Position numbers and translations under genes: made by a program. From contig DRKS01000049.1 of the NCBI GenBank assembly GCA_011051655.1, positions 1 through 64,000 on the forward strand: 64,000 bases of DNA. Direction: 5' to 3'. The stretch comes from Sedimenticola sp. GTDB lineage: Bacteria; Pseudomonadota; Gammaproteobacteria; Chromatiales; Chromatiaceae. Shown piece after piece: positions 1 to 64,000 of the stretch (its first letter is position 1; each line of letters begins with the position of its first letter). Under the pieces are notes generated by a model. The model ran no database searches, was not told where the DNA came from, and was given only the letters and a program-made list of their open reading frames with translations.

Positions 1-772
1 CGAGAAACGCCCATTCGCCGGCGGGATTGGAGTGGGTGAACTCCCTGGTGCACTTTATGACGAGCACCCAGCCGGCGTGCAGGCCGATGCAGCAGGCGAT
101 ATTGCCCCGGTGCTCCCGCACCAGGCCGAGGAACAGGCCGACCATGAACAGGGCCAGAAAGGAATCGAGGGTCGCCCAGGTCCCGAATTGCCAGAAGGCC
201 CCGGAGAGTATCTGCAGGCCGCTGAACCATCCCACCGGCCCATCCAGGGGCAGCGGCTTGATGAAATGCACGGCGGCATACAGCAGGCTGGACAGGGTGA
301 TGGCGGAAAGGGCCGGCCCGCGGCGCCGGATGGCCTGAAACAGGGCGCCGCGGAAAAAGCTCTCCTCAACCAGCCCCACCAGCAGCCCGGCAATCAGCCC
401 GCCGGACAGGGTCCTGGCCAAATCCCCCCAGAATGCGGCTTGCGGAGGGTCGGGCAGCCGCACTTCCAGGCCGATGAGGGCGCCGGCCAGGATGGCCAGC
501 ATCACAATGCCACAGAGCCAGCCAATCAGCATCTCGCGCACGAACAGGGGCCGGGGCGACCCGAACCCAAGCGCCTCCCGGGAGTAGAGGTCCAGCCATC
601 TGACCAGCAGAAAGAAGCCGGGCACCGCAAGCAGCTTGCCAAAACGGGTGACCTGCTTATGGGCCGGCACATCGACCAGGTCTTTCAACAGCAGATGCAG
701 GGGATAGTGGACAACGGCGCTCAGCAGCAGGCAGGCGGCCAGAAAACCAATGAAAATGCCCAAGGGGCGCAT
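1..772 (-). CDS. CPBP family intramembrane glutamic protease (partial, C-terminus off window)
   Basis: The minus strand reads open from an ATG at 772, with AAGG a few bases upstream, to the window edge, giving about 257 residues. The protein is strongly hydrophobic. It has the CPBP/ABI signature EExxxR at residues 136-141 (EESFFR), a downstream AAVHF histidine helix, and a GLHAGW motif near the end, which are the three catalytic blocks of the Rce1-like family. These membrane proteases act in prenyl-protein processing in eukaryotes. In bacteria their substrates are mostly unknown, although some give bacteriocin immunity. Only the last residues are missing. The tRNA-Leu gene lies upstream in the opposite orientation, so the gene appears monocistronic here. 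Confidence 0.85.
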   Translation of the reverse strand, partial: MRPLGIFIGFLAACLLLSAVVHYPLHLLLKDLVDVPAHKQVTRFGKLLAVPGFFLLVRWLDLYSREALGFGSPRPLFVREMLIGWLCGIVMLAILAGALIGLEVRLPDPPQAAFWGDLARTLSGGLIAGLLVGLVEESFFRGALFQAIRRRGPALSAITLSSLLYAAVHFIKPLPLDGPVGWFSGLQILSGAFWQFGTWATLDSFLALFMVGLFLGLVREHRGNIACCIGLHAGWVLVIKCTREFTHSNPAGEWAFL

Positions 773-922
773 CAATATAACCTTGTTGGAGTACTGGTGT
801 GGTGTAACGATATCCTTTTCCCGGTTCCGGCGCCACGGGGTTAGAATAGCGGGCCGGCAAACGGTATACTGTGCGGCTCGCTAAGAGGCGTCCCCGGATT
901 TGCCGGGAACCGCCCCGTGAAT

Positions 923-1008
<86 letters not shown>

Positions 1009-1135
1009 AATTTATCCATTGGGTTTCCCCTCGGAATATGGCGCTGTCGGCCGGATGACGTGGAGACCGGCCGGGTGGATAGTGGACTGAATCTATGATT
1101 TGAAAGGGTGGTGGCCGCCGCCGGAGAGGTTTTTT

Positions 1136-2440
1136 ATGCAAGTTTCGGTTGAAGCAAAAGAAGGATTCGAACGGTGTATGACCGTGGAAGTGCCTGCTGA
1201 GCGGGTCAACGAGGAGGTGGAGAAACGCCTGAAGAAGATCGCCAGGACCGCCAGGATGGATGGATTCCGTCCGGGCAAGGTGCCGCTTTCCGTCATCAGG
1301 CGCCGTTTCGACGGCCAGGTGCGGGGGGAGGTCTTCAACGAAATCCTTCAGTCGAGCTATTTCGAGGCCTTGCGGCAGGAGAACCTGCAGCCTGTGGGCG
1401 ATCCCAGGATCGAGCCCATGGACAAGGCGCCGGAGGAGGGCATCGGCTATCGGGCGACATTCGAGGTGATGCCGGAGATCACCCTGAAGGAAATGGGCGA
1501 TGCCGTCATCAAGCGCCCGGTGGTTGAGATCACCGAGAGCGATATCGACGAGATGATCGATAAGCTGCGGGCGCAACGGCAGACCTGGAGCGAGGTGGAG
1601 CGCGCCGCGGAGGATGGCGATCAGGTCAGGATCAATTTCAAGGGCTATATAGACGACGAACCCTTCGAGGGCGGCTCGGCGGAGGATGTGCCCCTGGTGC
1701 TGGGATCCGGCCGCATGATCGAAGGCTTCGAAGAGGGGCTGGCAGGCGCCAAGGCCAACGAAAACCGTACCCTGAACCTGAAATTTCCCGATGACTATCA
1801 GGCGGCCCACCTGGCGGGGAAGGCCGCCAGATTCGAGGTGGAGATCACCCAGGTCTCGAAGCCGGAATTGCCGGAAGTGGACGAGGAGTTCATCAAGATG
1901 TTCGGGGTCTCGGAGGGCGGCATCGAGGCCTTCCGCAAGGATGTTCGCGCCAACATGGAGCGGGAGCTTGGGCAGAGGATCGATGCCAGGGTGAAGGAGC
2001 AGGCCATGGAGGCATTGCTGAAGGCCAATGAGATCGAGGTTCCCAGGGTCCTGGTCGAACAGGAGGCGGACGCCCTCAAAAAGAGGGCGGAGGCCCAGAT
2101 GAATGCCGGAGCCCCGGGGCAGAGTGATCGGGAGCTGGACCGGGAGATCTTCATGGACGAGGCCAAGCGCCGGGTGGCCCTGGGATTGATCATGACCGAA
2201 GTGGTCAAGGAGGGTGAAATAGAGGTCGATGCCGATCAGGTGCGCGAGAAGGTCGAGCAGATTGCGGCCGATTATGAGAGTCCCGAGGAAGTGGTCAAGT
2301 ATTATTACGGCAACAAGGACCAGCTCGCCCAGGTTGAGAACCTGGTGCTGGAAGAGAAGGTGGTGGACTGGGTGCTCGACCGGGTGAAGGTCGAGGAGGA
2401 GCCCGCCACCTTTGCCGCGCTGACCGGAGCCGCCGGCTGA
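1136..2440 (+). CDS. tig: Trigger factor, ribosome-associated chaperone and prolyl isomerase
   Basis: The 434-residue protein matches trigger factor throughout. The N-terminal ribosome-binding domain carries the FRPGKVP signature (about residues 44-50). A central FKBP-type PPIase domain follows (about 150-240, with FKGYIDDEPFEGG), and then the helical C-terminal chaperone domain. It binds ribosomes near the exit tunnel and shields nascent chains. The ATG at 1136 was chosen because GGAGAGG lies 7-14 bases upstream and the family starts with MQVSVE; an upstream in-frame ATG at 1100 would add an unrelated N-terminus. It is first in the conserved tig-clpP-clpX-lon order, with clpP 45 bp downstream. 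Confidence 0.97.
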   Translation: MQVSVEAKEGFERCMTVEVPAERVNEEVEKRLKKIARTARMDGFRPGKVPLSVIRRRFDGQVRGEVFNEILQSSYFEALRQENLQPVGDPRIEPMDKAPEEGIGYRATFEVMPEITLKEMGDAVIKRPVVEITESDIDEMIDKLRAQRQTWSEVERAAEDGDQVRINFKGYIDDEPFEGGSAEDVPLVLGSGRMIEGFEEGLAGAKANENRTLNLKFPDDYQAAHLAGKAARFEVEITQVSKPELPEVDEEFIKMFGVSEGGIEAFRKDVRANMERELGQRIDARVKEQAMEALLKANEIEVPRVLVEQEADALKKRAEAQMNAGAPGQSDRELDREIFMDEAKRRVALGLIMTEVVKEGEIEVDADQVREKVEQIAADYESPEEVVKYYYGNKDQLAQVENLVLEEKVVDWVLDRVKVEEEPATFAALTGAAG

Positions 2441-2485
2441 CCCGGCGGTCCGCGGTATCGGACTCACACTTAAGGAATTATTGGA

Positions 2486-3130
2486 ATGACCGATAGAGGC
2501 AATATGGGTGCATTGAATACAACCAATTTAGGCCTGGTCCCGATTGTTGTGGAACAGACCGCGCGGGGCGAGCGATCCTACGACATATACTCCCGCCTGC
2601 TCAAAGAACGCGTCATTTTCCTGGTCGGCCCGGTGGAGGACCACATGGCCAACCTGGTGGTGGCTCAAATGCTGTTTCTCGAGTCGGAGAACCCGGACAA
2701 GGATATTCATCTTTACATCAACTCCCCCGGCGGTTCCGTGACCGCGGGCCTGGCGATCTATGACACCATGCAGTTCATCCGGCCCCATATCAGCACCCTC
2801 TGTATCGGGCAGGCCGCCAGCATGGGCGCATTGCTGCTGGCCGGCGGGGAAGCCGGCAAGCGTTTTTGCCTGCCTCATTCCCGCACCATGATCCATCAGC
2901 CGCTGGGGGGATTTCAGGGCCAGGCCACGGATATCGAGATCCACGCCAAGGAGATCCTGGCGATCCGGGATCGCCTGAACCGGATTCTGGCCAAGCATAC
3001 CGGGCAACCGTTGGAAACAATCGAGCAGGATACGGAGCGCGACAGATTCATGAGCGGCGAGGAATCCGTCGAATATGGGCTGATTGACGAGGTGATCAGG
3101 GAACGCCCGCGGGGCATGGAAAAGTCCTGA
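2486..3130 (+). CDS. clpP: ATP-dependent Clp protease proteolytic subunit ClpP
   Basis: This 214-residue serine peptidase forms the tetradecameric chamber of ClpXP/ClpAP. The nucleophile is S112 in GQAASMGA and the catalytic histidine is H137 in MIHQPLGG; the acidic member lies near residue 186 in the ERDRF block. AAGGA precedes the ATG. A second in-frame ATG at 2504 could also be used, since the N-terminal propeptide varies and is removed by self-processing. It sits between tig and clpX on the same strand, with 123 bp to clpX, consistent with co-expression with its unfoldase. Confidence 0.97.
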
Positions 3131-3253
3131 TACCGGCCGGGCGGGGCCTGATATTGAATCTTGCGATCATGTTGTAATGAGATATGATGGGAGCTCAGAA
3201 GATTCGACGGGTGGGGGCCTTGATGCCCCGGGCCTTTCGAGAGAGGTGGCGTT

Positions 3254-4531
3254 ATGAGTGACGATAAACACGGAAAAGGTGATGACGGAAAGCTGCTCTA
3301 TTGCTCGTTTTGCGGCAAGAGCCAGCACGAGGTCCGCAAGCTTATCGCGGGCCCTTCCGTGTTTATCTGCGACGAGTGCGTCGAGCTCTGCAACGATATC
3401 ATCCGGGAAGAGATGCAGGAGGGCTCCACCGAGAAGGCCAGCAGCCTGCCGAAACCGCATGATATAAATGCCACGCTGGATCAATATGTTATTGGTCAGG
3501 CCAGGGCCAAGAGGGTCCTGTCGGTGGCGGTTTACAACCATTACAAACGCCTGGATTCCGCGGGCAAAACCGATGACATCGAGATTTCAAAGAGCAACAT
3601 CCTGCTGATCGGCCCCACCGGTTCCGGCAAAACCCTGTTGGCGGAGACTTTGGCGCGGCTGCTGGATGTCCCCTTTACCATTGCGGATGCCACCACCCTG
3701 ACGGAAGCGGGCTATGTGGGTGAGGATGTTGAAAATATCATCCAGAAGCTGCTTCAGAAGTGCGACTATGATGTGGAAAAGGCCCAGCATGGCATTGTCT
3801 ACATTGATGAAATCGATAAGATTTCGCGAAAATCAGACAACCCGTCCATAACGCGGGATGTTTCCGGCGAAGGGGTTCAGCAGGCGCTGCTGAAGCTGAT
3901 CGAGGGCACGGTGGCCTCGGTGCCACCCCAGGGCGGGCGCAAGCATCCCCAGCAGGAGTTTCTGCAGGTCGACACCTCCAATATCCTTTTTATCGTGGGC
4001 GGCGCCTTTGCCGGCCTGGACAAGGTGATTCGGGATCGTTCCGAGAAGGGCGGCATCGGCTTTTCGGCAGAGGTGCGCAGCAAGGATGAAACACGCAAGG
4101 TGGGCGAGATCCTCACCGGCGTCGAGCCCGAGGACCTGATTCAGTACGGCTTGATTCCCGAGTTCGTCGGCCGCCTGCCGGTGGTGGCGACCCTGGAGGA
4201 GCTGGACGAGGACTCGCTGGTGCGTATCCTGGTGGAGCCGAAAAACGCCCTGGTCAAGCAATACGGCCAGCTGTTCAAGATGGAAGATTGTGAACTGGAG
4301 CTGCGGGAGGACGCCCTGCGGGCCATTGCCCGCAAGGCCATGCAGCGCAAGACGGGTGCCCGGGGATTGCGCACTATTCTGGAGCAGGTGCTGCTGGATA
4401 CCATGTATGACCTTCCCTCCATGGACAACGTGGGAAAGGTCGTGGTTGACGAGGCCGTGATTGCCGGAGAGTCCGATCCTTACATCATTTTCGAAGGCGG
4501 TGAAAAGCAATTGGCTGCCCTCGACAAATAA
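3254..4531 (+). CDS. clpX: Clp protease ATP-binding subunit ClpX
   Basis: This 425-residue AAA+ unfoldase delivers substrates to ClpP. The N-terminal zinc-binding domain is visible as CSFCGK...CDECVELC (about residues 17-43). The Walker A motif is GPTGSGKT, Walker B is VYIDEIDKI, and [14 protein letters not shown] is the usual ClpX pore/sensor region. Length equals that of E. coli ClpX. A GAGAGG Shine-Dalgarno element lies shortly before the ATG. It follows clpP directly, and 246 bp separate it from lon. Confidence 0.97.
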
Positions 4532-4777
4532 AGCCATGTCGGCGTCTGGAAACCGGGCGCCTGGTCAGTGGATGAAAAACAGGCCTCCCCGGGTTGAATA
4601 GGACGCAGACCGCCCCCACCATTATCCCATATCGAATATACAGCCGGGCCATGCCGCCCCTGTCAGCAAACGGTATTTTGGTTTTTCCGGATTTGACTGG
4701 CGTGAAGGGTGGCGGGAAAGCTGTTTTCCTCATTATGAACAGTATGGGCTGAGTTCCGCCTGTCAGGAGATAAACCC

Positions 4778-7228
4778 GTGTTGGGTCCAGAAGATAAGAG
4801 TTCCGAAGTGATTGCCAAGCCGATGAATACCGCGCCCGTATTGCCGCTGAGAGACGTGGTGGTGTACCCGCACATGGTCATTCCCCTTTTTGTCGGGCGG
4901 GATAAATCCATCAAGGCCCTGGACGCCGCAATGCGGGAGAACAAGCAGATACTGCTGGTGGCCCAGAAGAGTGCGGAAGTGGATGATCCCGGCATGGAAG
5001 ATATGCATGAAATCGGCACGCTGGCCAATATCCTGCAACTGCTGAAGTTGCCCGATGGTACGGTCAAGGTACTGGTGGAGGGCGAGGAGCGTGCCCGGAT
5101 TGTCGAGTTTCTCGCCAACGAGGACTATTTCGTCGCCGAGATCTCGCCCATCCACGAAGGCGCCCAATTGGACGAACGGGAAGAAGAGGTGCTGATGCGC
5201 TCCGCCGTGAGTCTGTTTGATCAGTATGTAAAGCTGAACAAGAAAGTGCCGCCGGAAGTGCTCACCTCTCTCTCCAGCATTGATGATCCCAGCCGCCTTG
5301 CGGATACACTGGCGGCGCATATGTCGTTAAAGCTGGAAGAAAAACAGGAAGTGCTGGAAATGCCGGACGTGCGCGAGCGCCTGGAGCATCTGATGGCGCT
5401 CATGGAGTCGGAAAACGACATCCTGCAAATGGAAAAGCGCATTCGCGGCCGGGTGAAGCAGCAGATGGAGAAGAACCAGCGCGAGTACTATCTCAATGAG
5501 CAGATGAAGGCCATCCAGAAGGAGTTGGGGGAGCTGGAAGAGGCGCCCAACGAAATCGAGGAGATGGCCAACCGGATAGAAAAGGCCGGCATGACCAAGG
5601 AGGCCAAGACCAAGGCCCTGGCGGAGCTGAACAAGCTCAAGCTGATGTCGCCCATGTCCGCCGAGGCCACGGTGGTGCGGAATTATATCGATACCCTGAT
5701 CAACGTCCCGTGGAAGAAGCGCACCAAGATCCGCATGGACCTGGGGGCGGCGGAGGATGTGCTGGAAGCCGATCACTACGGGCTGGACAAGGTCAAGGAG
5801 CGCATCCTCGAATACCTGGCCGTTCAGCAGCGGGTGCGCAAGCTGAAGGGGCCGATCCTTTGCCTTGTGGGCCCGCCGGGCGTGGGCAAGACCTCCCTGG
5901 GAAAATCCATAGCCCGGGCCACCAACCGGAAGTTCGTCCGCATGTCGCTGGGTGGGGTGCGTGACGAGGCCGAGATCCGCGGTCACCGCCGCACCTATAT
6001 CGGCGCCTTGCCCGGCAAGATACTTCAGAATCTCATCAAGGTCGGGACCCGCAATCCGCTGTTTCTGCTGGACGAGATTGACAAGATGGCCATGGATTTC
6101 CGCGGCGACCCCGCATCGGCGTTGCTGGAAGTCCTGGATCCGGAGCAGAACAACACCTTTGCGGACCATTATCTTGAGGTGGATTTCGATTTGTCGGAAG
6201 TCATGTTCGTGGCGACGGCCAACACCCTCAATATCCCGCCGGCGCTGCTGGATCGCATGGAGGTTATTCGTTTGTCCGGTTACACGGAAGACGAAAAGGT
6301 CAATATCGCCCAACGCTACCTGGTGCCCAAGCAGATAGCGAACAACGGCCTGAAGGAGGAGGAACTGCTGATCCGTGAGGCCGCCATTCGGGACATCATA
6401 CGCTATTACACCAGGGAGGCCGGGGTGCGTAACCTGGAGCGCGAGATCGCCAAGATCTGCCGCAAGGTGGTGAAGGAGATATTGCTGACAAAGGGCAAGA
6501 AGCGGATCAACGTGACGCCGGGCAATCTGGAGAAGTTCCTCGGCGTAAAACGGTTTCGCTATGGCCTGGCCGATGAGCATGACCAGGTCGGACAGGTCAC
6601 GGGCCTGGCCTGGACCGAGGTGGGCGGCGAACTGTTGCGCATCGAGACCGCCCTGGTGCCGGGCAAGGGCAAGTTTACCTATACCGGGCAGTTGGGTGAC
6701 GTCATGCAGGAATCCATCCAGGCAGCTACCACGGTGGTGCGCAGCCGTGCCGCGGCGCTGGGCGTGGATGAGGATTTCTATCAGAAATACGACGTTCACA
6801 TCCATGTGCCGGAAGGCGCGACGCCAAAGGACGGCCCCAGCGCCGGCATCGGCATGTGTACGTCCCTGGTTTCAGCGCTGACCCGTATCCCGGTGCGGGC
6901 GGATGTCGCCATGACCGGTGAGATAACGCTGCGAGGCGAGGTGCTTCCAATCGGCGGCCTCAAAGAGAAGCTGCTGGCTGCCCACCGGGGCGGCATCAAC
7001 ACGGTGATCATTCCCCAGGAAAACGAGCGGGATCTCGTGGAGATACCCAGGAATATCAAGAAAAATCTCAATATCCGGCCGGTGCGATGGATAGATGAGG
7101 TACTGGATATCGCCCTGGTCAGGACGCCTGGCATTGACAAAGCCGGCGAGGAGAATTCGTCCGCCAAGTCGAAAGGCGCGGCTTCAGAAACACCTGCTGG
7201 CAAACAGGCCGATCTGACCACCCATTGA
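4778..7228 (+). CDS. lon: ATP-dependent protease Lon
   Basis: This 816-residue protein has the full Lon layout: an N-terminal substrate-recognition domain, a coiled linker around 220-300, an AAA+ module with Walker A GPPGVGKT at about 365-372, and a C-terminal protease with the Ser-Lys dyad S688 ([10 protein letters not shown]) and K731 (GGLKEKLL). It degrades misfolded and regulatory proteins in the cytosol. The start is GTG at 4778, supported by AGGAGA seven bases upstream. It is the fourth gene of the quality-control block and is followed by a terminator-like hairpin, then hupB under its own promoter. Confidence 0.97.
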
Positions 7229-7320
7229 GGAAACCCGGATGAATCCAGGGATGGATTGATCGGCCTCTGAACAACGCCTGGTGCGCGCAAGGGGGCGCGT
7301 ATTTCCGGCGTTTTTTTGAT

Positions 7321-7354
7321 CCTGCGGTAGCCGGCTGATATCGCGGGTTTTTTT
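7321..7354 (+). terminator. Probable intrinsic terminator after lon
   Basis: CCTGCG (7321-7326) can pair with CGCGGG (7342-7347) with one G-U pair and a 15-base loop. Seven consecutive T residues follow. It lies between lon and the hupB promoter. A weaker GC-rich hairpin precedes it around 7282-7300. Confidence 0.5.
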
Positions 7355-7408
7355 GCGGTATTTGTCCCGGATTAGACTGACAAGACCTGTGTTACGGCGC
7401 TCTTTGAC

Positions 7409-7438
7409 TTGACAGTGGTTTCAGGCGCTTGGTATAAA
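7409..7438 (+). promoter_or_regulatory. Sigma-70 promoter of hupB
   Basis: TTGACA at 7409-7414 and TATAAA at 7433-7438 are separated by 18 bases, an almost consensus housekeeping promoter. It is placed 95 bases before the HU start codon. An overlapping TTGACT at 7404-7409 could serve as an alternative -35. Confidence 0.75.
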
Positions 7439-7533
7439 TCCACAGCTTTTCTTACTTGCTTTGGCTCGTTCCAAAGTCCTTTACGTTTCATGACTACATT
7501 AGGCCTGTGTTCGGCCTGGGGGAACTTTATATA

Positions 7534-7806
7534 ATGAATAAGGCTGAACTGATAGAAGCGATGGCTGATGCGGCGGATATCTCCAAGGCGGCAGCCAGCC
7601 GTGCATTCGATGGAATGGTGGAGGCCATTACCGGCGCCTTGAGCAATGGAGATCAGGTCTCTCTGATCGGCTTCGGCACTTTTTCTGTACGCGAGCGTGC
7701 GGCTCGCACGGGACGCAACCCCCAGACAGGCGAGACTATCAATATCGCGGCCTCGAAAACCCCGGCTTTCAAGGCTGGTAAAGCACTCAAGGATGCCGTA
7801 AACTAG
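7534..7806 (+). CDS. hupB: DNA-binding protein HU
   Basis: The 90-residue histone-like protein begins [14 protein letters not shown] and contains the HU/IHF signature [21 protein letters not shown], including the beta-arm arginines and the GRNPQTG turn. HU bends and compacts DNA as a dimer. The ATG at 7534 was chosen over an upstream in-frame ATG at 7456 because family members start MNK and GGGGGAA lies just upstream. The lon-hup-ppiD order is the classical gammaproteobacterial arrangement. Confidence 0.96.
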
Positions 7807-7819
7807 CGCGCCTTTCTTG

Positions 7820-7895
7820 GGGTGCTTAGCTCAGCCGGGAGAGCATCGCCCTTACAAGGCGAGGGTCGCAGGTTCGATCCCTGCAGCACCCACCA
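7820..7895 (+). tRNA. tRNA-Val (UAC)
   Basis: Acceptor GGGTGCT pairs with AGCACCC, followed by A and an encoded CCA. The anticodon arm TCGCC-CTTACAA-GGCGA presents UAC, and the T-arm is GGTTCGATC. Length is 76 nt. It is 14 bases after the hupB stop and probably part of the same transcript. Confidence 0.96.
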
Positions 7896-7901
7896 AGATT
7901 C

Positions 7902-7978
7902 GGAGCGGTAGTTCAGTTGGTTAGAATACCGGCCTGTCACGCCGGGGGTCGCGGGTTCGAGTCCCGTCCGCTCCGCCA
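7902..7978 (+). tRNA. tRNA-Asp (GUC)
   Basis: Acceptor GGAGCGG pairs with CCGCTCC, followed by G and an encoded CCA. The anticodon arm CCGGC-CTGTCAC-GCCGG presents GUC. Length is 77 nt. It is six bases downstream of tRNA-Val, so the two are co-transcribed. Confidence 0.96.
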
Positions 7979-7990
7979 GCAAACCGATAA

Positions 7991-8024
7991 GCGGGGCATC
8001 ATTCAGATGCCCCGTTTGTCTTTC
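7991..8024 (+). terminator. Intrinsic terminator after the tRNA pair
   Basis: GCGGGGCATC (7991-8000) pairs with GATGCCCCGT (8006-8015) across a five-base loop and is followed by a T-rich tail. It closes the hupB-tRNA unit before ppiD. Confidence 0.75.
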
Positions 8025-8057
8025 TAAAGGTTAACTGCTTCCTTTCGGACGATTATC

Positions 8058-9968
8058 ATGCTTCAGTCCATTCGGGAATCCGCTCAAGGCTGGATCGCCT
8101 GGGTCATCGTCATACTCATCAGCATTCCCTTCGCGCTCTGGGGGATTCAGGAGTATCTTGGCATCGGCGAGGAGGCAACCGTGGCTTCGGTCAACGGCCG
8201 TAAGATCGCGGAAAGGGAGTTCGAGTCCACCTACCAGCGTTTTCGTCAGAACCTGCGGCAGCAGTTGGGTGAGGCCTTCCAGCCCGACCTGTTCCCTGAA
8301 TCCAAGCTGCGCGCCGATGTCCTGGAGTCCATGATCCGCAATGAACTTGTGTTGCAGGCGGCGCGCCGGATGGGACTGCGGGTGGGCGACGCGGCGCTGC
8401 GGCGCACCATTGCCGGCGTCTCCGATTTCCAGACCAACGGACAATTCGATCCCCGGGCCTATGAGCGCAGCGCCCGGCAGCAGGGTTATTCCACCGCGGA
8501 CTTCCAGGAGAGGATTCGTGAAGCGCTGGTGAGCGATCAACTGACGACGGCGCTCACCGGCTCCGAGCTGGTTACCAAACGCGAGCTGGAAGAAGCGGCG
8601 CGCCTGCGTGATCAGCGCCGCGAACTCAGTTATCTGCTGTTGCCGGCATCCGATTTCGTCAAGCCTGGGGGGGTGAGCGAAGAGGACATCCAGGCCTATT
8701 ACGCCGCCAACCAGGGCAAGTTCATGGCGCCCGAGCGGGTGCGGCTGGATTACCTGGAGCTCAAGCTGGACCAGCTGTCCGGCGACTCGGATTATACAGA
8801 GGAAGAACTGCGTGCCTTTTACGAAGACCACCGCGGTGAATACACCACGCCGGAGCAGCGGCGCGCCAGTCACATCCTGATCGCCATAGAAGGCGAGGGC
8901 GAGGATGCGGAGAACGCGGCCCGTGAGAAGGCCAGGGAGGTTCTGAAGCGGCTCCGGGACGGTGAGGATTTCGCGGCACTGGCGAAGGAGGTGTCACAGG
9001 ATGCGGGATCGGCCGGGCAGGGCGGCGATCTCGGTTTCATCGAGGCGGGCATGATGAGCCCGGCCTTCGACAAGGCCCTGTTTGCGCTTGGCGAGGGCGA
9101 AGTGAGCGAGCCGGTGCGCACGGACTTCGGCTTTCACATCATCAAGCTGACCGATCTCATAGCGGGGACCGAGAAGAGCTTCGAGGAGGTTCGGGACAAG
9201 GTGTTGCAGGCCTACCGCTCCAGAAAGGCCGAAGGGCTGTTCTACAAGTATTCGGAGCGGCTGGTGGACCTGACATATGAGAACCCGGACAGCCTGGAGC
9301 CGGCGGCGGATGCCCTTGGGCTGAAGGTCGTCACTACCGACTGGCTGACCCGCGCGGATGCGGCCAAGATCCCGGGGGGCGCCAAATCCATCGCCGCGGC
9401 CTTCGGCGAGGACGTATTGGACGGCGGAAACAACAGCGAGCTCATCGAGATCAGCCCGGAAGACGTGTTGGTGCTGCGGGTGCATGATCACGAGGAGGCC
9501 AGTATCCTGCCTCTTGAGCAGGTGCGGGATACCGTGGTTGCCGCATTGGAGCAGCAGCAGAGCGCAAAGCTGGCCAGGGAGATGGGCGAGGCCCTGCTCA
9601 AGCGCCTGCGCCAAGGGGAGTCAATGGAATTGGTGGCGGGAGAGGTCGCGCATAAGCTGGAATCACCCGGCAGCGTCGGCCGCAATGACAGCAAGCTGCC
9701 GCGGCCGATCGCGCAGACCCTTTTCAGCATGCCCCGCCCCGGGAGTGACGAGACCCTCTACGGCAAGGCGGTGCTGAACAATGGGGATTTCGCCATAATC
9801 GCCCTGCACAAGGTGCAGGACGGGTCCCTGGACAAACTGGATGAGAAGGCCCTTCAGGATTTGAAGGTTTCCCTGTTGCGCACCTTCGGGCGGGAGAATT
9901 TCGAGCACCTGGTGCAAAACCTGCGTGACGCGGCGGATGTGAATATCAGCAGGTCCCAGGAGCAGTAA
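8058..9968 (+). CDS. ppiD: Membrane-anchored periplasmic chaperone / peptidyl-prolyl isomerase PpiD
   Basis: This 636-residue protein has one N-terminal membrane segment (about residues 12-33, WIAWVIVILISIPFALWGI), a SurA/PpiD-like chaperone domain, and a parvulin domain around 265-360 (ASHILI...GGDLGFIEAGMMSPAFDKALFALGEGEVSEPV...GFHIIKL). A second degenerate parvulin-like region follows. It assists folding of secreted and outer-membrane proteins from the inner membrane. Length and position downstream of lon-hup match E. coli PpiD. It converges on fabI across a heptamer repeat array. Confidence 0.94.
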   Translation: MLQSIRESAQGWIAWVIVILISIPFALWGIQEYLGIGEEATVASVNGRKIAEREFESTYQRFRQNLRQQLGEAFQPDLFPESKLRADVLESMIRNELVLQAARRMGLRVGDAALRRTIAGVSDFQTNGQFDPRAYERSARQQGYSTADFQERIREALVSDQLTTALTGSELVTKRELEEAARLRDQRRELSYLLLPASDFVKPGGVSEEDIQAYYAANQGKFMAPERVRLDYLELKLDQLSGDSDYTEEELRAFYEDHRGEYTTPEQRRASHILIAIEGEGEDAENAAREKAREVLKRLRDGEDFAALAKEVSQDAGSAGQGGDLGFIEAGMMSPAFDKALFALGEGEVSEPVRTDFGFHIIKLTDLIAGTEKSFEEVRDKVLQAYRSRKAEGLFYKYSERLVDLTYENPDSLEPAADALGLKVVTTDWLTRADAAKIPGGAKSIAAAFGEDVLDGGNNSELIEISPEDVLVLRVHDHEEASILPLEQVRDTVVAALEQQQSAKLAREMGEALLKRLRQGESMELVAGEVAHKLESPGSVGRNDSKLPRPIAQTLFSMPRPGSDETLYGKAVLNNGDFAIIALHKVQDGSLDKLDEKALQDLKVSLLRTFGRENFEHLVQNLRDAADVNISRSQEQ

Positions 9969-10033
9969 ACAAGGGATCGGCTGTCAGGGGGCAGTTGTCG
10001 GAGGGAGATGGCCTTAGGCCTTGTGCTACCTTC

Positions 10034-10117
10034 CTGACAACTGACAACTGACAACTGACAACTGACAACTGATAACTGACAACTGATAACTGATAACTGA
10101 CAACTGATAACTGACAA
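10034..10117. repeat. Heptanucleotide tandem array (CTGACAA/CTGATAA) x12
   Basis: Twelve uninterrupted 7-bp units alternate between CTGACAA (8 units) and CTGATAA (4 units) in the convergent ppiD-fabI gap. Degenerate copies in the opposite orientation (CTGTCAG, CAGTTGTC) lie at about 9980-10000, so the two sides form an inverted arrangement. Related arrays occur at 37121, 43786 and 49561. Confidence 0.95.
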
Positions 10118-10124
10118 CTTATTT

Positions 10125-10901
10125 CTACGCCATCCCAAGGATATGGTAGCCGGTATCCACGTAGAGAATATCGCCGGTGATGCCGGACGCCAGGTCTGAG
10201 CACAGGAAGGCGGCGGCGTTACCCACTTCCTCAATGGTCACGTTGCGCCGCAGCGGCGTCCGCTCTTCCACCGTGTTGAGCATGGTCCGGAAGTCGCTGA
10301 TGCCGGAGGCGGCCAGGGTGCGGATGGGGCCGGCGGATATGGCGTTGACCCTGGTGCCCCTCGGACCCAGGGAGTCGGCCAGGTAGCGGACATTGGCCTC
10401 CAGGCTGGCCTTGGCGACGCCCATGACATTGTAATTCGGCACGGTGCGTACGGCGCCCAGGTAGGTCATGGTAAGCAGGGAGCCGTTACGTCCCTCCATC
10501 AACTCCCGCCCGGCCTTGGCCAGGGCGGCGAAACTGTAGGAGCTGATGTCATGGGCTATGGCGAAGCCTTCCCGGGTTACGGCATCCACATATGAGCCTT
10601 CCAGCTGGTCCCGGGGGGCGAAGCCCACCGAATGGACAATGCCGTCGAGGCCGTCCCATTGCTTGCCCAGTTCCGTAAAGACATCGGTGATCTGGTCGTC
10701 GCTGGTGACGTCCAGCGGCAGTACCATGTCCGAGTCGCACTTTTGCGCCAGCTTGTCCACCCGCTTTTTCAATTTGTCGGCCTGGTAGGTAAAGGCCAGT
10801 TGTGCGCCCTCACGGGACATGGCCTCGGCGATGCCGGTGGCGATGGAGCGATCGCTGGCGACGCCAACGATGAGAATTCGTTTGTCTTGCAGGAAACCCA
10901 T
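10125..10901 (-). CDS. fabI: Enoyl-[acyl-carrier-protein] reductase (NADH) FabI
   Basis: This 258-residue short-chain dehydrogenase carries out the last reduction of each fatty-acid elongation cycle. Family hallmarks are the N-terminal nucleotide site with [13 protein letters not shown], the [12 protein letters not shown] block, and the catalytic Tyr-x6-Lys in [14 protein letters not shown]. Length is close to the 262 residues of the E. coli enzyme. AAGGA precedes the ATG on the minus strand. It is transcribed toward ppiD and divergently from the ABC transporter genes. Confidence 0.96.
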
Positions 10902-11040
10902 GGGGATAATCCTTCCTCGGTTGATTATATGTGGTTCGATACGTTACCGGAAAATCTTCGTCTGGAAAAGGACAGGGTTGCGGCTTTGATATTGAAAGGG
11001 CAAAGTTACCGCTGTACTCATGACGAAGTCGGGCGATAAC

Positions 11041-13224
11041 ATGATCTCGGTTGCCAGGCGCCTGGGCCTGCTTCTGTTCCTGCCGGTGTCTTTGCTGCTG
11101 GCCGCTTGCGGCGACCAGCCGTGGAATAATCCCTATCCCGCGCGGGAGGCGGATCAGAATATCTTTTACAGCTCTTTCAGCGAGCGGCCCAAGCATCTGG
11201 ACCCGGTGCGTTCCTACAGTTCCAATGAGTATGCCTTCATCGGCCAGATCTATGAGCCGCCGCTGCAATATCATTTCCTCAAGCGGCCCTATGAGCTGGT
11301 GCCGCTCACCGCGACCGGGGTGCCGAGGGCGCGCTTCTATGATGCTGCGGGAAAGCGCCTGCCCGACCATGCGGATCCGGCCGGGATCGCCGTCAGCGAG
11401 TATGAGATCAGCATCCGCCCTGGCATCCGTTATCAACCTCACCCGGCCTTTGCCAGGGGCCCCGCCGGTGATTACCTCTACCATGACCTTGCGCCGGAAT
11501 ATGTGGAATCGCTGAATACGCTGGCTGATTTTGCCGAGACGGGAACCCGCGAGTTGACGGCGGAGGATTATGTCTATCAGATCAAGCGCATCGCCTTTTC
11601 ACGCCTGCATTCGCCCATCGGCGGCGTGATGAAGGAGTACATCCTCGGCATGCGGGAGTATGCTGAAAGGCTGGATTTGGCGTTTGAGCAGCGGCAGCGG
11701 GAGACCGGGCTGGAGCGGCCTTTCCTGGATCTGCGCCTTTATCCGCTGGAAGGCGTCGAGGTGGTGGATCGCTATCGCTATCGCATCCGGCTCAAGGGCA
11801 AGTATCCCCAGTTCCTCTACTGGCTGGCCATGCCCTTCTTCGCCCCCATGCCCTGGGAGGCGGACGCCTTCTACTCCCAGCCGGGCATGCGGGAGCGCAA
11901 TATCACCCTGAACTGGTATCCGGTTGGCACCGGCCCCTTCATGCTGACGGAAAACAACCCCAACCTGCGCATGGTGCTGGTGCGCAATCCCAATTTTCAT
12001 GGCGAGCGTTATCCCTCCGAGGGTGAGCCGGCGGACCTGGATGCGGGCCTGCTGGCCGATGCGGGCAAGCCCCTGCCCTTTATCGACAAGGCGGTCTACA
12101 GCCTGGAGCGTGAGGATATCCCCTATTGGAACAAGTTTCTGCAGGGCTTTTATGATGCCTCCGGCATCAGCTCGGACAGCTTCGACCAGGCCGTCCAGTT
12201 TGCCGATGGGGGGGAGGTGACGCTCACGGAGGCCATGCGCAAGAAGGGTATCCGGTTGTCTACCTCGGTGCAGACCTCCAGCTTCTACATGGGGTTCAAC
12301 ATGCGGGACCCGGTGATTGGCGGCTATGACGAGCGGGGGCGTCTGCTGCGCCGGGCCATTTCCATTGCCGTGGATTATGAGGAATTCATCTCCATCTTCG
12401 CCAACGGGCGTGGGGTCCCCGCGCAGGGTCCCATTCCGCCGGGCATCTTCGGCCACCGGGAGGGGGAAGGCGGCATCAATCGCTATGTCTACGATGTGAG
12501 TAATGGGCGCCCCCGGCGCAAAAGCATCGAGCAAGCCAGGGCATTGCTGGCGCAGGCCGGTTATCCCGACGGGCGGGATGAGAAGACCGGGACACCGCTG
12601 GTGCTTCACTATGAGGCCGTCGGCGCCGGGCCGGATGACAAGGCCCGCCTCAACTGGATGCTCAAACAGTTCAAGAAACTGGGCATCCAGTTGATCATCC
12701 GCGCCACCGATTACAACAGGTTCCAGGAGAAGATGCTCAAGGGCACGGGACAGATATTTTCCTGGGGCTGGAATGCGGACTATCCCGATCCCGAGAATTT
12801 CCTGTTCCTGCTCTACGGTCCCAACAGCAAAGCGGCGGGCGGCGGTGAGAATGCGGCCAATTACAGCAATCCCACCTTCGATGCCTTGTTCGACAGGATG
12901 AAGAACATGGACAACGGCCCGCAGCGCCAGGCCATTATCGATGAGATGGTGGAGATCGTGCGCCGGGATGCCCCCTGGGTCTTCGGTTTTCATCCCAAGG
13001 CCTTTTCGCTGCATCACGCCTGGTTCAAAAACGTGAAGCCCAATCTTATGGCCAACAATACCCTGAAGTACCGGCGCATCGATCCCCAACTGCGGAAGCT
13101 GAAGCGTGCCGAGTGGAATCCGCCGGTGCTCTGGCCGGTCATATTGCTTCTGGTCGTGTTGGCAGCCTCCACCATGCCCGCCGTCATCACCTATCGCCGG
13201 CGTGAGAGGAGTGCGGCCAGATGA
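11041..13224 (+). CDS. Peptide-type ABC transporter substrate-binding lipoprotein
   Basis: This 727-residue protein is a family 5 extracellular solute-binding protein of the Dpp/Opp/YejA kind. It begins with a lipoprotein signal ending LLLAAC (C23). Typical motifs are the early PKHLDPVRSYSSNE block, LNWYPVGTGPFMLTENNPN, and IFSWGWNADYPDPENFLFLLYG. Unusually, it ends with a hydrophobic segment (VILLLVVLAASTMPAVI) followed by RRRER, which looks like a C-terminal membrane anchor. The ATG at 11041 fits the signal peptide; an in-frame ATG at 11020 adds seven residues, and neither has a strong ribosome site. The stop overlaps the permease start by four bases. The remaining transporter subunits are found only at 33.6-37.1 kb. 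Confidence 0.88.
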   Translation: MISVARRLGLLLFLPVSLLLAACGDQPWNNPYPAREADQNIFYSSFSERPKHLDPVRSYSSNEYAFIGQIYEPPLQYHFLKRPYELVPLTATGVPRARFYDAAGKRLPDHADPAGIAVSEYEISIRPGIRYQPHPAFARGPAGDYLYHDLAPEYVESLNTLADFAETGTRELTAEDYVYQIKRIAFSRLHSPIGGVMKEYILGMREYAERLDLAFEQRQRETGLERPFLDLRLYPLEGVEVVDRYRYRIRLKGKYPQFLYWLAMPFFAPMPWEADAFYSQPGMRERNITLNWYPVGTGPFMLTENNPNLRMVLVRNPNFHGERYPSEGEPADLDAGLLADAGKPLPFIDKAVYSLEREDIPYWNKFLQGFYDASGISSDSFDQAVQFADGGEVTLTEAMRKKGIRLSTSVQTSSFYMGFNMRDPVIGGYDERGRLLRRAISIAVDYEEFISIFANGRGVPAQGPIPPGIFGHREGEGGINRYVYDVSNGRPRRKSIEQARALLAQAGYPDGRDEKTGTPLVLHYEAVGAGPDDKARLNWMLKQFKKLGIQLIIRATDYNRFQEKMLKGTGQIFSWGWNADYPDPENFLFLLYGPNSKAAGGGENAANYSNPTFDALFDRMKNMDNGPQRQAIIDEMVEIVRRDAPWVFGFHPKAFSLHHAWFKNVKPNLMANNTLKYRRIDPQLRKLKRAEWNPPVLWPVILLLVVLAASTMPAVITYRRRERSAAR

Positions 13225-14198
13225 TGGCCTACATCATAAGGCGTGTGCTCTATGCCATTCCCATCCTGCTGGGGGTGAACATCATTACATTCGTGCTTTT
13301 CTTCGTGGTCAATTCTCCCGAGGACATGGCCCGCATGCACCTGGGCATGAAGCGGGTGACGCCCGAGTCCATTCAGAAATGGAAGCAGGAGCATGGCTAT
13401 GACAAGCCACTGCTCTATAACGCGGACGCCCCGGGGCTGAAGGCCTTGTCGGATACCATTTTTTTCGAAAAGTCGGTCAAGCTGTTCCGGTTCGAGTTCG
13501 GCTCATCCGACAGTGGACGGGACATAGGCTATGACATCAGCCAACGAATGTGGCCGAGTCTGGCCATAGCCCTGCCGACCCTTGTCGTGGGCCTGGCCAT
13601 AAATATCACCTTCGCCCTGCTGATTGCCTTTTTTCGCGCGACCTATATCGATTACTGGGGGGTGGTTCTTTGCGTGATCATGATGTCCATTTCCGCCATG
13701 TTCTATATCATCGGCGGGCAATATCTCATGAGCAAGCTGCTGCACCTGGTGCCCATCTCCGGGTATGACACCGGCCTCGGGGCGGTGAAGTTTCTTGTCC
13801 TGCCGGTGATCATCGGCATCATTGGCGGTATAGGCTCGGGGACGCGCTGGTACCGAACCCTTTTCCTTGAAGAGATCAACAAGGATTATGTGCGCACCGC
13901 GCGGTCCAAGGGGTTGTCCGAGAACAAGGTGTTGTTCCAGCATGTATTGAAGAACGCCATGATCCCCATTCTCACCGGTGTGGTGGTGATCTTGCCGCTG
14001 CTGTTCATGGGCAGCCTCATTACCGAGAACTTCTTCGGTATTCCAGGACTGGGCAGCTATACCATCGAGGCCATCAACCGCCAGGACTTCGCCATTGTGC
14101 GCTCCATGGTGTTCCTCGGTTCGGTGCTCTATATTATTGGCCTGATTCTGACCGACATCTCCTATACCCTTGTCGATCCGCGGGTGCGGCTGTCATAA
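13221..14198 (+). CDS. Peptide-type ABC transporter permease, DppB/OppB family
   Basis: This 325-residue integral membrane protein starts MMAYIIRRVLYAIPILLGVN, the usual N-terminus of the B-type permease. It has about six membrane segments and ends with the family-typical LVDPRVRLS. The cytoplasmic EAA-like loop is visible in EEINKDYVRTARSKGLSENKVLFQHVLKNAM. It overlaps the binding-protein gene in ATGA and is therefore translationally coupled. A C-type permease and ATPase would be expected next, but the following genes are cysC and nitrate-respiration genes. Confidence 0.92.
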   Translation: MMAYIIRRVLYAIPILLGVNIITFVLFFVVNSPEDMARMHLGMKRVTPESIQKWKQEHGYDKPLLYNADAPGLKALSDTIFFEKSVKLFRFEFGSSDSGRDIGYDISQRMWPSLAIALPTLVVGLAINITFALLIAFFRATYIDYWGVVLCVIMMSISAMFYIIGGQYLMSKLLHLVPISGYDTGLGAVKFLVLPVIIGIIGGIGSGTRWYRTLFLEEINKDYVRTARSKGLSENKVLFQHVLKNAMIPILTGVVVILPLLFMGSLITENFFGIPGLGSYTIEAINRQDFAIVRSMVFLGSVLYIIGLILTDISYTLVDPRVRLS

Positions 14199-14360
14199 CG
14201 GGATGCTGAAAATGCTTTCTTGTGCTGCGGGAGAGTCTGAATCGTTCCGGCCTTCCATAATAACTATTAGTCCTATAGATATGCCTTTGTGGGAGCTGTT
14301 TTGTCTTCTCTAAGATGGGATAATGCACAACTTTTGATTTGAAGAGGAATAGGTGGAAGC

Positions 14361-14969
14361 ATGGGTGAGAAGAGCACCAATATTGTCTGGCATCACGCAA
14401 CCATAACACGTGAATTGCGGGAGAAGCTGAATAATCACAAGGGCGCCATCCTGTGGTTTACCGGGCTTTCCGGGTCTGGAAAATCGACCCTGGCGCATGC
14501 AGTGGAAGACCGGTTGTATAACATGGGCATCCGCACATTCGTGCTGGATGGAGACAATGTCCGGCACGGGCTATGCTCCGATCTGGGCTTCTCCGATGCC
14601 GACAGGACGGAGAATATCCGCCGCATCGGGGAATTGGCGAAGCTGTTTCTGGAGGCCGGCATCGTCGTTCTGACGGCATTCATATCGCCTTTCCGGCAAG
14701 ACCGGGAACTGGCCAGAAGCGTGGCGCCCCATGGTGATTTCTACGAGCTTTTTTGTGATGCCCCCCTCGAAGTATGCGAATCCAGGGATGTCAAAGGACT
14801 TTATGCAAAGGCGCGTGCGGGCGTGATTCCGCAATTTACCGGGATATCCTCTCCTTATGAAGAGCCCGAAGCCCCGGAGTTGCATGTGGATACCGGGGGA
14901 ACATCCCTGGAGGAGTGTGTCGACCAGGTGATCGAACTTTTGCGCACCAGGGGCGTGATCGGCTCTTAG
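14361..14969 (+). CDS. cysC: Adenylylsulfate (APS) kinase
   Basis: This 202-residue protein phosphorylates APS to PAPS. The P-loop GLSGSGKST is at about residues 35-43. It is followed by [16 protein letters not shown], the [11 protein letters not shown] block and [14 protein letters not shown], all diagnostic of APS kinases. The ATG lies downstream of GAGGAATAGG. It is the first gene after the transporter permease and precedes an APS/PAPS reductase gene by 30 bp. No ATP sulfurylase gene is present in the window, so its APS source must be encoded elsewhere. Confidence 0.94.
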
Positions 14970-14999
14970 TTGTTGATCCCGCTGTGAGATAACGGCCTT

Positions 15000-15680
15000 A
15001 TGGACGCACGGTATTTTGACGACAAAACCTCCGGGATAGAGCAACGCATCAATGAGTTTCTGGCCGACGGGCTCAAGCTCTTCGTAAGCTCGTCATTCCA
15101 GACTCATAGCATTCCGCTGCTGCATATACTGGCCTCGATCTCAAAGGAGATCCCCGTCTACTTTATCAATACGGGCTTTCATTTTCCGGAAACCCTTATG
15201 TACCGGGATCAGATTGCCAGGCTGCTTGGAATAGAGGTGATCGATACCAAGCCTGTGGTCTGCAAAAGCCTGCAATGCGATGCGGATGGAAATCTTTACT
15301 TTGCATCCGACCCCGATCACTGCTGCTATTTGAACAAGATTCAGCCTCTTGAACCGGTGTTGATTGAAAAGGATGTCTGGATCAATGGCATCAGGGCCGA
15401 GCAGAGCGCTCATCGTAAAAAAATGGGCACAATCGAAAAAGGCCCCTTCGGCACGCTGAGGTATCATCCGATGCTCCATTGGACGAACAAGGATATCTAT
15501 TACTACCGGAAGCTGTACAACCTGCCGCCGCATCCCCTGGAGGAGAAAGGATATCTCAGCATCGGATGCGAGCCTTGCACGCGCAAGGCCGATCTGTCCG
15601 GGGACGAGAGAGGGGGCAGGTGGTTTGGCATGAAAAAAACGGAATGTGGCCTGCATACCGATTTGATAGAGAAGAAATAA
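15000..15680 (+). CDS. cysH: [4Fe-4S] phosphoadenylyl/adenylyl-sulfate reductase (CysH family)
   Basis: This 226-residue protein has the sulfonucleotide reductase fold: the SSSFQTHS nucleotide loop, FINTGFHFPETL, and WINGIRAEQSAHR. It carries the four iron-sulfur cysteines typical of the APS-using subgroup (CC in HCCYLNK and CxxC in GCEPCTR) and the catalytic C-terminal cysteine in KKTECGLH. It reduces activated sulfate to sulfite with thioredoxin. FeS-type members usually use APS directly, yet here the gene sits next to an APS kinase. The true substrate, APS or PAPS, cannot be decided from sequence. It abuts the epimerase gene, whose ATG at 15681 follows the stop without a gap. Confidence 0.88.
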   Translation: MDARYFDDKTSGIEQRINEFLADGLKLFVSSSFQTHSIPLLHILASISKEIPVYFINTGFHFPETLMYRDQIARLLGIEVIDTKPVVCKSLQCDADGNLYFASDPDHCCYLNKIQPLEPVLIEKDVWINGIRAEQSAHRKKMGTIEKGPFGTLRYHPMLHWTNKDIYYYRKLYNLPPHPLEEKGYLSIGCEPCTRKADLSGDERGGRWFGMKKTECGLHTDLIEKK

Positions 15681-16610
15681 ATGAGAGTACTTATTACGGG
15701 CGGCGCCGGCTATATCGGCACTGAGCTGGCCTATCGGCTCGCCGAAAGGCCTGATGTCTCGCAAGTCGTTATCTATGACAATCTCAGTCGCGGCAACTAC
15801 AACCTCTTTATCGGCGTCAGGAAGTTCCCCCAGGACAAAGTGACCTTTATCAAGGGTGACCTGCTGGACACCCGGAAGCTGCGCAAGTCCCTGGGCGGTG
15901 TGGATGTGCTCTATCACCTTGGGGCCAAGGTCACCAAGCCGTTTTCCGATCATAACCCCCATCTGCTGGAGCAGGTGAATCATTGGGGGACGGCGGAGGT
16001 GGTTTATGCAGTAGAGGAAAGCGATGTTTCTCGCCTGATCTATGTGAGCAGCACGGCCATCTACGGAACTTCCAATGCCGTCGTGAGTGTCGAAACACCC
16101 CCTGAGCCGGCTACCTATTACGGCATATCAAAGCTGCGCGGGGAAGAGCACGTGGCGCGGCTGCGGCAGAAAATGCCCGCCTTTACCATCAGGACCGCCA
16201 ATGTCTATGGTTACAGCAAGAGCATGCGGTTCGATGCCCGGATCAACCGGTTCATGTTTGAAGCGGCCGCCGGCCAAAAAATCACGATTAACGGCTCCGG
16301 TAATCAGGCCAGGGCCTATATTCACGTCGATGACGTGACGGATTGCCTTGAGGCACTGCTCACAAAGGAACTGGAGCCTGATGTATACGACCTGGTTACG
16401 CGCAACCTGACTATTCATGAAATCGTGGACGGGGTGAAAACGGTCTTTCCGGACACGGAACTCTTATACATCAATCAGCATGTAAAGCCCTGGGAACTCC
16501 AGGTGGCGCCGGACGAGAGGCTTTTGGACTGCATGCGCCCGGAAGCGCATACCTTCCTGGAGGAAATAAAAGAGTTTAAGAAGCAGTTTACGCTGAACTT
16601 CCGCGATTAG
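15681..16610 (+). CDS. NAD-dependent epimerase/dehydratase (extended SDR)
   Basis: This 309-residue protein has the N-terminal Rossmann motif GGAGYIG, the SSTAIYG strand with catalytic serine, and the YYGISK (YxxxK) active site around residue 150. It also has the NVYGYS and GNQARAYIHVDDV blocks of nucleotide-sugar epimerases such as UDP-glucose 4-epimerase. The sugar substrate cannot be inferred. It directly follows cysH with no spacer, so the three genes cysC-cysH-epimerase are an operon. It is convergent with narL, with 20 bp between the stops. Confidence 0.85.
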   Translation: MRVLITGGAGYIGTELAYRLAERPDVSQVVIYDNLSRGNYNLFIGVRKFPQDKVTFIKGDLLDTRKLRKSLGGVDVLYHLGAKVTKPFSDHNPHLLEQVNHWGTAEVVYAVEESDVSRLIYVSSTAIYGTSNAVVSVETPPEPATYYGISKLRGEEHVARLRQKMPAFTIRTANVYGYSKSMRFDARINRFMFEAAAGQKITINGSGNQARAYIHVDDVTDCLEALLTKELEPDVYDLVTRNLTIHEIVDGVKTVFPDTELLYINQHVKPWELQVAPDERLLDCMRPEAHTFLEEIKEFKKQFTLNFRD

Positions 16611-16630
16611 GCCGTCAGCCAAGGGGTGGC

Positions 16631-17323
16631 TCAGAGTCCCTTCCTCTTGTTCACGACCCATACGGCCGCTTCCACGCGGGAGCGGAGATTCAGCTTTTTC
16701 AGCAGGTGTTTGACATGCACCTTTACGGTGCCTTCACTGATATCGAGCTTGCGCGCAATAAGCTTGTTGCTCAGGCCGTCTGCAATAAGTTTGAGTATCT
16801 GCTGCTCCCGGTCCGTCAGGCCGGCCTCGCCCGGGCCTTTGGGCTGAGGCTCGCCGCGCAGGGCGCGGGCGATCAGTTCAGTAAGCTTGTCGCTTATAAC
16901 CAGTCTGCCTTTTGCCGCGGTGTGAAGCTGCTCCAGCGTATCTTCCGGCTCCATGTCCTTCAGGAGATAACCATCCGCCCCCAGGCGGAGTGCGGCCACC
17001 ACGTCTTCTTCGGCATCGGATACGGTGAGGATAATGACGCGGGAATCGATATCCAGTTCCTTCATGGCCTTCAGCGTTTCCAGTCCGTCCATTCCTTTCA
17101 TATGCAGGTCGAGCAGGATCAGATCAGGGTTTTTCTCCGCCGCCAACTTCAGCCCCTCTTGTCCGGAAGAGGCGTCACCGACCAAGGTGAGGCTGTCATC
17201 CAGCGTAAGCAGGTCGGCCACGCCTTTGCGGAACAAAGGGTGATCGTCGATGACGATCATCGTATGAGACTTGTTTGCGGGGGTGGTGGCGGCCTCATTG
17301 CCGAACCTGGGGTCACTGTTCAT
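16631..17323 (-). CDS. narL: Nitrate/nitrite response regulator NarL
   Basis: This 230-residue NarL/FixJ regulator has an N-terminal receiver with acidic residues D26-D27, phospho-acceptor D72 (LILLDLHMKG) and a conserved lysine in YLLKDMEPE. The C-terminal LuxR-type helix-turn-helix is GLTDREQQILKLIADGLSNKLIARKL...EGTVKVHVKHLLKKL. Phosphorylated NarL binds TACYYMT heptamers, which are present upstream of the neighbouring narK genes. Its start overlaps the narX stop by four bases, so the pair is coupled. The N-terminal extension of about 20 residues may be shorter if the second methionine (M22) is used. Confidence 0.93.
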   Translation of the reverse strand: MNSDPRFGNEAATTPANKSHTMIVIDDHPLFRKGVADLLTLDDSLTLVGDASSGQEGLKLAAEKNPDLILLDLHMKGMDGLETLKAMKELDIDSRVIILTVSDAEEDVVAALRLGADGYLLKDMEPEDTLEQLHTAAKGRLVISDKLTELIARALRGEPQPKGPGEAGLTDREQQILKLIADGLSNKLIARKLDISEGTVKVHVKHLLKKLNLRSRVEAAVWVVNKRKGL

Positions 17324-19290
17324 TGCATTGCAGCCTCGGATTGAATCATGATTGATTTATTGCGGTGTTGAACTGACGTAAATGTCAGCGTTATGCGCGT
17401 ACCATTGCCATTTCTTCCATGAGCGATATCAAGTTTGCCATTGAGGCTGCGGGCGCGCTCTTCCATTATGGTCAGGCCATAATGGTGGGGGCGGTCATTA
17501 CCCCTTGAGATGCCTATGCCGTCATCTTCGATTACTATGGTGATAAAGCCGTCGTCATCGCTGTCCAACGACACTTGCGCCTGGCGGGCCTGGGAGTGAT
17601 TTATCACATTGGACAGCGCCTCGCGGATAATGTGAAGGATGTGAATTTCTTCATTGACGGAAAGTTCCGTGGCGACTATGTGATCCACCAGGTCGATGCA
17701 GATGCCGCTGCGCTTCTCGAATTCTGCAACCGTTTCCTGGAGTGCGACCTTCAGGCCGCGGCCATCCATTTGCAGCCGGAAGGTGGTCAGTAATTCACGT
17801 AACTGGCGGTAGGCGCTGTTGATGCCGTCGCGCAGTTCCGTAATGATCTTGTGCGGAATTTCTTCGCCGCCATCTTTTGGCAGGGCGGCGCTGAGGCGGC
17901 TCGCCTGTATTTTCATATAGGAGAGGGACTGCGCGAGGGAATCGTGCAGTTCACGGGCTATGGCGCTGCGTTCTTCCAGCAGCGCAAGACGCCGGTTTTG
18001 AATGACGCGCTGAGAGATATTCAAGGCCACGCCGATTTGGTCGGCCACGGCTTCCAACAGGCGGGTTTGCCAGTCCGCCAGCGGCTTGTCCGCCGGTTGC
18101 TCCATCAGCAGCACGCCATATTGATGTTTTTGATCCGTGATGGGGATGCTGATGATGTCGAGGTTGCCCCTTTCGCACAGGGGGGTTTTCGGGCCGTCAT
18201 CATCGGCGGAGAAACATGACTGGCGATCTTCCTGTGTACATTGACAGTTTTTATTCGAGCCGGCCTGGCGGGTGGTCGCCAGCCTCGTGGCGCGTTGGCA
18301 ACTGTCGTCTTTGAGGCAGATTGTCCCCGGCCCTGTGCCGGCCAGTTTCTCGATATCCTTCAGCAGCCGGTGGTAGGTTACTTTCGATAACGGCAGTTCA
18401 TGCAGGCGGTTGCTGGTTTTATACAGCAATTCCAGCGAACGGTTGCTGCGTTCCAGATGGATGGTCTTTTCCCGGACCCCCGTCTCAAGATCAACATAGC
18501 GCTTGGAGAGGTCCTCGGCCATGACGTTGAAGGCCCGGCCCAGGCGGCCCAGTTCGTCATTGCCACAATGCTTGGTAAGCACGGAGAAATCCCCTCGCCG
18601 CGCCTGCTCGGCGCATTTCAACAGGTCGCGCAACGGCACCAGCACCTGGGTGTGCATCATGACCATGGCGGTAAAGACCACCATTATGGTCAGAAACAGG
18701 GAGACAATCTGGATCAGGTGGAGCAGCCGGATATTGGCTTCGGCATCTTCTTCCAGGGTGTTTACCAGATGATGAATATTGCCGACAAAGGCATCAAAGA
18801 CCGGCAAGTAGTGGCGCCAGTCGCTGGGTTTGTCCGTTGGCGAAACCGGAGTGGGGCGGGGTGAGTCGGCAGCGGCGGGCTGTTTTGGCAGTGTAACAGC
18901 GCAGCAGGCCCGAAGCAGCGGGATCACCTCGGCATACCATTGCCGCACTATGTGATCATAGGCGTCCTGCAGTTCCTGTTCCTGGCTGTTGGCGATGACA
19001 TTCATCAGGCGTGGACTTGTAAGCCGTTGCTCAAATTCCTTCGCCAGGTTATGCAGGGTGTTCGATTGGGAATCCCAGGCGGAGCCGGCGGCGTGGTGCA
19101 GGGCGATTTGGGTAGTAATGCGATAGGACTGCATGCGCAGTGTGCCGGCCTGGTTGATGGCCGCCGCCTCGCCTTGAGTGGCCTCCGTAATGAGCACGGA
19201 GCTCACCATGCTGATGAATGCAAGGATGGTAATGGTGGCCATGGCCAGCCCCAGGCGCACCAACAGGGAATTTTCAAATATTTGGCCCAT
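17320..19290 (-). CDS. narX: Nitrate/nitrite sensor histidine kinase NarX
   Basis: This 656-residue inner-membrane kinase has a first membrane segment at about 11-33, then the nitrate-binding P-box GEAAAINQAGTLRMQSYR. A periplasmic domain, a second membrane segment near 215 and a HAMP region follow. The central cysteine-rich GAF-like region (CQRA...NCQC...SCF) is comparable to the NarX central module. The HisKA_3 phosphorylation site is in ARELHDSLAQSLSYMK, and the HATPase domain shows IREALSNVINHSQA and EDDGIGI. It senses nitrate and phosphorylates NarL. It is divergent from narK with a 393-bp shared control region. Confidence 0.93.
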   Translation of the reverse strand: MGQIFENSLLVRLGLAMATITILAFISMVSSVLITEATQGEAAAINQAGTLRMQSYRITTQIALHHAAGSAWDSQSNTLHNLAKEFEQRLTSPRLMNVIANSQEQELQDAYDHIVRQWYAEVIPLLRACCAVTLPKQPAAADSPRPTPVSPTDKPSDWRHYLPVFDAFVGNIHHLVNTLEEDAEANIRLLHLIQIVSLFLTIMVVFTAMVMMHTQVLVPLRDLLKCAEQARRGDFSVLTKHCGNDELGRLGRAFNVMAEDLSKRYVDLETGVREKTIHLERSNRSLELLYKTSNRLHELPLSKVTYHRLLKDIEKLAGTGPGTICLKDDSCQRATRLATTRQAGSNKNCQCTQEDRQSCFSADDDGPKTPLCERGNLDIISIPITDQKHQYGVLLMEQPADKPLADWQTRLLEAVADQIGVALNISQRVIQNRRLALLEERSAIARELHDSLAQSLSYMKIQASRLSAALPKDGGEEIPHKIITELRDGINSAYRQLRELLTTFRLQMDGRGLKVALQETVAEFEKRSGICIDLVDHIVATELSVNEEIHILHIIREALSNVINHSQARQAQVSLDSDDDGFITIVIEDDGIGISRGNDRPHHYGLTIMEERARSLNGKLDIAHGRNGNGTRITLTFTSVQHRNKSIMIQSEAAMQ

Positions 19291-19683
19291 GACACAATTC
19301 TACGGGAAAACCGCTATTTAGGAAGGGGTATGAATCGGATATTGGATATACCCACAAAAAAAAAGCGGCAAGTCTGCGGCGCATGCCGGTTTTCATAAAA
19401 GCTGGAAATATAACGCTATATCAATAAGTTGCATAAAGGCCGCCTATACCACTGTATGGGTAACATTAGCATTTTTGTAGGTTATTCGGCCATTGTTTTT
19501 AATGGAAATTCATGTTTTTTTAACCACCGCATTAATGGTTTTTTATAGCTTTGATGCTGTTTCAGAGCAGGGGGCAATACCAAGTTCAGTGTGCCAAGCG
19601 GGTGTTGGTGATGGCCGTGAATATCGGGGTTCATCGCCTGCTCACAGCCATAAAGCAAATTCCCATTCAAGCAGGATAATAAA
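19291..19683. promoter_or_regulatory. narX-narK divergent control region
   Basis: This 393-bp gene-free region separates narX (minus) from narK (plus). It contains a perfect NarL-type inverted pair at 19447-19462. Single heptamer matches are AGGGGTA at 19324-19330 (TACCCCT on the minus strand) and TACCCAC at 19349-19355, the latter followed by a run of nine A. A small stem AACCA/TGGTT (19522-19540) followed by T residues lies in the narK leader. No convincing FNR box with the TTGAT-N4-ATCAA spacing was found. Confidence 0.65.
19447..19462. promoter_or_regulatory. NarL 7-2-7 binding site
   Basis: TACCACT-GT-ATGGGTA is two converging TACYYMT-type heptamers separated by two bases, the arrangement bound by phospho-NarL (and NarP) in enterobacteria. 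It lies 222 bp upstream of narK and 157 bp upstream of narX, next to the narXL genes themselves. Confidence 0.75.
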
Positions 19684-21108
19684 ATGAGAAACATTAAGAC
19701 GCATAAAGTAGAACAGTTGGTCATGGCGGCGGTGGCGTTTTTCTGGTGCTTCCTCATGTGGTTCGCCAGCGCGGCATTCGTGCCCACCATCGCCTCTGAG
19801 TTTGATCTTGGCATCAAGGGCGTTGCCTTGTTGGCCAGTTCCGCCATCTGGACGGCGCCCATCCTGAGGCCTTTGGCCGGGTGGTCTTCAGACAAGATCG
19901 GGGCCCCGGCCACCTTTGTGGTTATCTTGGTGATATGCGGCGGCTTCAGCATACTGTCTGCTTATGCGAAGACGCTGGGGCCTGCAATCGGTGTCACCGA
20001 GTATCAGTTTCTCTTCTGGACCCGTGTTATCGTGGCTGCCGCCGGTATCTCCTTTGTCGTCGGCATCCAGCACGTGGCGCAATGGTTCGAGTCCGAGGAA
20101 ATGGGGGCGGCCGAGGGACTCTACGCCGGCACCGGTAACGTGGGCGCCGGGGTGGGTGCGTTGATGCTGCCGAGACTCTATGGGCTGGACTATCGCACGG
20201 CCTTTATCCACCTTGGCATTGTGGCCTTTATCATCGCCCTGTGGATCCTGTTTCGCGGCGTGGCGGCCAAGAGCGTGGAGCAGGCGGCTATGGCAAAGAA
20301 GACCGCCACAATGCGCGATACGATCTTCATCTGGACCCGGCATGCCGCCATCGCCCTCATGTTTGCCTATGCCATGTGTTTCGGACTGGAGATCGGCATG
20401 AACGCCTGGCTTCCGGGTTATTACAAGATCGGCTTTGCCGAGGCGATCAAATCCCTGGGATTTGAATCCCTCAAGGATGTGCAGATCGCCGCGGGCTCCT
20501 TTGCCGCCGTGCAGTCGTTCAACGCCTCTCTGTTCCGCCCCTTCTCGGGCTGGATCTCTGATATATGGCAGCGCAACAGATGGATGCCGTTCCCACTCAT
20601 ATCCAAGAAACTTTATTACGCACCCAGGATTCACTGGCTGATGTTCGCCCTGCTGTGCATTACCACGACGATGATCCTGCTGACCGTTGCCGGTCTCTCG
20701 GGCAACGTGGTCTGGTCGGTGCTCATCCTCGCCTTCTTCGGCATCACCGTGGCCTTCGGCACGGGCGGAACCTTTGCCATCGTCCCGCTGATGTTCAAGG
20801 AGCGTCCGGGTACGGCGACCGGCTTTATCGGCGGCGTTTCCTGTGCCGGCGGTATCGTCTATCCGCTGATCTATGGTAATGCCGCCGGATGGTTTGGAGA
20901 GGGCGGTATCCACATGGGATATGCGTTTGTCGCTGTTACCATGTTCATCCCCTTCATCCTCTATTTCATATGGTCGATGCACTGGGATATCCATCCCGAG
21001 GACCATGGTTTTGGCAGCAAAGAGAAATGGCTGGGGAAAACCGAGAGCGAGGAAGCGCCCGCTGCGGCAGCAGCCACTACCACAGCCGCATCTTCTTCCG
21101 AATCATAA
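19684..21108 (+). CDS. narK1: Nitrate/nitrite MFS transporter, type I NarK
   Basis: This 474-residue major-facilitator protein of the nitrate-nitrite porter family has about 12 membrane segments. The GWSSDKIG loop motif, a first nitrate signature in AGTGNVGAGVGALMLPRLYG and a second in GFIGGVSCAGGIVYP are visible. It lacks the WRPEDPxFW-type N-terminus of E. coli NarK, which the second narK here does have, so it fits the type I group (proton-linked nitrate uptake in Paracoccus). Unusual extra sequence around residues 290-310 lies between two helices, and the C-terminus is alanine-rich. AGGA precedes the ATG. It starts a run of small genes ending at the hairpin near 22.2 kb. Confidence 0.88.
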   Translation: MRNIKTHKVEQLVMAAVAFFWCFLMWFASAAFVPTIASEFDLGIKGVALLASSAIWTAPILRPLAGWSSDKIGAPATFVVILVICGGFSILSAYAKTLGPAIGVTEYQFLFWTRVIVAAAGISFVVGIQHVAQWFESEEMGAAEGLYAGTGNVGAGVGALMLPRLYGLDYRTAFIHLGIVAFIIALWILFRGVAAKSVEQAAMAKKTATMRDTIFIWTRHAAIALMFAYAMCFGLEIGMNAWLPGYYKIGFAEAIKSLGFESLKDVQIAAGSFAAVQSFNASLFRPFSGWISDIWQRNRWMPFPLISKKLYYAPRIHWLMFALLCITTTMILLTVAGLSGNVVWSVLILAFFGITVAFGTGGTFAIVPLMFKERPGTATGFIGGVSCAGGIVYPLIYGNAAGWFGEGGIHMGYAFVAVTMFIPFILYFIWSMHWDIHPEDHGFGSKEKWLGKTESEEAPAAAAATTTAASSSES

Positions 21109-21163
21109 ACCAACGGCTGAATTCACTTTAGCCGGTTTCTAAGAACAGTTGGAGGTAATTGTT

Positions 21164-21445
21164 ATGGGCGCAGGTTCTTTTGAGCATGACGAATCCTATG
21201 TATATGAACCGTGGTACAAATATGGGATCATGTTCCTTTTTTTCGAGGCTGCCATTGCGGTCGGCGTTACCATTTATTCGCTCTCCATGGCGTTTTCGGG
21301 CCAGGCCGTGCAGTTCAAGAAAAAGGTAGTGTTTGAAAAGAAGCCGGCAGTCGAGGCGCCGGCGCCACCCGTGGCGCAGCAGTGCGCGGCAATACAGCAA
21401 CAGCTGGAAGACTGCCTGAAGGCTGCAGGGGCAAAAACAAAATAA
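21164..21445 (+). CDS. Small single-pass membrane protein of the nar cluster
   Basis: This 93-residue protein has an ATG at 21164 with GGAGGT eight bases upstream, a strong translation signal. The sequence shows an acidic/aromatic N-terminus (EHDESYVYEPWYKYG), one membrane helix (about 24-45, IMFLFFEAAIAVGVTIYSLSM) and a charged, proline-rich tail with two cysteines. I do not recognise a family. It lies 55 bp after narK1 on the same strand and before a universal stress protein gene. The position suggests a role linked to nitrate transport or respiration, but that is inference from context only. Confidence 0.75.
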   Translation: MGAGSFEHDESYVYEPWYKYGIMFLFFEAAIAVGVTIYSLSMAFSGQAVQFKKKVVFEKKPAVEAPAPPVAQQCAAIQQQLEDCLKAAGAKTK

Positions 21446-21526
21446 CCGCGATGCTTTGCCGGTTGGTTGTGCGAGCCGCCTGACCGGCAGGAAAACCGAA
21501 AATGTCAAGCAAGGGGATTAAAGACT

Positions 21527-21973
21527 ATGGCGACATTTAAAAAGATCCTGATATCTTACAACGGATCGCAACCCTGCCGGAGAGCTGCCGAAAAGGCGAT
21601 GGAAATCGCCGCCGACCAAGGGGCCGAGGTGTTTGCTCTGAAGGTGATAGCCTTTTCATACGAGACGATCGCCCCCTCAGACCGCCTCTGGGAAACGATC
21701 ATGGATGATCTCAGGGGCAAGGCCACTGCGATCCTGGATGAGCTCAAGCCCATGGCGGAGGAAAAGGGGCTAAACCTTACTACGGAGATAAGGGAAGGGG
21801 TTGCCGAAGAGGAGATTGCCGGCTACGCCTGTGAAATCGGGGCGGACCTTATCGTGGCAGCCGTGGGCGGCAGGGTCAGCCGCATGGGCAGGTTCCTTGG
21901 CAAAGGCCAGCAAAGGATGAGTATACGCACGCTGGTCAGCGAAGCCCCTTGCCCCGTGATGCTGCTGCATTGA
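21527..21973 (+). CDS. Universal stress protein (UspA family)
   Basis: The 148-residue single Usp domain starts MATFKKILISYNGSQPCRRAAEKAMEIA. It has the nucleotide-loop-like C-terminal segment RFLGKGQQRMSIRTLVSEAPCPVMLLH. The usual G-2x-G-9x-G(S/T) ATP motif is only partly kept, as GGRVSRMGRFLGKG, so ATP binding is uncertain. The ATG at 21527 has AAGGGG upstream; an earlier in-frame ATG at 21467 lacks one. Usp genes often accompany anaerobic respiration genes, and here it lies inside the nar cluster between two small membrane-protein genes. Confidence 0.85.
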   Translation: MATFKKILISYNGSQPCRRAAEKAMEIAADQGAEVFALKVIAFSYETIAPSDRLWETIMDDLRGKATAILDELKPMAEEKGLNLTTEIREGVAEEEIAGYACEIGADLIVAAVGGRVSRMGRFLGKGQQRMSIRTLVSEAPCPVMLLH

Positions 21974-22055
21974 TCTGTGAAGTTCCAGTGCGTCGCCGGT
22001 TCTGGAAGGCGCGTGCTTGGGATGATCTTGACCAAGGGTTGGCCGGTAGTTGCAA

Positions 22056-22193
22056 ATGAAAATTGAGAGATATATACCGATAGTGTCCGCGGCGGGGTTT
22101 GTCGGACTGGTGGTAAGTCTGTTCCTGCTTTCAGATTATTCAGAGCCCTTGATGAATCTGGCTGGGGAATATGTAAAACACTTCAGCAAGTAA
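22056..22193 (+). CDS. Very small membrane peptide (45 residues) of the nar cluster
   Basis: This short frame from ATG 22056 to TAA 22193 encodes 45 residues: a charged start (MKIERYIP), one hydrophobic helix (IVSAAGFVGLVVSLFLL, about 9-25) and a polar end (SDYSEPLMNLAGEYVKHFSK). It ends directly before a strong hairpin, which supports its being the last gene of the narK1 unit. No good Shine-Dalgarno sequence is seen beyond AAGGGTTGG about 20 bases upstream. No family is recognised. Coding status rests on the helix pattern and position. Confidence 0.5.
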   Translation: MKIERYIPIVSAAGFVGLVVSLFLLSDYSEPLMNLAGEYVKHFSK

Positions 22194-22225
22194 CAATACC
22201 TCCGGCCCTTGGGTCGGAGGTATTG
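22194..22225. terminator. Strong hairpin closing the narK1 unit
   Basis: CAATACCTCCG (22194-22204) pairs perfectly with CGGAGGTATTG (22215-22225), and the loop can extend the stem with CCC/GGG. There is no real T-tract, so it may act as an mRNA 3'-end stabiliser or a weak terminator. It begins at the base after a stop codon. Confidence 0.6.
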
Positions 22226-22919
22226 CATTTCCATACCTGCAGCTTTGCTGCCTGCCAGAGTCGGCGGGCAAGATCCCGGTCCCGTCTGGCGGGGAGTCGG
22301 GCGTCAGCCCGGCATGGCCGGGGCAATCTCCACCGGCTGCAATTTCGCGGGCGATTTCAAGCGCATTCTCAATCTTCTCGTCTTCTTGCCAAACACTCCC
22401 TCCCCAGGAGAAAGCAGTTGTTTTACAAAGGGGGAGGCAGATGGGTTATTGGGGATACCTACAAAAAAAACAGACTGCCAACTGGCCGCCGATGTTCGGT
22501 CATTTTGCGGCCGTTGATCAATTAAATCAAATGGTTAGCATGAATACCGCCGATACCACTTTGTGGGTGGTTACGGGGTATACCCCTACTGGTTCAGCCA
22601 TTGTATTCATGAGCCGTTTCTGGTTTTTTAGCACCACGCGTTATTAGGGCCGGGGCGTCCGGCGTTTGTAATTTTGGGTATGGAGTTTGGGGACTGCGCC
22701 CGGCCATTACCGGTTGCCGCGCAAGACGGATTTGGTATCAAGCATGAATACCATGAGGCTCACCACCCCTGTTGCATGGTGGTGATGTTTTTACCGATTG
22801 TATTCCCGTCGTGAGCGGGGACCTTGGCCAAAGGTGGAGTGCCAGAGCCGGTACCTAGGAGATAAGCCCCCGAGTTCCTGAGTGACTGTGAGTAGATAAA
22901 TAATATAGAGGGTAATGTA
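22226..22919 (+). promoter_or_regulatory. Long control/leader region of narK2-narGHJI
   Basis: I see no convincing gene in these 694 bp. NarL-like heptamers include TACCACT at 22554-22560 facing GTGGGTG at 22563-22569 (a degenerate 7-2-7 site) and the palindrome GGGGTATACCCC at about 22575-22586. An AT-rich dyad TTGAT-N7-ATCAA lies at 22514-22530; its spacing does not fit FNR. The order A-run, dyad, heptamer pair resembles the narK1 control region. Hairpins CACCACC/GGTGGTG (22761-22784, followed by ATGTTTTT) and ACCTT/AAGGT (22821-22835) lie in the presumed leader. Confidence 0.55.
22761..22791 (+). terminator. Terminator-like hairpin in the narK2 leader (possible attenuator)
   Basis: CACCACC (22761-22767) pairs with GGTGGTG (22778-22784) around a 10-base loop and is followed by ATGTTTTT. 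It lies 130 bp before the narK2 start codon. It could be a leader attenuator or a chance hairpin. Confidence 0.35.
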
Positions 22920-24524
22920 ATGTCAGATATCTTAAAATGGGATCCAGAAGATACAGAGTTCTGGGAAAAAGAAGGCAAAAAGATTGCCAACCGAAATCTC
23001 TGGATTTCAATTCCAAGCCTGCTTTGCGGGTTCGCCGTATGGCTCTACTGGGGCATCATCACGGTGCAGATGCTCAACCTGGGTTTTCCGTTCCAGAAGG
23101 CCGAGTTGTTCACCCTGGCAGCTATTGCCGGTCTGACCGGTGCGACCCTGCGTATCCCCAGTAGCTTCTTCATCCGTATCGCCGGTGGGCGCAATACCAT
23201 CTTTTTCACTACGGCGCTGCTGATGATTCCGGCCGCTGGTGCCGGCATCGCATTGCAGGACAAGGATACCCCGCTGTGGGTGTTCCAGTGCCTGGCCTTT
23301 CTCTCCGGCTTCGGTGGTGGCAACTTCGCCTCCTCCATGTCCAACATCAGTTTCTTTTTCCCCAAGCGCATGCAGGGCTTGTCTTTGGGGCTGAATGCGG
23401 GCCTGGGTAATGCGGGCGTGACCACCATGCAGATTTTGGTGCCCCTGGTCATGACCTTCCCCCTCTTCGGCGGTGAGCCCATGATCCTGCAAAATACCTC
23501 GGGCACCCTGATTGGCAAGATCCCCGCCGGTACTGAGACCTACATCCAAAATGCCGGTTTTGTCTGGCTGCTGTTCCTCGTTCCTTTGGCCTTCGCCGGC
23601 TGGTTCGGGATGAACAATATCCGCGACGAGCATGTCTCCCCCCATATCGGCACCCCCATCAACTGCTTTGTCAAGATCAGCGGCATGCTGGCGGTGGGTT
23701 TCGTCACGGCGGCCATAGGCCTGTATATCATCCTGCCCGCCCCGGTTGGGCTGGGCGCCCCCGGCTGGGCCAAGTGGCCGGTGATTGCCGGTGTCATCAC
23801 CGCCACCGTGCTGCTGCTGAAGATGATCCCCGGTGAGATCAAGCCCATCCTGGCGCGCAGCTACAAGATCTTCAATCACAAGCATACCTGGGTCATGAGC
23901 ATCATCTACACCATGACCTTCGGCAGCTTCATCGGTTACTCCGCCGGTTTTGCGCTGTGCATCAAGGTGGTGTTCGGCTTCCAGCACATTGTGGTGGATG
24001 GTGTGATGACCCACAACACGGCCAATGCGAATGGCCCGTCGGCCCTGATGTACGCCTGGATGGGGCCCTTCATCGGCGCCCTGATCCGTCCCGTTGGCGG
24101 CTGGATTTCCGATAAGGTGGGCGGCGCCAAGGTGACCCAGTGGGTCTCCATCGTAATGATTCTGTGCGCCCTGGGTGTGGCCTACTTCCTGAAGGCGGCC
24201 TATGTGTCCGCGACGCCGGAAGAGTACTTCGTGCCCTTCTTCCTGCTCTTCCTGGCCCTGTTCGCTGCCACCGGTATCGGCAATGGCTCCACCTTTCGCA
24301 CCATCGCCATGGTGTTCGACAAGGAACAGGCCGGGCCGGTGCTGGGTTGGACCTCGGCGGTGGCCGCCTATGGTGCCTTCATCATCCCCAAGGTGTTCGG
24401 TGAGCAGATCAAGGCTGCGACCCCTGAAGATGCACTCTATGGCTTCGCCATTTTCTATTTCATCTGCTTTGTCCTGAACTGGTGGTACTACCTGGGACCG
24501 AAGAGGGAATATGACAACCCCTAA
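22920..24524 (+). CDS. narK2: Nitrate/nitrite antiporter, type II NarK (NarK2/NarU-like)
   Basis: This 534-residue major-facilitator protein has the E. coli NarK-like N-terminus (LKWDPEDTEFWEKEGKKIANRNLWIS). Nitrate signatures are GLNAGLGNAGVTTMQILVPL and AAYGAFIIPKVFG, and FASSMSNISFFFPKRMQG is present. It exchanges nitrate for nitrite during respiration. It is longer than E. coli NarK (463), mainly from loops around residues 195-240 and 360-380. GAGGGT lies about seven bases before the ATG. It sits directly upstream of narG, separated by a terminator hairpin. The genome therefore carries both NarK types in one locus, as Paracoccus and Pseudomonas do. Confidence 0.94.
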   Translation: MSDILKWDPEDTEFWEKEGKKIANRNLWISIPSLLCGFAVWLYWGIITVQMLNLGFPFQKAELFTLAAIAGLTGATLRIPSSFFIRIAGGRNTIFFTTALLMIPAAGAGIALQDKDTPLWVFQCLAFLSGFGGGNFASSMSNISFFFPKRMQGLSLGLNAGLGNAGVTTMQILVPLVMTFPLFGGEPMILQNTSGTLIGKIPAGTETYIQNAGFVWLLFLVPLAFAGWFGMNNIRDEHVSPHIGTPINCFVKISGMLAVGFVTAAIGLYIILPAPVGLGAPGWAKWPVIAGVITATVLLLKMIPGEIKPILARSYKIFNHKHTWVMSIIYTMTFGSFIGYSAGFALCIKVVFGFQHIVVDGVMTHNTANANGPSALMYAWMGPFIGALIRPVGGWISDKVGGAKVTQWVSIVMILCALGVAYFLKAAYVSATPEEYFVPFFLLFLALFAATGIGNGSTFRTIAMVFDKEQAGPVLGWTSAVAAYGAFIIPKVFGEQIKAATPEDALYGFAIFYFICFVLNWWYYLGPKREYDNP

Positions 24525-24541
24525 AACATAAGCGGGAGCGG

Positions 24542-24577
24542 AACCGGCAACAATCCCGTATTGTTGCCGGTTTCTTC
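24542..24577 (+). terminator. Intrinsic terminator between narK2 and narG
   Basis: AACCGGCAACAAT (24542-24554) pairs perfectly with ATTGTTGCCGGTT (24560-24572) over a five-base loop and is followed by a T-rich tail. Because narG lies 82 bp further on the same strand, it probably sets a lower level of read-through or separates two transcripts. Confidence 0.8.
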
Positions 24578-24658
24578 TGCATCAAGGGGAGTTTTATTCC
24601 CTAACCAAAAAATAACTTTGGCGGATCTATTTCAAGCCATGTTTAGAGGAGACGAATT

Positions 24659-27600
24659 ATGAGTCACTTTGTTGACCGTCTGCGTTTTTTCACGAAGGAG
24701 ACAGAAACCTTCTCCAAAGGTCACGGTATAGTGACTACCGAAGACCGGCAGTGGGAAGATACCTACCGCAACCGCTGGCGCCACGACAAGGTTGTACGTT
24801 CCACCCACGGCGTCAACTGTACAGGAGGATGCTCCTGGAAGATTTTTGTGAAAAACGGTCTGGTGGCCTATGAAATGCAGCAGACCGACTACCCGCGTAC
24901 ACGGCCTGACATGCCTGACCATGAGCCGCGTGGTTGCCAGCGCGGCGCCAGCTTTTCCTGGTACCTCTACAGCCCTCACCGTATCAAGTATCCCCTGATG
25001 CGTGGCCGCCTGATGGAGCTTTACCGTGCCGAGCGCGCCAAGGGCAAGGATCCCGTCGAGGCCTGGGAGGCGATTCAGTCCGATCCCAAGAAACGGAAGA
25101 AATACACCGCCGTCCGTGGATTGGGCGGTTTCGTGCGCAGCACCTGGGAAGAGGTGAATGAGATCATCGCCGCGGCCAACGTCTACACCGTCAAAAAGTG
25201 GGGCCCGGACCGCATCTATGGATTTTCGCCGATCCCGGCCATGTCCATGATCAGCTATGCCGCCGGCTCCCGCTATCTCTCTCTCATCGGCGGCGCCTGC
25301 GGCTCCTTCTATGACTGGTACTGTGATCTGCCTCCCTCCTCGCCGCAGGTCTGGGGCGAGCAGACCGACGTGCCGGAAGCGGCGGACTGGTATAACTCCA
25401 AGTACCTGATCGTGTGCGGCGCCAACCTGCCCATGACCCGTACCCCCGATGCCCATTTTGCCATTGAGGCCCGCTACAACGGCACCAAGGTGGTCTCCAT
25501 GGCCCCCGACTATGCCGAATATGTAAAGTTCGCGGACCTTTGGATGCCGGTTCGCCAGGGCACCGACTCGGCGGCCTTCCTGGCCATGGGGCACGTGGCG
25601 CTGAAAGAGTTCCACGTCGACAAGCAGGACCCCTATTTCACCGAGTATGCGCGTAAGTATACCGACCTGCCCATGCAGGTGATCCTGCGCAAGGATGGCG
25701 ACAGGTATGTTACGGACCGCTTCCTGCGTGCCTCCGACTTTACCGAGAACCTGGGCGAGAAAAACAATCCCGAGTGGAAGACCATTGTTTTCGATTCCAA
25801 GAGCGGGGCCTTCGTCTGCCCCAACGGCTCGGTGGGTTTCCGCTGGGGTGAGGAAGGCAAATGGAATCTGCTGCCCAAGAACTCGGCCGATCAGTCCGAG
25901 ATCGAGGCGGAGCTCAGCTGCATCGACAACAGGGACGACGTGCTGGACGTGGCCTTCCCGCACTTTACGGCAGGAGAGGGGGATGTGCTCATGCGCAAGA
26001 TCCCCGTCCGCAAGATAAAGATCCGCAACAAGAACACCTTCGTGGCCTCCGTGTTCGATTTGCAGGTTGCTCAATACGGCATCGACCGCGGCCTGGGTGA
26101 CAACCTGGCGACCTCCTACAGTGATGGGTCCGTGCCCTATACGCCGGCCTGGGCCGAGAAGATCACGGGCGTAAAGGCCGCCGACCTGGAGCGCACCGGC
26201 CGCGAGTTTGCTGAAAACGCCTCCAAGACCAGGGGCAAATCCATGGTCATCCTGGGCGCGGCCATCAACCACTGGTATCACAATGACATGCACTATCGCG
26301 GCATCATGAACCTGCTGCACATGTGTGGCTGCGTGGGTCAGTCCGGTGGCGGCTGGGCCCACTATGTGGGCCAGGAAAAGCTGCGGCCCCAGGCCGGCTG
26401 GGCGCCGGTTGCGTTCGCGCTGGACTGGCACCGTCCGCCGCGCCACATGAACTCGACCTCGTACTGGTACTTCCACACCGACCAGTGGCGCTATGAAAAG
26501 GTTGTTGCGGACGAGGTGCTGGCCTCTACCGCCAAAGGCCGTTACAAAGGCTATCAACTGGCCGATTACAACGTGGTCTCCCAGCGGCTGGGCTGGCTGC
26601 CGTCGGCCCCGCATTTCAACAAGAACCCGCTGGACGTGGTGGCCGAGGCGGAAGCGGCGGGCGCCAAGGACGAAGCGGCCGTGGCCAAGCATATGGTCAA
26701 GCAGCTCAAGAGCGGTGACCTGGCCTTTGCCTGCGAAGACATCGATGCGCCGGAGAGCTTTCCGCGCAACCTGTTTGTCTGGCGCGCCAACCTGCTGGGG
26801 TGCTCCGCCAAGGGTCATGAGTATTTCCTGAAACACTTGGTGGGCGCCCAGAACGGCGTCATGCAGGAAGGCACGGAAGGTGCCGCCTGTCAGGAAATCA
26901 AGTGGCGTGAAGAGGCCCCTGTGGGCAAGCTGGACCTGATGGTGGATATCAACTTCCGCTTGAATTCCACGGGCGCCTATTCCGACATCATCCTGCCGAC
27001 GGCCACCTGGTACGAGAAGGCGGATATCAACACCACGGACATGCACCCCTTCATCCACCCGCTGGCCCCGGCGGTGGATCCCGCCTGGGAGTCCAAGTCG
27101 GACTGGCAGATCTTCAAGGCCATTGCGAAGAAATTCTCGGAACTGGCCGAGACCCATCTGGGGGTCCGCAAGGACGTGGTGGCCCTTCCCATGCAGCATG
27201 ATTCGCCGCAGGCATTGGCGCAACCCCTGGGTGAAGTGAAAGACTGGAAGAAGGGTGACTGTGAGCCGGTGCCGGGCAAGACCCTGCCGCTGTTGAAGGT
27301 TGTGGAGCGCGATTATCCCAACACCTACAAGAAGTTCTGCGCCCTCGGGCCGCTGATGATCACGGCGGGCAACGGCGTCAAGGGCCTGGCCTGGAACACC
27401 GAGGAGGAGTACGAGGAACTCAAGAAGCTCAACGGGGTTATCAAGGAAGAGGGCATCACCAAGGGCATGCCTCAGCTGGAGGAGGATATCGCAGTCTGTG
27501 ATACGGTGATGGAAATGGCGCCCGAGACCAACGGTGAAGTGGCCCACAAATCCTGGAAGGCGCTGGGCGTGAAGACCGGTATCGATCACAACCATCTGTG

Positions 27601-28405
27601 CGACCCGCGCCAGCATGAAAAGATCCGCTATCGTGATATCCAGGCCCAGCCGCGCAAGATCATCACCGCGCCCACCTGGTCGGGTATCGAGTCGGAGGAG
27701 GTGAGCTACAACGCCGGCTGGACCAATATCCACGAGCATATCCCGTTCCGCACCCTCACCGGGCGCGCCCAGTTCTATCAGGATCACGAATGGATGCTCG
27801 ATTTTGGTGAAGGCTTCTGCGTCTACCGTCCGCCGGTGGATATGAAGGCCCACCAGATCGTCAAGGAGAAGATGAAGAACAAGCCGCACCTGGTGCTGAA
27901 CTGGATTACGCCGCACTCCAAGTGGGGCATCCACTCTACCTATCAGGACAACCTCCGGATGCTGACATTGTTCCGCGGCGGCCCTTACTTCTGGGTGGCC
28001 GAGGATGACGCCAAAAGCATTGGCCTCAAAGACAATGACTGGGTAGAGGCGGTCAACGGCAACGGCGCAACGGTGGCCCGTGTCATCGTCAGCCAACGTG
28101 TGCCCAGAGGCATGGCCATGATGTATCACGCCCAGGAGAAGAACGTGAACGTGCCGGGCTCCGTCACCACGGGTAAACGTGGCGGCATCCTCAACAGTGT
28201 GACCCGTACCGTGGTCAAGCCGACGCATATGATCGGTGGTTACGCCCAGTTGTCCTACAGCTTCAACTACATGGGCACGGTGGGCTGCCAGCGTGATGAG
28301 TACGTCATTGTCCACAAGATCGAGGATCGCGATGTCGATTGGCTGGAGCGGCCGCTGACACCTGCGCGTGAGGCCCAACTGAATCCTCCGGGAATAGAAA
28401 ACTAA
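24659..28405 (+). CDS. narG: Respiratory nitrate reductase alpha subunit NarG
   Basis: This 1248-residue molybdenum (bis-MGD) catalytic subunit reduces nitrate to nitrite on the cytoplasmic side of the membrane. The FS0 [4Fe-4S] ligands H50, C54, C58 and C93 fall at the E. coli positions (STHGVNCTGGCSW, EPRGCQRGAS). The molybdopterin blocks, such as GANLPMTRTPDAHF and TGRAQFYQDHEWML, are intact. Length matches E. coli NarG (1247). AGAGGAGA precedes the ATG. It is the first gene of narGHJI and is preceded by the terminator at 24.55 kb. Confidence 0.98.
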   Translation: MSHFVDRLRFFTKETETFSKGHGIVTTEDRQWEDTYRNRWRHDKVVRSTHGVNCTGGCSWKIFVKNGLVAYEMQQTDYPRTRPDMPDHEPRGCQRGASFSWYLYSPHRIKYPLMRGRLMELYRAERAKGKDPVEAWEAIQSDPKKRKKYTAVRGLGGFVRSTWEEVNEIIAAANVYTVKKWGPDRIYGFSPIPAMSMISYAAGSRYLSLIGGACGSFYDWYCDLPPSSPQVWGEQTDVPEAADWYNSKYLIVCGANLPMTRTPDAHFAIEARYNGTKVVSMAPDYAEYVKFADLWMPVRQGTDSAAFLAMGHVALKEFHVDKQDPYFTEYARKYTDLPMQVILRKDGDRYVTDRFLRASDFTENLGEKNNPEWKTIVFDSKSGAFVCPNGSVGFRWGEEGKWNLLPKNSADQSEIEAELSCIDNRDDVLDVAFPHFTAGEGDVLMRKIPVRKIKIRNKNTFVASVFDLQVAQYGIDRGLGDNLATSYSDGSVPYTPAWAEKITGVKAADLERTGREFAENASKTRGKSMVILGAAINHWYHNDMHYRGIMNLLHMCGCVGQSGGGWAHYVGQEKLRPQAGWAPVAFALDWHRPPRHMNSTSYWYFHTDQWRYEKVVADEVLASTAKGRYKGYQLADYNVVSQRLGWLPSAPHFNKNPLDVVAEAEAAGAKDEAAVAKHMVKQLKSGDLAFACEDIDAPESFPRNLFVWRANLLGCSAKGHEYFLKHLVGAQNGVMQEGTEGAACQEIKWREEAPVGKLDLMVDINFRLNSTGAYSDIILPTATWYEKADINTTDMHPFIHPLAPAVDPAWESKSDWQIFKAIAKKFSELAETHLGVRKDVVALPMQHDSPQALAQPLGEVKDWKKGDCEPVPGKTLPLLKVVERDYPNTYKKFCALGPLMITAGNGVKGLAWNTEEEYEELKKLNGVIKEEGITKGMPQLEEDIAVCDTVMEMAPETNGEVAHKSWKALGVKTGIDHNHLCDPRQHEKIRYRDIQAQPRKIITAPTWSGIESEEVSYNAGWTNIHEHIPFRTLTGRAQFYQDHEWMLDFGEGFCVYRPPVDMKAHQIVKEKMKNKPHLVLNWITPHSKWGIHSTYQDNLRMLTLFRGGPYFWVAEDDAKSIGLKDNDWVEAVNGNGATVARVIVSQRVPRGMAMMYHAQEKNVNVPGSVTTGKRGGILNSVTRTVVKPTHMIGGYAQLSYSFNYMGTVGCQRDEYVIVHKIEDRDVDWLERPLTPAREAQLNPPGIEN

Positions 28406-28495
28406 CAGCGTTATCAACTGATGCGGGGCTGTGGAGAGCCAATGAAAACTCCCTGCCCCGCAACCCGGTGGTGAAAGAACTTCGAGGAACATGAA

Positions 28496-30058
28496 ATGAA
28501 AATACGTGCACAAATTGCAATGGTCCTGAACCTGGACAAGTGTATTGGCTGCCATACCTGTTCAGTGACCTGTAAGAACATCTGGACCAACAGAAAAGGC
28601 GTGGAGTATGCCTGGTTCAACAATGTTGAGAGTAAGCCGGGCATCGGCTATCCCAAGGAGTGGGAAAACCAGGATAAGTGGCGTGGGGGCTGGACCATCT
28701 CCGATGGCAAGCTGGAGCTGAAGGCAGGGGACCGCCTGAGCAAATTGCTGAACATCTTCGCTAACCCGGATATGCCGCAAATCGACGAATACTACGAGCC
28801 GTTCGACTACGACTATCCCAAGCTTCAGAATGCGCCGCTTTCAGAGGCTTGCCCCACTGCGCGGCCGATCTCCCAGATCACGGGCAAACACATGGACAAG
28901 ATCCATTGGGGGCCCAACTGGGAAGATGATCTTGCAGGTGAGTTTGAAAACCGTTCCAAAGACAAAAACTTTGACGGTATTCAAAAGCAGATGTACAGCG
29001 AGTTCGAGAAAACCTTTCACATGTACCTGCCGCGCCTGTGCAACCACTGCCTCAATCCGGCCTGTGTAGCCTCCTGCCCCTCCGGTGCCATCTACAAGCG
29101 TGAAGAGGATGGCGTCGTCCTTATCGATCAGGACCGTTGCCGTGGCTGGCGCATGTGTGTCAGCGCATGTCCGTACAAGAAGGTCTACTTCAACTGGGAG
29201 TCCGGCAAATCGGAGAAGTGCATCCTCTGCTACCCGCGTATCGAGTCGGGCATGCCTATGGCGTGCGCCGAATCCTGCGTCGGCCGTATTCGCTACGTGG
29301 GCGTGGTGCTGTATGACGCCGACGCCATCAGCGATGCCGCCAGTACCGGCACGGAAAAGAACCTCTATCAGGCCCAAATGGATATCTTCATGGATCCGAA
29401 CGATCCCGAGGTTATCGCCCAGGCCCGCGAGGATGGCGTTCCGGATTCCTGGATCGAAGCCGCCCAGAAATCCCCCGTCTACAAGATGGCCATTGATTGG
29501 AAGATCGCCTTCCCCATCCATCCGGAGTTCCGCACCCTTCCGATGATGTGGTATGTGCCGCCCCTGTCGCCGGTACAGGGCCAGATTGATCAAGGCAACC
29601 TGCCGACCGAGGCCGACGGCGTTATTCCCAAGGCTGACGCCCTCAGGTTCCCCGTGCAGTATCTGGCCAACCTGCTGACCGCCGGTTACGAGGCGCCCAT
29701 CATCAGCGCCATAAACCGCTTGCTGGCCATGCGCAGCCATCAGCGCTCAAAGGCGGTGGATGGGGAGCCCGGCCTGGAAGCCCTTGAGGCCGCCGGCATC
29801 ACGGTGGAGCAGGCGGAAGAGATGTACCGCTATCTGGGGCTGGCCAACTACGAAGACCGCTTTGTCGTCCCATGCGCCCACGAGGAGCTGAGAAACGACG
29901 ATCCTTATGGCTTCCAGGGCCAGAACGGTTTCGGTGCGGGCAACATCAGCTCCCATGGCGAAAAACCGGGGCAGGATGATTTCACCCTCTTCCCGGCGCC
30001 GCGCAAACGTACCGTGACCCCGATGGGTATCCAGCCGCGCCCAAAGGCCAAGGCATAA
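28496..30058 (+). CDS. narH: Respiratory nitrate reductase beta subunit NarH
   Basis: This 520-residue iron-sulfur electron-transfer subunit links the NarI hemes to NarG. Cluster ligands start at C16, C19, C22 and C26 (CIGCHTCSVTC), as in E. coli. Further groups are CNHCLNPACVASC and CRGWRMCVSACPYKK, where tryptophan replaces a cysteine and marks the [3Fe-4S] site, followed by CILCYPR and CAESCVGR. GAGGAAC lies upstream of the ATG. Ninety bases separate it from narG and 15 from narJ. Confidence 0.98.
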   Translation: MKIRAQIAMVLNLDKCIGCHTCSVTCKNIWTNRKGVEYAWFNNVESKPGIGYPKEWENQDKWRGGWTISDGKLELKAGDRLSKLLNIFANPDMPQIDEYYEPFDYDYPKLQNAPLSEACPTARPISQITGKHMDKIHWGPNWEDDLAGEFENRSKDKNFDGIQKQMYSEFEKTFHMYLPRLCNHCLNPACVASCPSGAIYKREEDGVVLIDQDRCRGWRMCVSACPYKKVYFNWESGKSEKCILCYPRIESGMPMACAESCVGRIRYVGVVLYDADAISDAASTGTEKNLYQAQMDIFMDPNDPEVIAQAREDGVPDSWIEAAQKSPVYKMAIDWKIAFPIHPEFRTLPMMWYVPPLSPVQGQIDQGNLPTEADGVIPKADALRFPVQYLANLLTAGYEAPIISAINRLLAMRSHQRSKAVDGEPGLEALEAAGITVEQAEEMYRYLGLANYEDRFVVPCAHEELRNDDPYGFQGQNGFGAGNISSHGEKPGQDDFTLFPAPRKRTVTPMGIQPRPKAKA

Positions 30059-30073
30059 GCAGGAGTAGCTGAC

Positions 30074-30589
30074 ATGCGAATATATGCGATATTGGCGCGG
30101 TTGCTCGATTATCCGAATGAAGAGCTCATGGAAAATATTCCGGCGCTGATCGATGTGATCAAGGAAGATCCGGATATAACCGAGCAGGAGCGCAACAGCC
30201 TGATGGAGTTCATTTCCTGGATGCAGTTGCACGACCTGATCGGCCTGCAGAGCGATTATGTGCAGACCTTCGACATGACGCCGGAACATGACCTGCATCT
30301 GACGCATCATCTGTTTGGTGACGACCAAGGCCGCGGACCGGCCCTTATCGATCTCTCGGAACACTACAAAGCCAATGGTCTTGAAGTGGCTTCCAAAGAG
30401 ATCCCGGACTATCTGCCCCTGATACTGGAGTACGTATCCACCCTGGACGATATGCAGGCGCGTATCTTCCTGGGTGATGCCGCCAAGGTAATAAAGGTTT
30501 TGGCGGAAAATCTGGAAAAGGCGGATAGCCCTTATGCACGGGTGGTTCGGATTATCGAAAACCGTGGGCACATAGCCCAGGCAGCCTGA
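30074..30589 (+). CDS. narJ: Nitrate reductase assembly chaperone NarJ
   Basis: This 171-residue all-helical TorD/NarJ-family chaperone holds apo-NarGH for cofactor loading. The family block YVQTFDMTPEHDLHLTHHLFGD and the N-terminal RLLDYP motif are clear. It is shorter than E. coli NarJ (236) and lacks much of the C-terminal extension, as seen in several non-enteric homologues. AGGAG lies upstream of the start, and narI follows after 11 bases. Confidence 0.93.
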   Translation: MRIYAILARLLDYPNEELMENIPALIDVIKEDPDITEQERNSLMEFISWMQLHDLIGLQSDYVQTFDMTPEHDLHLTHHLFGDDQGRGPALIDLSEHYKANGLEVASKEIPDYLPLILEYVSTLDDMQARIFLGDAAKVIKVLAENLEKADSPYARVVRIIENRGHIAQAA

Positions 30590-30600
30590 GGAGACTGACA

Positions 30601-31287
30601 ATGCATGATTTCATTTTTGGGGCTTACCCCTATCTTGCCGGGACCATCTTTCTGATTGGAAGCTGGGCCCGATTCGACCGTGAGCAATATACCTGGAAGG
30701 CGGATTCCAGCCAGTTGCTCGATAACAAGAATATGCGTCTGTACAGCAACCTGTTCCATATCGGCATACTGGGCATATTCTTCGGCCACTTCTTTGGATT
30801 GCTGACGCCGCATAGCTGGTTTCTGGCATTTGGCATTAGCGATCTGACGCACCAGTATATCGCCATCTATCTGGGTTTTATCTTTGGTGTGGCCTGCCTG
30901 GCCGGTGCGGTACTGCTGGCCTGGCGGCGGCTCAACTCCGAGCGGGTGCACGCCGTCAGCCGCGGGCGTGATACCTTTGTCATTATCTGGCTGGCGGTGA
31001 CCGCGGCCATTGGCCTCAGCACCATCCCGGTTTCCTCGGGCCATGCAAGCGCGGGCGATGCCCAGCAGATGATTGCGCTGTCGGAGTATGTGAAGAGCGT
31101 AGCCACCTTGAGCGTCGACCCCCGCCTGCTGGACAATGTGGACGCCATCTACAAGGTGCACATGTTCTTTGGCATGACGGTGGTTCTGATATTCCCGTTC
31201 ACGCGTCTGGTGCACGTATGGAGTATCCCGTTCAGCTATCTGACCAGGGCCTACCAGATCGTGCGCGCCAAGCGCATAACCACCTGA
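30601..31287 (+). CDS. narI: Respiratory nitrate reductase gamma subunit NarI (cytochrome b)
   Basis: This 228-residue membrane subunit has five predicted helices and oxidises quinol. The heme ligands appear as H53 and H63 (FHIGILGIFFGHFFG) and as H187 and H205 (KVHMFFGMT, RLVHVWS), the same C-terminal spacing as E. coli. GAGGAGA-type sequence precedes the ATG. It is the last gene of narGHJI and is followed by an intrinsic terminator. Confidence 0.97.
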   Translation: MHDFIFGAYPYLAGTIFLIGSWARFDREQYTWKADSSQLLDNKNMRLYSNLFHIGILGIFFGHFFGLLTPHSWFLAFGISDLTHQYIAIYLGFIFGVACLAGAVLLAWRRLNSERVHAVSRGRDTFVIIWLAVTAAIGLSTIPVSSGHASAGDAQQMIALSEYVKSVATLSVDPRLLDNVDAIYKVHMFFGMTVVLIFPFTRLVHVWSIPFSYLTRAYQIVRAKRITT

Positions 31288-31313
31288 TAGGCCTTTTGCT
31301 GCACAAAAGGATG

Positions 31314-31340
31314 AACGCCCGCCTCTTGGCGGGCGTTTTC
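31314..31340 (+). terminator. Intrinsic terminator of narGHJI
   Basis: AACGCCCGCC (31314-31323) and GGCGGGCGTT (31328-31337) form a perfect 10-bp stem with a four-base loop, followed by TTC. It lies 27 bp after the narI stop. Confidence 0.85.
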
Positions 31341-31420
31341 GTATGAGAAATAATGTTATGTTTGTTGCTGCGTGGCAATATTTTCCAGCTGGTTAACCTG
31401 TTGAGAGAACGCTGACGTCT

Positions 31421-31732
31421 ATGTTGTGGAACCTCATGATGCATGCCCTGATGGGCTGGCTTGGCCTCCATTACTTTGTCCTGACGCCCGAAGGCATAGG
31501 TATGGCCATATTGGTTGTATGCATTACCCAGGCGGTCGACCAGATCCGCATAAGAAAAGAGAAATTTGCCGCAGTTGAAAAACTGCCGAAGAAAGAGCGT
31601 GAAGCCGCGGCCAAAGAGCTGAACGCCAATATCAAATCCATCCTGGCCATGACCTATATTCAAAATGTTCTCATCTATGTAGTCGTCGTGCTTGCGACAG
31701 CCCATGTGGCGCGTACTCACGGCTGGTTGTAG
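31421..31732 (+). CDS. Small two-helix membrane protein, unknown function
   Basis: This 103-residue protein has a hydrophobic N-terminal helix (about 5-38), a strongly charged central stretch (RIRKEKFAAVEKLPKKEREAAAKELNANIK, given here as residues 43-72) and a C-terminal helix (about 76-95). No family is recognised. It starts after the nar terminator and ends 10 bp before the methyltransferase gene, so the two form a small operon within the nitrate segment. It is probably an inner-membrane protein with the charged loop in the cytosol. Confidence 0.7.
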   Translation: MLWNLMMHALMGWLGLHYFVLTPEGIGMAILVVCITQAVDQIRIRKEKFAAVEKLPKKEREAAAKELNANIKSILAMTYIQNVLIYVVVVLATAHVARTHGWL

Positions 31733-31742
31733 GAGGAATGGC

Positions 31743-32357
31743 GTGAAATCGGCAAAAGCCATGAAAGGACTGCATCGGGAGCTGATTTTCAAGCGCCGGG
31801 TGCGAGTGCTTGCCGACTGGCTGGCCCGGTTGCCGGACAAGCATTCCACCATTCTTGACGTCGGCTGTGGTGATGGACTGGTCGACCACCTGATATTACA
31901 GCGCCGCCCGGATCTGACCATTAACGGCATAGATGTGATGATCCGGCCATATACCTGGGTTCCGGTATTGGAATATAACGGCAAAATCCTGCCACTGGAT
32001 GACAACAGCCGTGACTATGTGATGTTAGTGGATGTCCTGCATCACCTGGATTCGCCCGAACAGCTTTTGCGGGAAGCCTGCAGAGTGGCGCGCAAGGGCG
32101 TGATCCTGAAGGACCATGCCCGGGCTGGCTTGCTGGCGGCCCCCACCCTGCGTTTTATGGACTGGGTGGGAAATGCCTCGCACGGCGTCATTTCGACTTA
32201 CAACTATTGGACCCAGGAGCGTTGGCAACAGGCCTTTGGTGAACTGGGGCTTAAACCGACCTATTGGTTGACCAGATTAAAGCTTTATCCATTCCCTTTC
32301 AGTCTGTTGTTTGATCGCTCCCTCCATTTTATTGCCCGCCTCGAATTCAGCGCTTAG
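31743..32357 (+). CDS. Class I SAM-dependent methyltransferase
   Basis: This 204-residue protein starts at GTG 31743, six bases after AGGAGG. Motif I is ILDVGCGDG (about 37-45), followed by a second acidic strand (INGIDVM) and LVDVLHHLDSPEQLLREACRVARKG, the usual motif II/III region of Methyltransf_11/25 enzymes. The substrate is unknown. The C-terminal part is rich in aromatic residues and ends without extra domains. It is likely co-transcribed with the small membrane protein upstream. Confidence 0.82.
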   Translation: MKSAKAMKGLHRELIFKRRVRVLADWLARLPDKHSTILDVGCGDGLVDHLILQRRPDLTINGIDVMIRPYTWVPVLEYNGKILPLDDNSRDYVMLVDVLHHLDSPEQLLREACRVARKGVILKDHARAGLLAAPTLRFMDWVGNASHGVISTYNYWTQERWQQAFGELGLKPTYWLTRLKLYPFPFSLLFDRSLHFIARLEFSA

Positions 32358-32611
32358 CACTCCCGTGCCTGATCGGGCCGCCCGAAGTGCGCCCCTGTTC
32401 GCATGAGCCAATCGGCCGTTATCGGCAGGGATGGCCCCTTCCTTTAGGGGTGTTCCCAAAAAAATGGCATTTTTCAATACGGTCCTCTATCGGGCGCGGC
32501 CACATGGTAATGGCATTCCCGGATTTGCATTTTTGCGGCTGCATTCCCGGCAGATGGAAAAATTTATACCTACCATTGAAAGACCAAAGGTTGCGTTATC
32601 AGAGGTCCGAC

Positions 32612-33304
32612 ATGAAAGCATTTATCAGAAAGTGGATGATCGTAAGTATTATTGGCGCCTTCTTTTTTGCGGGAACCAGCGGACTGTATGCTGCAGCATC
32701 GAGAGCGCTTCCCAAGGGGATGACGCCTGAGAAGCTGGAGAGATCGGTAGTCAGGATGCTCGATTACGTGGACACGCGGTTGCTCAATGGCAAGAGTGCA
32801 AAGAAGATAGAGGATAGTGAAAACTATGAAGCAATCGCCAGGCTATACCGCTGCCGTGAAGACAGGGATTTGATCGCCGCCTGGATCAATCAAGGCCAGT
32901 TTGAAGATGCCTACTGGGCGCTGAAGGATCTCAACAAGATTCTTAAAGGGGCCATGGCCATGTCCCGGGCCCAGGAGAGGGCGGCCAAGAAGGCCAAGGA
33001 CAAGATTGATGCCGCACGGGCTATTAGCGACGCCTACTTTGTGCGGGCGAAACAGAGAGGTATCCACAAGGGGAATGGGGGTAAAGAGGCCCTTGAGCTG
33101 TTTATCAGTGCGCAGGAGAGGCGGCTCAACGCCCAGGACCTGCATGCGGATAAAGACTATCAGGCCGCAACGGCGGCCTTTGAGAGGTCTATCAAGCTAT
33201 TGAAGAAGGCCATTGCATTCTCCAGGAAGCAGGGTGGCAATAAGCGTGTATCAGAAACCCAAACGGAATTGAATGGGCAGTCCGCAATAACCAGCAACCT
33301 TTAA
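32612..33304 (+). CDS. Exported helical protein, unknown function
   Basis: This 230-residue protein starts at ATG 32612, with AGAGGT five bases upstream. A signal peptide of about 28 residues (MKAFIRKWM, hydrophobic core, cleavage near LYAAA) is followed by a lysine/alanine-rich helical domain with TPR-like spacing in its second half (AISDAYFVRAKQRG and DYQAATAAFERSIKLLKKA). No family is recognised; a periplasmic helical-repeat protein is the best description. It is the last gene of the nitrate segment before the resumed transporter genes, and a strong terminator follows. Confidence 0.72.
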   Translation: MKAFIRKWMIVSIIGAFFFAGTSGLYAAASRALPKGMTPEKLERSVVRMLDYVDTRLLNGKSAKKIEDSENYEAIARLYRCREDRDLIAAWINQGQFEDAYWALKDLNKILKGAMAMSRAQERAAKKAKDKIDAARAISDAYFVRAKQRGIHKGNGGKEALELFISAQERRLNAQDLHADKDYQAATAAFERSIKLLKKAIAFSRKQGGNKRVSETQTELNGQSAITSNL

Positions 33305-33321
33305 TATACAGTGATGCAGAC

Positions 33322-33353
33322 CGGCCCGGCAGCGCGACTGCCGGGCCGTGTTT
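33322..33353 (+). terminator. Intrinsic terminator after the exported helical protein
   Basis: CGGCCCGGCAG (33322-33332) and CTGCCGGGCCG (33338-33348) form a perfect 11-bp stem with a five-base loop, followed by TGTTT. Confidence 0.75.
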
Positions 33354-33637
33354 GATCCATAAGCCCTCCCCGCCAGCCCCTTCCTCCATGGCCATTGTGG
33401 CCGCCAGCGGCGCATTTTTCCCTGATGCGCCGATCCTGTTTTTTCTGTCATTGTTATTCGTCGGTATTCAACCGGCCTTTTTAGGTTTAACATTCGACAT
33501 CCATTAGAAACAGGTGCTCTGGAGTAGCTGATTCGCCGTGCAATACCGATTTATCCGCAATATGGCGCCTTGTGGCCGCCGCGTTTGTGTGCGCCGGGAC
33601 CAGTGGTATTGGCTGAATCCATGAGGGGTGAAGGCTG
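33354..33637 (+). other. Gene-free junction before the C-type permease
   Basis: Together with the preceding terminator, this makes 333 bp without a credible gene between the nitrate segment and the transporter permease. The stretch is locally AT-richer around 33440-33500. I see no tRNA, integrase, insertion sequence or clear direct repeat shared with the other junction at 14199-14360. Confidence 0.6.
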
Positions 33638-35050
33638 ATGCCTGATTTGGTCATCCTCTGGACCGATTTTTTCATCTTCCTGCTGATTGCCCTGGTGCTG
33701 TCGTTCGGTTTTTTTGCGGCGGGGAAGGAGCATTTGCGTGCGCCCTGGCGGCGGGTGGCCCGCAGCCGGATCGGGATGGGGGCGCTGGTGATCCTGGGCG
33801 CCTATGTGCTGATCGGGGTGCTGGACTCGGTGCATTATCATCCCACCCTGCCGGAGGCTGAACGTTCGGGGAGCGCGATGCACTCCAATGAGGTGTTGAG
33901 CCTGTTGGATTATCTGGTCACGCCCCTGAGGGAGCGCCAGGAGAAGACCTATTCCGCGCCGCTGGCCACCCATCTCTATACGAAGGAGAATATCGAACTG
34001 CCGGATGGCAGGATGGTGCGGGATTTCCCCCGCCTGATCCATGGCGGCGCCCACCTGCAAGATCCGGAGCGTGATTGGGCGGCCGATGTCGCAAAAACGA
34101 TAGCAACAGCCGTGGTCGAGGCGCTTGTCGTCTGGCTGCTCATTGCCGGGGGGCTGACAGGGTGGCTTGGGCGCCGTTCGGGTCACACCTTCACGGAGCA
34201 GCGCCGCCGGATCATGTCGGGCGCCACCGAAGTGCCCTGGTCAGTGATGCTGACCGTGCTCGGGGTCTTGCTGTTGGCCGCATTCGTTGCGGGCAACCTG
34301 GGGGTGAAATACCATCTGTTCGGCACCGACAAGGTTGGCGAGGATGTCTTCTACCAGGCCCTCAAGAGTATCCGCACCGGCCTGGTGATCGGTACCCTGA
34401 CCACCCTGGTCATGCTGCCCGCCGCCATTATGATGGGCGTCATGGCGGGCTACTTCCGGGGATGGGTGGATGACGTCATCCAGTATCTCTACACCACCTT
34501 GAACTCCATCCCCGGCGTGCTGTTGATTGCGGCGGCCATCCTGCTGCTGCATGTCTACATGAACAAACATGCCGATGAGTTTTCCAGCCTGGTGGAACGG
34601 GCCGACCTGCGTTTGCTGTTTCTGTGCATCATTCTCGGGGTGACCAGTTGGACGGGGCTTTGCCGCCTGTTGCGGGGGGAGGCCCTCAAGCTGCGGGAGC
34701 TGGACTATGTGCAGGCGGCCCAGGCCTTTGGCGTGCGGAATTTCAAGATCATCGGGCGCCACATCATCCCCAATGTGCTGCACATCGTGATGATATCCGT
34801 GGTGCTGGATTTCAGCGGCCTGGTGCTGGCGGAGGCGGTGCTCTCCTATGTCAACATCGGTGTCGACCCCACCATGGACTCCTGGGGTAACATGATCAAC
34901 AGCGCACGCCTGGAGATGGCGCGCGAACCCGTCGTCTGGTGGTCCCTGGCGGCGGCGCTGGTGTTCATGTTCACCCTGGTGCTGGCGGCGAATCTCTTTT
35001 CCGATGTGGTGCGGGACGCCTTCGATCCGAGATTGAGAAGTGGCGGGTAA
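33638..35050 (+). CDS. Peptide-type ABC transporter permease, DppC/OppC family, extended N-terminus
   Basis: This 470-residue permease is much longer than usual (about 300). It has the OppC-type N-terminal helix, an extra region of about 130 residues (roughly 60-190) that looks extracytoplasmic, and then the standard permease core. The EAA loop is LRELDYVQAAQAFGVRNFKIIGRHIIPNVLH, residues about 351-381. The end is typical (DVVRDAFDPRLR). It is followed six bases later by a double ATPase. Neither a binding protein nor a B-type permease is adjacent. Both occur on the same strand 19.4 kb upstream, so this is probably the displaced half of that operon. Confidence 0.88.
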   Translation: MPDLVILWTDFFIFLLIALVLSFGFFAAGKEHLRAPWRRVARSRIGMGALVILGAYVLIGVLDSVHYHPTLPEAERSGSAMHSNEVLSLLDYLVTPLRERQEKTYSAPLATHLYTKENIELPDGRMVRDFPRLIHGGAHLQDPERDWAADVAKTIATAVVEALVVWLLIAGGLTGWLGRRSGHTFTEQRRRIMSGATEVPWSVMLTVLGVLLLAAFVAGNLGVKYHLFGTDKVGEDVFYQALKSIRTGLVIGTLTTLVMLPAAIMMGVMAGYFRGWVDDVIQYLYTTLNSIPGVLLIAAAILLLHVYMNKHADEFSSLVERADLRLLFLCIILGVTSWTGLCRLLRGEALKLRELDYVQAAQAFGVRNFKIIGRHIIPNVLHIVMISVVLDFSGLVLAEAVLSYVNIGVDPTMDSWGNMINSARLEMAREPVVWWSLAAALVFMFTLVLAANLFSDVVRDAFDPRLRSGG

Positions 35051-35056
35051 CAACCG

Positions 35057-37069
35057 ATGAGCGACGCCTTACTCCGCATCAAAAACCTGAAGACCTGGCT
35101 TGGAAACGGGGAGGCCCCGGTGTGCGCGGTGGACGGCATCGATCTGGAGATCCACAAGGGCGAGACCTTCGTCCTGCTGGGGGAGTCCGGCTGCGGCAAG
35201 TCCATGACGGCGCTTTCGATTATGCGCCTGCTGCCGCCGGCCGGCCGGATTGTCGCGGGCAGCATTTTTCTGGGTGAAACCAGTCTGCTGGATCTGCCGG
35301 AGAACGCCATGCGCCGCGAGCGCGGCGGTCGCATGGGCATGATTTTCCAGGAGCCCATGACCTCCCTCAACCCGGTGTTGACGGTGGGCACCCAGATTGC
35401 CGAGGCGGTGCTGATTCATGATCCAGGCCAAGGCCGGGATCCCCGGGGGCGGGTGATTGAATTGTTGAAGGCAGTGGGCATCCCTGATCCGGAGCAGCGC
35501 TACCGGGAGTATCCACATCAGCTCTCCGGCGGCATGAAACAGCGGGTAATGATCGCCATCGCCCTGGCGGGAAGGCCGGAATTGCTGATTGCCGATGAGC
35601 CCACCACGGCCCTGGATGTGACCATCCAGGCCCAGGTGCTGGCCCTGATGAAGGAGCTGCAGCAAAAGACCGGCATGGCCGTGCTGCTGATCACCCACGA
35701 TCTGGGGGTGGTGGCGGAGGTGGCCGACCGGGTGGCAGTGATGTATGCCGGGCAGATTGTCGAAGTGGCGCCGTGTGAGGCGTTTTTCCGGGCGCCGAAA
35801 CACCCCTACAGCCGCAAGTTGTTCCAGTCCATACCGGGGCGGGAGAAGCGCGCCCGGCGGCTTGCAGTAATCAGGGGCACCGTGCCCCCATTGGACCGGG
35901 AGTTCGACGGCTGCCGCTTCGCCGACCGCTGCGACGCCGTGATGGATATCTGCCGGCGGCAGGTCCCCGGCTGGACCCCGCTGGCCGGAGGGCAGGGGGT
36001 CAGGTGTTTTCTGGAAGGCGGGGCGGGGCCGGATTCGACCGGGAGTCCCCCGGAGGCGGCGGCGGAGAAGACCGGCGGCCGGCAGGGCGGACACCCCCCC
36101 CTGCTGGAAGTCGAGAACCTGAAGGTCCATTTTCCCATTCACAAAGGCGTGTTCAGGCGCGTGGTGGGGCATGTGCGCGCGGTGGATGGCGTCTCCCTCG
36201 GGATTTCCGCGGGCCGCACCCTGGCCGTGGTGGGAGAGTCCGGCTGTGGCAAGACCACGGTGGGCAAGGCTATTTTGCAACTGCCCCGCCCCACCGCCGG
36301 CAGCGTTCGGTTCGAGGGTGATGAGTTGACCCGGTTGAGCGGAGAGGCCTTGCGGCGCAGGCGCTCGGATTTTCAGATCATCTTCCAGGATCCCATGGCG
36401 TCGATGAACCCGCGCATGCTGGTGGGCGATATCGTGGAAGAAGGCATGCTGGCCCAGGGCATCGGCGCCGACGCCCGGCAGCGCCGGGCGCGGGTGGGGG
36501 AACTGCTGGAGCAGGTGGGGCTGCCCGCCGGCGCCGCCGGGCGTTATCCCCATGAGTTCTCCGGCGGCCAGCGGCAGCGCATCTGTGTGGCGCGGGCGCT
36601 GGCGGTCCAGCCCAAGCTCATCATCTGCGACGAGCCCACCAGCGCGCTGGATGTGTCCGTCCAGGCCCAGATATTGAACCTGCTGCAGGAACTGCAACAG
36701 GCGTATGGGCTCTCTTATCTCTTCATTACCCACGATATCTCCGTGGTGGCCTACCTGGCCCATGAAGTGGCGGTGATGTATCTGGGCAGGGTGGTGGAAA
36801 GGGGCACGGTGACCGAGGTGCTGGAGCACCCCCTGCATCCCTACACCCAGGCCCTGCTGTCGGCCGTTCCGGTGGCCGAGCCGGGCGGGCGGCGTCAAGT
36901 CATTCGCCTGGAGGGGGACATGCCCTCGCCCTCGAATCCCCCGGCCGGGTGTCACTTCCACCCGCGCTGCCCGCAGGCCATGGACAAGTGCCAAAAGGCC
37001 TATCCGGAAGCGGTGCGGCTGAGCGAGACGCGCACGGTGAGCTGTGTATTATTGGACCAGGATAGTTGA
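35057..37069 (+). CDS. Fused double ATPase of a peptide-type ABC transporter (DppD-DppF-like)
   Basis: This 670-residue protein carries two complete nucleotide-binding domains, as in YejF-type ATPases. The first has Walker A GESGCGKS at 42-49 and signature LSGGMKQR. The second has GESGCGKT near residue 400 and signature FSGGQRQR. Each is followed by the oligopeptide-transporter C-terminal block with cysteines ([28 protein letters not shown]), which in some relatives binds an iron-sulfur cluster. It starts six bases after the permease stop. A GTCAACC heptamer array follows its stop. Confidence 0.93.
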
Positions 37070-37197
37070 CGGTTTACGGTTTACAGTTGACGGTTAAAAC
37101 CGTTAAGCCAAGGCTGTGCCGTCAACCGTCAACCGTCAACCGTCAACCGTCAACCGTCAACCGTCAACCGTCAACCGTCAACCGTCAACCGTCAACC
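37064..37197. repeat. Heptanucleotide array (GTCAACC) x11 with inverted left arm
   Basis: Eleven perfect GTCAACC units occupy 37121-37197. On their left, at 37064-37094, about four degenerate units in the opposite orientation (GTTGACG, GTTTACG, GTTTACA, GTTGACG) face them across a 26-base spacer. The locus can therefore fold as a large hairpin. It fills the convergent gap between the double ATPase and mltD. Confidence 0.95.
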
Positions 37198-37201
37198 GGT
37201 T

Positions 37202-38941
37202 TTAAAGTGTCTGCCGGGTGATGTCCACGTAGAGGGTGATCTTCTGCCCCGGCTGGAGGTATTTGCTGGGCAGCGTATTCCATTTCCTGAGATCCGCCAC
37301 CGTCACGTTAAAGCGGGTGGCGATGCGTGACAGGGAGTCACCCCGGCGCACGCGATAACGCAGCGAGCTGCGGGTGTTTCGGGGGCCCGTGTTGAAATCG
37401 GTGGGTGGCAGGACAGCGGCGCTCCTGGCGGCGACCACGGATCCGCTCTTGGTCCAGATGACGAGCTTCTGACCGGGGTGCAGGATATCGCGGGGAGCCA
37501 TGCCGTTCCACTTCGCCAGCTTGAGGTGGCTGACCTTGTGGCTGCGGGCGATATCCCACAGGGTATCGCCGGGCTGCACCACATAGTCGATCCTGGAGCC
37601 GCTTCGGGTGCTGTTCTGAATTCTCGCTTTACGCTGCCCGGCGCTGAGGGCGTAATGGTTCAGGCGCTTGCTGGATATCGGGATGAGCAGGTGTTTCCCG
37701 GCCCGGATGCGGGTGCCGCGTATTTTGTTGACCTGCTGCAGCAGCGCCACGGTGGTGCCGTGCCTGCGGGCGATGACGCCGAGGCTGTCGCCGTTTTTGA
37801 TGCGATAGCGCTTCCAGCGCAGGCGGTCGCCAGGGTCGAGCTGGGCCAGGCGCTGCTTGAACGGCTCCACCTTGCCGACAGGGAGCTGGAGCCGGTGCGG
37901 GCCCTTGGGGTCCGTGGCCCAGCGGTTGAACCCCGGATTGAGCCGGTAGAGCTCCTCGATGGAGATCCCGGCCATCTCGGCGGCCAGCGCGAGATCGAGC
38001 TGCGAGCCGATGTCCACCCCGGCGAAATAGGGCCGGTTCGGAAGGGGTTGGAAGTGGATGCCCAGCTTGTCCGATTCGGAAAGCAGGCGGGCGAAGGCCA
38101 GCAGGCGTGGCACGTAGCTCCGGGTCTCCCGCGGCAGCTTCAGGGACCAGAAATCGGTGGGCCTGCCGCGGCGCTGGTTTTTCTTGATGGCGCGGCGCAC
38201 GTTGCCGGCGCCCGCATTGTAGCCCGCCAGGGCCAGCTCCCAGTCGCCGTCGAACTCGTCGGCGAGGGCCTGCAGATAGTCCAGCGCGGCCCTGGTGGCG
38301 GCCACCACATCCCGGCGGCCGTCGTACCACCAGTTCTGCTTCAGGCCATAGTGCCGCCCGGTGGAGGGGATGAATTGCCACAGGCCCGCCGCCCGGCCGG
38401 GTGAGTAGGCGAACGGCTGGAAGGCGCTTTCCACCACCGGCAGCAGAGCCAGCTCTGTCGGCAGGCCGCGCTTTTCCGTCTCTTCCAGGATGAAATGGAG
38501 GTAGGGCCTGGCGCGGACCTGGACGCGCTTGATGTACTCGGGGTGAGAGATGAACCAGTTGAGTTCCCGCTCGATGCTGGCGTTCTCGGGGATCGGCAGC
38601 CGGAACCCCGCGCGGGCGCGGGCCCATAGATCCAGGGGCGCCGGTGACGGCCTTTCGGCGGCGGACTGTTTTTGGGGTTTTTCATCCGCTGTTTCCGCCG
38701 TGAGGGCGGGCGCAGGCCCCGGCGCCTGCCGGGAAGCCGGACCAGGAAACGCCATCGGGCCTGGTGCCTGTACGAATCCCGCCGGCTTTGGCGCGGCCGG
38801 CGTCAGCCCGGAACCGGCGGGCGATCCCGTTGCGCCGTCCGGCATCTTCGGCTGGATCGTCTGATGCAGCGTCTGGCAACCGCCAAGGACCAAGGCTGAT
38901 AGCAGGGCCAGGCCTGCGCCGGTTATGCGGATAGTGGACAT
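37202..38941 (-). CDS. mltD: Membrane-bound lytic murein transglycosylase D
   Basis: This 579-residue lipoprotein starts at ATG 38941 on the minus strand, with GGAGA upstream. The signal ends SALVLGGC (lipobox). A proline/alanine-rich linker leads to an SLT domain whose catalytic glutamate is in VVESAFQPFAYSPGRAAGLWQFIPSTG. Three LysM peptidoglycan-binding repeats follow (IKNGDSLGVIA, VVQPGDTLWDIA, VRRGDSLSRIA). It cleaves glycan strands in the periplasm. The longer reading frame upstream of 38941 has no family similarity and was not used. It is divergent from the methyltransferase gene. Confidence 0.95.
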   Translation of the reverse strand: MSTIRITGAGLALLSALVLGGCQTLHQTIQPKMPDGATGSPAGSGLTPAAPKPAGFVQAPGPMAFPGPASRQAPGPAPALTAETADEKPQKQSAAERPSPAPLDLWARARAGFRLPIPENASIERELNWFISHPEYIKRVQVRARPYLHFILEETEKRGLPTELALLPVVESAFQPFAYSPGRAAGLWQFIPSTGRHYGLKQNWWYDGRRDVVAATRAALDYLQALADEFDGDWELALAGYNAGAGNVRRAIKKNQRRGRPTDFWSLKLPRETRSYVPRLLAFARLLSESDKLGIHFQPLPNRPYFAGVDIGSQLDLALAAEMAGISIEELYRLNPGFNRWATDPKGPHRLQLPVGKVEPFKQRLAQLDPGDRLRWKRYRIKNGDSLGVIARRHGTTVALLQQVNKIRGTRIRAGKHLLIPISSKRLNHYALSAGQRKARIQNSTRSGSRIDYVVQPGDTLWDIARSHKVSHLKLAKWNGMAPRDILHPGQKLVIWTKSGSVVAARSAAVLPPTDFNTGPRNTRSSLRYRVRRGDSLSRIATRFNVTVADLRKWNTLPSKYLQPGQKITLYVDITRQTL

Positions 38942-39106
38942 CTGGTCTCCATTCTTTTCGCCCGTTTCCGGGACGCTTCTTGTTACTGTCGGCAGGAACC
39001 TGGGAGAGTTAAAGGGGCGCCGACAAAATTCCCCGCATGATAAGCAAAGCATCACATTTTTTCCAGCTGACGCGCCTTGGGGAAGAGGGTATGCTTCCGG
39101 CATCTC

Positions 39107-39874
39107 ATGAGAAATGACGCCACAGCCCAACCTGCTGTTCAAGAACGCCTCCGGGACTGGTTTCAACGGCCGCCTGGAGAACTGCTGCTGGCCCAGGAAC
39201 AGGCCTGCCTTGAACAATTGCTTCCTGATCTGTTTGGGCATTACCTGGTTCAGCTTGGGGCCGTGGGAGCCGGCCTTGATCTTTCCGCCGTCAGCCGCTT
39301 CCGCAGGCATGTGGTGCTGGACGTTTCCGTTGCGGACTGGGGAAAGGCCTTGCCGCTGATAGGGGAGGCCAGGCGGTTGCCGGTGGCCACGGATTCGGTG
39401 GATGCCATGCTGATGCTCCATACCCTGGATTTTTCCCCCAAGCCCCATCAGGTGCTGCGGGAGGCGGACCGGGTGCTGATTGCCGAGGGGCGCCTCATCA
39501 TCGCAGGCTTCAATCCCTGGAGCCTGTGGGGGCTGTGGCGGCTGGTTCACCGGGGGCCCGGCCGGATCCCCTGGTGCGGGCGTTTCCTGGCCCTGCGCCG
39601 TCTCCAGGACTGGTTGTCGCTGCTGGGCTTCAAAGTGGAACTGACCCGGCACCTGATGTTTCGCCCGCCTCTCGGGGGACGGGGAATAATGGGCCGGTTC
39701 GAGTTTATGGAGCGGCTGGGGCAGCACTTCTGGTCGCCCCTGGCCGGGGTCTATGTGGTGCAGGCGGTGAAGCGGGGGTCCAATCTGAAGCCCGTGGGGC
39801 GGATATGGGCCCCGCGGGCCCGCCTGCTGGGCGGGCGGGTGGTGGAGCCGACGGCCAGGGGCTCCAATGGCTGA
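39107..39874 (+). CDS. SAM-dependent methyltransferase (YafS-like)
   Basis: This 255-residue protein resembles the methyltransferase found between mltD and rnhA in many gammaproteobacteria (yafS in E. coli). Visible blocks are [34 protein letters not shown] and a [13 protein letters not shown] segment typical of this subgroup. Motif I is poorly conserved ([12 protein letters not shown]), so catalytic activity is not certain. The ATG at 39107 is tentative; a TTG at 39077 is an alternative, and neither has a clear ribosome site. It overlaps rnhA by eight bases. Confidence 0.82.
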
Positions 39875-40310
39875 CCGGGTCGAGGTTTTCACCGACGGGG
39901 CCTGCAAGGGCAATCCGGGACCGGGAGGCTGGGGTGCGGTGCTGCGCTATAAGGGAGCGGAGAAACACCTCTGCGGCGGCGAGGCCGAAACCACCAACAA
40001 CCGCATGGAACTGCTGGCCGTGATCAACGCCCTGGCGAGCCTGAAGCGCCGCTGCCGGGTGCGTATCACCACGGATTCCCAGTATGTGAAAAACGGCATC
40101 ACCCAGTGGATCGCCAACTGGAAACGCCGCGGCTGGAAGACCGCTGACAGGAAGCCGGTAAAGAATCAGGACCTGTGGCGCCGTTTGGATGCCGAGGTCG
40201 CCAAACACGATGTGGAATGGGTCTGGGTCAGAGGCCACAGCGGCCACCCGGAGAACGAGCTGGCGGATGAGTTGGCCAACCGGGGAATCGAAGAATTAGG
40301 GTTTGGTTAG
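39867..40310 (+). CDS. rnhA: Ribonuclease HI
   Basis: This 147-residue enzyme cleaves the RNA strand of RNA-DNA hybrids. The catalytic carboxylates are visible in [12 protein letters not shown] (D10), TNNRMEL (E), TTDSQYV (D) and the C-terminal HPENELAD (D). The basic handle region [16 protein letters not shown] is present. It overlaps the methyltransferase gene, supporting translational coupling. A REP/heptamer region separates it from dnaQ. Confidence 0.97.
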
Positions 40311-40502
40311 CGGTTAGCAGTTACCAGCCGACCGCTAATCGGTTAGCATCCGGAAACCATGTGCGAGATTCCTTCGCGGCTGAAGCCGCTCCTACAACCA
40401 ACTGATTTTGCAGCTTATTTTGTAGGCTTCAGCCGCGAAGAGAAAAGCACCGTTCCCGGACGGACGCCAACTACCAGCCGCTAACTGCTAACCGCTAAAA
40501 CC
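40305..40502. repeat. Degenerate heptamer arms flanking a REP-type palindrome pair
   Basis: The left arm (about 40305-40351) contains GGTTAGC, GGTTAGC, AGTTACC, AGCCGAC and CGCTAAT units. The right arm (about 40470-40502) contains GCTAACT, GCTAACC and GCTAAAA in the opposite sense. Between them, TTCGCGGCTGAAGCCGC (from 40373) and its inverted copy GGCTTCAGCCGCGAAG (to 40440) form a REP doublet with CTACAA/TTGTAG ends. The element occupies the rnhA-dnaQ gap. Confidence 0.85.
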
Positions 40503-41213
40503 ATGCGCCAAATCGTACTGGATACTGAAACCACGGGTCTGGAGCCGGAACAGGGGCACCGGATTATCGAGATCGGCTGCGTCGAGCTGATCGACCGGCG
40601 GCCGAGTGGAAACAATTTCCACCAATACCTGCAGCCGGACCGGGAGATCGACGATGGCGCCGTCGAGGTGCACGGCATCACGACTGAGTTCCTGGCCGAC
40701 AAGCCGAGGTTTGGCGATATCGTGGAGGACTTCATCGGCTATCTGAACGGGGCTGAACTGATTATCCACAATGCGCCCTTCGATGTGGGCTTCATCAATG
40801 CCGAGCTGAGGCGGCTGGATCCCCAGTCGCAGCCCCTGGAGGCCCTCTGTCCCATTACCGATACCCTGGCGATGGCGCGCAAGCTGCACCCCGGCCAGCG
40901 CAACAGCCTGGATGCCCTGTGCAAGCGCTACGAAATCGACAATACCCAGCGCCAGTTGCACGGGGCCCTGCTCGATTCGGAAATCCTCGCCGATGTCTAT
41001 CTGGCCATGACCGGCGGCCAGGTGGCCCTGTCCCTGGGCGGTCCGGCGGCCGGGGAGGAGACGGGAGGCGACGCAGTGGTTATTCGCCGGCTCGATTCCG
41101 ATCGCTCGCCGCTGACGGTGATTCGGGCAAGCAAGGCGGAGCGGGAGGCCCACGAGGCGCGGCTGGATGCCCTGGACGAGGCCTGTGGCGGCAGTTGCGT
41201 GTGGCGCCGGTAG
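40503..41213 (+). CDS. dnaQ: DNA polymerase III epsilon subunit (3'-5' proofreading exonuclease)
   Basis: This 236-residue protein shows ExoI (LDTETTGLEPEQGHRIIEIG, with D7 and E9), ExoII around NAPFDVGFINAEL, and the ExoIII H-x4-D motif (HGALLDSEILADVYLAM). The C-terminal region binds the polymerase alpha subunit. The order rnhA-dnaQ is conserved, but in E. coli the two are divergent while here both are on the plus strand. The start ATG directly follows repeat sequence, so no clear Shine-Dalgarno element is visible. Confidence 0.95.
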   Translation: MRQIVLDTETTGLEPEQGHRIIEIGCVELIDRRPSGNNFHQYLQPDREIDDGAVEVHGITTEFLADKPRFGDIVEDFIGYLNGAELIIHNAPFDVGFINAELRRLDPQSQPLEALCPITDTLAMARKLHPGQRNSLDALCKRYEIDNTQRQLHGALLDSEILADVYLAMTGGQVALSLGGPAAGEETGGDAVVIRRLDSDRSPLTVIRASKAEREAHEARLDALDEACGGSCVWRR

Positions 41214-41237
41214 GGGAGGCCCGAGATCTGCGGTTGA

Positions 41238-43785
<2,548 letters not shown>

Positions 43786-43789
<4 letters not shown>

Positions 43790-43897
43790 AAGCCAACAGC
43801 CAAAAGCCAAAAGCTAAAAGCTAACAGCTAACAGCTAACAGCTAACAGCTAAAAGCTAACAGCTAACAGCTAACAGCTAACAGCTAACAGCTAACAG
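43786..43897. repeat. Heptanucleotide array (CTAACAG-type) x16
   Basis: Sixteen in-register 7-bp units run from 43786 to 43897. The first five are variants (CTAAAAG, CCAACAG, CCAAAAG twice, CTAAAAG), and the rest are CTAACAG with one CTAAAAG. The array begins at the kdsA stop codon and ends 72 bp before eno. Confidence 0.95.
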
Positions 43898-43954
43898 CTA
43901 ATCCATTCGCCCGGCACCCTTTGGCCTTTATCCTTTTGCCTGTTTTTTTGCTAG

Positions 43955-45247
<1,293 letters not shown>

Positions 45248-45312
45248 GCCGCCGGTGTGATCCGTAATGAAACCCAGGGGACGCCCTGGCGTTCCCTGCG
45301 TTGGCCCTACAG

Positions 45313-45600
45313 ATGCGCATCCTGATCGGGATCCTGCTGGTATTGCTGGCGCTGCTCCAGTACAGGCTCTGGGTGGGCGAAGGCAGCCTGGCCGAGGTGC
45401 GCAATCTGAAAGAGGAGATCGCCGTCCGGCAAAAAGAGCTGGAACAGCTGCGTCAGCGCAACCGCGCCCTGGAGGCCGAGGTGAAGGATCTCAAGCAGGG
45501 ACTGGAGGCGGTGGAGGAGCGGGCCCGCAGCGAGCTGGGCATGATCCGCAAGGGCGAGACCTTCTACCAGATCATCGAACCCGAACCGCCGCCCGAATGA
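45313..45600 (+). CDS. ftsB: Cell division protein FtsB
   Basis: This 95-residue bitopic protein has a short N-terminal membrane helix (about 2-19, [19 protein letters not shown]) and a long heptad-type coiled coil (about 30-75), then the GETFYQI motif common to FtsB. It bridges FtsL and FtsQ in the divisome. The ATG at 45313 was chosen to give the family-typical MR start. It lies between eno and ispD, its usual neighbours, and overlaps ispD in ATGA. Confidence 0.92.
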
Positions 45601-46298
45601 ACCGCACGCATCACTACTGGGCCCTGGTCCCCGCCGCCGGCGTCGGCCGGCGCATGGGGGCGGATATCCCCAAGCAGTATCTTCCCCTCCATGGCCGTCC
45701 GGTCATCGAGCATACCCTGGAGCGGCTGCTCGGCCACCCCCGCATCCGCCGGGTGCTGGTGGCGCTCTCCCCGGATGACCGCTGGTGGCCGGACACCGCC
45801 TGCGCCAATCATCCCGATGTCGTGCGGGTAGAGGGTGGGGCCCAGCGTTGCGACTCGGTGCTGAACGCCCTGCGCCATCTGAGTGAATTCGCGCCGGACC
45901 ATGACTGGGTGCTGGTGCATGATGCGGCACGGCCCTGCCTGCGCACCGGCGATCTGGACCGCCTCATCGGGCGGCTGGCGGATCACCCGGTGGGCGGCCT
46001 GTTGGGCATGCCGGTGCGGGACACCATGAAGCGCGCCGACAAGTCCGGGCGAATCGTCGAGACCGTCTGCCGCGAGGGCCTGTGGCACGCCTTCACTCCC
46101 CAGATGTTCCGCCTGGGCCCGCTGCGGGCGGCGCTGTCGGATGCGCTGGAGCGGGGAAAGCGGGTGACGGACGAGGCCACCGCCATGGAGCTGGCGGGTC
46201 ATTCCCCCTTGCTGGTGGAGGGGGCCCCGGACAATATCAAGATCACCCGGCCGGAGGATCTTCCATTGGCCGGCTTTTATCTTTCCCGCCGATCCTGA
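45597..46298 (+). CDS. ispD: 2-C-methyl-D-erythritol 4-phosphate cytidylyltransferase
   Basis: This 233-residue enzyme transfers CMP to MEP in the non-mevalonate isoprenoid pathway. It has the nucleotidyltransferase start [22 protein letters not shown], the [10 protein letters not shown] block and [11 protein letters not shown] near the C-terminus, all diagnostic for IspD. It overlaps ftsB by four bases. The usual partner ispF is not present next to it; a convergent exported-protein gene begins at once. Confidence 0.96.
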
Positions 46299-46988
46299 TC
46301 AGGTGGCCGGCCTTCTCGTGCCGGCATCTTTGCGGCGGGCCATTCCAACCAGGCCGATCAGGGCCGAACCGAAAAGGATGACCGCCGGGGGCAGCGGCAC
46401 GGCGGAGATGGTGTCGATCACAACCTGGTTTACAAAGGCCCCTGCAGGGATCATCAGGGTCAGCGTTTCTTGTTCTGGATTAGGGAAGATATCCCAGTCC
46501 TCCCAGCGGTGAGATCCGGGAATGGTTTCATCGCTGCCCGCAAATATCCCGTTAAGCACCGCCGGCCCCAGAACGCCGAAAAGATCGATGACATAAGGCT
46601 CATTGTCAATCCCCCAGTCGCCATTGATCTGGATGCGCAGGTGCTTGACCGGCCGGTTATCCGCTATGTTGGGGATGACAAAACCCAGGAAGCCGCCCTC
46701 AGGCCCTCCCATCCAGCCGTTGTTGCCGGACGGTCCCTGTCCCAGCGGCATGTGTGTCAACCCAAAATAGTGCAGCGCATCAGGATCGCCGTTGGGATTG
46801 AATAACTGAACACTGTCTCCGTCCGGAAGCCCTCCAGCTGAGCTGTCGAACTCCCACTCCTGCACCGTGGTGTAGGGGGCGTATCTTTCCCAGTCCGGGC
46901 CGGCAATATCGTCCGCCAGAGCAATAGAGGTTTGCACAAGCAGCATGCAAACAACCAGGCTGCGGGTAAGATGTTTTATATACGACAT
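46299..46988 (-). CDS. Exported protein with VPxPP (PEP-CTERM-like) C-terminal sorting signal
   Basis: This 229-residue protein starts at ATG 46988, with GGAGGAGAG upstream. A signal peptide (MSYIKHLTRSLVVCMLLVQT, cleavage after IALAD) is followed by a beta-rich, glycine/asparagine-rich domain without a recognised family. The C-terminus has VPLPPAVILFGSALIGLVG then RRK, the tripartite pattern (VPxxP, hydrophobic helix, basic cluster) handled by exosortase-type systems. It is probably surface- or matrix-associated. No exosortase gene is in the window. It is convergent with ispD with no gap. Confidence 0.8.
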   Translation of the reverse strand: MSYIKHLTRSLVVCMLLVQTSIALADDIAGPDWERYAPYTTVQEWEFDSSAGGLPDGDSVQLFNPNGDPDALHYFGLTHMPLGQGPSGNNGWMGGPEGGFLGFVIPNIADNRPVKHLRIQINGDWGIDNEPYVIDLFGVLGPAVLNGIFAGSDETIPGSHRWEDWDIFPNPEQETLTLMIPAGAFVNQVVIDTISAVPLPPAVILFGSALIGLVGMARRKDAGTRRPAT

Positions 46989-47861
46989 GGCTCTCTCCTC
47001 CATTTTCTCGCTATTCTCCCAGAAGGGGGCGCATATATAAAGTGACTGCCGGGAATTATAATCCTAATGTTGACCCTTCCGGCACCCAACACTATGGGAA
47101 CCCTGTGGTTGTGCATGATCTCACATTATTCATCAAGGATGGCCACCTGTTCCAGCAGGCATGCAGGTTGTCCCACACGCCATCATGAACTCAGGGATTC
47201 AGATTTAGCTCCACCCACATCCAGCGGCTGTCGTAGGGCTTTTGCCCCGAATACCGAATGACCGAGGCGCTGGAGCAAGCCGCCATTGATGAATTCTCCC
47301 TAAAAAATGCCAGCTACCATGTCTGGCCCTATTGGAGAGAGCTGTTGAGCGGCCAGTGCGCCCGGATGCATCTGCCGAGGCTGATTCTTCCCGCCGTGCA
47401 GTTGGCGCACAATCGCCATCAGCGGACGGAAGGATCGGAATTAGCCGGAGAGAAAACTGAGGAGCGAGGTTAATTACGAATCCTTGTTGAAACGGTTCCC
47501 GGTCAATCGGGCTTGAAAGATCGTCCTTGGGCGGCAGACCCCAGCCGGTGACGACTGACTGGGGCCTTGGTAAGGCTCCGCATTTCATGGTGCGGGGTCT
47601 TTTGTTTTTCCGGCCTGGCAAGTCCGAAGGTTTTGCCCTGAGGGGGATGGCTTGCCGGGCAGGATGCCTCAATGCCGCGAAGCCCAAGGATGGGCGAGAG
47701 CGGCCTTTTTCCGGATCTGTGCCACTGGTAGGGGCCGCGTTTTCGGAAGGTTGCCACACTCGCACTCCGTTCATTCGCGAACGAGTGTGATAACAGTGTG
47801 ACAAATAATCAGTTGTTAACCCATGCAAGGGGTGTCATGGTTTCTAACTGATTGATTTGAT
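46989..47861. other. Gene-poor stretch between the VPxPP gene and tRNA-Val
   Basis: These 873 bp hold one recognisable gene remnant (47192-47473). A possible terminator-like stem (CCGCA/TGCGG near 47578-47597, followed by a T-rich run) and an inverted repeat CACACTCG/CGAGTGTG (about 47755-47789) are also visible. Frames through 47500-47800 read as low-complexity arginine/proline sequence and were not called. Confidence 0.6.
47192..47473 (+). pseudogene. Remnant of a SecB-like/hypothetical gene with an internal stop
   Basis: One frame reads GFRFSSTHIQRLS, stop (TAG 47234-47236), then continues through EALEQAAIDEFSLKNASYHVWPYWRELL and GQCARMHLPRLILPAVQL to a TAA at 47473. The YxVWPYWRE...RMxLPxLxLP pattern resembles the C-terminal part of SecB-fold proteins. 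The upstream half is missing and the internal stop suggests decay. The ATG at 47258 could in principle give a 71-residue peptide. The family assignment is by recollection of the motif and is uncertain. Confidence 0.35.
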
Positions 47862-47936
47862 TGGTGGGCGGTACTGGGATTGAACCAGTGACCCCTGCCG
47901 TGTGAAGGCAGTGCTCTCCCGCTGAGCTAACCGCCC
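47862..47936 (-). tRNA. tRNA-Val (CAC)
   Basis: On the minus strand, GGGCGGT pairs with ACCGCCC, followed by A and an encoded CCA. The anticodon arm CTGCC-TTCACAC-GGCAG presents CAC. Length is 75 nt. It is divergent from gltX. Confidence 0.95.
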
Positions 47937-48044
47937 TGAGAGGGAGCTGGAATTCTAGGATCTGTGGCGGGAAAGGTCAATCGGTTCCTGCGGGGCGTGC
48001 TAGAATGTGCGCCCGTTTGGTTTTTTTGAAAATAACCGAGGATT

Positions 48045-49451
48045 ATGACTGTACGCACCCGCTTTGCCCCCAGCCCCACCGGCTATCTGCACGTTGGAGG
48101 GGCCCGCACGGCGCTGTTTTCCTGGCTCTATGCCCGCAGGCATGGCGGCTCCTTTATCTTGCGCATCGAGGATACGGACCTGGAGCGTTCCACCGCCGAG
48201 TCGGTCAACGCCATCCTGGAGGGCATGACCTGGCTGGGCCTGGAGTATGACGAGGGGCCGTTCTACCAGACGGATCGCTTCGAGCACTATCAGGCCGCCA
48301 TCGAGAAGCTGATGGATCAGGGTCTGGCCTATCGTTGCAACTGTTCCAAGGAGCGTATTGATGCCCTGCGCGAGGAGGCAATGGCGCGCAAGGAGAAGCC
48401 GCGTTATGACGGCCATTGCCGCAACCGGCGGGTGGACCCCGATGAGCCGCATGTGATTCGTTTTCGCAACCCCGATCATGGGGTGGTGGTCGCCGATGAT
48501 ATGGTGCGCGGCCGGGTGCCGTTCAATAACGAGGAGCTGGATGATCTGATCATCCGCCGCACGGATGGCTCGCCCACCTACAACCTGACTGTGGTGGTGG
48601 ACGATCTGGATATGGAGATCACCCATGTGATCCGTGGTGACGATCATCTCAATAACACGCCGCGCCAGATCAATATCATCCGCGCCCTGGGTCATGAGCC
48701 CCCCCGTTATGCCCATGTCCCCATGATTCTGGGTGACGATGGGGCGCGGCTTTCGAAGCGGCACGGTGCGGTGAGCGTGATGCAGTACCGGGAGCAGGGT
48801 TTTCTGCCGGAGGCGCTGCTGAATTACCTGGTGCGCCTCGGCTGGTCCCATGGCGACCGGGAGATCTTCTCGGTGGATGAGATGATCAGCCTGTTTGATA
48901 TCGAGGATGTGAACAAGGCGGCCTCGAGCTTCAACACCGAGAAGCTGCTGTGGCTGAACCAGCACTACATCAAGTCAGACAGCCCCCTGCGCATTGCCCA
49001 TTTGTTGAGCCCTCATATGGGCAAGCTGGGCATCGACCCCATCAACGGTCCCAACCTGGTGGAGGTGGCCGAGGCCCAGCAGGAGCGGGCCAAGACATTG
49101 GTGGAGATGGCCGAGATAAGCGCCTTCTTCTACAAGGATTTTGAAGCCTTTGACCCCCAGGCGGCCAAGAAGCATTTGCGGCCTGCGGCCCGGGAGGCGC
49201 TGGAGAAGATGCGGGAGGCGCTGGCGCTGGTGGAATGGACCAAGGAGGCGCTGCACCAGGCGGTGGTGGACGTCAGCGAGGCCCTGGGGGTCAAGATGGG
49301 CAAGGTGGCGCAGCCCCTGCGCGTGGCGATCGCCGGCCGCGCGGCCTCGCCCGGTATCGACGTGACCCTGTACCTGGTGGGCCGCGAGGCCTGCCTGCGG
49401 CGCATCGCCAAGGCCCTCGAGTTCATCGGGATGAGGGAACGGGAGCAGTGA
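48045..49451 (+). CDS. gltX: Glutamyl-tRNA synthetase
   Basis: This 468-residue class I synthetase has the HIGH-type motif in [16 protein letters not shown] (residues about 7-22) and the KMSKS-type motif in ARLSKRHG. It charges tRNA-Glu, and two tRNA-Glu genes are nearby. Length matches E. coli GltX (471). It is followed by a heptamer repeat locus and glnS. The frame ends cleanly in EREQ. Confidence 0.97.
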
Positions 49452-49560
49452 GTGGTTGTCAGGGTGCAGGAAAGCAGTACATTCCGCTGAGACAGCCCCA
49501 TTATACAGCCGGCTGCCGCCCCTGCTCTCGCCCGCCGGCACCGCATCCCGCCGGCAACAA

Positions 49561-49602
49561 CTGAAAACTGACGACTGACAACTGACAACTGACAACTGAA
49601 AA
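49561..49602. repeat. Heptanucleotide array (CTGAAAA/CTGACAA) x6
   Basis: Six 7-bp units are CTGAAAA, CTGACGA, three CTGACAA and CTGAAAA. They end nine bases before the glnS start codon. An opposite-orientation trace (GGTTGTCAG) lies at about 49453-49461, just after the gltX stop, so this locus too has facing arms around roughly 100 bp. Confidence 0.9.
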
Positions 49603-49611
49603 CCAACTTTC

Positions 49612-51309
49612 ATGACCAACACCGAGGTTCCAACCCCGTCCAATTTCATCCGCAATATCATCGATGCGGATCTGAAGGCCAACAAGAATGAGGGCAGGGT
49701 GCATACCCGCTTCCCCCCCGAGCCCAATGGCTATCTGCACATCGGCCATGCCAAATCCATTTGTCTCAATTTCGGCATCGCCCTGGACTACCAGGGGCAG
49801 TGCAACCTGCGTTTCGATGACACCAACCCGCACAAGGAGAACATCGAGTATGTCGAGGCCATCAAGCAGGACGTGCGCTGGCTGGGGTTCGACTGGGAGG
49901 ACCGGCTCTACTTCGCCTCGGATTACTTCCAGCAACTGTATGACTATGCCGTGGCGCTCATCAAAAAGGGCAAGGCCTACGTCTGCGATCTGACGGCGGA
50001 TCAGATCCGTGAATACCGGGGCACCCTGACGGAGCCGGGCAAGGACAGCCCCTACCGGGAGCGTCCGGTGGAGGAAAACCTCGACCTGTTCGGGCGCATG
50101 CGGGCGGGTGAATTCCCGGATGGCTCCCGCGTCCTGCGGGCCAGGATCGACATGGCCTCCCCCAACATGAACATGCGCGACCCCACCATCTACCGCATCC
50201 GTCACGGTATCGTGCATCACCAGACGGGGGAACAGTGGTGCATCTATCCCATGTATGACTTCACCCACTGCCTGTCGGACGCCATCGAAGGGATCACCCA
50301 CTCCCTTTGCACCCTGGAGTTCGAGGACCACCGTCCCCTGTATGACTGGTTCCTGGATGAACTGGAGACCCCCTGCCACCCCCGGCAGATCGAGTTTTCG
50401 CGGCTGTCGCTCCAGTACACCGTCACCAGCAAGCGCAAGCTCACCGAACTGGTCGAAGAAGGCTATGTGCACGGCTGGGACGACCCCCGCATGCCCACCA
50501 TCGCCGGTTTGCGCCGGCGGGGCTACACGCCGGCCTCGATCCGGGATTTTTGCGAGCGCATCGGGGTGACCAAGGCCGACAACATGGTGGAGATGGGCGT
50601 GCTGGAAAGCTGTATTCGGGAGGACCTGGACCGGCATGCCCCCCGCCGCATGGCGGTGCTGCATCCCTTGAAGATCGTCATAGAAAACTACCCCGAGGGC
50701 CGGGTCGAAGAGCTGGAGGCTGCGAACCACCCCAAGGACGAGGCCATGGGCCGGCGCAAGCTGCCCTTCTGCCGGGAGATCTATATCGATGCCAACGACT
50801 TCCGTGAACAGGCGCCAAGAAAGTACAAGCGCCTGGTCACCGGGGGTGAAGTGCGGCTGCGCAATGCCTATGTCATCCGCTGCGATGAGGTGATCAAGGA
50901 CGGGCACGGTGAAATCATCGAGCTGCGTTGCAGCTACGATCCCGCCACCCTGGGGGCCAATCCGGAAGGGCGCAAGGTCAAGGGCGTTATCCACTGGGTT
51001 TCCGCCCATCACGGCCTGCACGCCGAGGTGCGGCTGTATGACCGCCTGTTCAATCATCCCACCCCGGACGCGGCCAAGGACGGCAAGGACTTCAAGGAGC
51101 ACCTGAACCCCGATTCCCTGCACACCCTGACCCGCTGCTTCGTCGAGCCCGGCCTGGCGGGGGCCGCGCCCGGTGCGCGCTTCCAGTTTGAACGTGAAGG
51201 CTACTTCTGTGTGGACACGGAAGACTCCGCCGGGGGCAAGCTGGTGTTCAACCGCATCGTGGGCCTGCGGGATACCTGGGCCAAGATAGAGAATCAGCAA
51301 CGGGGGTAG
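49612..51309 (+). CDS. glnS: Glutaminyl-tRNA synthetase
   Basis: This 565-residue class I synthetase has the HIGH motif in [15 protein letters not shown] (residues about 34-48) and a KMSKS-like VTSKRKL. The C-terminal anticodon-binding beta-barrels follow ([26 protein letters not shown]). Length is close to E. coli GlnS (554). Its presence means Gln-tRNA is made directly rather than by GatCAB alone. The start codon follows the heptamer array, and no strong Shine-Dalgarno element is visible between them. Confidence 0.97.
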
Positions 51310-51350
51310 ACAAAAGGGGGCTCGTGGCCTAATATTCGCGCTTCGTTTTC

Positions 51351-51426
51351 GGGGCCATAGCTCAGCTGGGAGAGCGCTACACTGGCAGTGTAGAGGTCGG
51401 CGGTTCGATCCCGCCTGGCTCCACCA
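51351..51426 (+). tRNA. tRNA-Ala (GGC)
   Basis: GGGGCCA pairs with TGGCTCC (one G-U), followed by A and an encoded CCA. The anticodon arm CTACA-CTGGCAG-TGTAG presents GGC. Length is 76 nt. Confidence 0.96.
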
Positions 51427-51428
51427 AT

Positions 51429-51504
51429 GTCCCCATCGTCTAGAGGCCTAGGACACCGCCCTTTCACGGCGGTAACAGGGGTTCGACTCCCCTTGGGGAC
51501 GCCA
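51429..51504 (+). tRNA. tRNA-Glu (UUC)
   Basis: GTCCCCA pairs with TGGGGAC, followed by G and an encoded CCA. The anticodon arm CCGCC-CTTTCAC-GGCGG presents UUC. Length is 76 nt. It lies two bases after tRNA-Ala, so they form one transcript closed by the following terminator. Confidence 0.96.
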
Positions 51505-51510
51505 TAAATC

Positions 51511-51543
51511 AAGGGGTTACGAGAAATCGTAACCCCTTTTTTT
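51511..51543 (+). terminator. Intrinsic terminator after tRNA-Ala/tRNA-Glu
   Basis: AAGGGGTTACGA (51511-51522) pairs perfectly with TCGTAACCCCTT (51527-51538) around a GAAA loop and is followed by T residues to 51543. It is a textbook rho-independent terminator. The base after its tail begins the putative intron fragment. Confidence 0.93.
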
Positions 51544-51544
51544 G

Positions 51545-51660
51545 GTGCGCCCAGCATGGGCGCACCCCTGTGGCTGGAAGTCCCGCCACGAGCGGGTCAC
51601 GGTGAATGAAGCGAAGTGCAACTGCACAACATGCACCTGAAAAACTGGTTGCTTTACAGT
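51545..51660 (+). mobile_element. Putative 5' fragment of a group II intron
   Basis: The sequence starts GTGCGCCCAGCATGGGCGCA, with the GUGCG 5' end expected of group II introns and a first stem GTGCGCCC/GGGCGCAC. It continues with GGCTGGAAGTCCCGCC and GGTGAATGAAGCGAAG, which resemble domain I segments. It lies directly after a terminator T-tract, the insertion site preferred by bacterial class C introns. No reverse transcriptase or domain V is present, so at best it is a truncated remnant. Recognition is by eye; the right end is approximate. Confidence 0.45.
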
Positions 51661-51749
51661 TCATGGCCGCTTGGGATGGCGGCAGGTTCGCCGCCGATCC
51701 CGGTCCCAGGGTCATCGGCCCGATCAATGAGCTGTTAGGACGTTTGTAC

Positions 51750-52919
51750 TTACAAAGCCCGCAGCGCTTCAGCCAGTTCCCGTAGTCCAATGGCTTCGAG
51801 GTTACCGGAAAGGGGATAGCGATCCTTCCCGGCATGGACCACGAAAGCGCGGGCTGGCCGGATGTCTTCACAGGCGTTGTGGAAGCCGCGTGATACCTTG
51901 GCCGATCTGGCCCGCTTGATCTCAATCGCCCAGATTGATTGGTCGTTATGTTCAATCACAAGATCAATCTCGGCCCCTGCCGATGTGCGATAGAAATAGG
52001 CGGTGCTGCGCCAGGGTAAAACGGAGAGCAATGTTTCGATGACAAAACCCTCCCAACTCATACCGACAATTGGATGGCCGGCAAGCTGTTCAAGGTTTTC
52101 TATGCCAAGCAGCGCGTGCACTAGGCCGCTGTCGCAGACATAGACTTTCGGAGATTTGACCAGGCGTTTGCCGATATTGACATGAAAGGGCTGAAGACGG
52201 CGCACCAGAAGCAGATCGGCCAGCAGATCGATATAGCGCGTAACCGATTGCGTGCTTATTTCCAATGCGCGGCCAAGTTCGGAGGCCCTGAGCATCGCCC
52301 CCTGGCAATGGGCCAGCATGGTCCATAGGCGCTCAAGCGTTGTCGCCGGTATGCGCGGACCGAACATGGGTACGTCGCGTTCGAGATAGGTGCGGATAAA
52401 ATCCTTGCGGATGGCCAGGCTGTCCCGGTCGTTTTCCGCCAGATAGCTGTCGGGGAATCCGCCCCGCAGCCATAAACGCTCGCGGGCCGCGTGGTCGTCC
52501 TCGATCTCAAGCGCGGACAGGGGAGACAAATTGATATAGGCGATTCGTCCGGCCAGGGTTTCCCCGGATTGCCGCAATAGATCAATGGAGGCCGAGCCTA
52601 AAATCAGGAAGCGCCCTTTTCCCTTTTGTTTGCGGCGGCCCTTGTCGATAATGCCGCGCAAAGACTGAAACAGTTCCGGCATGCGATGGATTTCATCCAG
52701 GATAACCAGCCGGTCCTCAACGCTTTCCAGGAACAGAGCCGGGTTTTCAAGCTTATTCCTGTCATCCCGGTCCTCAAGGTCGAGATAGAGCGCATCATGC
52801 TCTTTACCCACTTTAAGCGCCAGTGTCGTTTTCCCGACTTGGCGTGGGCCGATTAGGGCCACAGCCGCCTGACGGCGCATGGCTTCTTTGATCTGTCCTG
52901 TGACTATACGCGGTATCAT
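51750..52919 (-). CDS. AAA ATPase with C-terminal DUF4143 (nuclease-like) domain
   Basis: This 389-residue protein has Walker A GPRQVGKTTLAL (about 24-35), Walker B DRLVILDEIHRMPE and the GSAS sensor region. A winged-helix-like part follows (LRASELGRALEISTQSVTRYIDLL), and then a DUF4143 domain with the PD-(D/E)XK-like motif EIDLVIEHNDQSIWAIEIKRA. This AAA_14/DUF4143 family is widespread, patchily distributed and often on accessory DNA; its cellular role is unknown. Coding looks less GC-biased than in the neighbours. It sits between an intron-like remnant and a duplicated tRNA-Glu, suggesting acquisition. Confidence 0.9.
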   Translation of the reverse strand: MIPRIVTGQIKEAMRRQAAVALIGPRQVGKTTLALKVGKEHDALYLDLEDRDDRNKLENPALFLESVEDRLVILDEIHRMPELFQSLRGIIDKGRRKQKGKGRFLILGSASIDLLRQSGETLAGRIAYINLSPLSALEIEDDHAARERLWLRGGFPDSYLAENDRDSLAIRKDFIRTYLERDVPMFGPRIPATTLERLWTMLAHCQGAMLRASELGRALEISTQSVTRYIDLLADLLLVRRLQPFHVNIGKRLVKSPKVYVCDSGLVHALLGIENLEQLAGHPIVGMSWEGFVIETLLSVLPWRSTAYFYRTSAGAEIDLVIEHNDQSIWAIEIKRARSAKVSRGFHNACEDIRPARAFVVHAGKDRYPLSGNLEAIGLRELAEALRAL

Positions 52920-52995
52920 CCTTGCAATTTATCCACGAATTGGAATAATTGCAAGGTTAGTTTTGGAGAATAAGACCATTACCACCATAATAATC

Positions 52996-53102
52996 CATGT
53001 CGATGAGGTGGCAGGCAAGTGGGTGGGAAATGGTACTCCCTAGGGGAATCGAACCCCTGTTACCGGCGTGAGAGGCCGGCGTCCTGACCGCTAGACGAAG
53101 GG
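52996..53102. repeat. 107-bp direct repeat, copy 1 (with truncated tRNA-Glu)
   Basis: This segment is identical to 53196-53302, exactly 200 bp downstream. It includes 35 bp of flank and almost the whole tRNA-Glu (CUC) body. The copies diverge at 53103 versus 53303, inside the acceptor stem of the tRNA. Confidence 0.95.
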
Positions 53103-53105
53103 GTG
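53031..53105 (-). pseudogene. tRNA-Glu (CUC) pseudogene
   Basis: This copy is identical to the intact tRNA-Glu at 53231-53305 except that the first three acceptor bases read CAC instead of GCT. The 5' strand CACCCCT can no longer pair fully with AGGGAGT. The CCA-coding end is intact. Confidence 0.8.
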
Positions 53106-53195
53106 AGCCGGAATCCTTTGTCCGGTGGACAAAGGAAGTTCGGCGAACGCCCAGCCATGGAGGGCTGGGCCGGGCCCGGGCTACAGGGATGTATT

Positions 53196-53302
53196 CATGT
53201 CGATGAGGTGGCAGGCAAGTGGGTGGGAAATGGTACTCCCTAGGGGAATCGAACCCCTGTTACCGGCGTGAGAGGCCGGCGTCCTGACCGCTAGACGAAG
53301 GG
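53196..53302. repeat. 107-bp direct repeat, copy 2 (with intact tRNA-Glu)
   Basis: This is the second perfect copy of the repeat at 52996-53102. The 93 bp between the copies contain small palindromes (TTTGTCCGGTGGACAAA; CCCAGCC...GGCTGGG) and no gene. Confidence 0.95.
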
Positions 53303-53305
53303 AGC
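53231..53305 (-). tRNA. tRNA-Glu (CUC)
   Basis: On the minus strand, GCTCCCT pairs with AGGGAGT (first pair G-U), followed by A and an encoded CCA. The anticodon arm CCGGC-CTCTCAC-GCCGG presents CUC. The D-arm TCGTCTAGCGGTCAGGAC is typical of tRNA-Glu. Length is 75 nt. It is divergent from pcnB. Confidence 0.9.
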
Positions 53306-53379
53306 AGAGGACCGCGAAGAAATGCTATTATACCCCGCTTAACATCAGTCTCAAGCCGACAGCCGAAGGAAAAAGAAAA

Positions 53380-54672
53380 ATAGTCACCCCAACCATCATT
53401 CCGCGCTCCGAACACAACATCTCACGGGCCAATATCAGTGAGAATGCGGTCAAGGTTCTCTATCGGCTCAAGAATGCGGGTTACAAGGCCTATCTGGTGG
53501 GCGGTGGCGTGCGTGATCTGCTGCTCGGGCGCGAGCCCAAGGATTTCGATGTGGCGACGGACGCCCACCCTGAGGATGTGCGCCGTGTCTTCCGTAATTG
53601 CCGCCTGATAGGCCGCCGGTTCCGGCTGGCCCATGTCCATTTCGGACGGGAGATCATCGAGGTCGCCACCTTTCGCGGCATGCATGATGCCTCCGAGGAG
53701 GGCAAGCGGGAGAGCGAGAACGGCATGCTGCTGCGGGACAATGTGTATGGCACCCTCGAAGAGGATGCCCTGCGGCGGGATTTTACGGTCAACGCCCTCT
53801 ATTACAACATCGAGGATTTCTCCGTCGTCGATTATGCAGGCGGCATGAAGGACCTGGAGTCGGGCGTGTTGCGCCTGCTCGGTGATCCGGAACAGCGTTA
53901 TCGCGAAGACCCGGTGCGCATGCTGCGGGCGGCCCGTTTTGCGGCAAAACTGGGGTTCAGCATCAATCCCGCCTGTGAAAGGCCCCTGTTCGAACTGGGA
54001 GACCTGCTGGAGGGGGTGCCCGCCGCGCGCCTGTTCGAAGAGGTGCTGAAGCTGTTTCTCGGCGGCACCGCCGTGCATGCCTTTGAGAAATTGCGCCATT
54101 ACGGCCTGTTCGGGCACCTGTTCCCGGATACGGAGGACAGCCTCAGCCACGAGGAGCACGATTTCCCCATTACCTTCGTCACCCGGGGCCTGCAAAATAC
54201 GGATACCCGCGTCCGGGAGGACAAACCGGTAACCCCGGCCTTTCTTTTCGCCGTGCTTTTATGGGAGCCGGCGCGGCTGCTTGCCCGGGAGCTGGAGGAG
54301 CAAGGCAAGTCCAAATACGACGCCATGCAGCAGGCGGGGGGGGAGATCATCTCCCGCCAGGTTGCCCGGGTTTCCATCCCCAAGCGCTTTTCCCTGCAAA
54401 TGCGTGAGATCTGGACCCTCCAGCACCGGCTGGAGCAGCGTGGCGGCAAGCGCTCCATGCGTCTGCTGGGCCATCCCCGGTTCCGGGCCGCCTATGATTT
54501 TCTCCTGCTGCGGGCGGAATCCGGCGAGGTGGAGCAGGAGTTGGCCGATTGGTGGACGCAGTTCCAGGAGGCCGGCGAGGAAGGGCGCGGCCAGATGGCC
54601 GCCACCGCCGGCGCCGATGGCAAGAAAAAGCGCCGCCGGCGCCGCCGGCGCAAGAAACCCGCCGCCGAATAG
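53380..54672 (+). CDS. pcnB: Poly(A) polymerase I
   Basis: This nucleotidyltransferase polyadenylates RNA 3' ends and promotes decay. The core motifs are LVGGGVRDLLLGREPKDFDVATDA, then RRFRLAHVHFGREIIEVATFRG and EDALRRDFTVNALYYN. The C-terminus is strongly basic (KKKRRRRRRRKK). Conserved residues continue upstream of the first GTG at 53497 (IIPRSEHNISRANISENAVKVLYRL), but no ATG, GTG or TTG exists in frame back to the tRNA. The tentative start is ATA 53380, nine bases after GAAGGA; ATT at 53398 is the alternative. E. coli pcnB is known to start at AUU. folK begins at the base after the stop. Confidence 0.9.
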   Translation: MVTPTIIPRSEHNISRANISENAVKVLYRLKNAGYKAYLVGGGVRDLLLGREPKDFDVATDAHPEDVRRVFRNCRLIGRRFRLAHVHFGREIIEVATFRGMHDASEEGKRESENGMLLRDNVYGTLEEDALRRDFTVNALYYNIEDFSVVDYAGGMKDLESGVLRLLGDPEQRYREDPVRMLRAARFAAKLGFSINPACERPLFELGDLLEGVPAARLFEEVLKLFLGGTAVHAFEKLRHYGLFGHLFPDTEDSLSHEEHDFPITFVTRGLQNTDTRVREDKPVTPAFLFAVLLWEPARLLARELEEQGKSKYDAMQQAGGEIISRQVARVSIPKRFSLQMREIWTLQHRLEQRGGKRSMRLLGHPRFRAAYDFLLLRAESGEVEQELADWWTQFQEAGEEGRGQMAATAGADGKKKRRRRRRRKKPAAE

Positions 54673-55164
54673 ATGGCAGCGCTTGTCTATGTCGCCCTGG
54701 GGAGCAATCTGGACGGACCCGCAGGGCAGGTCCGCCGTGCCATCGCCGAGCTTGGCCGGGCGCCATCGATCCATCTGCGGCGCGTCTCCCGCCTTTACCG
54801 CAGCCCCCCCCTGGGGCCCGCGGGGCAGCCCGACTACATCAATGCAGTGGCGGAGGCGGAGACCGGACTGTCGCCGCAGGCGCTGCTGGCCGCCCTGCAG
54901 GCGATGGAACTGGCCCAGGGCCGCGTCCGCACTGGCGGGCGCTGGGGCCCCCGCCCCCTGGATCTGGATATCCTGCTGTATGCCGACCGGCGGATCCACA
55001 CTCCGGACCTGCGGATTCCCCACCCCCGGATGGCGGAGCGCGCCTTTGTGCTTTACCCTCTGTATGAAATAGCCCCCGGCCTGGAAATACCGGGCCGCGG
55101 TCCATTGCGTCGGCTGCTTCATGACTGCCCGCCAAAAGGCCTGGAGCCCCTGGATGAAGGATAG
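54673..55164 (+). CDS. folK: 2-amino-4-hydroxy-6-hydroxymethyldihydropteridine pyrophosphokinase
   Basis: This 163-residue folate-pathway enzyme transfers pyrophosphate to the pterin. VYVALGSNLDGPAGQVRRA starts the fold, and the HPPK signature appears as GRWGPRPLDLDILLYADRRI, followed by IPHPRMAERAFVLYPL. It starts immediately after the pcnB stop, the usual pcnB-folK pair. The deoxynucleoside kinase gene overlaps its end. Confidence 0.96.
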   Translation: MAALVYVALGSNLDGPAGQVRRAIAELGRAPSIHLRRVSRLYRSPPLGPAGQPDYINAVAEAETGLSPQALLAALQAMELAQGRVRTGGRWGPRPLDLDILLYADRRIHTPDLRIPHPRMAERAFVLYPLYEIAPGLEIPGRGPLRRLLHDCPPKGLEPLDEG

Positions 55165-55816
55165 AACCGGTTTGAATCCGCCCGCCTACCTGGTGGTGGA
55201 GGGGCCTGTCGGCGTAGGCAAGACCAGCCTGGTGCGGCGCCTGGCCGAGAGCTTCGGCGGCGAGACCCTGCTGGAGAAGGCAGAGGAAAACCCCTTCCTG
55301 GAGCGCTTCTATCAAGACAGGCGCCAGGCGGCGCTGCCGACCCAACTGTTCTTCCTGTTCCAGCGCAGCAACCAGTTGCAGGCATTGCGCCAGCGGGACA
55401 TGTTCCGCTCCGCCCTGGTAGCAGACTTCATGCTGGAGAAGGACCCCCTGTTCGCCCGCGTCAATCTGGACGAGCATGAGCTGAGGCTCTATGAGCAGGT
55501 CTATGCCCAACTGACCCTGGATGCGCCTTCACCGGATCTCGTGGTCTACCTCCAGGCCCCGGCGGAGACGTTGATGCAGCGCATTAACAAGCGGGGCCGG
55601 CGGGAAGAGCAGACCATGGAGCCCGGCTACCTGCAGAAACTGTGCGACGCCTATGCGGAGTTTTTTTATTACTACAACAAGTCGCCCTTGTTGATCGTGA
55701 ACGCCACGGACATCAATCCCGTGGAGCGGGAGGCGGACTACCGGTTGCTGCTTGAGCAGATCTGCTCCGTGCGCAGCGGCAAGCATTATTTCAATCCCGC
55801 GCCAGTACTGGTATAA
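55154..55816 (+). CDS. Deoxynucleoside kinase family protein
   Basis: This 220-residue P-loop kinase has Walker A EGPVGVGKTSLVRRLAE near residues 17-33, a LEKAEENPFLERFYQD block, QLFFLFQRSNQ and the lid arginines KRGRREE. The family phosphorylates deoxyadenosine/deoxyguanosine-type nucleosides. In proteobacteria this gene often sits between folK and panB, as here. The ATG at 55154 overlaps folK by 11 bases; an earlier in-frame ATG at 55121 is also possible. Substrate preference is not readable from the sequence. Confidence 0.88.
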   Translation: MKDRTGLNPPAYLVVEGPVGVGKTSLVRRLAESFGGETLLEKAEENPFLERFYQDRRQAALPTQLFFLFQRSNQLQALRQRDMFRSALVADFMLEKDPLFARVNLDEHELRLYEQVYAQLTLDAPSPDLVVYLQAPAETLMQRINKRGRREEQTMEPGYLQKLCDAYAEFFYYYNKSPLLIVNATDINPVEREADYRLLLEQICSVRSGKHYFNPAPVLV

Positions 55817-55818
55817 AT

Positions 55819-55853
55819 CCGTAAACCGTCAACTGTAAACCGTCAACCGAACC
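55819..55853. repeat. Heptanucleotide array (CCGTAAA/CCGTCAA) x5
   Basis: Five 7-bp units, CCGTAAA, CCGTCAA, CTGTAAA, CCGTCAA and CCGAACC, fill the gap between the kinase stop and the panB start codon at 55855. The unit is a rotation of the GTCAACC unit at 37121. No other ribosome-binding signal is visible for panB. Confidence 0.85.
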
Positions 55854-55854
55854 C

Positions 55855-56649
55855 ATGTCCGACATCACCATCGCCACCCTGGACCGGATGAAAAAGCAGG
55901 GTGAGAAGATCGCCGTGCTCACCTGCTACGACGCCAGTTTCGCCCGTCTCCTGGAGGATGCCGGCGTGGAGGTGCTGCTGGTGGGGGACTCCCTGGGGAT
56001 GGTGATCCAGGGGCAGGAGAGCACGCTGCCGGTGCGGGTGGACGATATGGTTTACCACAGCCGCAACGTGGCCCGGGCCCGCCGGCACGCCCTGATGGTC
56101 GTGGACATGCCCTTCATGAGCTACAGCTCCGCCGCCCAGGCGCTGGATACGGCCGGACGCCTGATGAAAGAGGGCGGGGCGCACATGGTGAAACTGGAGG
56201 GCGGGACCACCCAACTGGAGACCGTGCGCCACCTGGTGGCCCATGCCGTGCCCGTCTGCGCCCACCTCGGGCTGTTGCCCCAGTCGGTGCATAAGCTGGG
56301 GGGGTACCGGGTGCAGGGCCGTGACGGGGAATCGGCCCGGATCATGAAGGAGGAGGCCCTGGCCTTGCAGGAGGCCGGCGCCCAGATGCTGGTGCTGGAG
56401 TGCGTGCCGGCCGCCCTCGCCGGGGAGATCAGCCGGCTGCTGGATATCCCGGTGATCGGCATCGGCGCGGGCCCGGATTGCGACGGGCAGGTGCTGGTGC
56501 TCTACGATATGCTCGGCATCGCCGCCGACGCCCCGCCCCGGTTCGTGAAGAATTTTCTCACCGGGGCGGGGACCATACCCGGGGCCCTTGCCGCTTATGT
56601 CCGGGCGGTGAAGGAGGGCGGCTTTCCGGGGCCGGAGCATGGTTTTTAA
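55855..56649 (+). CDS. panB: 3-methyl-2-oxobutanoate hydroxymethyltransferase
   Basis: This 264-residue enzyme makes ketopantoate in pantothenate synthesis. Diagnostic blocks are LTCYDASFARLLEDAGVEVLLVGDSLGMV, VDMPFMSYS, AHLGLLPQSVHKLGGYRVQG and the IGIGAGPDCDGQVLVLYDMLG loop. Length equals that of E. coli PanB. The start codon follows a heptamer array by one base. panC follows 116 bp later. Confidence 0.97.
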   Translation: MSDITIATLDRMKKQGEKIAVLTCYDASFARLLEDAGVEVLLVGDSLGMVIQGQESTLPVRVDDMVYHSRNVARARRHALMVVDMPFMSYSSAAQALDTAGRLMKEGGAHMVKLEGGTTQLETVRHLVAHAVPVCAHLGLLPQSVHKLGGYRVQGRDGESARIMKEEALALQEAGAQMLVLECVPAALAGEISRLLDIPVIGIGAGPDCDGQVLVLYDMLGIAADAPPRFVKNFLTGAGTIPGALAAYVRAVKEGGFPGPEHGF

Positions 56650-56765
56650 AGATTGTTTGCCACGGAGACGCGGACAGCTTTCAGTGTTTAGCAATATCAA
56701 GCCTGGTGGGCCCTGCGCCTTGGTGGCGAAAATGCATTGTCTAATGGTGTCCAGGTAGTGATTGG

Positions 56766-57629
56766 ATGAAGACCGTTGAAACAATCAGAGATCTGCGCCG
56801 GCAGATGGCCGCCTGGCGGGCCGCCGGGGAGTCGGCCGCCCTGGTGCCCACCATGGGTAACCTGCATGGGGGGCATCTGGAACTCGTCCGGGAGGCGCGG
56901 CGGCGGGCGGACCGGGTGGTGGTGAGTATTTTTGTCAATCCTTTGCAGTTTGGCGCCGGGGAGGATTTCGAAGCCTATCCCCGCACGCTGCGGCAGGACG
57001 CGGAAAGGCTCGAGCATGCCCGCGCGGACCTGCTTTTCGCGCCCTCCAGCGAGGAACTCTATCCGCGGCGGCGGGAGGCCCAGACCCGTGTTGAAGTCCC
57101 CGGTCTCTCCGGGATCCTCTGCGGGGCCTCCCGTCCCGGGCATTTCGCCGGCGTCGCCACGGTGGTGTGCAAGCTGTTCAACCTGGTCCAGCCGGACCTG
57201 GCCCTGTTCGGGGAGAAGGACTTTCAGCAACTGCTGGTCATCCGGCGCATGACGGAGGATCTCTGCATCCCGGTGGAGATCGTCGGCGTGGCCACGGTGC
57301 GGGAGCCGGACGGGCTGGCGCGCAGCTCCCGCAACGGCTATCTGACCCCGGAGGAACGCTGCCGGGCGCCGGCCCTGTACCGCATCCTGCGCGAGACCGC
57401 CGCGGCCGTCGAGAATGGTGACCGGGACTACCCGGCGCTGGAGGCCGGTGCAGCGCAAAAACTGGCCAGCGCCGGGTTCGAGCCGGACTATGTCAGCATC
57501 CGCCGGGCGGCGGATCTGGCGGCGCCGAAGCGGCATGAGCGGGACCTGGTGATCCTGGCGGCCGCCCGGCTGGGGCGGGCGCGGCTGATCGACAATCTGC
57601 GCGTGATGCGCTCACAGGCGGGGTCATGA
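56766..57629 (+). CDS. panC: Pantothenate synthetase
   Basis: This 287-residue ATP-dependent ligase joins pantoate and beta-alanine. [14 protein letters not shown] is the HIGH-like site, [22 protein letters not shown] follows, and [13 protein letters not shown] is the KMSKS-like region. The stop overlaps the mscS start (ATGATG), so the channel gene is translationally coupled. Confidence 0.97.
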
Positions 57630-59413
57630 TGGGAGTGCAAACCAACAAATCCGGCCGCGGCCTTCCCATGGGCCTGCTGCTTTTCCTGCTGCTTCTGCCT
57701 GCCCTGCCGGCGCTGGCCCAGGAGGCCGCCTCGCCCGCCGCCCCGCCGCCCGCGCCCGCCGCCCCCCCTGCGCCCCCGCCCGTGCCCGAAACCCTCATCA
57801 GTCCCCGCGCCACCATGGAGACCTTCCTCCATGCCATGAACGATATCAAGCGGGGCAAGCCGGAGCGGATCGAGGACGCCATCACCACCCTGGATCTCTC
57901 CCAGGTGAATCCGCTGGTGCGCAAGGAGCGGGGCCGGGACCTGGCCTGGATGCTGCTGGAGATCATGGACCGCACCCGCATCGTCGTGGTGAAGAGGGTG
58001 CCCTCGCGCACCAAGGGAAAGCCCTATGTCTTCAAGAAATACAAGGCGGGGATGATTCGCATCAGCCGCATGCCGGACGGCCGCTGGCTGTTCGATGCCG
58101 AAACCGTTGAAAAACTGCCGGACATCCTTGAAGAGCTGGCGGACAAGGCCAGGGTCAAAGGCAAGGGCAAGGAAGAGGACGAACTCTTCCTGCCCTGGCA
58201 TATGCGCATCCGGGCCCGGCTGCCGGACAAACTGAAGGAGGCCCCCTTCCTGCTGGAGAACTGGCACTGGATCGGCATACTCGTCATCGTCGTCGCGGGC
58301 GTGGTGCTGGACAAGCTGCTTTCGCTGATTCTCAGGCTCATGGTCAGGCGCTGCCGCACGGCCACTAGGCGGGTCGAGTTCAGGGATATTTCCGAGCATA
58401 TGCTGCGCCCCTTCGGGCTCATGGCCATGGCCGTCCTCTGGTGGCTGTGTCTCAACCTGCTGGGGCTGCCGGAGCAGGCCATGCTGGTGCTGCTGGTGGC
58501 GGTCAAGTTCCTGGCCGCCATCTCCGGGGTCTGGGCCGCCTACCGGCTGGTGGATCTGCTGGCGGCCTATCTGCTGGCCCAGGCCCACAGGACCGCCAGC
58601 AAGATGGATGACGCCCTGTTCCCGCTGATTCCGCGCACCCTCAAGATCTTCGTCACCGTGGTCGGCATCATCTTCATCGCCGACACCTTCAACATGAACG
58701 TCTCCAGCCTGCTGGCGGGGCTCGGCCTCGGCGGCCTGGCCTTTGCCCTGGCGGCCAAGGACCTGGTGCAGAACCTGTTCGGTTCCGTCACCGTGCTGGC
58801 GGACCGCACCTTCTCGGTGGGGGACTGGATCATCGTGGACGGTATCGAGGGCACGGTGGAGCGCATCGGCTTCCGCAGCACCCGCATACGGACCTTCTAC
58901 AACTCGGTGGTCACCCTGCCCAACGCCAGGTTCATCACCGCCGAGGTGGACAATATGGGGGAGAGGCGCTACCGGCGCATGAAATGCAATCTCTCCCTCA
59001 CCTACGATACCCCGCCGGACAGGATCGAGGCCTTTTGCGAGGGGGTGCGGGAACTGGTGCGCCAGCACCCCTACATGCGCAAGGATTATTACCAGGTCTA
59101 CCTGAATCAGTTCGCGGCGGCCTCCCTGGACGTGCTGGTGTACGTATTCTGGGAGACGCCGGACTGGTCCACGGAACTGCGGGAGCGCCACCGCTTCCTG
59201 CTGGATGTCCTGCGCCTGGCCCACCGGCTTGAGGTGGAGTTTGCCTTTCCCACCCAGACCCTCTATATAAAGCGGGGGGGCGAGGCGGACATGAGGCCGG
59301 AGAGCCCGCGGGAAGAGGCCGTCGGGCTCGGCCGGCAAGAGGCCCGGAGCATTGTCGCCGAGACGACGGGGACCGGCGTCAGGCCGCCGCCGGTGACCTT
59401 CTCCGGCGATTGA
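57626..59413 (+). CDS. MscS-family mechanosensitive channel with long N-terminal extension
   Basis: This 595-residue protein has a signal peptide (cleavage near ALAQE), an Ala/Pro-rich stretch, an extracytoplasmic domain (about 50-205) and several membrane helices (about 213-350). It ends with the MscS core: pore helix [22 protein letters not shown] (given as residues about 363-384), then [29 protein letters not shown] and [11 protein letters not shown]. Channels of this type release solutes on hypo-osmotic shock. Placement between panC and panD with a four-base overlap is unusual. A C-terminal basic/glycine tail follows the beta domain. Confidence 0.9.
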
Positions 59414-59471
59414 TTACGCCGGGGGAATAACGCATAATATGCCGCCTTTTGTCCACGGAGCACTACGAAAA

Positions 59472-59852
59472 ATGCAGTTGACCGTTCTCAAGTGTAAATT
59501 GCACCGCGCCTGCGTCACCCACGCGGAGCTGGATTATGAGGGTTCCTGCGCCATCGACCGCGACCTGATGGATAAGGCGGGCATTCTGCCCTATGAGCAG
59601 ATCCAGATTTACAATATCGCCAACGGCGAACGCTTCACCACATACGCCATCGAGGCGGAGGCGGGCTCCCGCATTATCTCCATCAATGGCGCCGCGGCCC
59701 ACAAGGCCGCGCCGGGCGACCGCGTCATCATCTGCGCCTATGCCGGTCTGGACGAGGCGGAGCTGGCGAGCTTCAAGCCCTCACTGGTCTATCTCAACGA
59801 ACACAACTGCATTACCCGCACGGGGGAGCAGATCCCCATTCAGGCGGCGTAA
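59472..59852 (+). CDS. panD: Aspartate 1-decarboxylase (pyruvoyl enzyme)
   Basis: This 126-residue proenzyme makes beta-alanine for pantothenate. Self-cleavage occurs between G24 and S25 in YEGSCAID, generating the pyruvoyl group. Y58 and the [12 protein letters not shown] block are present. The ATG at 59472 gives exactly the E. coli length; the longer in-frame start at 59439 would add an unrelated extension. It follows mscS by 58 bp and ends before a bidirectional terminator. Confidence 0.97.
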
Positions 59853-59874
59853 CGGCTGTCGTCCGCCGCAAGTC

Positions 59875-59908
59875 GAAAAAAACGGGGCAAAACGCCCCGT
59901 TTTTTTTT
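59875..59908. terminator. Bidirectional intrinsic terminator between panD and glgA
   Basis: AACGGGGC (59881-59888) and GCCCCGTT (59894-59901) form the stem, with A residues on the left and T residues on the right, so it can end both panD (plus) and glgA (minus). Confidence 0.88.
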
Positions 59909-59927
59909 GCCCATGACGCCGCGCCGG

Positions 59928-61451
59928 TCAGGCGGATGCCGTCTGGCCGGGGATGGGATTGAGGATGGCCTCGCGGTAGAGGTCCAGGTAGTGCCTGGCG
60001 CTGCTTTCCCAGCAGAAGTCCTGCCGCATGCCCGTCATGGCCAGCTTTTGCCACCAGGCGGGGGGACGCCTGCGGAACTTGACGGCCCGCTCCACGGCAT
60101 TCCACAAGGCGGAGGTGTTGGGCTCGTCGAATACGAAGCCGGTGGCGCTGCCGTCAAGCAGGGTGTGGGGGTTGACGTCCACCACGGTGTCCGCCAGGCC
60201 GCCGGTGCGGCGCACAATGGGCACGGTGCCGTAGCGCAGGCTGTAGAGCTGATTCAGTCCGCAGGGTTCGAAGCGCGAGGGCATGAGAAAACAGTCGGCC
60301 CCGGCTTCGATCCTGTGGGCCAGGGGTTCGTTATAGCCCAGGTGCACCACGATCTTCTCGGGATGACGCTCGCCCATGTCGTGCAATGCATCCTCGAAAT
60401 GTTCGGCGCCGCTGCCGAGCAGGACGACCTGCACATCCTCTATGCTCGCCAGGGCGGGGAGGATATCCAGGATCATGTCGATCCCCTTTTGCTCCACCAG
60501 GCGGCCGATGTGGCCGAACAGAAAGGCGTTTTCATCCTGCGGCAGGCCCAGTTCCCGCTGCAGCCGCAGCTTGTTGAAGCGCTTCAGGTGGAAGGTGTCG
60601 CCGTCGAAGTGTTGGGGGATATAGGGGTCGGTCGCCGGATCCCAGAACTGGCAGTCGATGCCGTTCAGCACGCCGGAAAGCCGGTCCTGGCGGCGCAGGA
60701 GCAGGCCCTCCAGCCCGTAGCCGTATTCCGGCGTGCAGATCTCTTGGGCATAGGTCGGGCTGACCGTGGTCAGCCGGTCCGCGAACGCCAGGCCGCCCTT
60801 CAGAAAAGAGAAGTTGCCATGGAATTCCAGGCCGTCGAGGCTCCACAACTCTGGGGGGAGCTGCAGCTTCCGGAATATCGCATGGTCGAATATGCCCTGG
60901 TAGGCCATGTTGTGAATGGTGAAGAGGGTGGCCGGGCGGTTGCCTTCACTGTGGATGAGGGCAGGGACCAGGCCTGTTTGCCAGTCGTTGCAGTGCACCA
61001 GGTCGGGCTGCCAATCCAGTCCGGCCTGGTTGAGGGCCACGGAGGCGATGGCGCGGCAGAACAGGGCGAAACGCTGGGCGTTGTCCGGCCAGTCATTGCC
61101 GTCCGGTCCGGTGTAGGGGTTGCCCACCCGTTCGAACAGGCTGGGGGCGTCGACCAGGTAAAGCGGCAGGTGCCCGGAAAGGGTGCCGGAGAGCAGCCGC
61201 ACCGGCTCATGGTGGTCGGGGAGGTGGAGGGTCGCCAGTGTCTTCAGCGGAATGGCCTTCTCCACCGCCTCGGGATAGGCCGGCAGTATCAGCCGCACGT
61301 CATGGTTCAGGCGGCGCAGGGCGGGCGGCAGGCTGCCCGCCACGTCGGCGAGCCCCCCTGTCTTGATCAGGGGCTGGGCCTCGCTGGCGGCAAACAGGAT
61401 TTTCAGGGAGGTTTGTCCCTCCAGGGGGGAGAAATTGCTCAGGTTACCCAT
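59928..61451 (-). CDS. glgA: Glycogen synthase (ADP-glucose type)
   Basis: This 507-residue GT5 glycosyltransferase elongates glycogen from ADP-glucose. The KTGGLADV motif at about residues 30-37 binds the sugar nucleotide. Other GT5 blocks are LVHCNDWQTGLVPALI, FTIHNMAYQG, TVSPTYAQEI and the C-terminal PSRFEPCGLNQLYSLRYGTVPIVRRTGGLADTV. It is divergent from pgi, which supplies hexose phosphate at the same branch point. No other glg genes are in the window. Confidence 0.95.
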   Translation of the reverse strand: MGNLSNFSPLEGQTSLKILFAASEAQPLIKTGGLADVAGSLPPALRRLNHDVRLILPAYPEAVEKAIPLKTLATLHLPDHHEPVRLLSGTLSGHLPLYLVDAPSLFERVGNPYTGPDGNDWPDNAQRFALFCRAIASVALNQAGLDWQPDLVHCNDWQTGLVPALIHSEGNRPATLFTIHNMAYQGIFDHAIFRKLQLPPELWSLDGLEFHGNFSFLKGGLAFADRLTTVSPTYAQEICTPEYGYGLEGLLLRRQDRLSGVLNGIDCQFWDPATDPYIPQHFDGDTFHLKRFNKLRLQRELGLPQDENAFLFGHIGRLVEQKGIDMILDILPALASIEDVQVVLLGSGAEHFEDALHDMGERHPEKIVVHLGYNEPLAHRIEAGADCFLMPSRFEPCGLNQLYSLRYGTVPIVRRTGGLADTVVDVNPHTLLDGSATGFVFDEPNTSALWNAVERAVKFRRRPPAWWQKLAMTGMRQDFCWESSARHYLDLYREAILNPIPGQTASA

Positions 61452-61584
61452 TTCTTCTTCTTGATGTTAAAACGTCATGGAATTTCCGTATACTCTAACA
61501 AGATATTGGCAAAGTATCTGCACCCCGGGGGAACGGATGCCTGTGGAGAAAACAGCCTGAATCAGCCCGCAACCTGAAATTATC
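61452..61584. promoter_or_regulatory. glgA-pgi divergent promoter region
   Basis: This 133-bp region separates the two starts. TATACT at 61489-61494 is a good -10 candidate for pgi, but no matching -35 at standard spacing is evident (TTGATG at 61461 is 22 bases away). Confidence 0.4.
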
Positions 61585-63243
61585 ATGACTTCACTTGACC
61601 AGACCGAAGAGTGGCGCGCCCTGGAGGAGCACTGGCGGGAAATGGCCCCCGTGCAAATGCGGACCCTGTTCGCCGAGGATCCGGAGCGATTCGAAAGCCT
61701 GTCGCTGCAACAGTGCGGCATACTGCTGGATTATTCCAAAAACCGCATCAGCCGCGAGACCGTCGCCCTGCTGCTGGAACTGGCGGAGGCGGTGGATGTG
61801 CGGGGCTGGATCCGGCGCATGTTTGCCGGCGACCGCATCAACAGTACGGAAAACCGGGCGGCGCTGCACGTGGCCCTGCGCAACTGCAGCGACCGCCCCG
61901 TGTGGCTGGACGGCGAGGATGTCATGCCCGGCGTGCGGGCGGTGCTGGCCCGGATGGAGACCTTTTCCGAGGCGGTGCGCAACGGCGATTGGACGGGCTA
62001 TTCCGGGCGGCGCATCACCGATGTGGTGAATATCGGCATCGGCGGCTCCAATCTCGGTCCCCTGATGGTTACGGAGGCGCTGCGGCCGTATCAATCCCGG
62101 CAGCCGCGGGTGCATTTCGTCTCCAATGTGGATGGCACCCATATCGCGGAGACCCTCAAGCCCCTGCAGCCGGAGACCACCCTGTTCATCGTCGCCTCCA
62201 AGACCTTCACCACCCAGGAGACCCTGACCAATGCCCATACGGCCCGGCAGTGGTGCCTGCGCGGCATGCGTGATGAAGCGGCCATCGCCCGCCACTTCGT
62301 GGCCGTCTCCACCAATGCCGAAGCCGTCAGCGGGTTCGGCATCGACCCGGCCAACATGTTCGGCTTCTGGGATTGGGTGGGCGGGCGTTATTCCCTGTGG
62401 TCCGCCATCGGCCTGCCCATTGCCATCGCCATCGGCATGGACCGGTTCCGTGAGCTGCTTGCCGGCGCCCATGAGATGGATGAGCACTTCCGCACCGCCG
62501 AGCTGTCGGAAAACATGCCCGTCATCCTGGCCCTGCTGGGGATCTGGTATGTCAACTTCGTGGGGGCGCCCACCCAGGCCATCCTGCCTTATGACCAGTA
62601 CCTGCGTTATCTGCCGGCCTATCTTCAGCAGGCCGACATGGAGAGCAATGGCAAGCGGGTGACCCGCGACGGCAGGGTGGTGGCCTATGCCACCGGCCCG
62701 GTCGTCTGGGGCGCGGCCGGCACCGACGGGCAACACGCCTTTTACCAGCTGATTCACCAGGGCACCCAGCTGGTCCCGGCGGACTTCATCGCCCCCATGA
62801 TCAGTCATAACCCGGTGGGGGATCAGCATCAGAAGCTGCTGGCCAACTTCCTCGCCCAGCCGGAGGCCTTGATGAAGGGCCGCACCCTCGATGAGGCGCG
62901 GGCGGAACTGGAGCTGAGCGGGCTGAGCGTGGAAGAAATCGTGGATCTGCTGCCGCACAAGATATTCCCCGGCAACAGGCCCACCAACAGCATCCTCATC
63001 GACAAACTGACGCCGCGGCGCCTGGGCGCCCTGATTGCGCTCTATGAACACAAGATCTTTGTGCAGGGCGTCATCTGGAATATCAATTCCTTCGACCAGT
63101 GGGGGGTGGAGCTGGGCAAGCAGCTGGCCGGCGTCGTCCTGGCCGAGCTGAAGGGAGAGGCGGGGCCGGCGGAGCATGATGCCTCCACCCGCAGCCTGAT
63201 TGATCATTGCAGGCGCCATGGCGGCGGAAGCGCTGAAAGCTGA
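61585..63243 (+). CDS. pgi: Glucose-6-phosphate isomerase
   Basis: This 552-residue glycolytic isomerase has the signatures [28 protein letters not shown] and [18 protein letters not shown], with the catalytic block [23 protein letters not shown]. The C-terminal signature appears as [13 protein letters not shown]. Length matches E. coli Pgi (549). The next gene starts on the last base of its stop codon. Confidence 0.97.
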
Positions 63244-64000
63244 TGCGAAGCTTGTCGAAGATCTTCCTGCTGGCCTTTGCCGTCATGATCTTTGGGTCCG
63301 CCGGGCCGTCTCACGGAATGGATTTCCCCATTGCCTCCCCCCTGGAGAGATTCGAGAAAAGACTGGATGAAGTGGAAGGCTATCTTGACATCGCCGCAAA
63401 GAAAAAAGGGGTGGAGAATCAGATGCGCTATCTTGATCGCAGCGGCATCAGGGACGTTCTGACCGAGCTGCAGAATCTGTTCTGGCTGTATTCGAAACGA
63501 TATGGCCGGTTCCGCAAGTTCCGGGATGTCATGAAGGACCTGGAAGACCACATCTCCCACCTGGGTGATTACAAGAAGTACCTGCGTTATGCCGAGCAGG
63601 TCGATGCGGATACGGAACAACGGTACAAGGAAAAACTGGACCACGAGATAAGTCTCTACAGGAATTATCTGAAAAATTCAGACTGGCTCAAGCCGGGGCA
63701 TCCCTTGATTCGCAGGATCAGGGAAGAGCTGAGAAAAACAGACTGGCCCTCACTTGAAGCGGACAGGAATTATCTTCTGAAAAGGGTTGCCAAGAAGCTC
63801 AAAAAAATGCACCGGGAGGAATATGACTTCAACCTGGTGGAAGAAGGCTGGCATGAGCTGAGGCGGGATGTGAGGAGATTCGAGTACCTGAACGATGCAA
63901 TGGATGGCCTGGTCACGCCCAGCCCGGATATCGCCTGCCCCCTGGGCGGCCCGGTCAACGGCAGGAAAAAAGACAGGGCCCGGAAACAGGACGCCTACAA
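63243..64000 (+). CDS. Exported helical protein with a CHAD-like segment (partial, runs off window)
   Basis: An open frame runs from ATG 63243, overlapping the last base of the pgi stop, to the window end with no stop: about 252 residues. It starts with a signal peptide ([25 protein letters not shown]) and is then highly charged and helical, rich in Lys, Arg, Asp and Glu. The segment WHELRRDVRRFEYLNDAM resembles the conserved histidine-plus-basic helix of CHAD domains, which bind polyphosphate, and the earlier ADRNYLLKRVAKKLKKMH segment fits the same pattern. The assignment is by motif only. Tight coupling to pgi suggests co-transcription. Confidence 0.65.
   Translation, partial: MRSLSKIFLLAFAVMIFGSAGPSHGMDFPIASPLERFEKRLDEVEGYLDIAAKKKGVENQMRYLDRSGIRDVLTELQNLFWLYSKRYGRFRKFRDVMKDLEDHISHLGDYKKYLRYAEQVDADTEQRYKEKLDHEISLYRNYLKNSDWLKPGHPLIRRIREELRKTDWPSLEADRNYLLKRVAKKLKKMHREEYDFNLVEEGWHELRRDVRRFEYLNDAMDGLVTPSPDIACPLGGPVNGRKKDRARKQDAY

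Follow-up and report, generated by a model that had tools for sequence, protein, structure and literature searches.

The 64-kb stretch of DNA analysed here (the window) carries the greater part of a tRNA-Glu gene twice, and the question it raises is what doubled the gene and what the DNA between the two copies represents. The initial annotation had reported an exact 107-bp tRNA-Glu duplication, offset by 200 bp and reaching 35 bp past the CCA end, and all of this was reproduced: positions 52996-53102 and 53196-53302 are identical at 107/107 bases, extending the exact match adds 0 bases at either end, 35 bp past the CCA are included, and the offset is exactly 200 bp with a spacer of 93 bp. A repeat search of the window scored the same pair as 110 nt at 99%. 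The 107-mer was found at two positions on the plus strand of the window and 0 on the other strand, and chance is excluded.

The duplicated tRNA-Glu gene

The features of the locus are:

52996-53102, minus strand: left-hand copy of the duplication, a 35-bp trailer plus the tRNA pseudogene body, on the far side of the element (sequence identity)
53031-53104, minus strand: tRNA-Glu(CTC) pseudogene, acceptor pairs 1-3 gone (tRNA calling, Rfam tRNA model, acceptor-stem pairs)
53103-53195, plus strand: inserted element E, with a GTGAG start, hairpin 1, GCGAACGCC, hairpin 2 and a CTACAGGGATGTATT end (alignment, model match, DNA fold)
53196-53302, minus strand: right-hand copy of the duplication, part of the intact tRNA gene (107-base identity to 52996-53102)
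53231-53305, minus strand: intact tRNA-Glu(CTC) (tRNA calling, Rfam tRNA model, acceptor-stem pairs)
53327-53354, minus strand: promoter-like site TTGAGA-16-TATAAT upstream of the intact tRNA-Glu (11/12, consensus match only)

Both copies were called as tRNA-Glu(CTC) on the minus strand, with the Rfam tRNA model giving 63.7 bits for the right-hand copy (copy 2) versus 50.5 bits for the left-hand copy (copy 1). The acceptor stem of copy 2 pairs throughout (G1-U72, C-G, U-A, C-G, C-G, C-G, and U-A), the undamaged tRNA 5′ end at 53303-53305 being joined to this copy; in copy 1, pairs 1-3 are mismatched (C-U, A-G, and C-A) and the remaining pairs are intact. The earlier reading that divergence begins in the acceptor stem, leaving copy 2 functional and copy 1 a pseudogene, is upheld by the lost pairs and the lower score. 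The intact gene closes with a G1-U72 pair.

Among relatives, exactly one tRNA-Glu(CTC) was called beside pcnB in 28/29 loci and none in the 29th. Because a single gene is present at 28 of these loci, the 107-bp duplication is derived and the single-copy state ancestral. The relatives searched included no genome of the window's genus that could give the empty site of this locus base for base. The identity of the two 107-bp copies fits a target duplication at insertion.

The AAA/DUF4143 gene noted alongside proved to be real (Pfam PF13635 and PF13173), and no link between it and element E was found. Within 51750-52956 of the window, this AAA_14/DUF4143 gene sits between two tRNA clusters, together with a 16-nt inverted repeat (52920-52956, 88% complementary) that lies just upstream of its start.

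A dispersed two-hairpin element and its targets

The 93 bp between the copies had been measured correctly but taken as what remained of a larger element. They are instead a complete dispersed element with two hairpins, here termed E, and not an island leftover. Searching with the region revealed that the spacer recurs on other contigs of the genome to which the window belongs (G000). Aligned copies share the frame GG-GTGAG-hairpin 1-GCGAACGCC-hairpin 2, often trailed by a short palindrome around CAGGGATG. In the window copy, hairpin 1 lies at about 53107-53144 and hairpin 2 at about 53149-53170; folded as DNA, the copy has a z-score of -4.46 with 0/200 shuffles as stable, and it matches the covariance model at 93.3 bits (E-value 4e-16, the copy itself being in the model's alignment). 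The ends read GTGAG and GTATT, with no terminal inverted repeats apparent by eye, and no Rfam family covers E at the loci scanned.

From the model matches 191 rows were kept, representing 188 distinct copies; repeat entries of one place with a different locus id were left out, as were about 20 tandem matches that were weak or partial. Counts over the 188 copies are not counts of independent events, because many rows stem from orthologous sites or belong to a single array. Judged by the ten commonest strings, the tag at the start of E is GTGAG in at least 152/188 copies and GTAAG in at least 14/188. GG precedes E in 185/188, a figure that depends in part on the model, GG having been built into its start. 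The sequence of hairpin 1 varies and its pairing is kept: a hairpin's own arms pair at -20.6 versus -9.7 kcal/mol for swapped arms, and own arms win in 145/148 unique hairpins, with 32/188 copies not parsable. The smallest elements, in 8 of the 53 rows where the element reaches at least 85 bp, measure 89-96 bp.

The covariance model gave 13 matches at 8 places in the window's own genome. Four of these places are tRNA genes (Glu, Gly-GCC, Gly-CCC, and Gly-TCC), and the end of smpB is another site; upstream of the tRNA-Gly(GCC) gene stand three tandem 146-bp units, each with 19 nt of that tRNA. A loose pattern of E returned 20 matches in this genome compared with 8 for a reversed control, and 9 of the 20 are copies also found by the model. 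Across genomes, E was detected in 16/38, 2/17, and 60/195 of those searched, the last set being genomes of the order; the sets overlap, the window's own genome is counted in the first and third, and absences are soft, with only the best-ranked candidates per genome scored by the model. A pattern scan of named genomes returned at least 118 matching stretches. Lysobacter, Luteimonas, Pseudoxanthomonas, Stenotrophomonas, and Solimonas are among the 80 matches listed, and those listed from distant phyla may be due to chance. E occurs in several families of gammaproteobacteria.

Tandem forms were also observed. Past the E copy at the 3′ end of a gene that we take to be xerD (L050 / G000:C94, near 6968-7284), tandem partial copies about 77 bp apart retain hairpin 2 and the tail. 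At a tRNA-Met gene (L142, 1501-2832, genome G052), seven tandem E units with tRNA-Met prefixes lie on one side and two inverted units on the other.

The targets of E include the genes of tRNA-Gly, Ser, Arg, Met, Phe, Ala, Thr, Gln, and His, as well as tmRNA, TPP riboswitches, and protein genes. Sites in tRNA genes follow one order, in which a tRNA prefix ending in GG is followed by E and then by the complete tRNA, with the breakpoint often in the D-loop but also in the T-stem or on the opposite strand; a tRNA-Glu gene of another genome (G190) matched at the identical junction, GACGAAGGG followed by GTGAG. Among tmRNA sites, one is clear (L157) and one has a degraded prefix (L105). The same succession of prefix, E, and complete unit was found at TPP riboswitches: aptamers above the Rfam cut-off number two in L203, two in L232, three in L251, and one in L181, and at these four loci the aptamer copies are separated by E. 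Some tandem TPP riboswitches may, therefore, be by-products of E insertion.

At protein genes, E was found (i) in this same succession at the start of a gene for what is presumably an ABC transporter ATPase (L162 and L186); (ii) likewise, but antisense, at the end of a presumed ABC-F gene (L166, L206, L210, and L255), both names being drawn from the reading frames; and (iii) abutting the stop codon of other genes, where GG-GTGA reads Gly-stop. An open frame of at least 100 codons ends in the TGA of E in 45/131 non-tRNA copies, the other two phases giving 8 and 2; we take the C-terminal peptides at such sites to be those of SoxY, NusG, XerD, ThiS, and MoaD. The GG-GTGAG junction and the restoring duplication recur at many RNA genes and at some protein genes.

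Target duplications and empty sites

By a score cut-off, a duplication was present at the left junction of E in 75/188 copies. Among these, 53 contain an element of at least 85 bp, and GG closes the restored copy in all of them but three (L134, L140, and L196), or 50/53. Outside tandem arrays the duplication spans 14 to 107 bp, and the window copy (93-bp element, 107 bp duplicated) fits the family, at the long end of this range. Compared with the right flanks of other loci, the duplication beats every comparison in 60/188 copies, namely 36/57 near a tRNA, 5/64 at open frames ending in the TGA of E, and 19/67 others; this test is severe for tRNAs, whose prefixes recur among unrelated loci. Of the five duplicated open-frame cases, one is a tRNA-Met array, two lie at gene starts, one lies within a gene, and the fifth is an unidentified site. 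At gene 3′ ends no clear duplication was seen, and it has either decayed or never formed there.

Filled and empty sites were compared within two genera. At a tRNA-Ser gene in genus g20, the filled genome (G083) reads leader-prefix-element-leader-prefix-rest, and in five congeners (G079, G019, G075, G183, and G080) the site is empty, with leader and tRNA only and 92-97% identity on that side. As computed by script, the gain amounts to a 109-bp element plus a 29-bp duplication ending in GG, or to about 106 + 32 bp if one more mismatch is allowed. This locus shows that the element and the duplication were gained together. A tRNA-Gly locus in genus g56 points the same way: it is filled in G138 and G085, carries a short leader without the element in G077, G056, and G119, and holds remnants of E in G107 and perhaps G055. 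E is, in sum, a dispersed structured repeat with its left end fixed after GG, and its presence or absence differs between congeners. These arrangements are not assembly artefacts, because they are present in single-contig genomes (G083 and G052).

Three tRNA-Gly duplications of the window's own genome begin exactly at tRNA base 1, which is tighter than a duplication of random length predicts. A constant start at precisely the 5′ end of the tRNA, set by an RNA end, was weakened as an idea by the tRNA-Ser case, where the duplication starts 11 to 14 nt upstream according to how many mismatches are tolerated, and by antisense cases, which by eye run 0 to about 70 nt past the CCA.

Origin of the locus and candidate movers

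We consider it very probable that the 107-bp repeat is the target duplication produced by insertion of a 93-bp non-autonomous palindromic element, with the tRNA regenerated in the process. E would have entered the acceptor stem immediately behind a GG (following GACGAAGGG on the strand opposite the tRNA), doubling the 107 bp up to and including this GG. The functional tRNA-Glu would then consist of the right-hand copy plus 53303-53305, and the left-hand copy would be left as the pseudogene. The tRNA-Glu locus probably arose in this one step. E itself would be moved in trans by a separate enzyme, and, because the end at GG is precise and the duplication length variable, we infer a target-primed insertion with template RNA or single-stranded DNA. 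Such an event could start with one strand nicked behind GG and the other strand cut at a distance, E then being copied in from the GG end. Selection would keep insertions in RNA genes only if the duplication spans the whole functional unit, and insertions in protein genes if they fall on a terminal Gly codon. The lack of a clear duplication at protein 3′ ends and the base-1 starts at three tRNA-Gly genes argue against a fully uniform mechanism.

The locus had been interpreted as the footprint of an integrative element, and the class of event was right, as there is an insertion into a tRNA gene with a restoring duplication, but the agent was wrong. tRNA attachment sites typically show an intact tRNA beside a displaced 3′ portion, and both are present here along with a direct repeat that restores the tRNA; nevertheless, a former integrase-bearing island at tRNA-Glu, since lost by deletion except for 93 bp, is extremely unlikely. 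No integrase was found among the 10 proteins scanned at 46-63 kb, the duplication spans nearly the whole tRNA plus 35 bp, and the 93 bp form a whole member of a repeat family whose left end stays the same, and whose size stays similar, at tRNAs unrelated to this one and at tmRNA, TPP riboswitches, and protein genes. A simple tandem duplication of a 200-bp segment with the spacer as ordinary flank would suit the offset of exactly 200 bp, and tandem units with tRNA prefixes do exist in the E family, but it is hardly credible for a pattern of copy-spacer-copy that lacks a second spacer and whose spacer is a dispersed element. For the tRNA-Ser site it is refuted by the five empty relatives, which have neither spacer nor duplication. 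That E is chiefly a regulatory RNA under selection, for example a signal for processing or termination, and owes its spread to function and not to mobility, would agree with the compensatory variation of hairpin 1 and with recurrent sites between what are presumably nusG-rplK, soxY-soxZ, and thiS-thiG and after xerD (names taken from peptides). This is rather improbable, as the presence of E differs between congeners at tRNA-Ser and tRNA-Gly and insertion with duplication is a signature of mobility.

Another reading makes E a REP-like palindrome whose mover is a RAYT (Y1) transposase that acts in trans or has since been lost. GTAG REPs have been described as short palindromes with a conserved unpaired tag, common in gammaproteobacteria and mostly beside gene 3′ ends, the tag often supplying the stop codon of the upstream ORF (PMC3733652). 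E resembles them in being a small palindrome beside gene 3′ ends whose unpaired tag at one end gives the upstream stop codon. It differs in that its tag is GTGAG and not GTAG, in measuring about 93 bp with two hairpins versus a single palindrome of 20-40 bp, in its long target duplications that rebuild RNA genes, and in the count of 0 Y1 (RAYT) in the window's own genome at 95.8% completeness. Y1 transposases were not found in three E-bearing genomes (G000, G138, and G044), and 14 were found in G022, where E was not detected. The Y1 counts of 12 genomes with E (0, 2, 3, 2, 3, 5, 6, 2, 11, 0, 0, and 3) and 8 without detected E (1, 0, 0, 5, 1, 14, 1, and 4) do not track E, and a RAYT-driven REP was set aside; long target duplications are not known from Y1 transposition. 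The RAYT route is, thus, doubtful. MITEs, ERIC, and Correia elements are small, non-autonomous, and hairpin-forming; unlike these, E has no terminal inverted repeats by eye, and its duplication of 14 to 107 bp contrasts with the short, fixed length in MITEs. Overall, E behaves as a mobile REP-like palindrome would, but does not qualify as a REP/RAYT or MITE.

Eukaryotic SINE-like retroposons have one precise end, one variable end, and a variable target duplication, and E is comparable in how it works, with a variable target duplication and one precise end. We tentatively raise the possibility that E is a bacterial SINE-like retroposon, a structured RNA copied by reverse transcriptase onto a nicked GG-3′ end, in which staggered second-strand cutting would yield the long duplication that rebuilds a tRNA, tmRNA, or riboswitch. 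If so, the tandem riboswitches and tRNA-fragment arrays of these bacteria would be by-products. Among clusters of the 3431 ORFs within 2.5 kb of E copies (clusters spanning at least 4 loci, 45 of them at most), no shared transposase that could mark an autonomous version was seen by eye; plasmid and phage collections gave no match to E and viral contigs 0 exact pattern matches. Possible resemblances to hammerhead, HDV, attC, and group II introns were considered and set aside.

A literature search, including by the sequence words of E, found no description of it in titles and abstract openings, with few subscription papers covered. An essential RNA gene present as a single copy is a place where mobile elements should be kept out or selected against, yet E enters such genes time and again without apparent loss, since each insertion brings the repair with it. 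The pseudo-tRNAs, tandem tRNA fragments, and tandem TPP riboswitches of these genomes can be explained by E, whose mover is a concrete target to look for.

The RtT repeats of the Escherichia coli tyrT operon (RF00391, seen in L500) also lie next to a tRNA gene and contain part of it in their units; that part, however, is the tRNA 3′ end, and the RtT junction is not GG-GTGAG. Membership of RtT in the E family was rejected, as the E model reached at best 5.3 bits (E-value 0.72) in the whole L500 stretch and 3.8 bits in the repeats, and E in the window has no RF00391 match at E-values up to 1. In the window's own genome, an RtT-like sequence lies just past tmRNA (L053, 2909-3035; 41.8 bits against an RF00391 cut-off of 45), and half an E ends smpB upstream of it.
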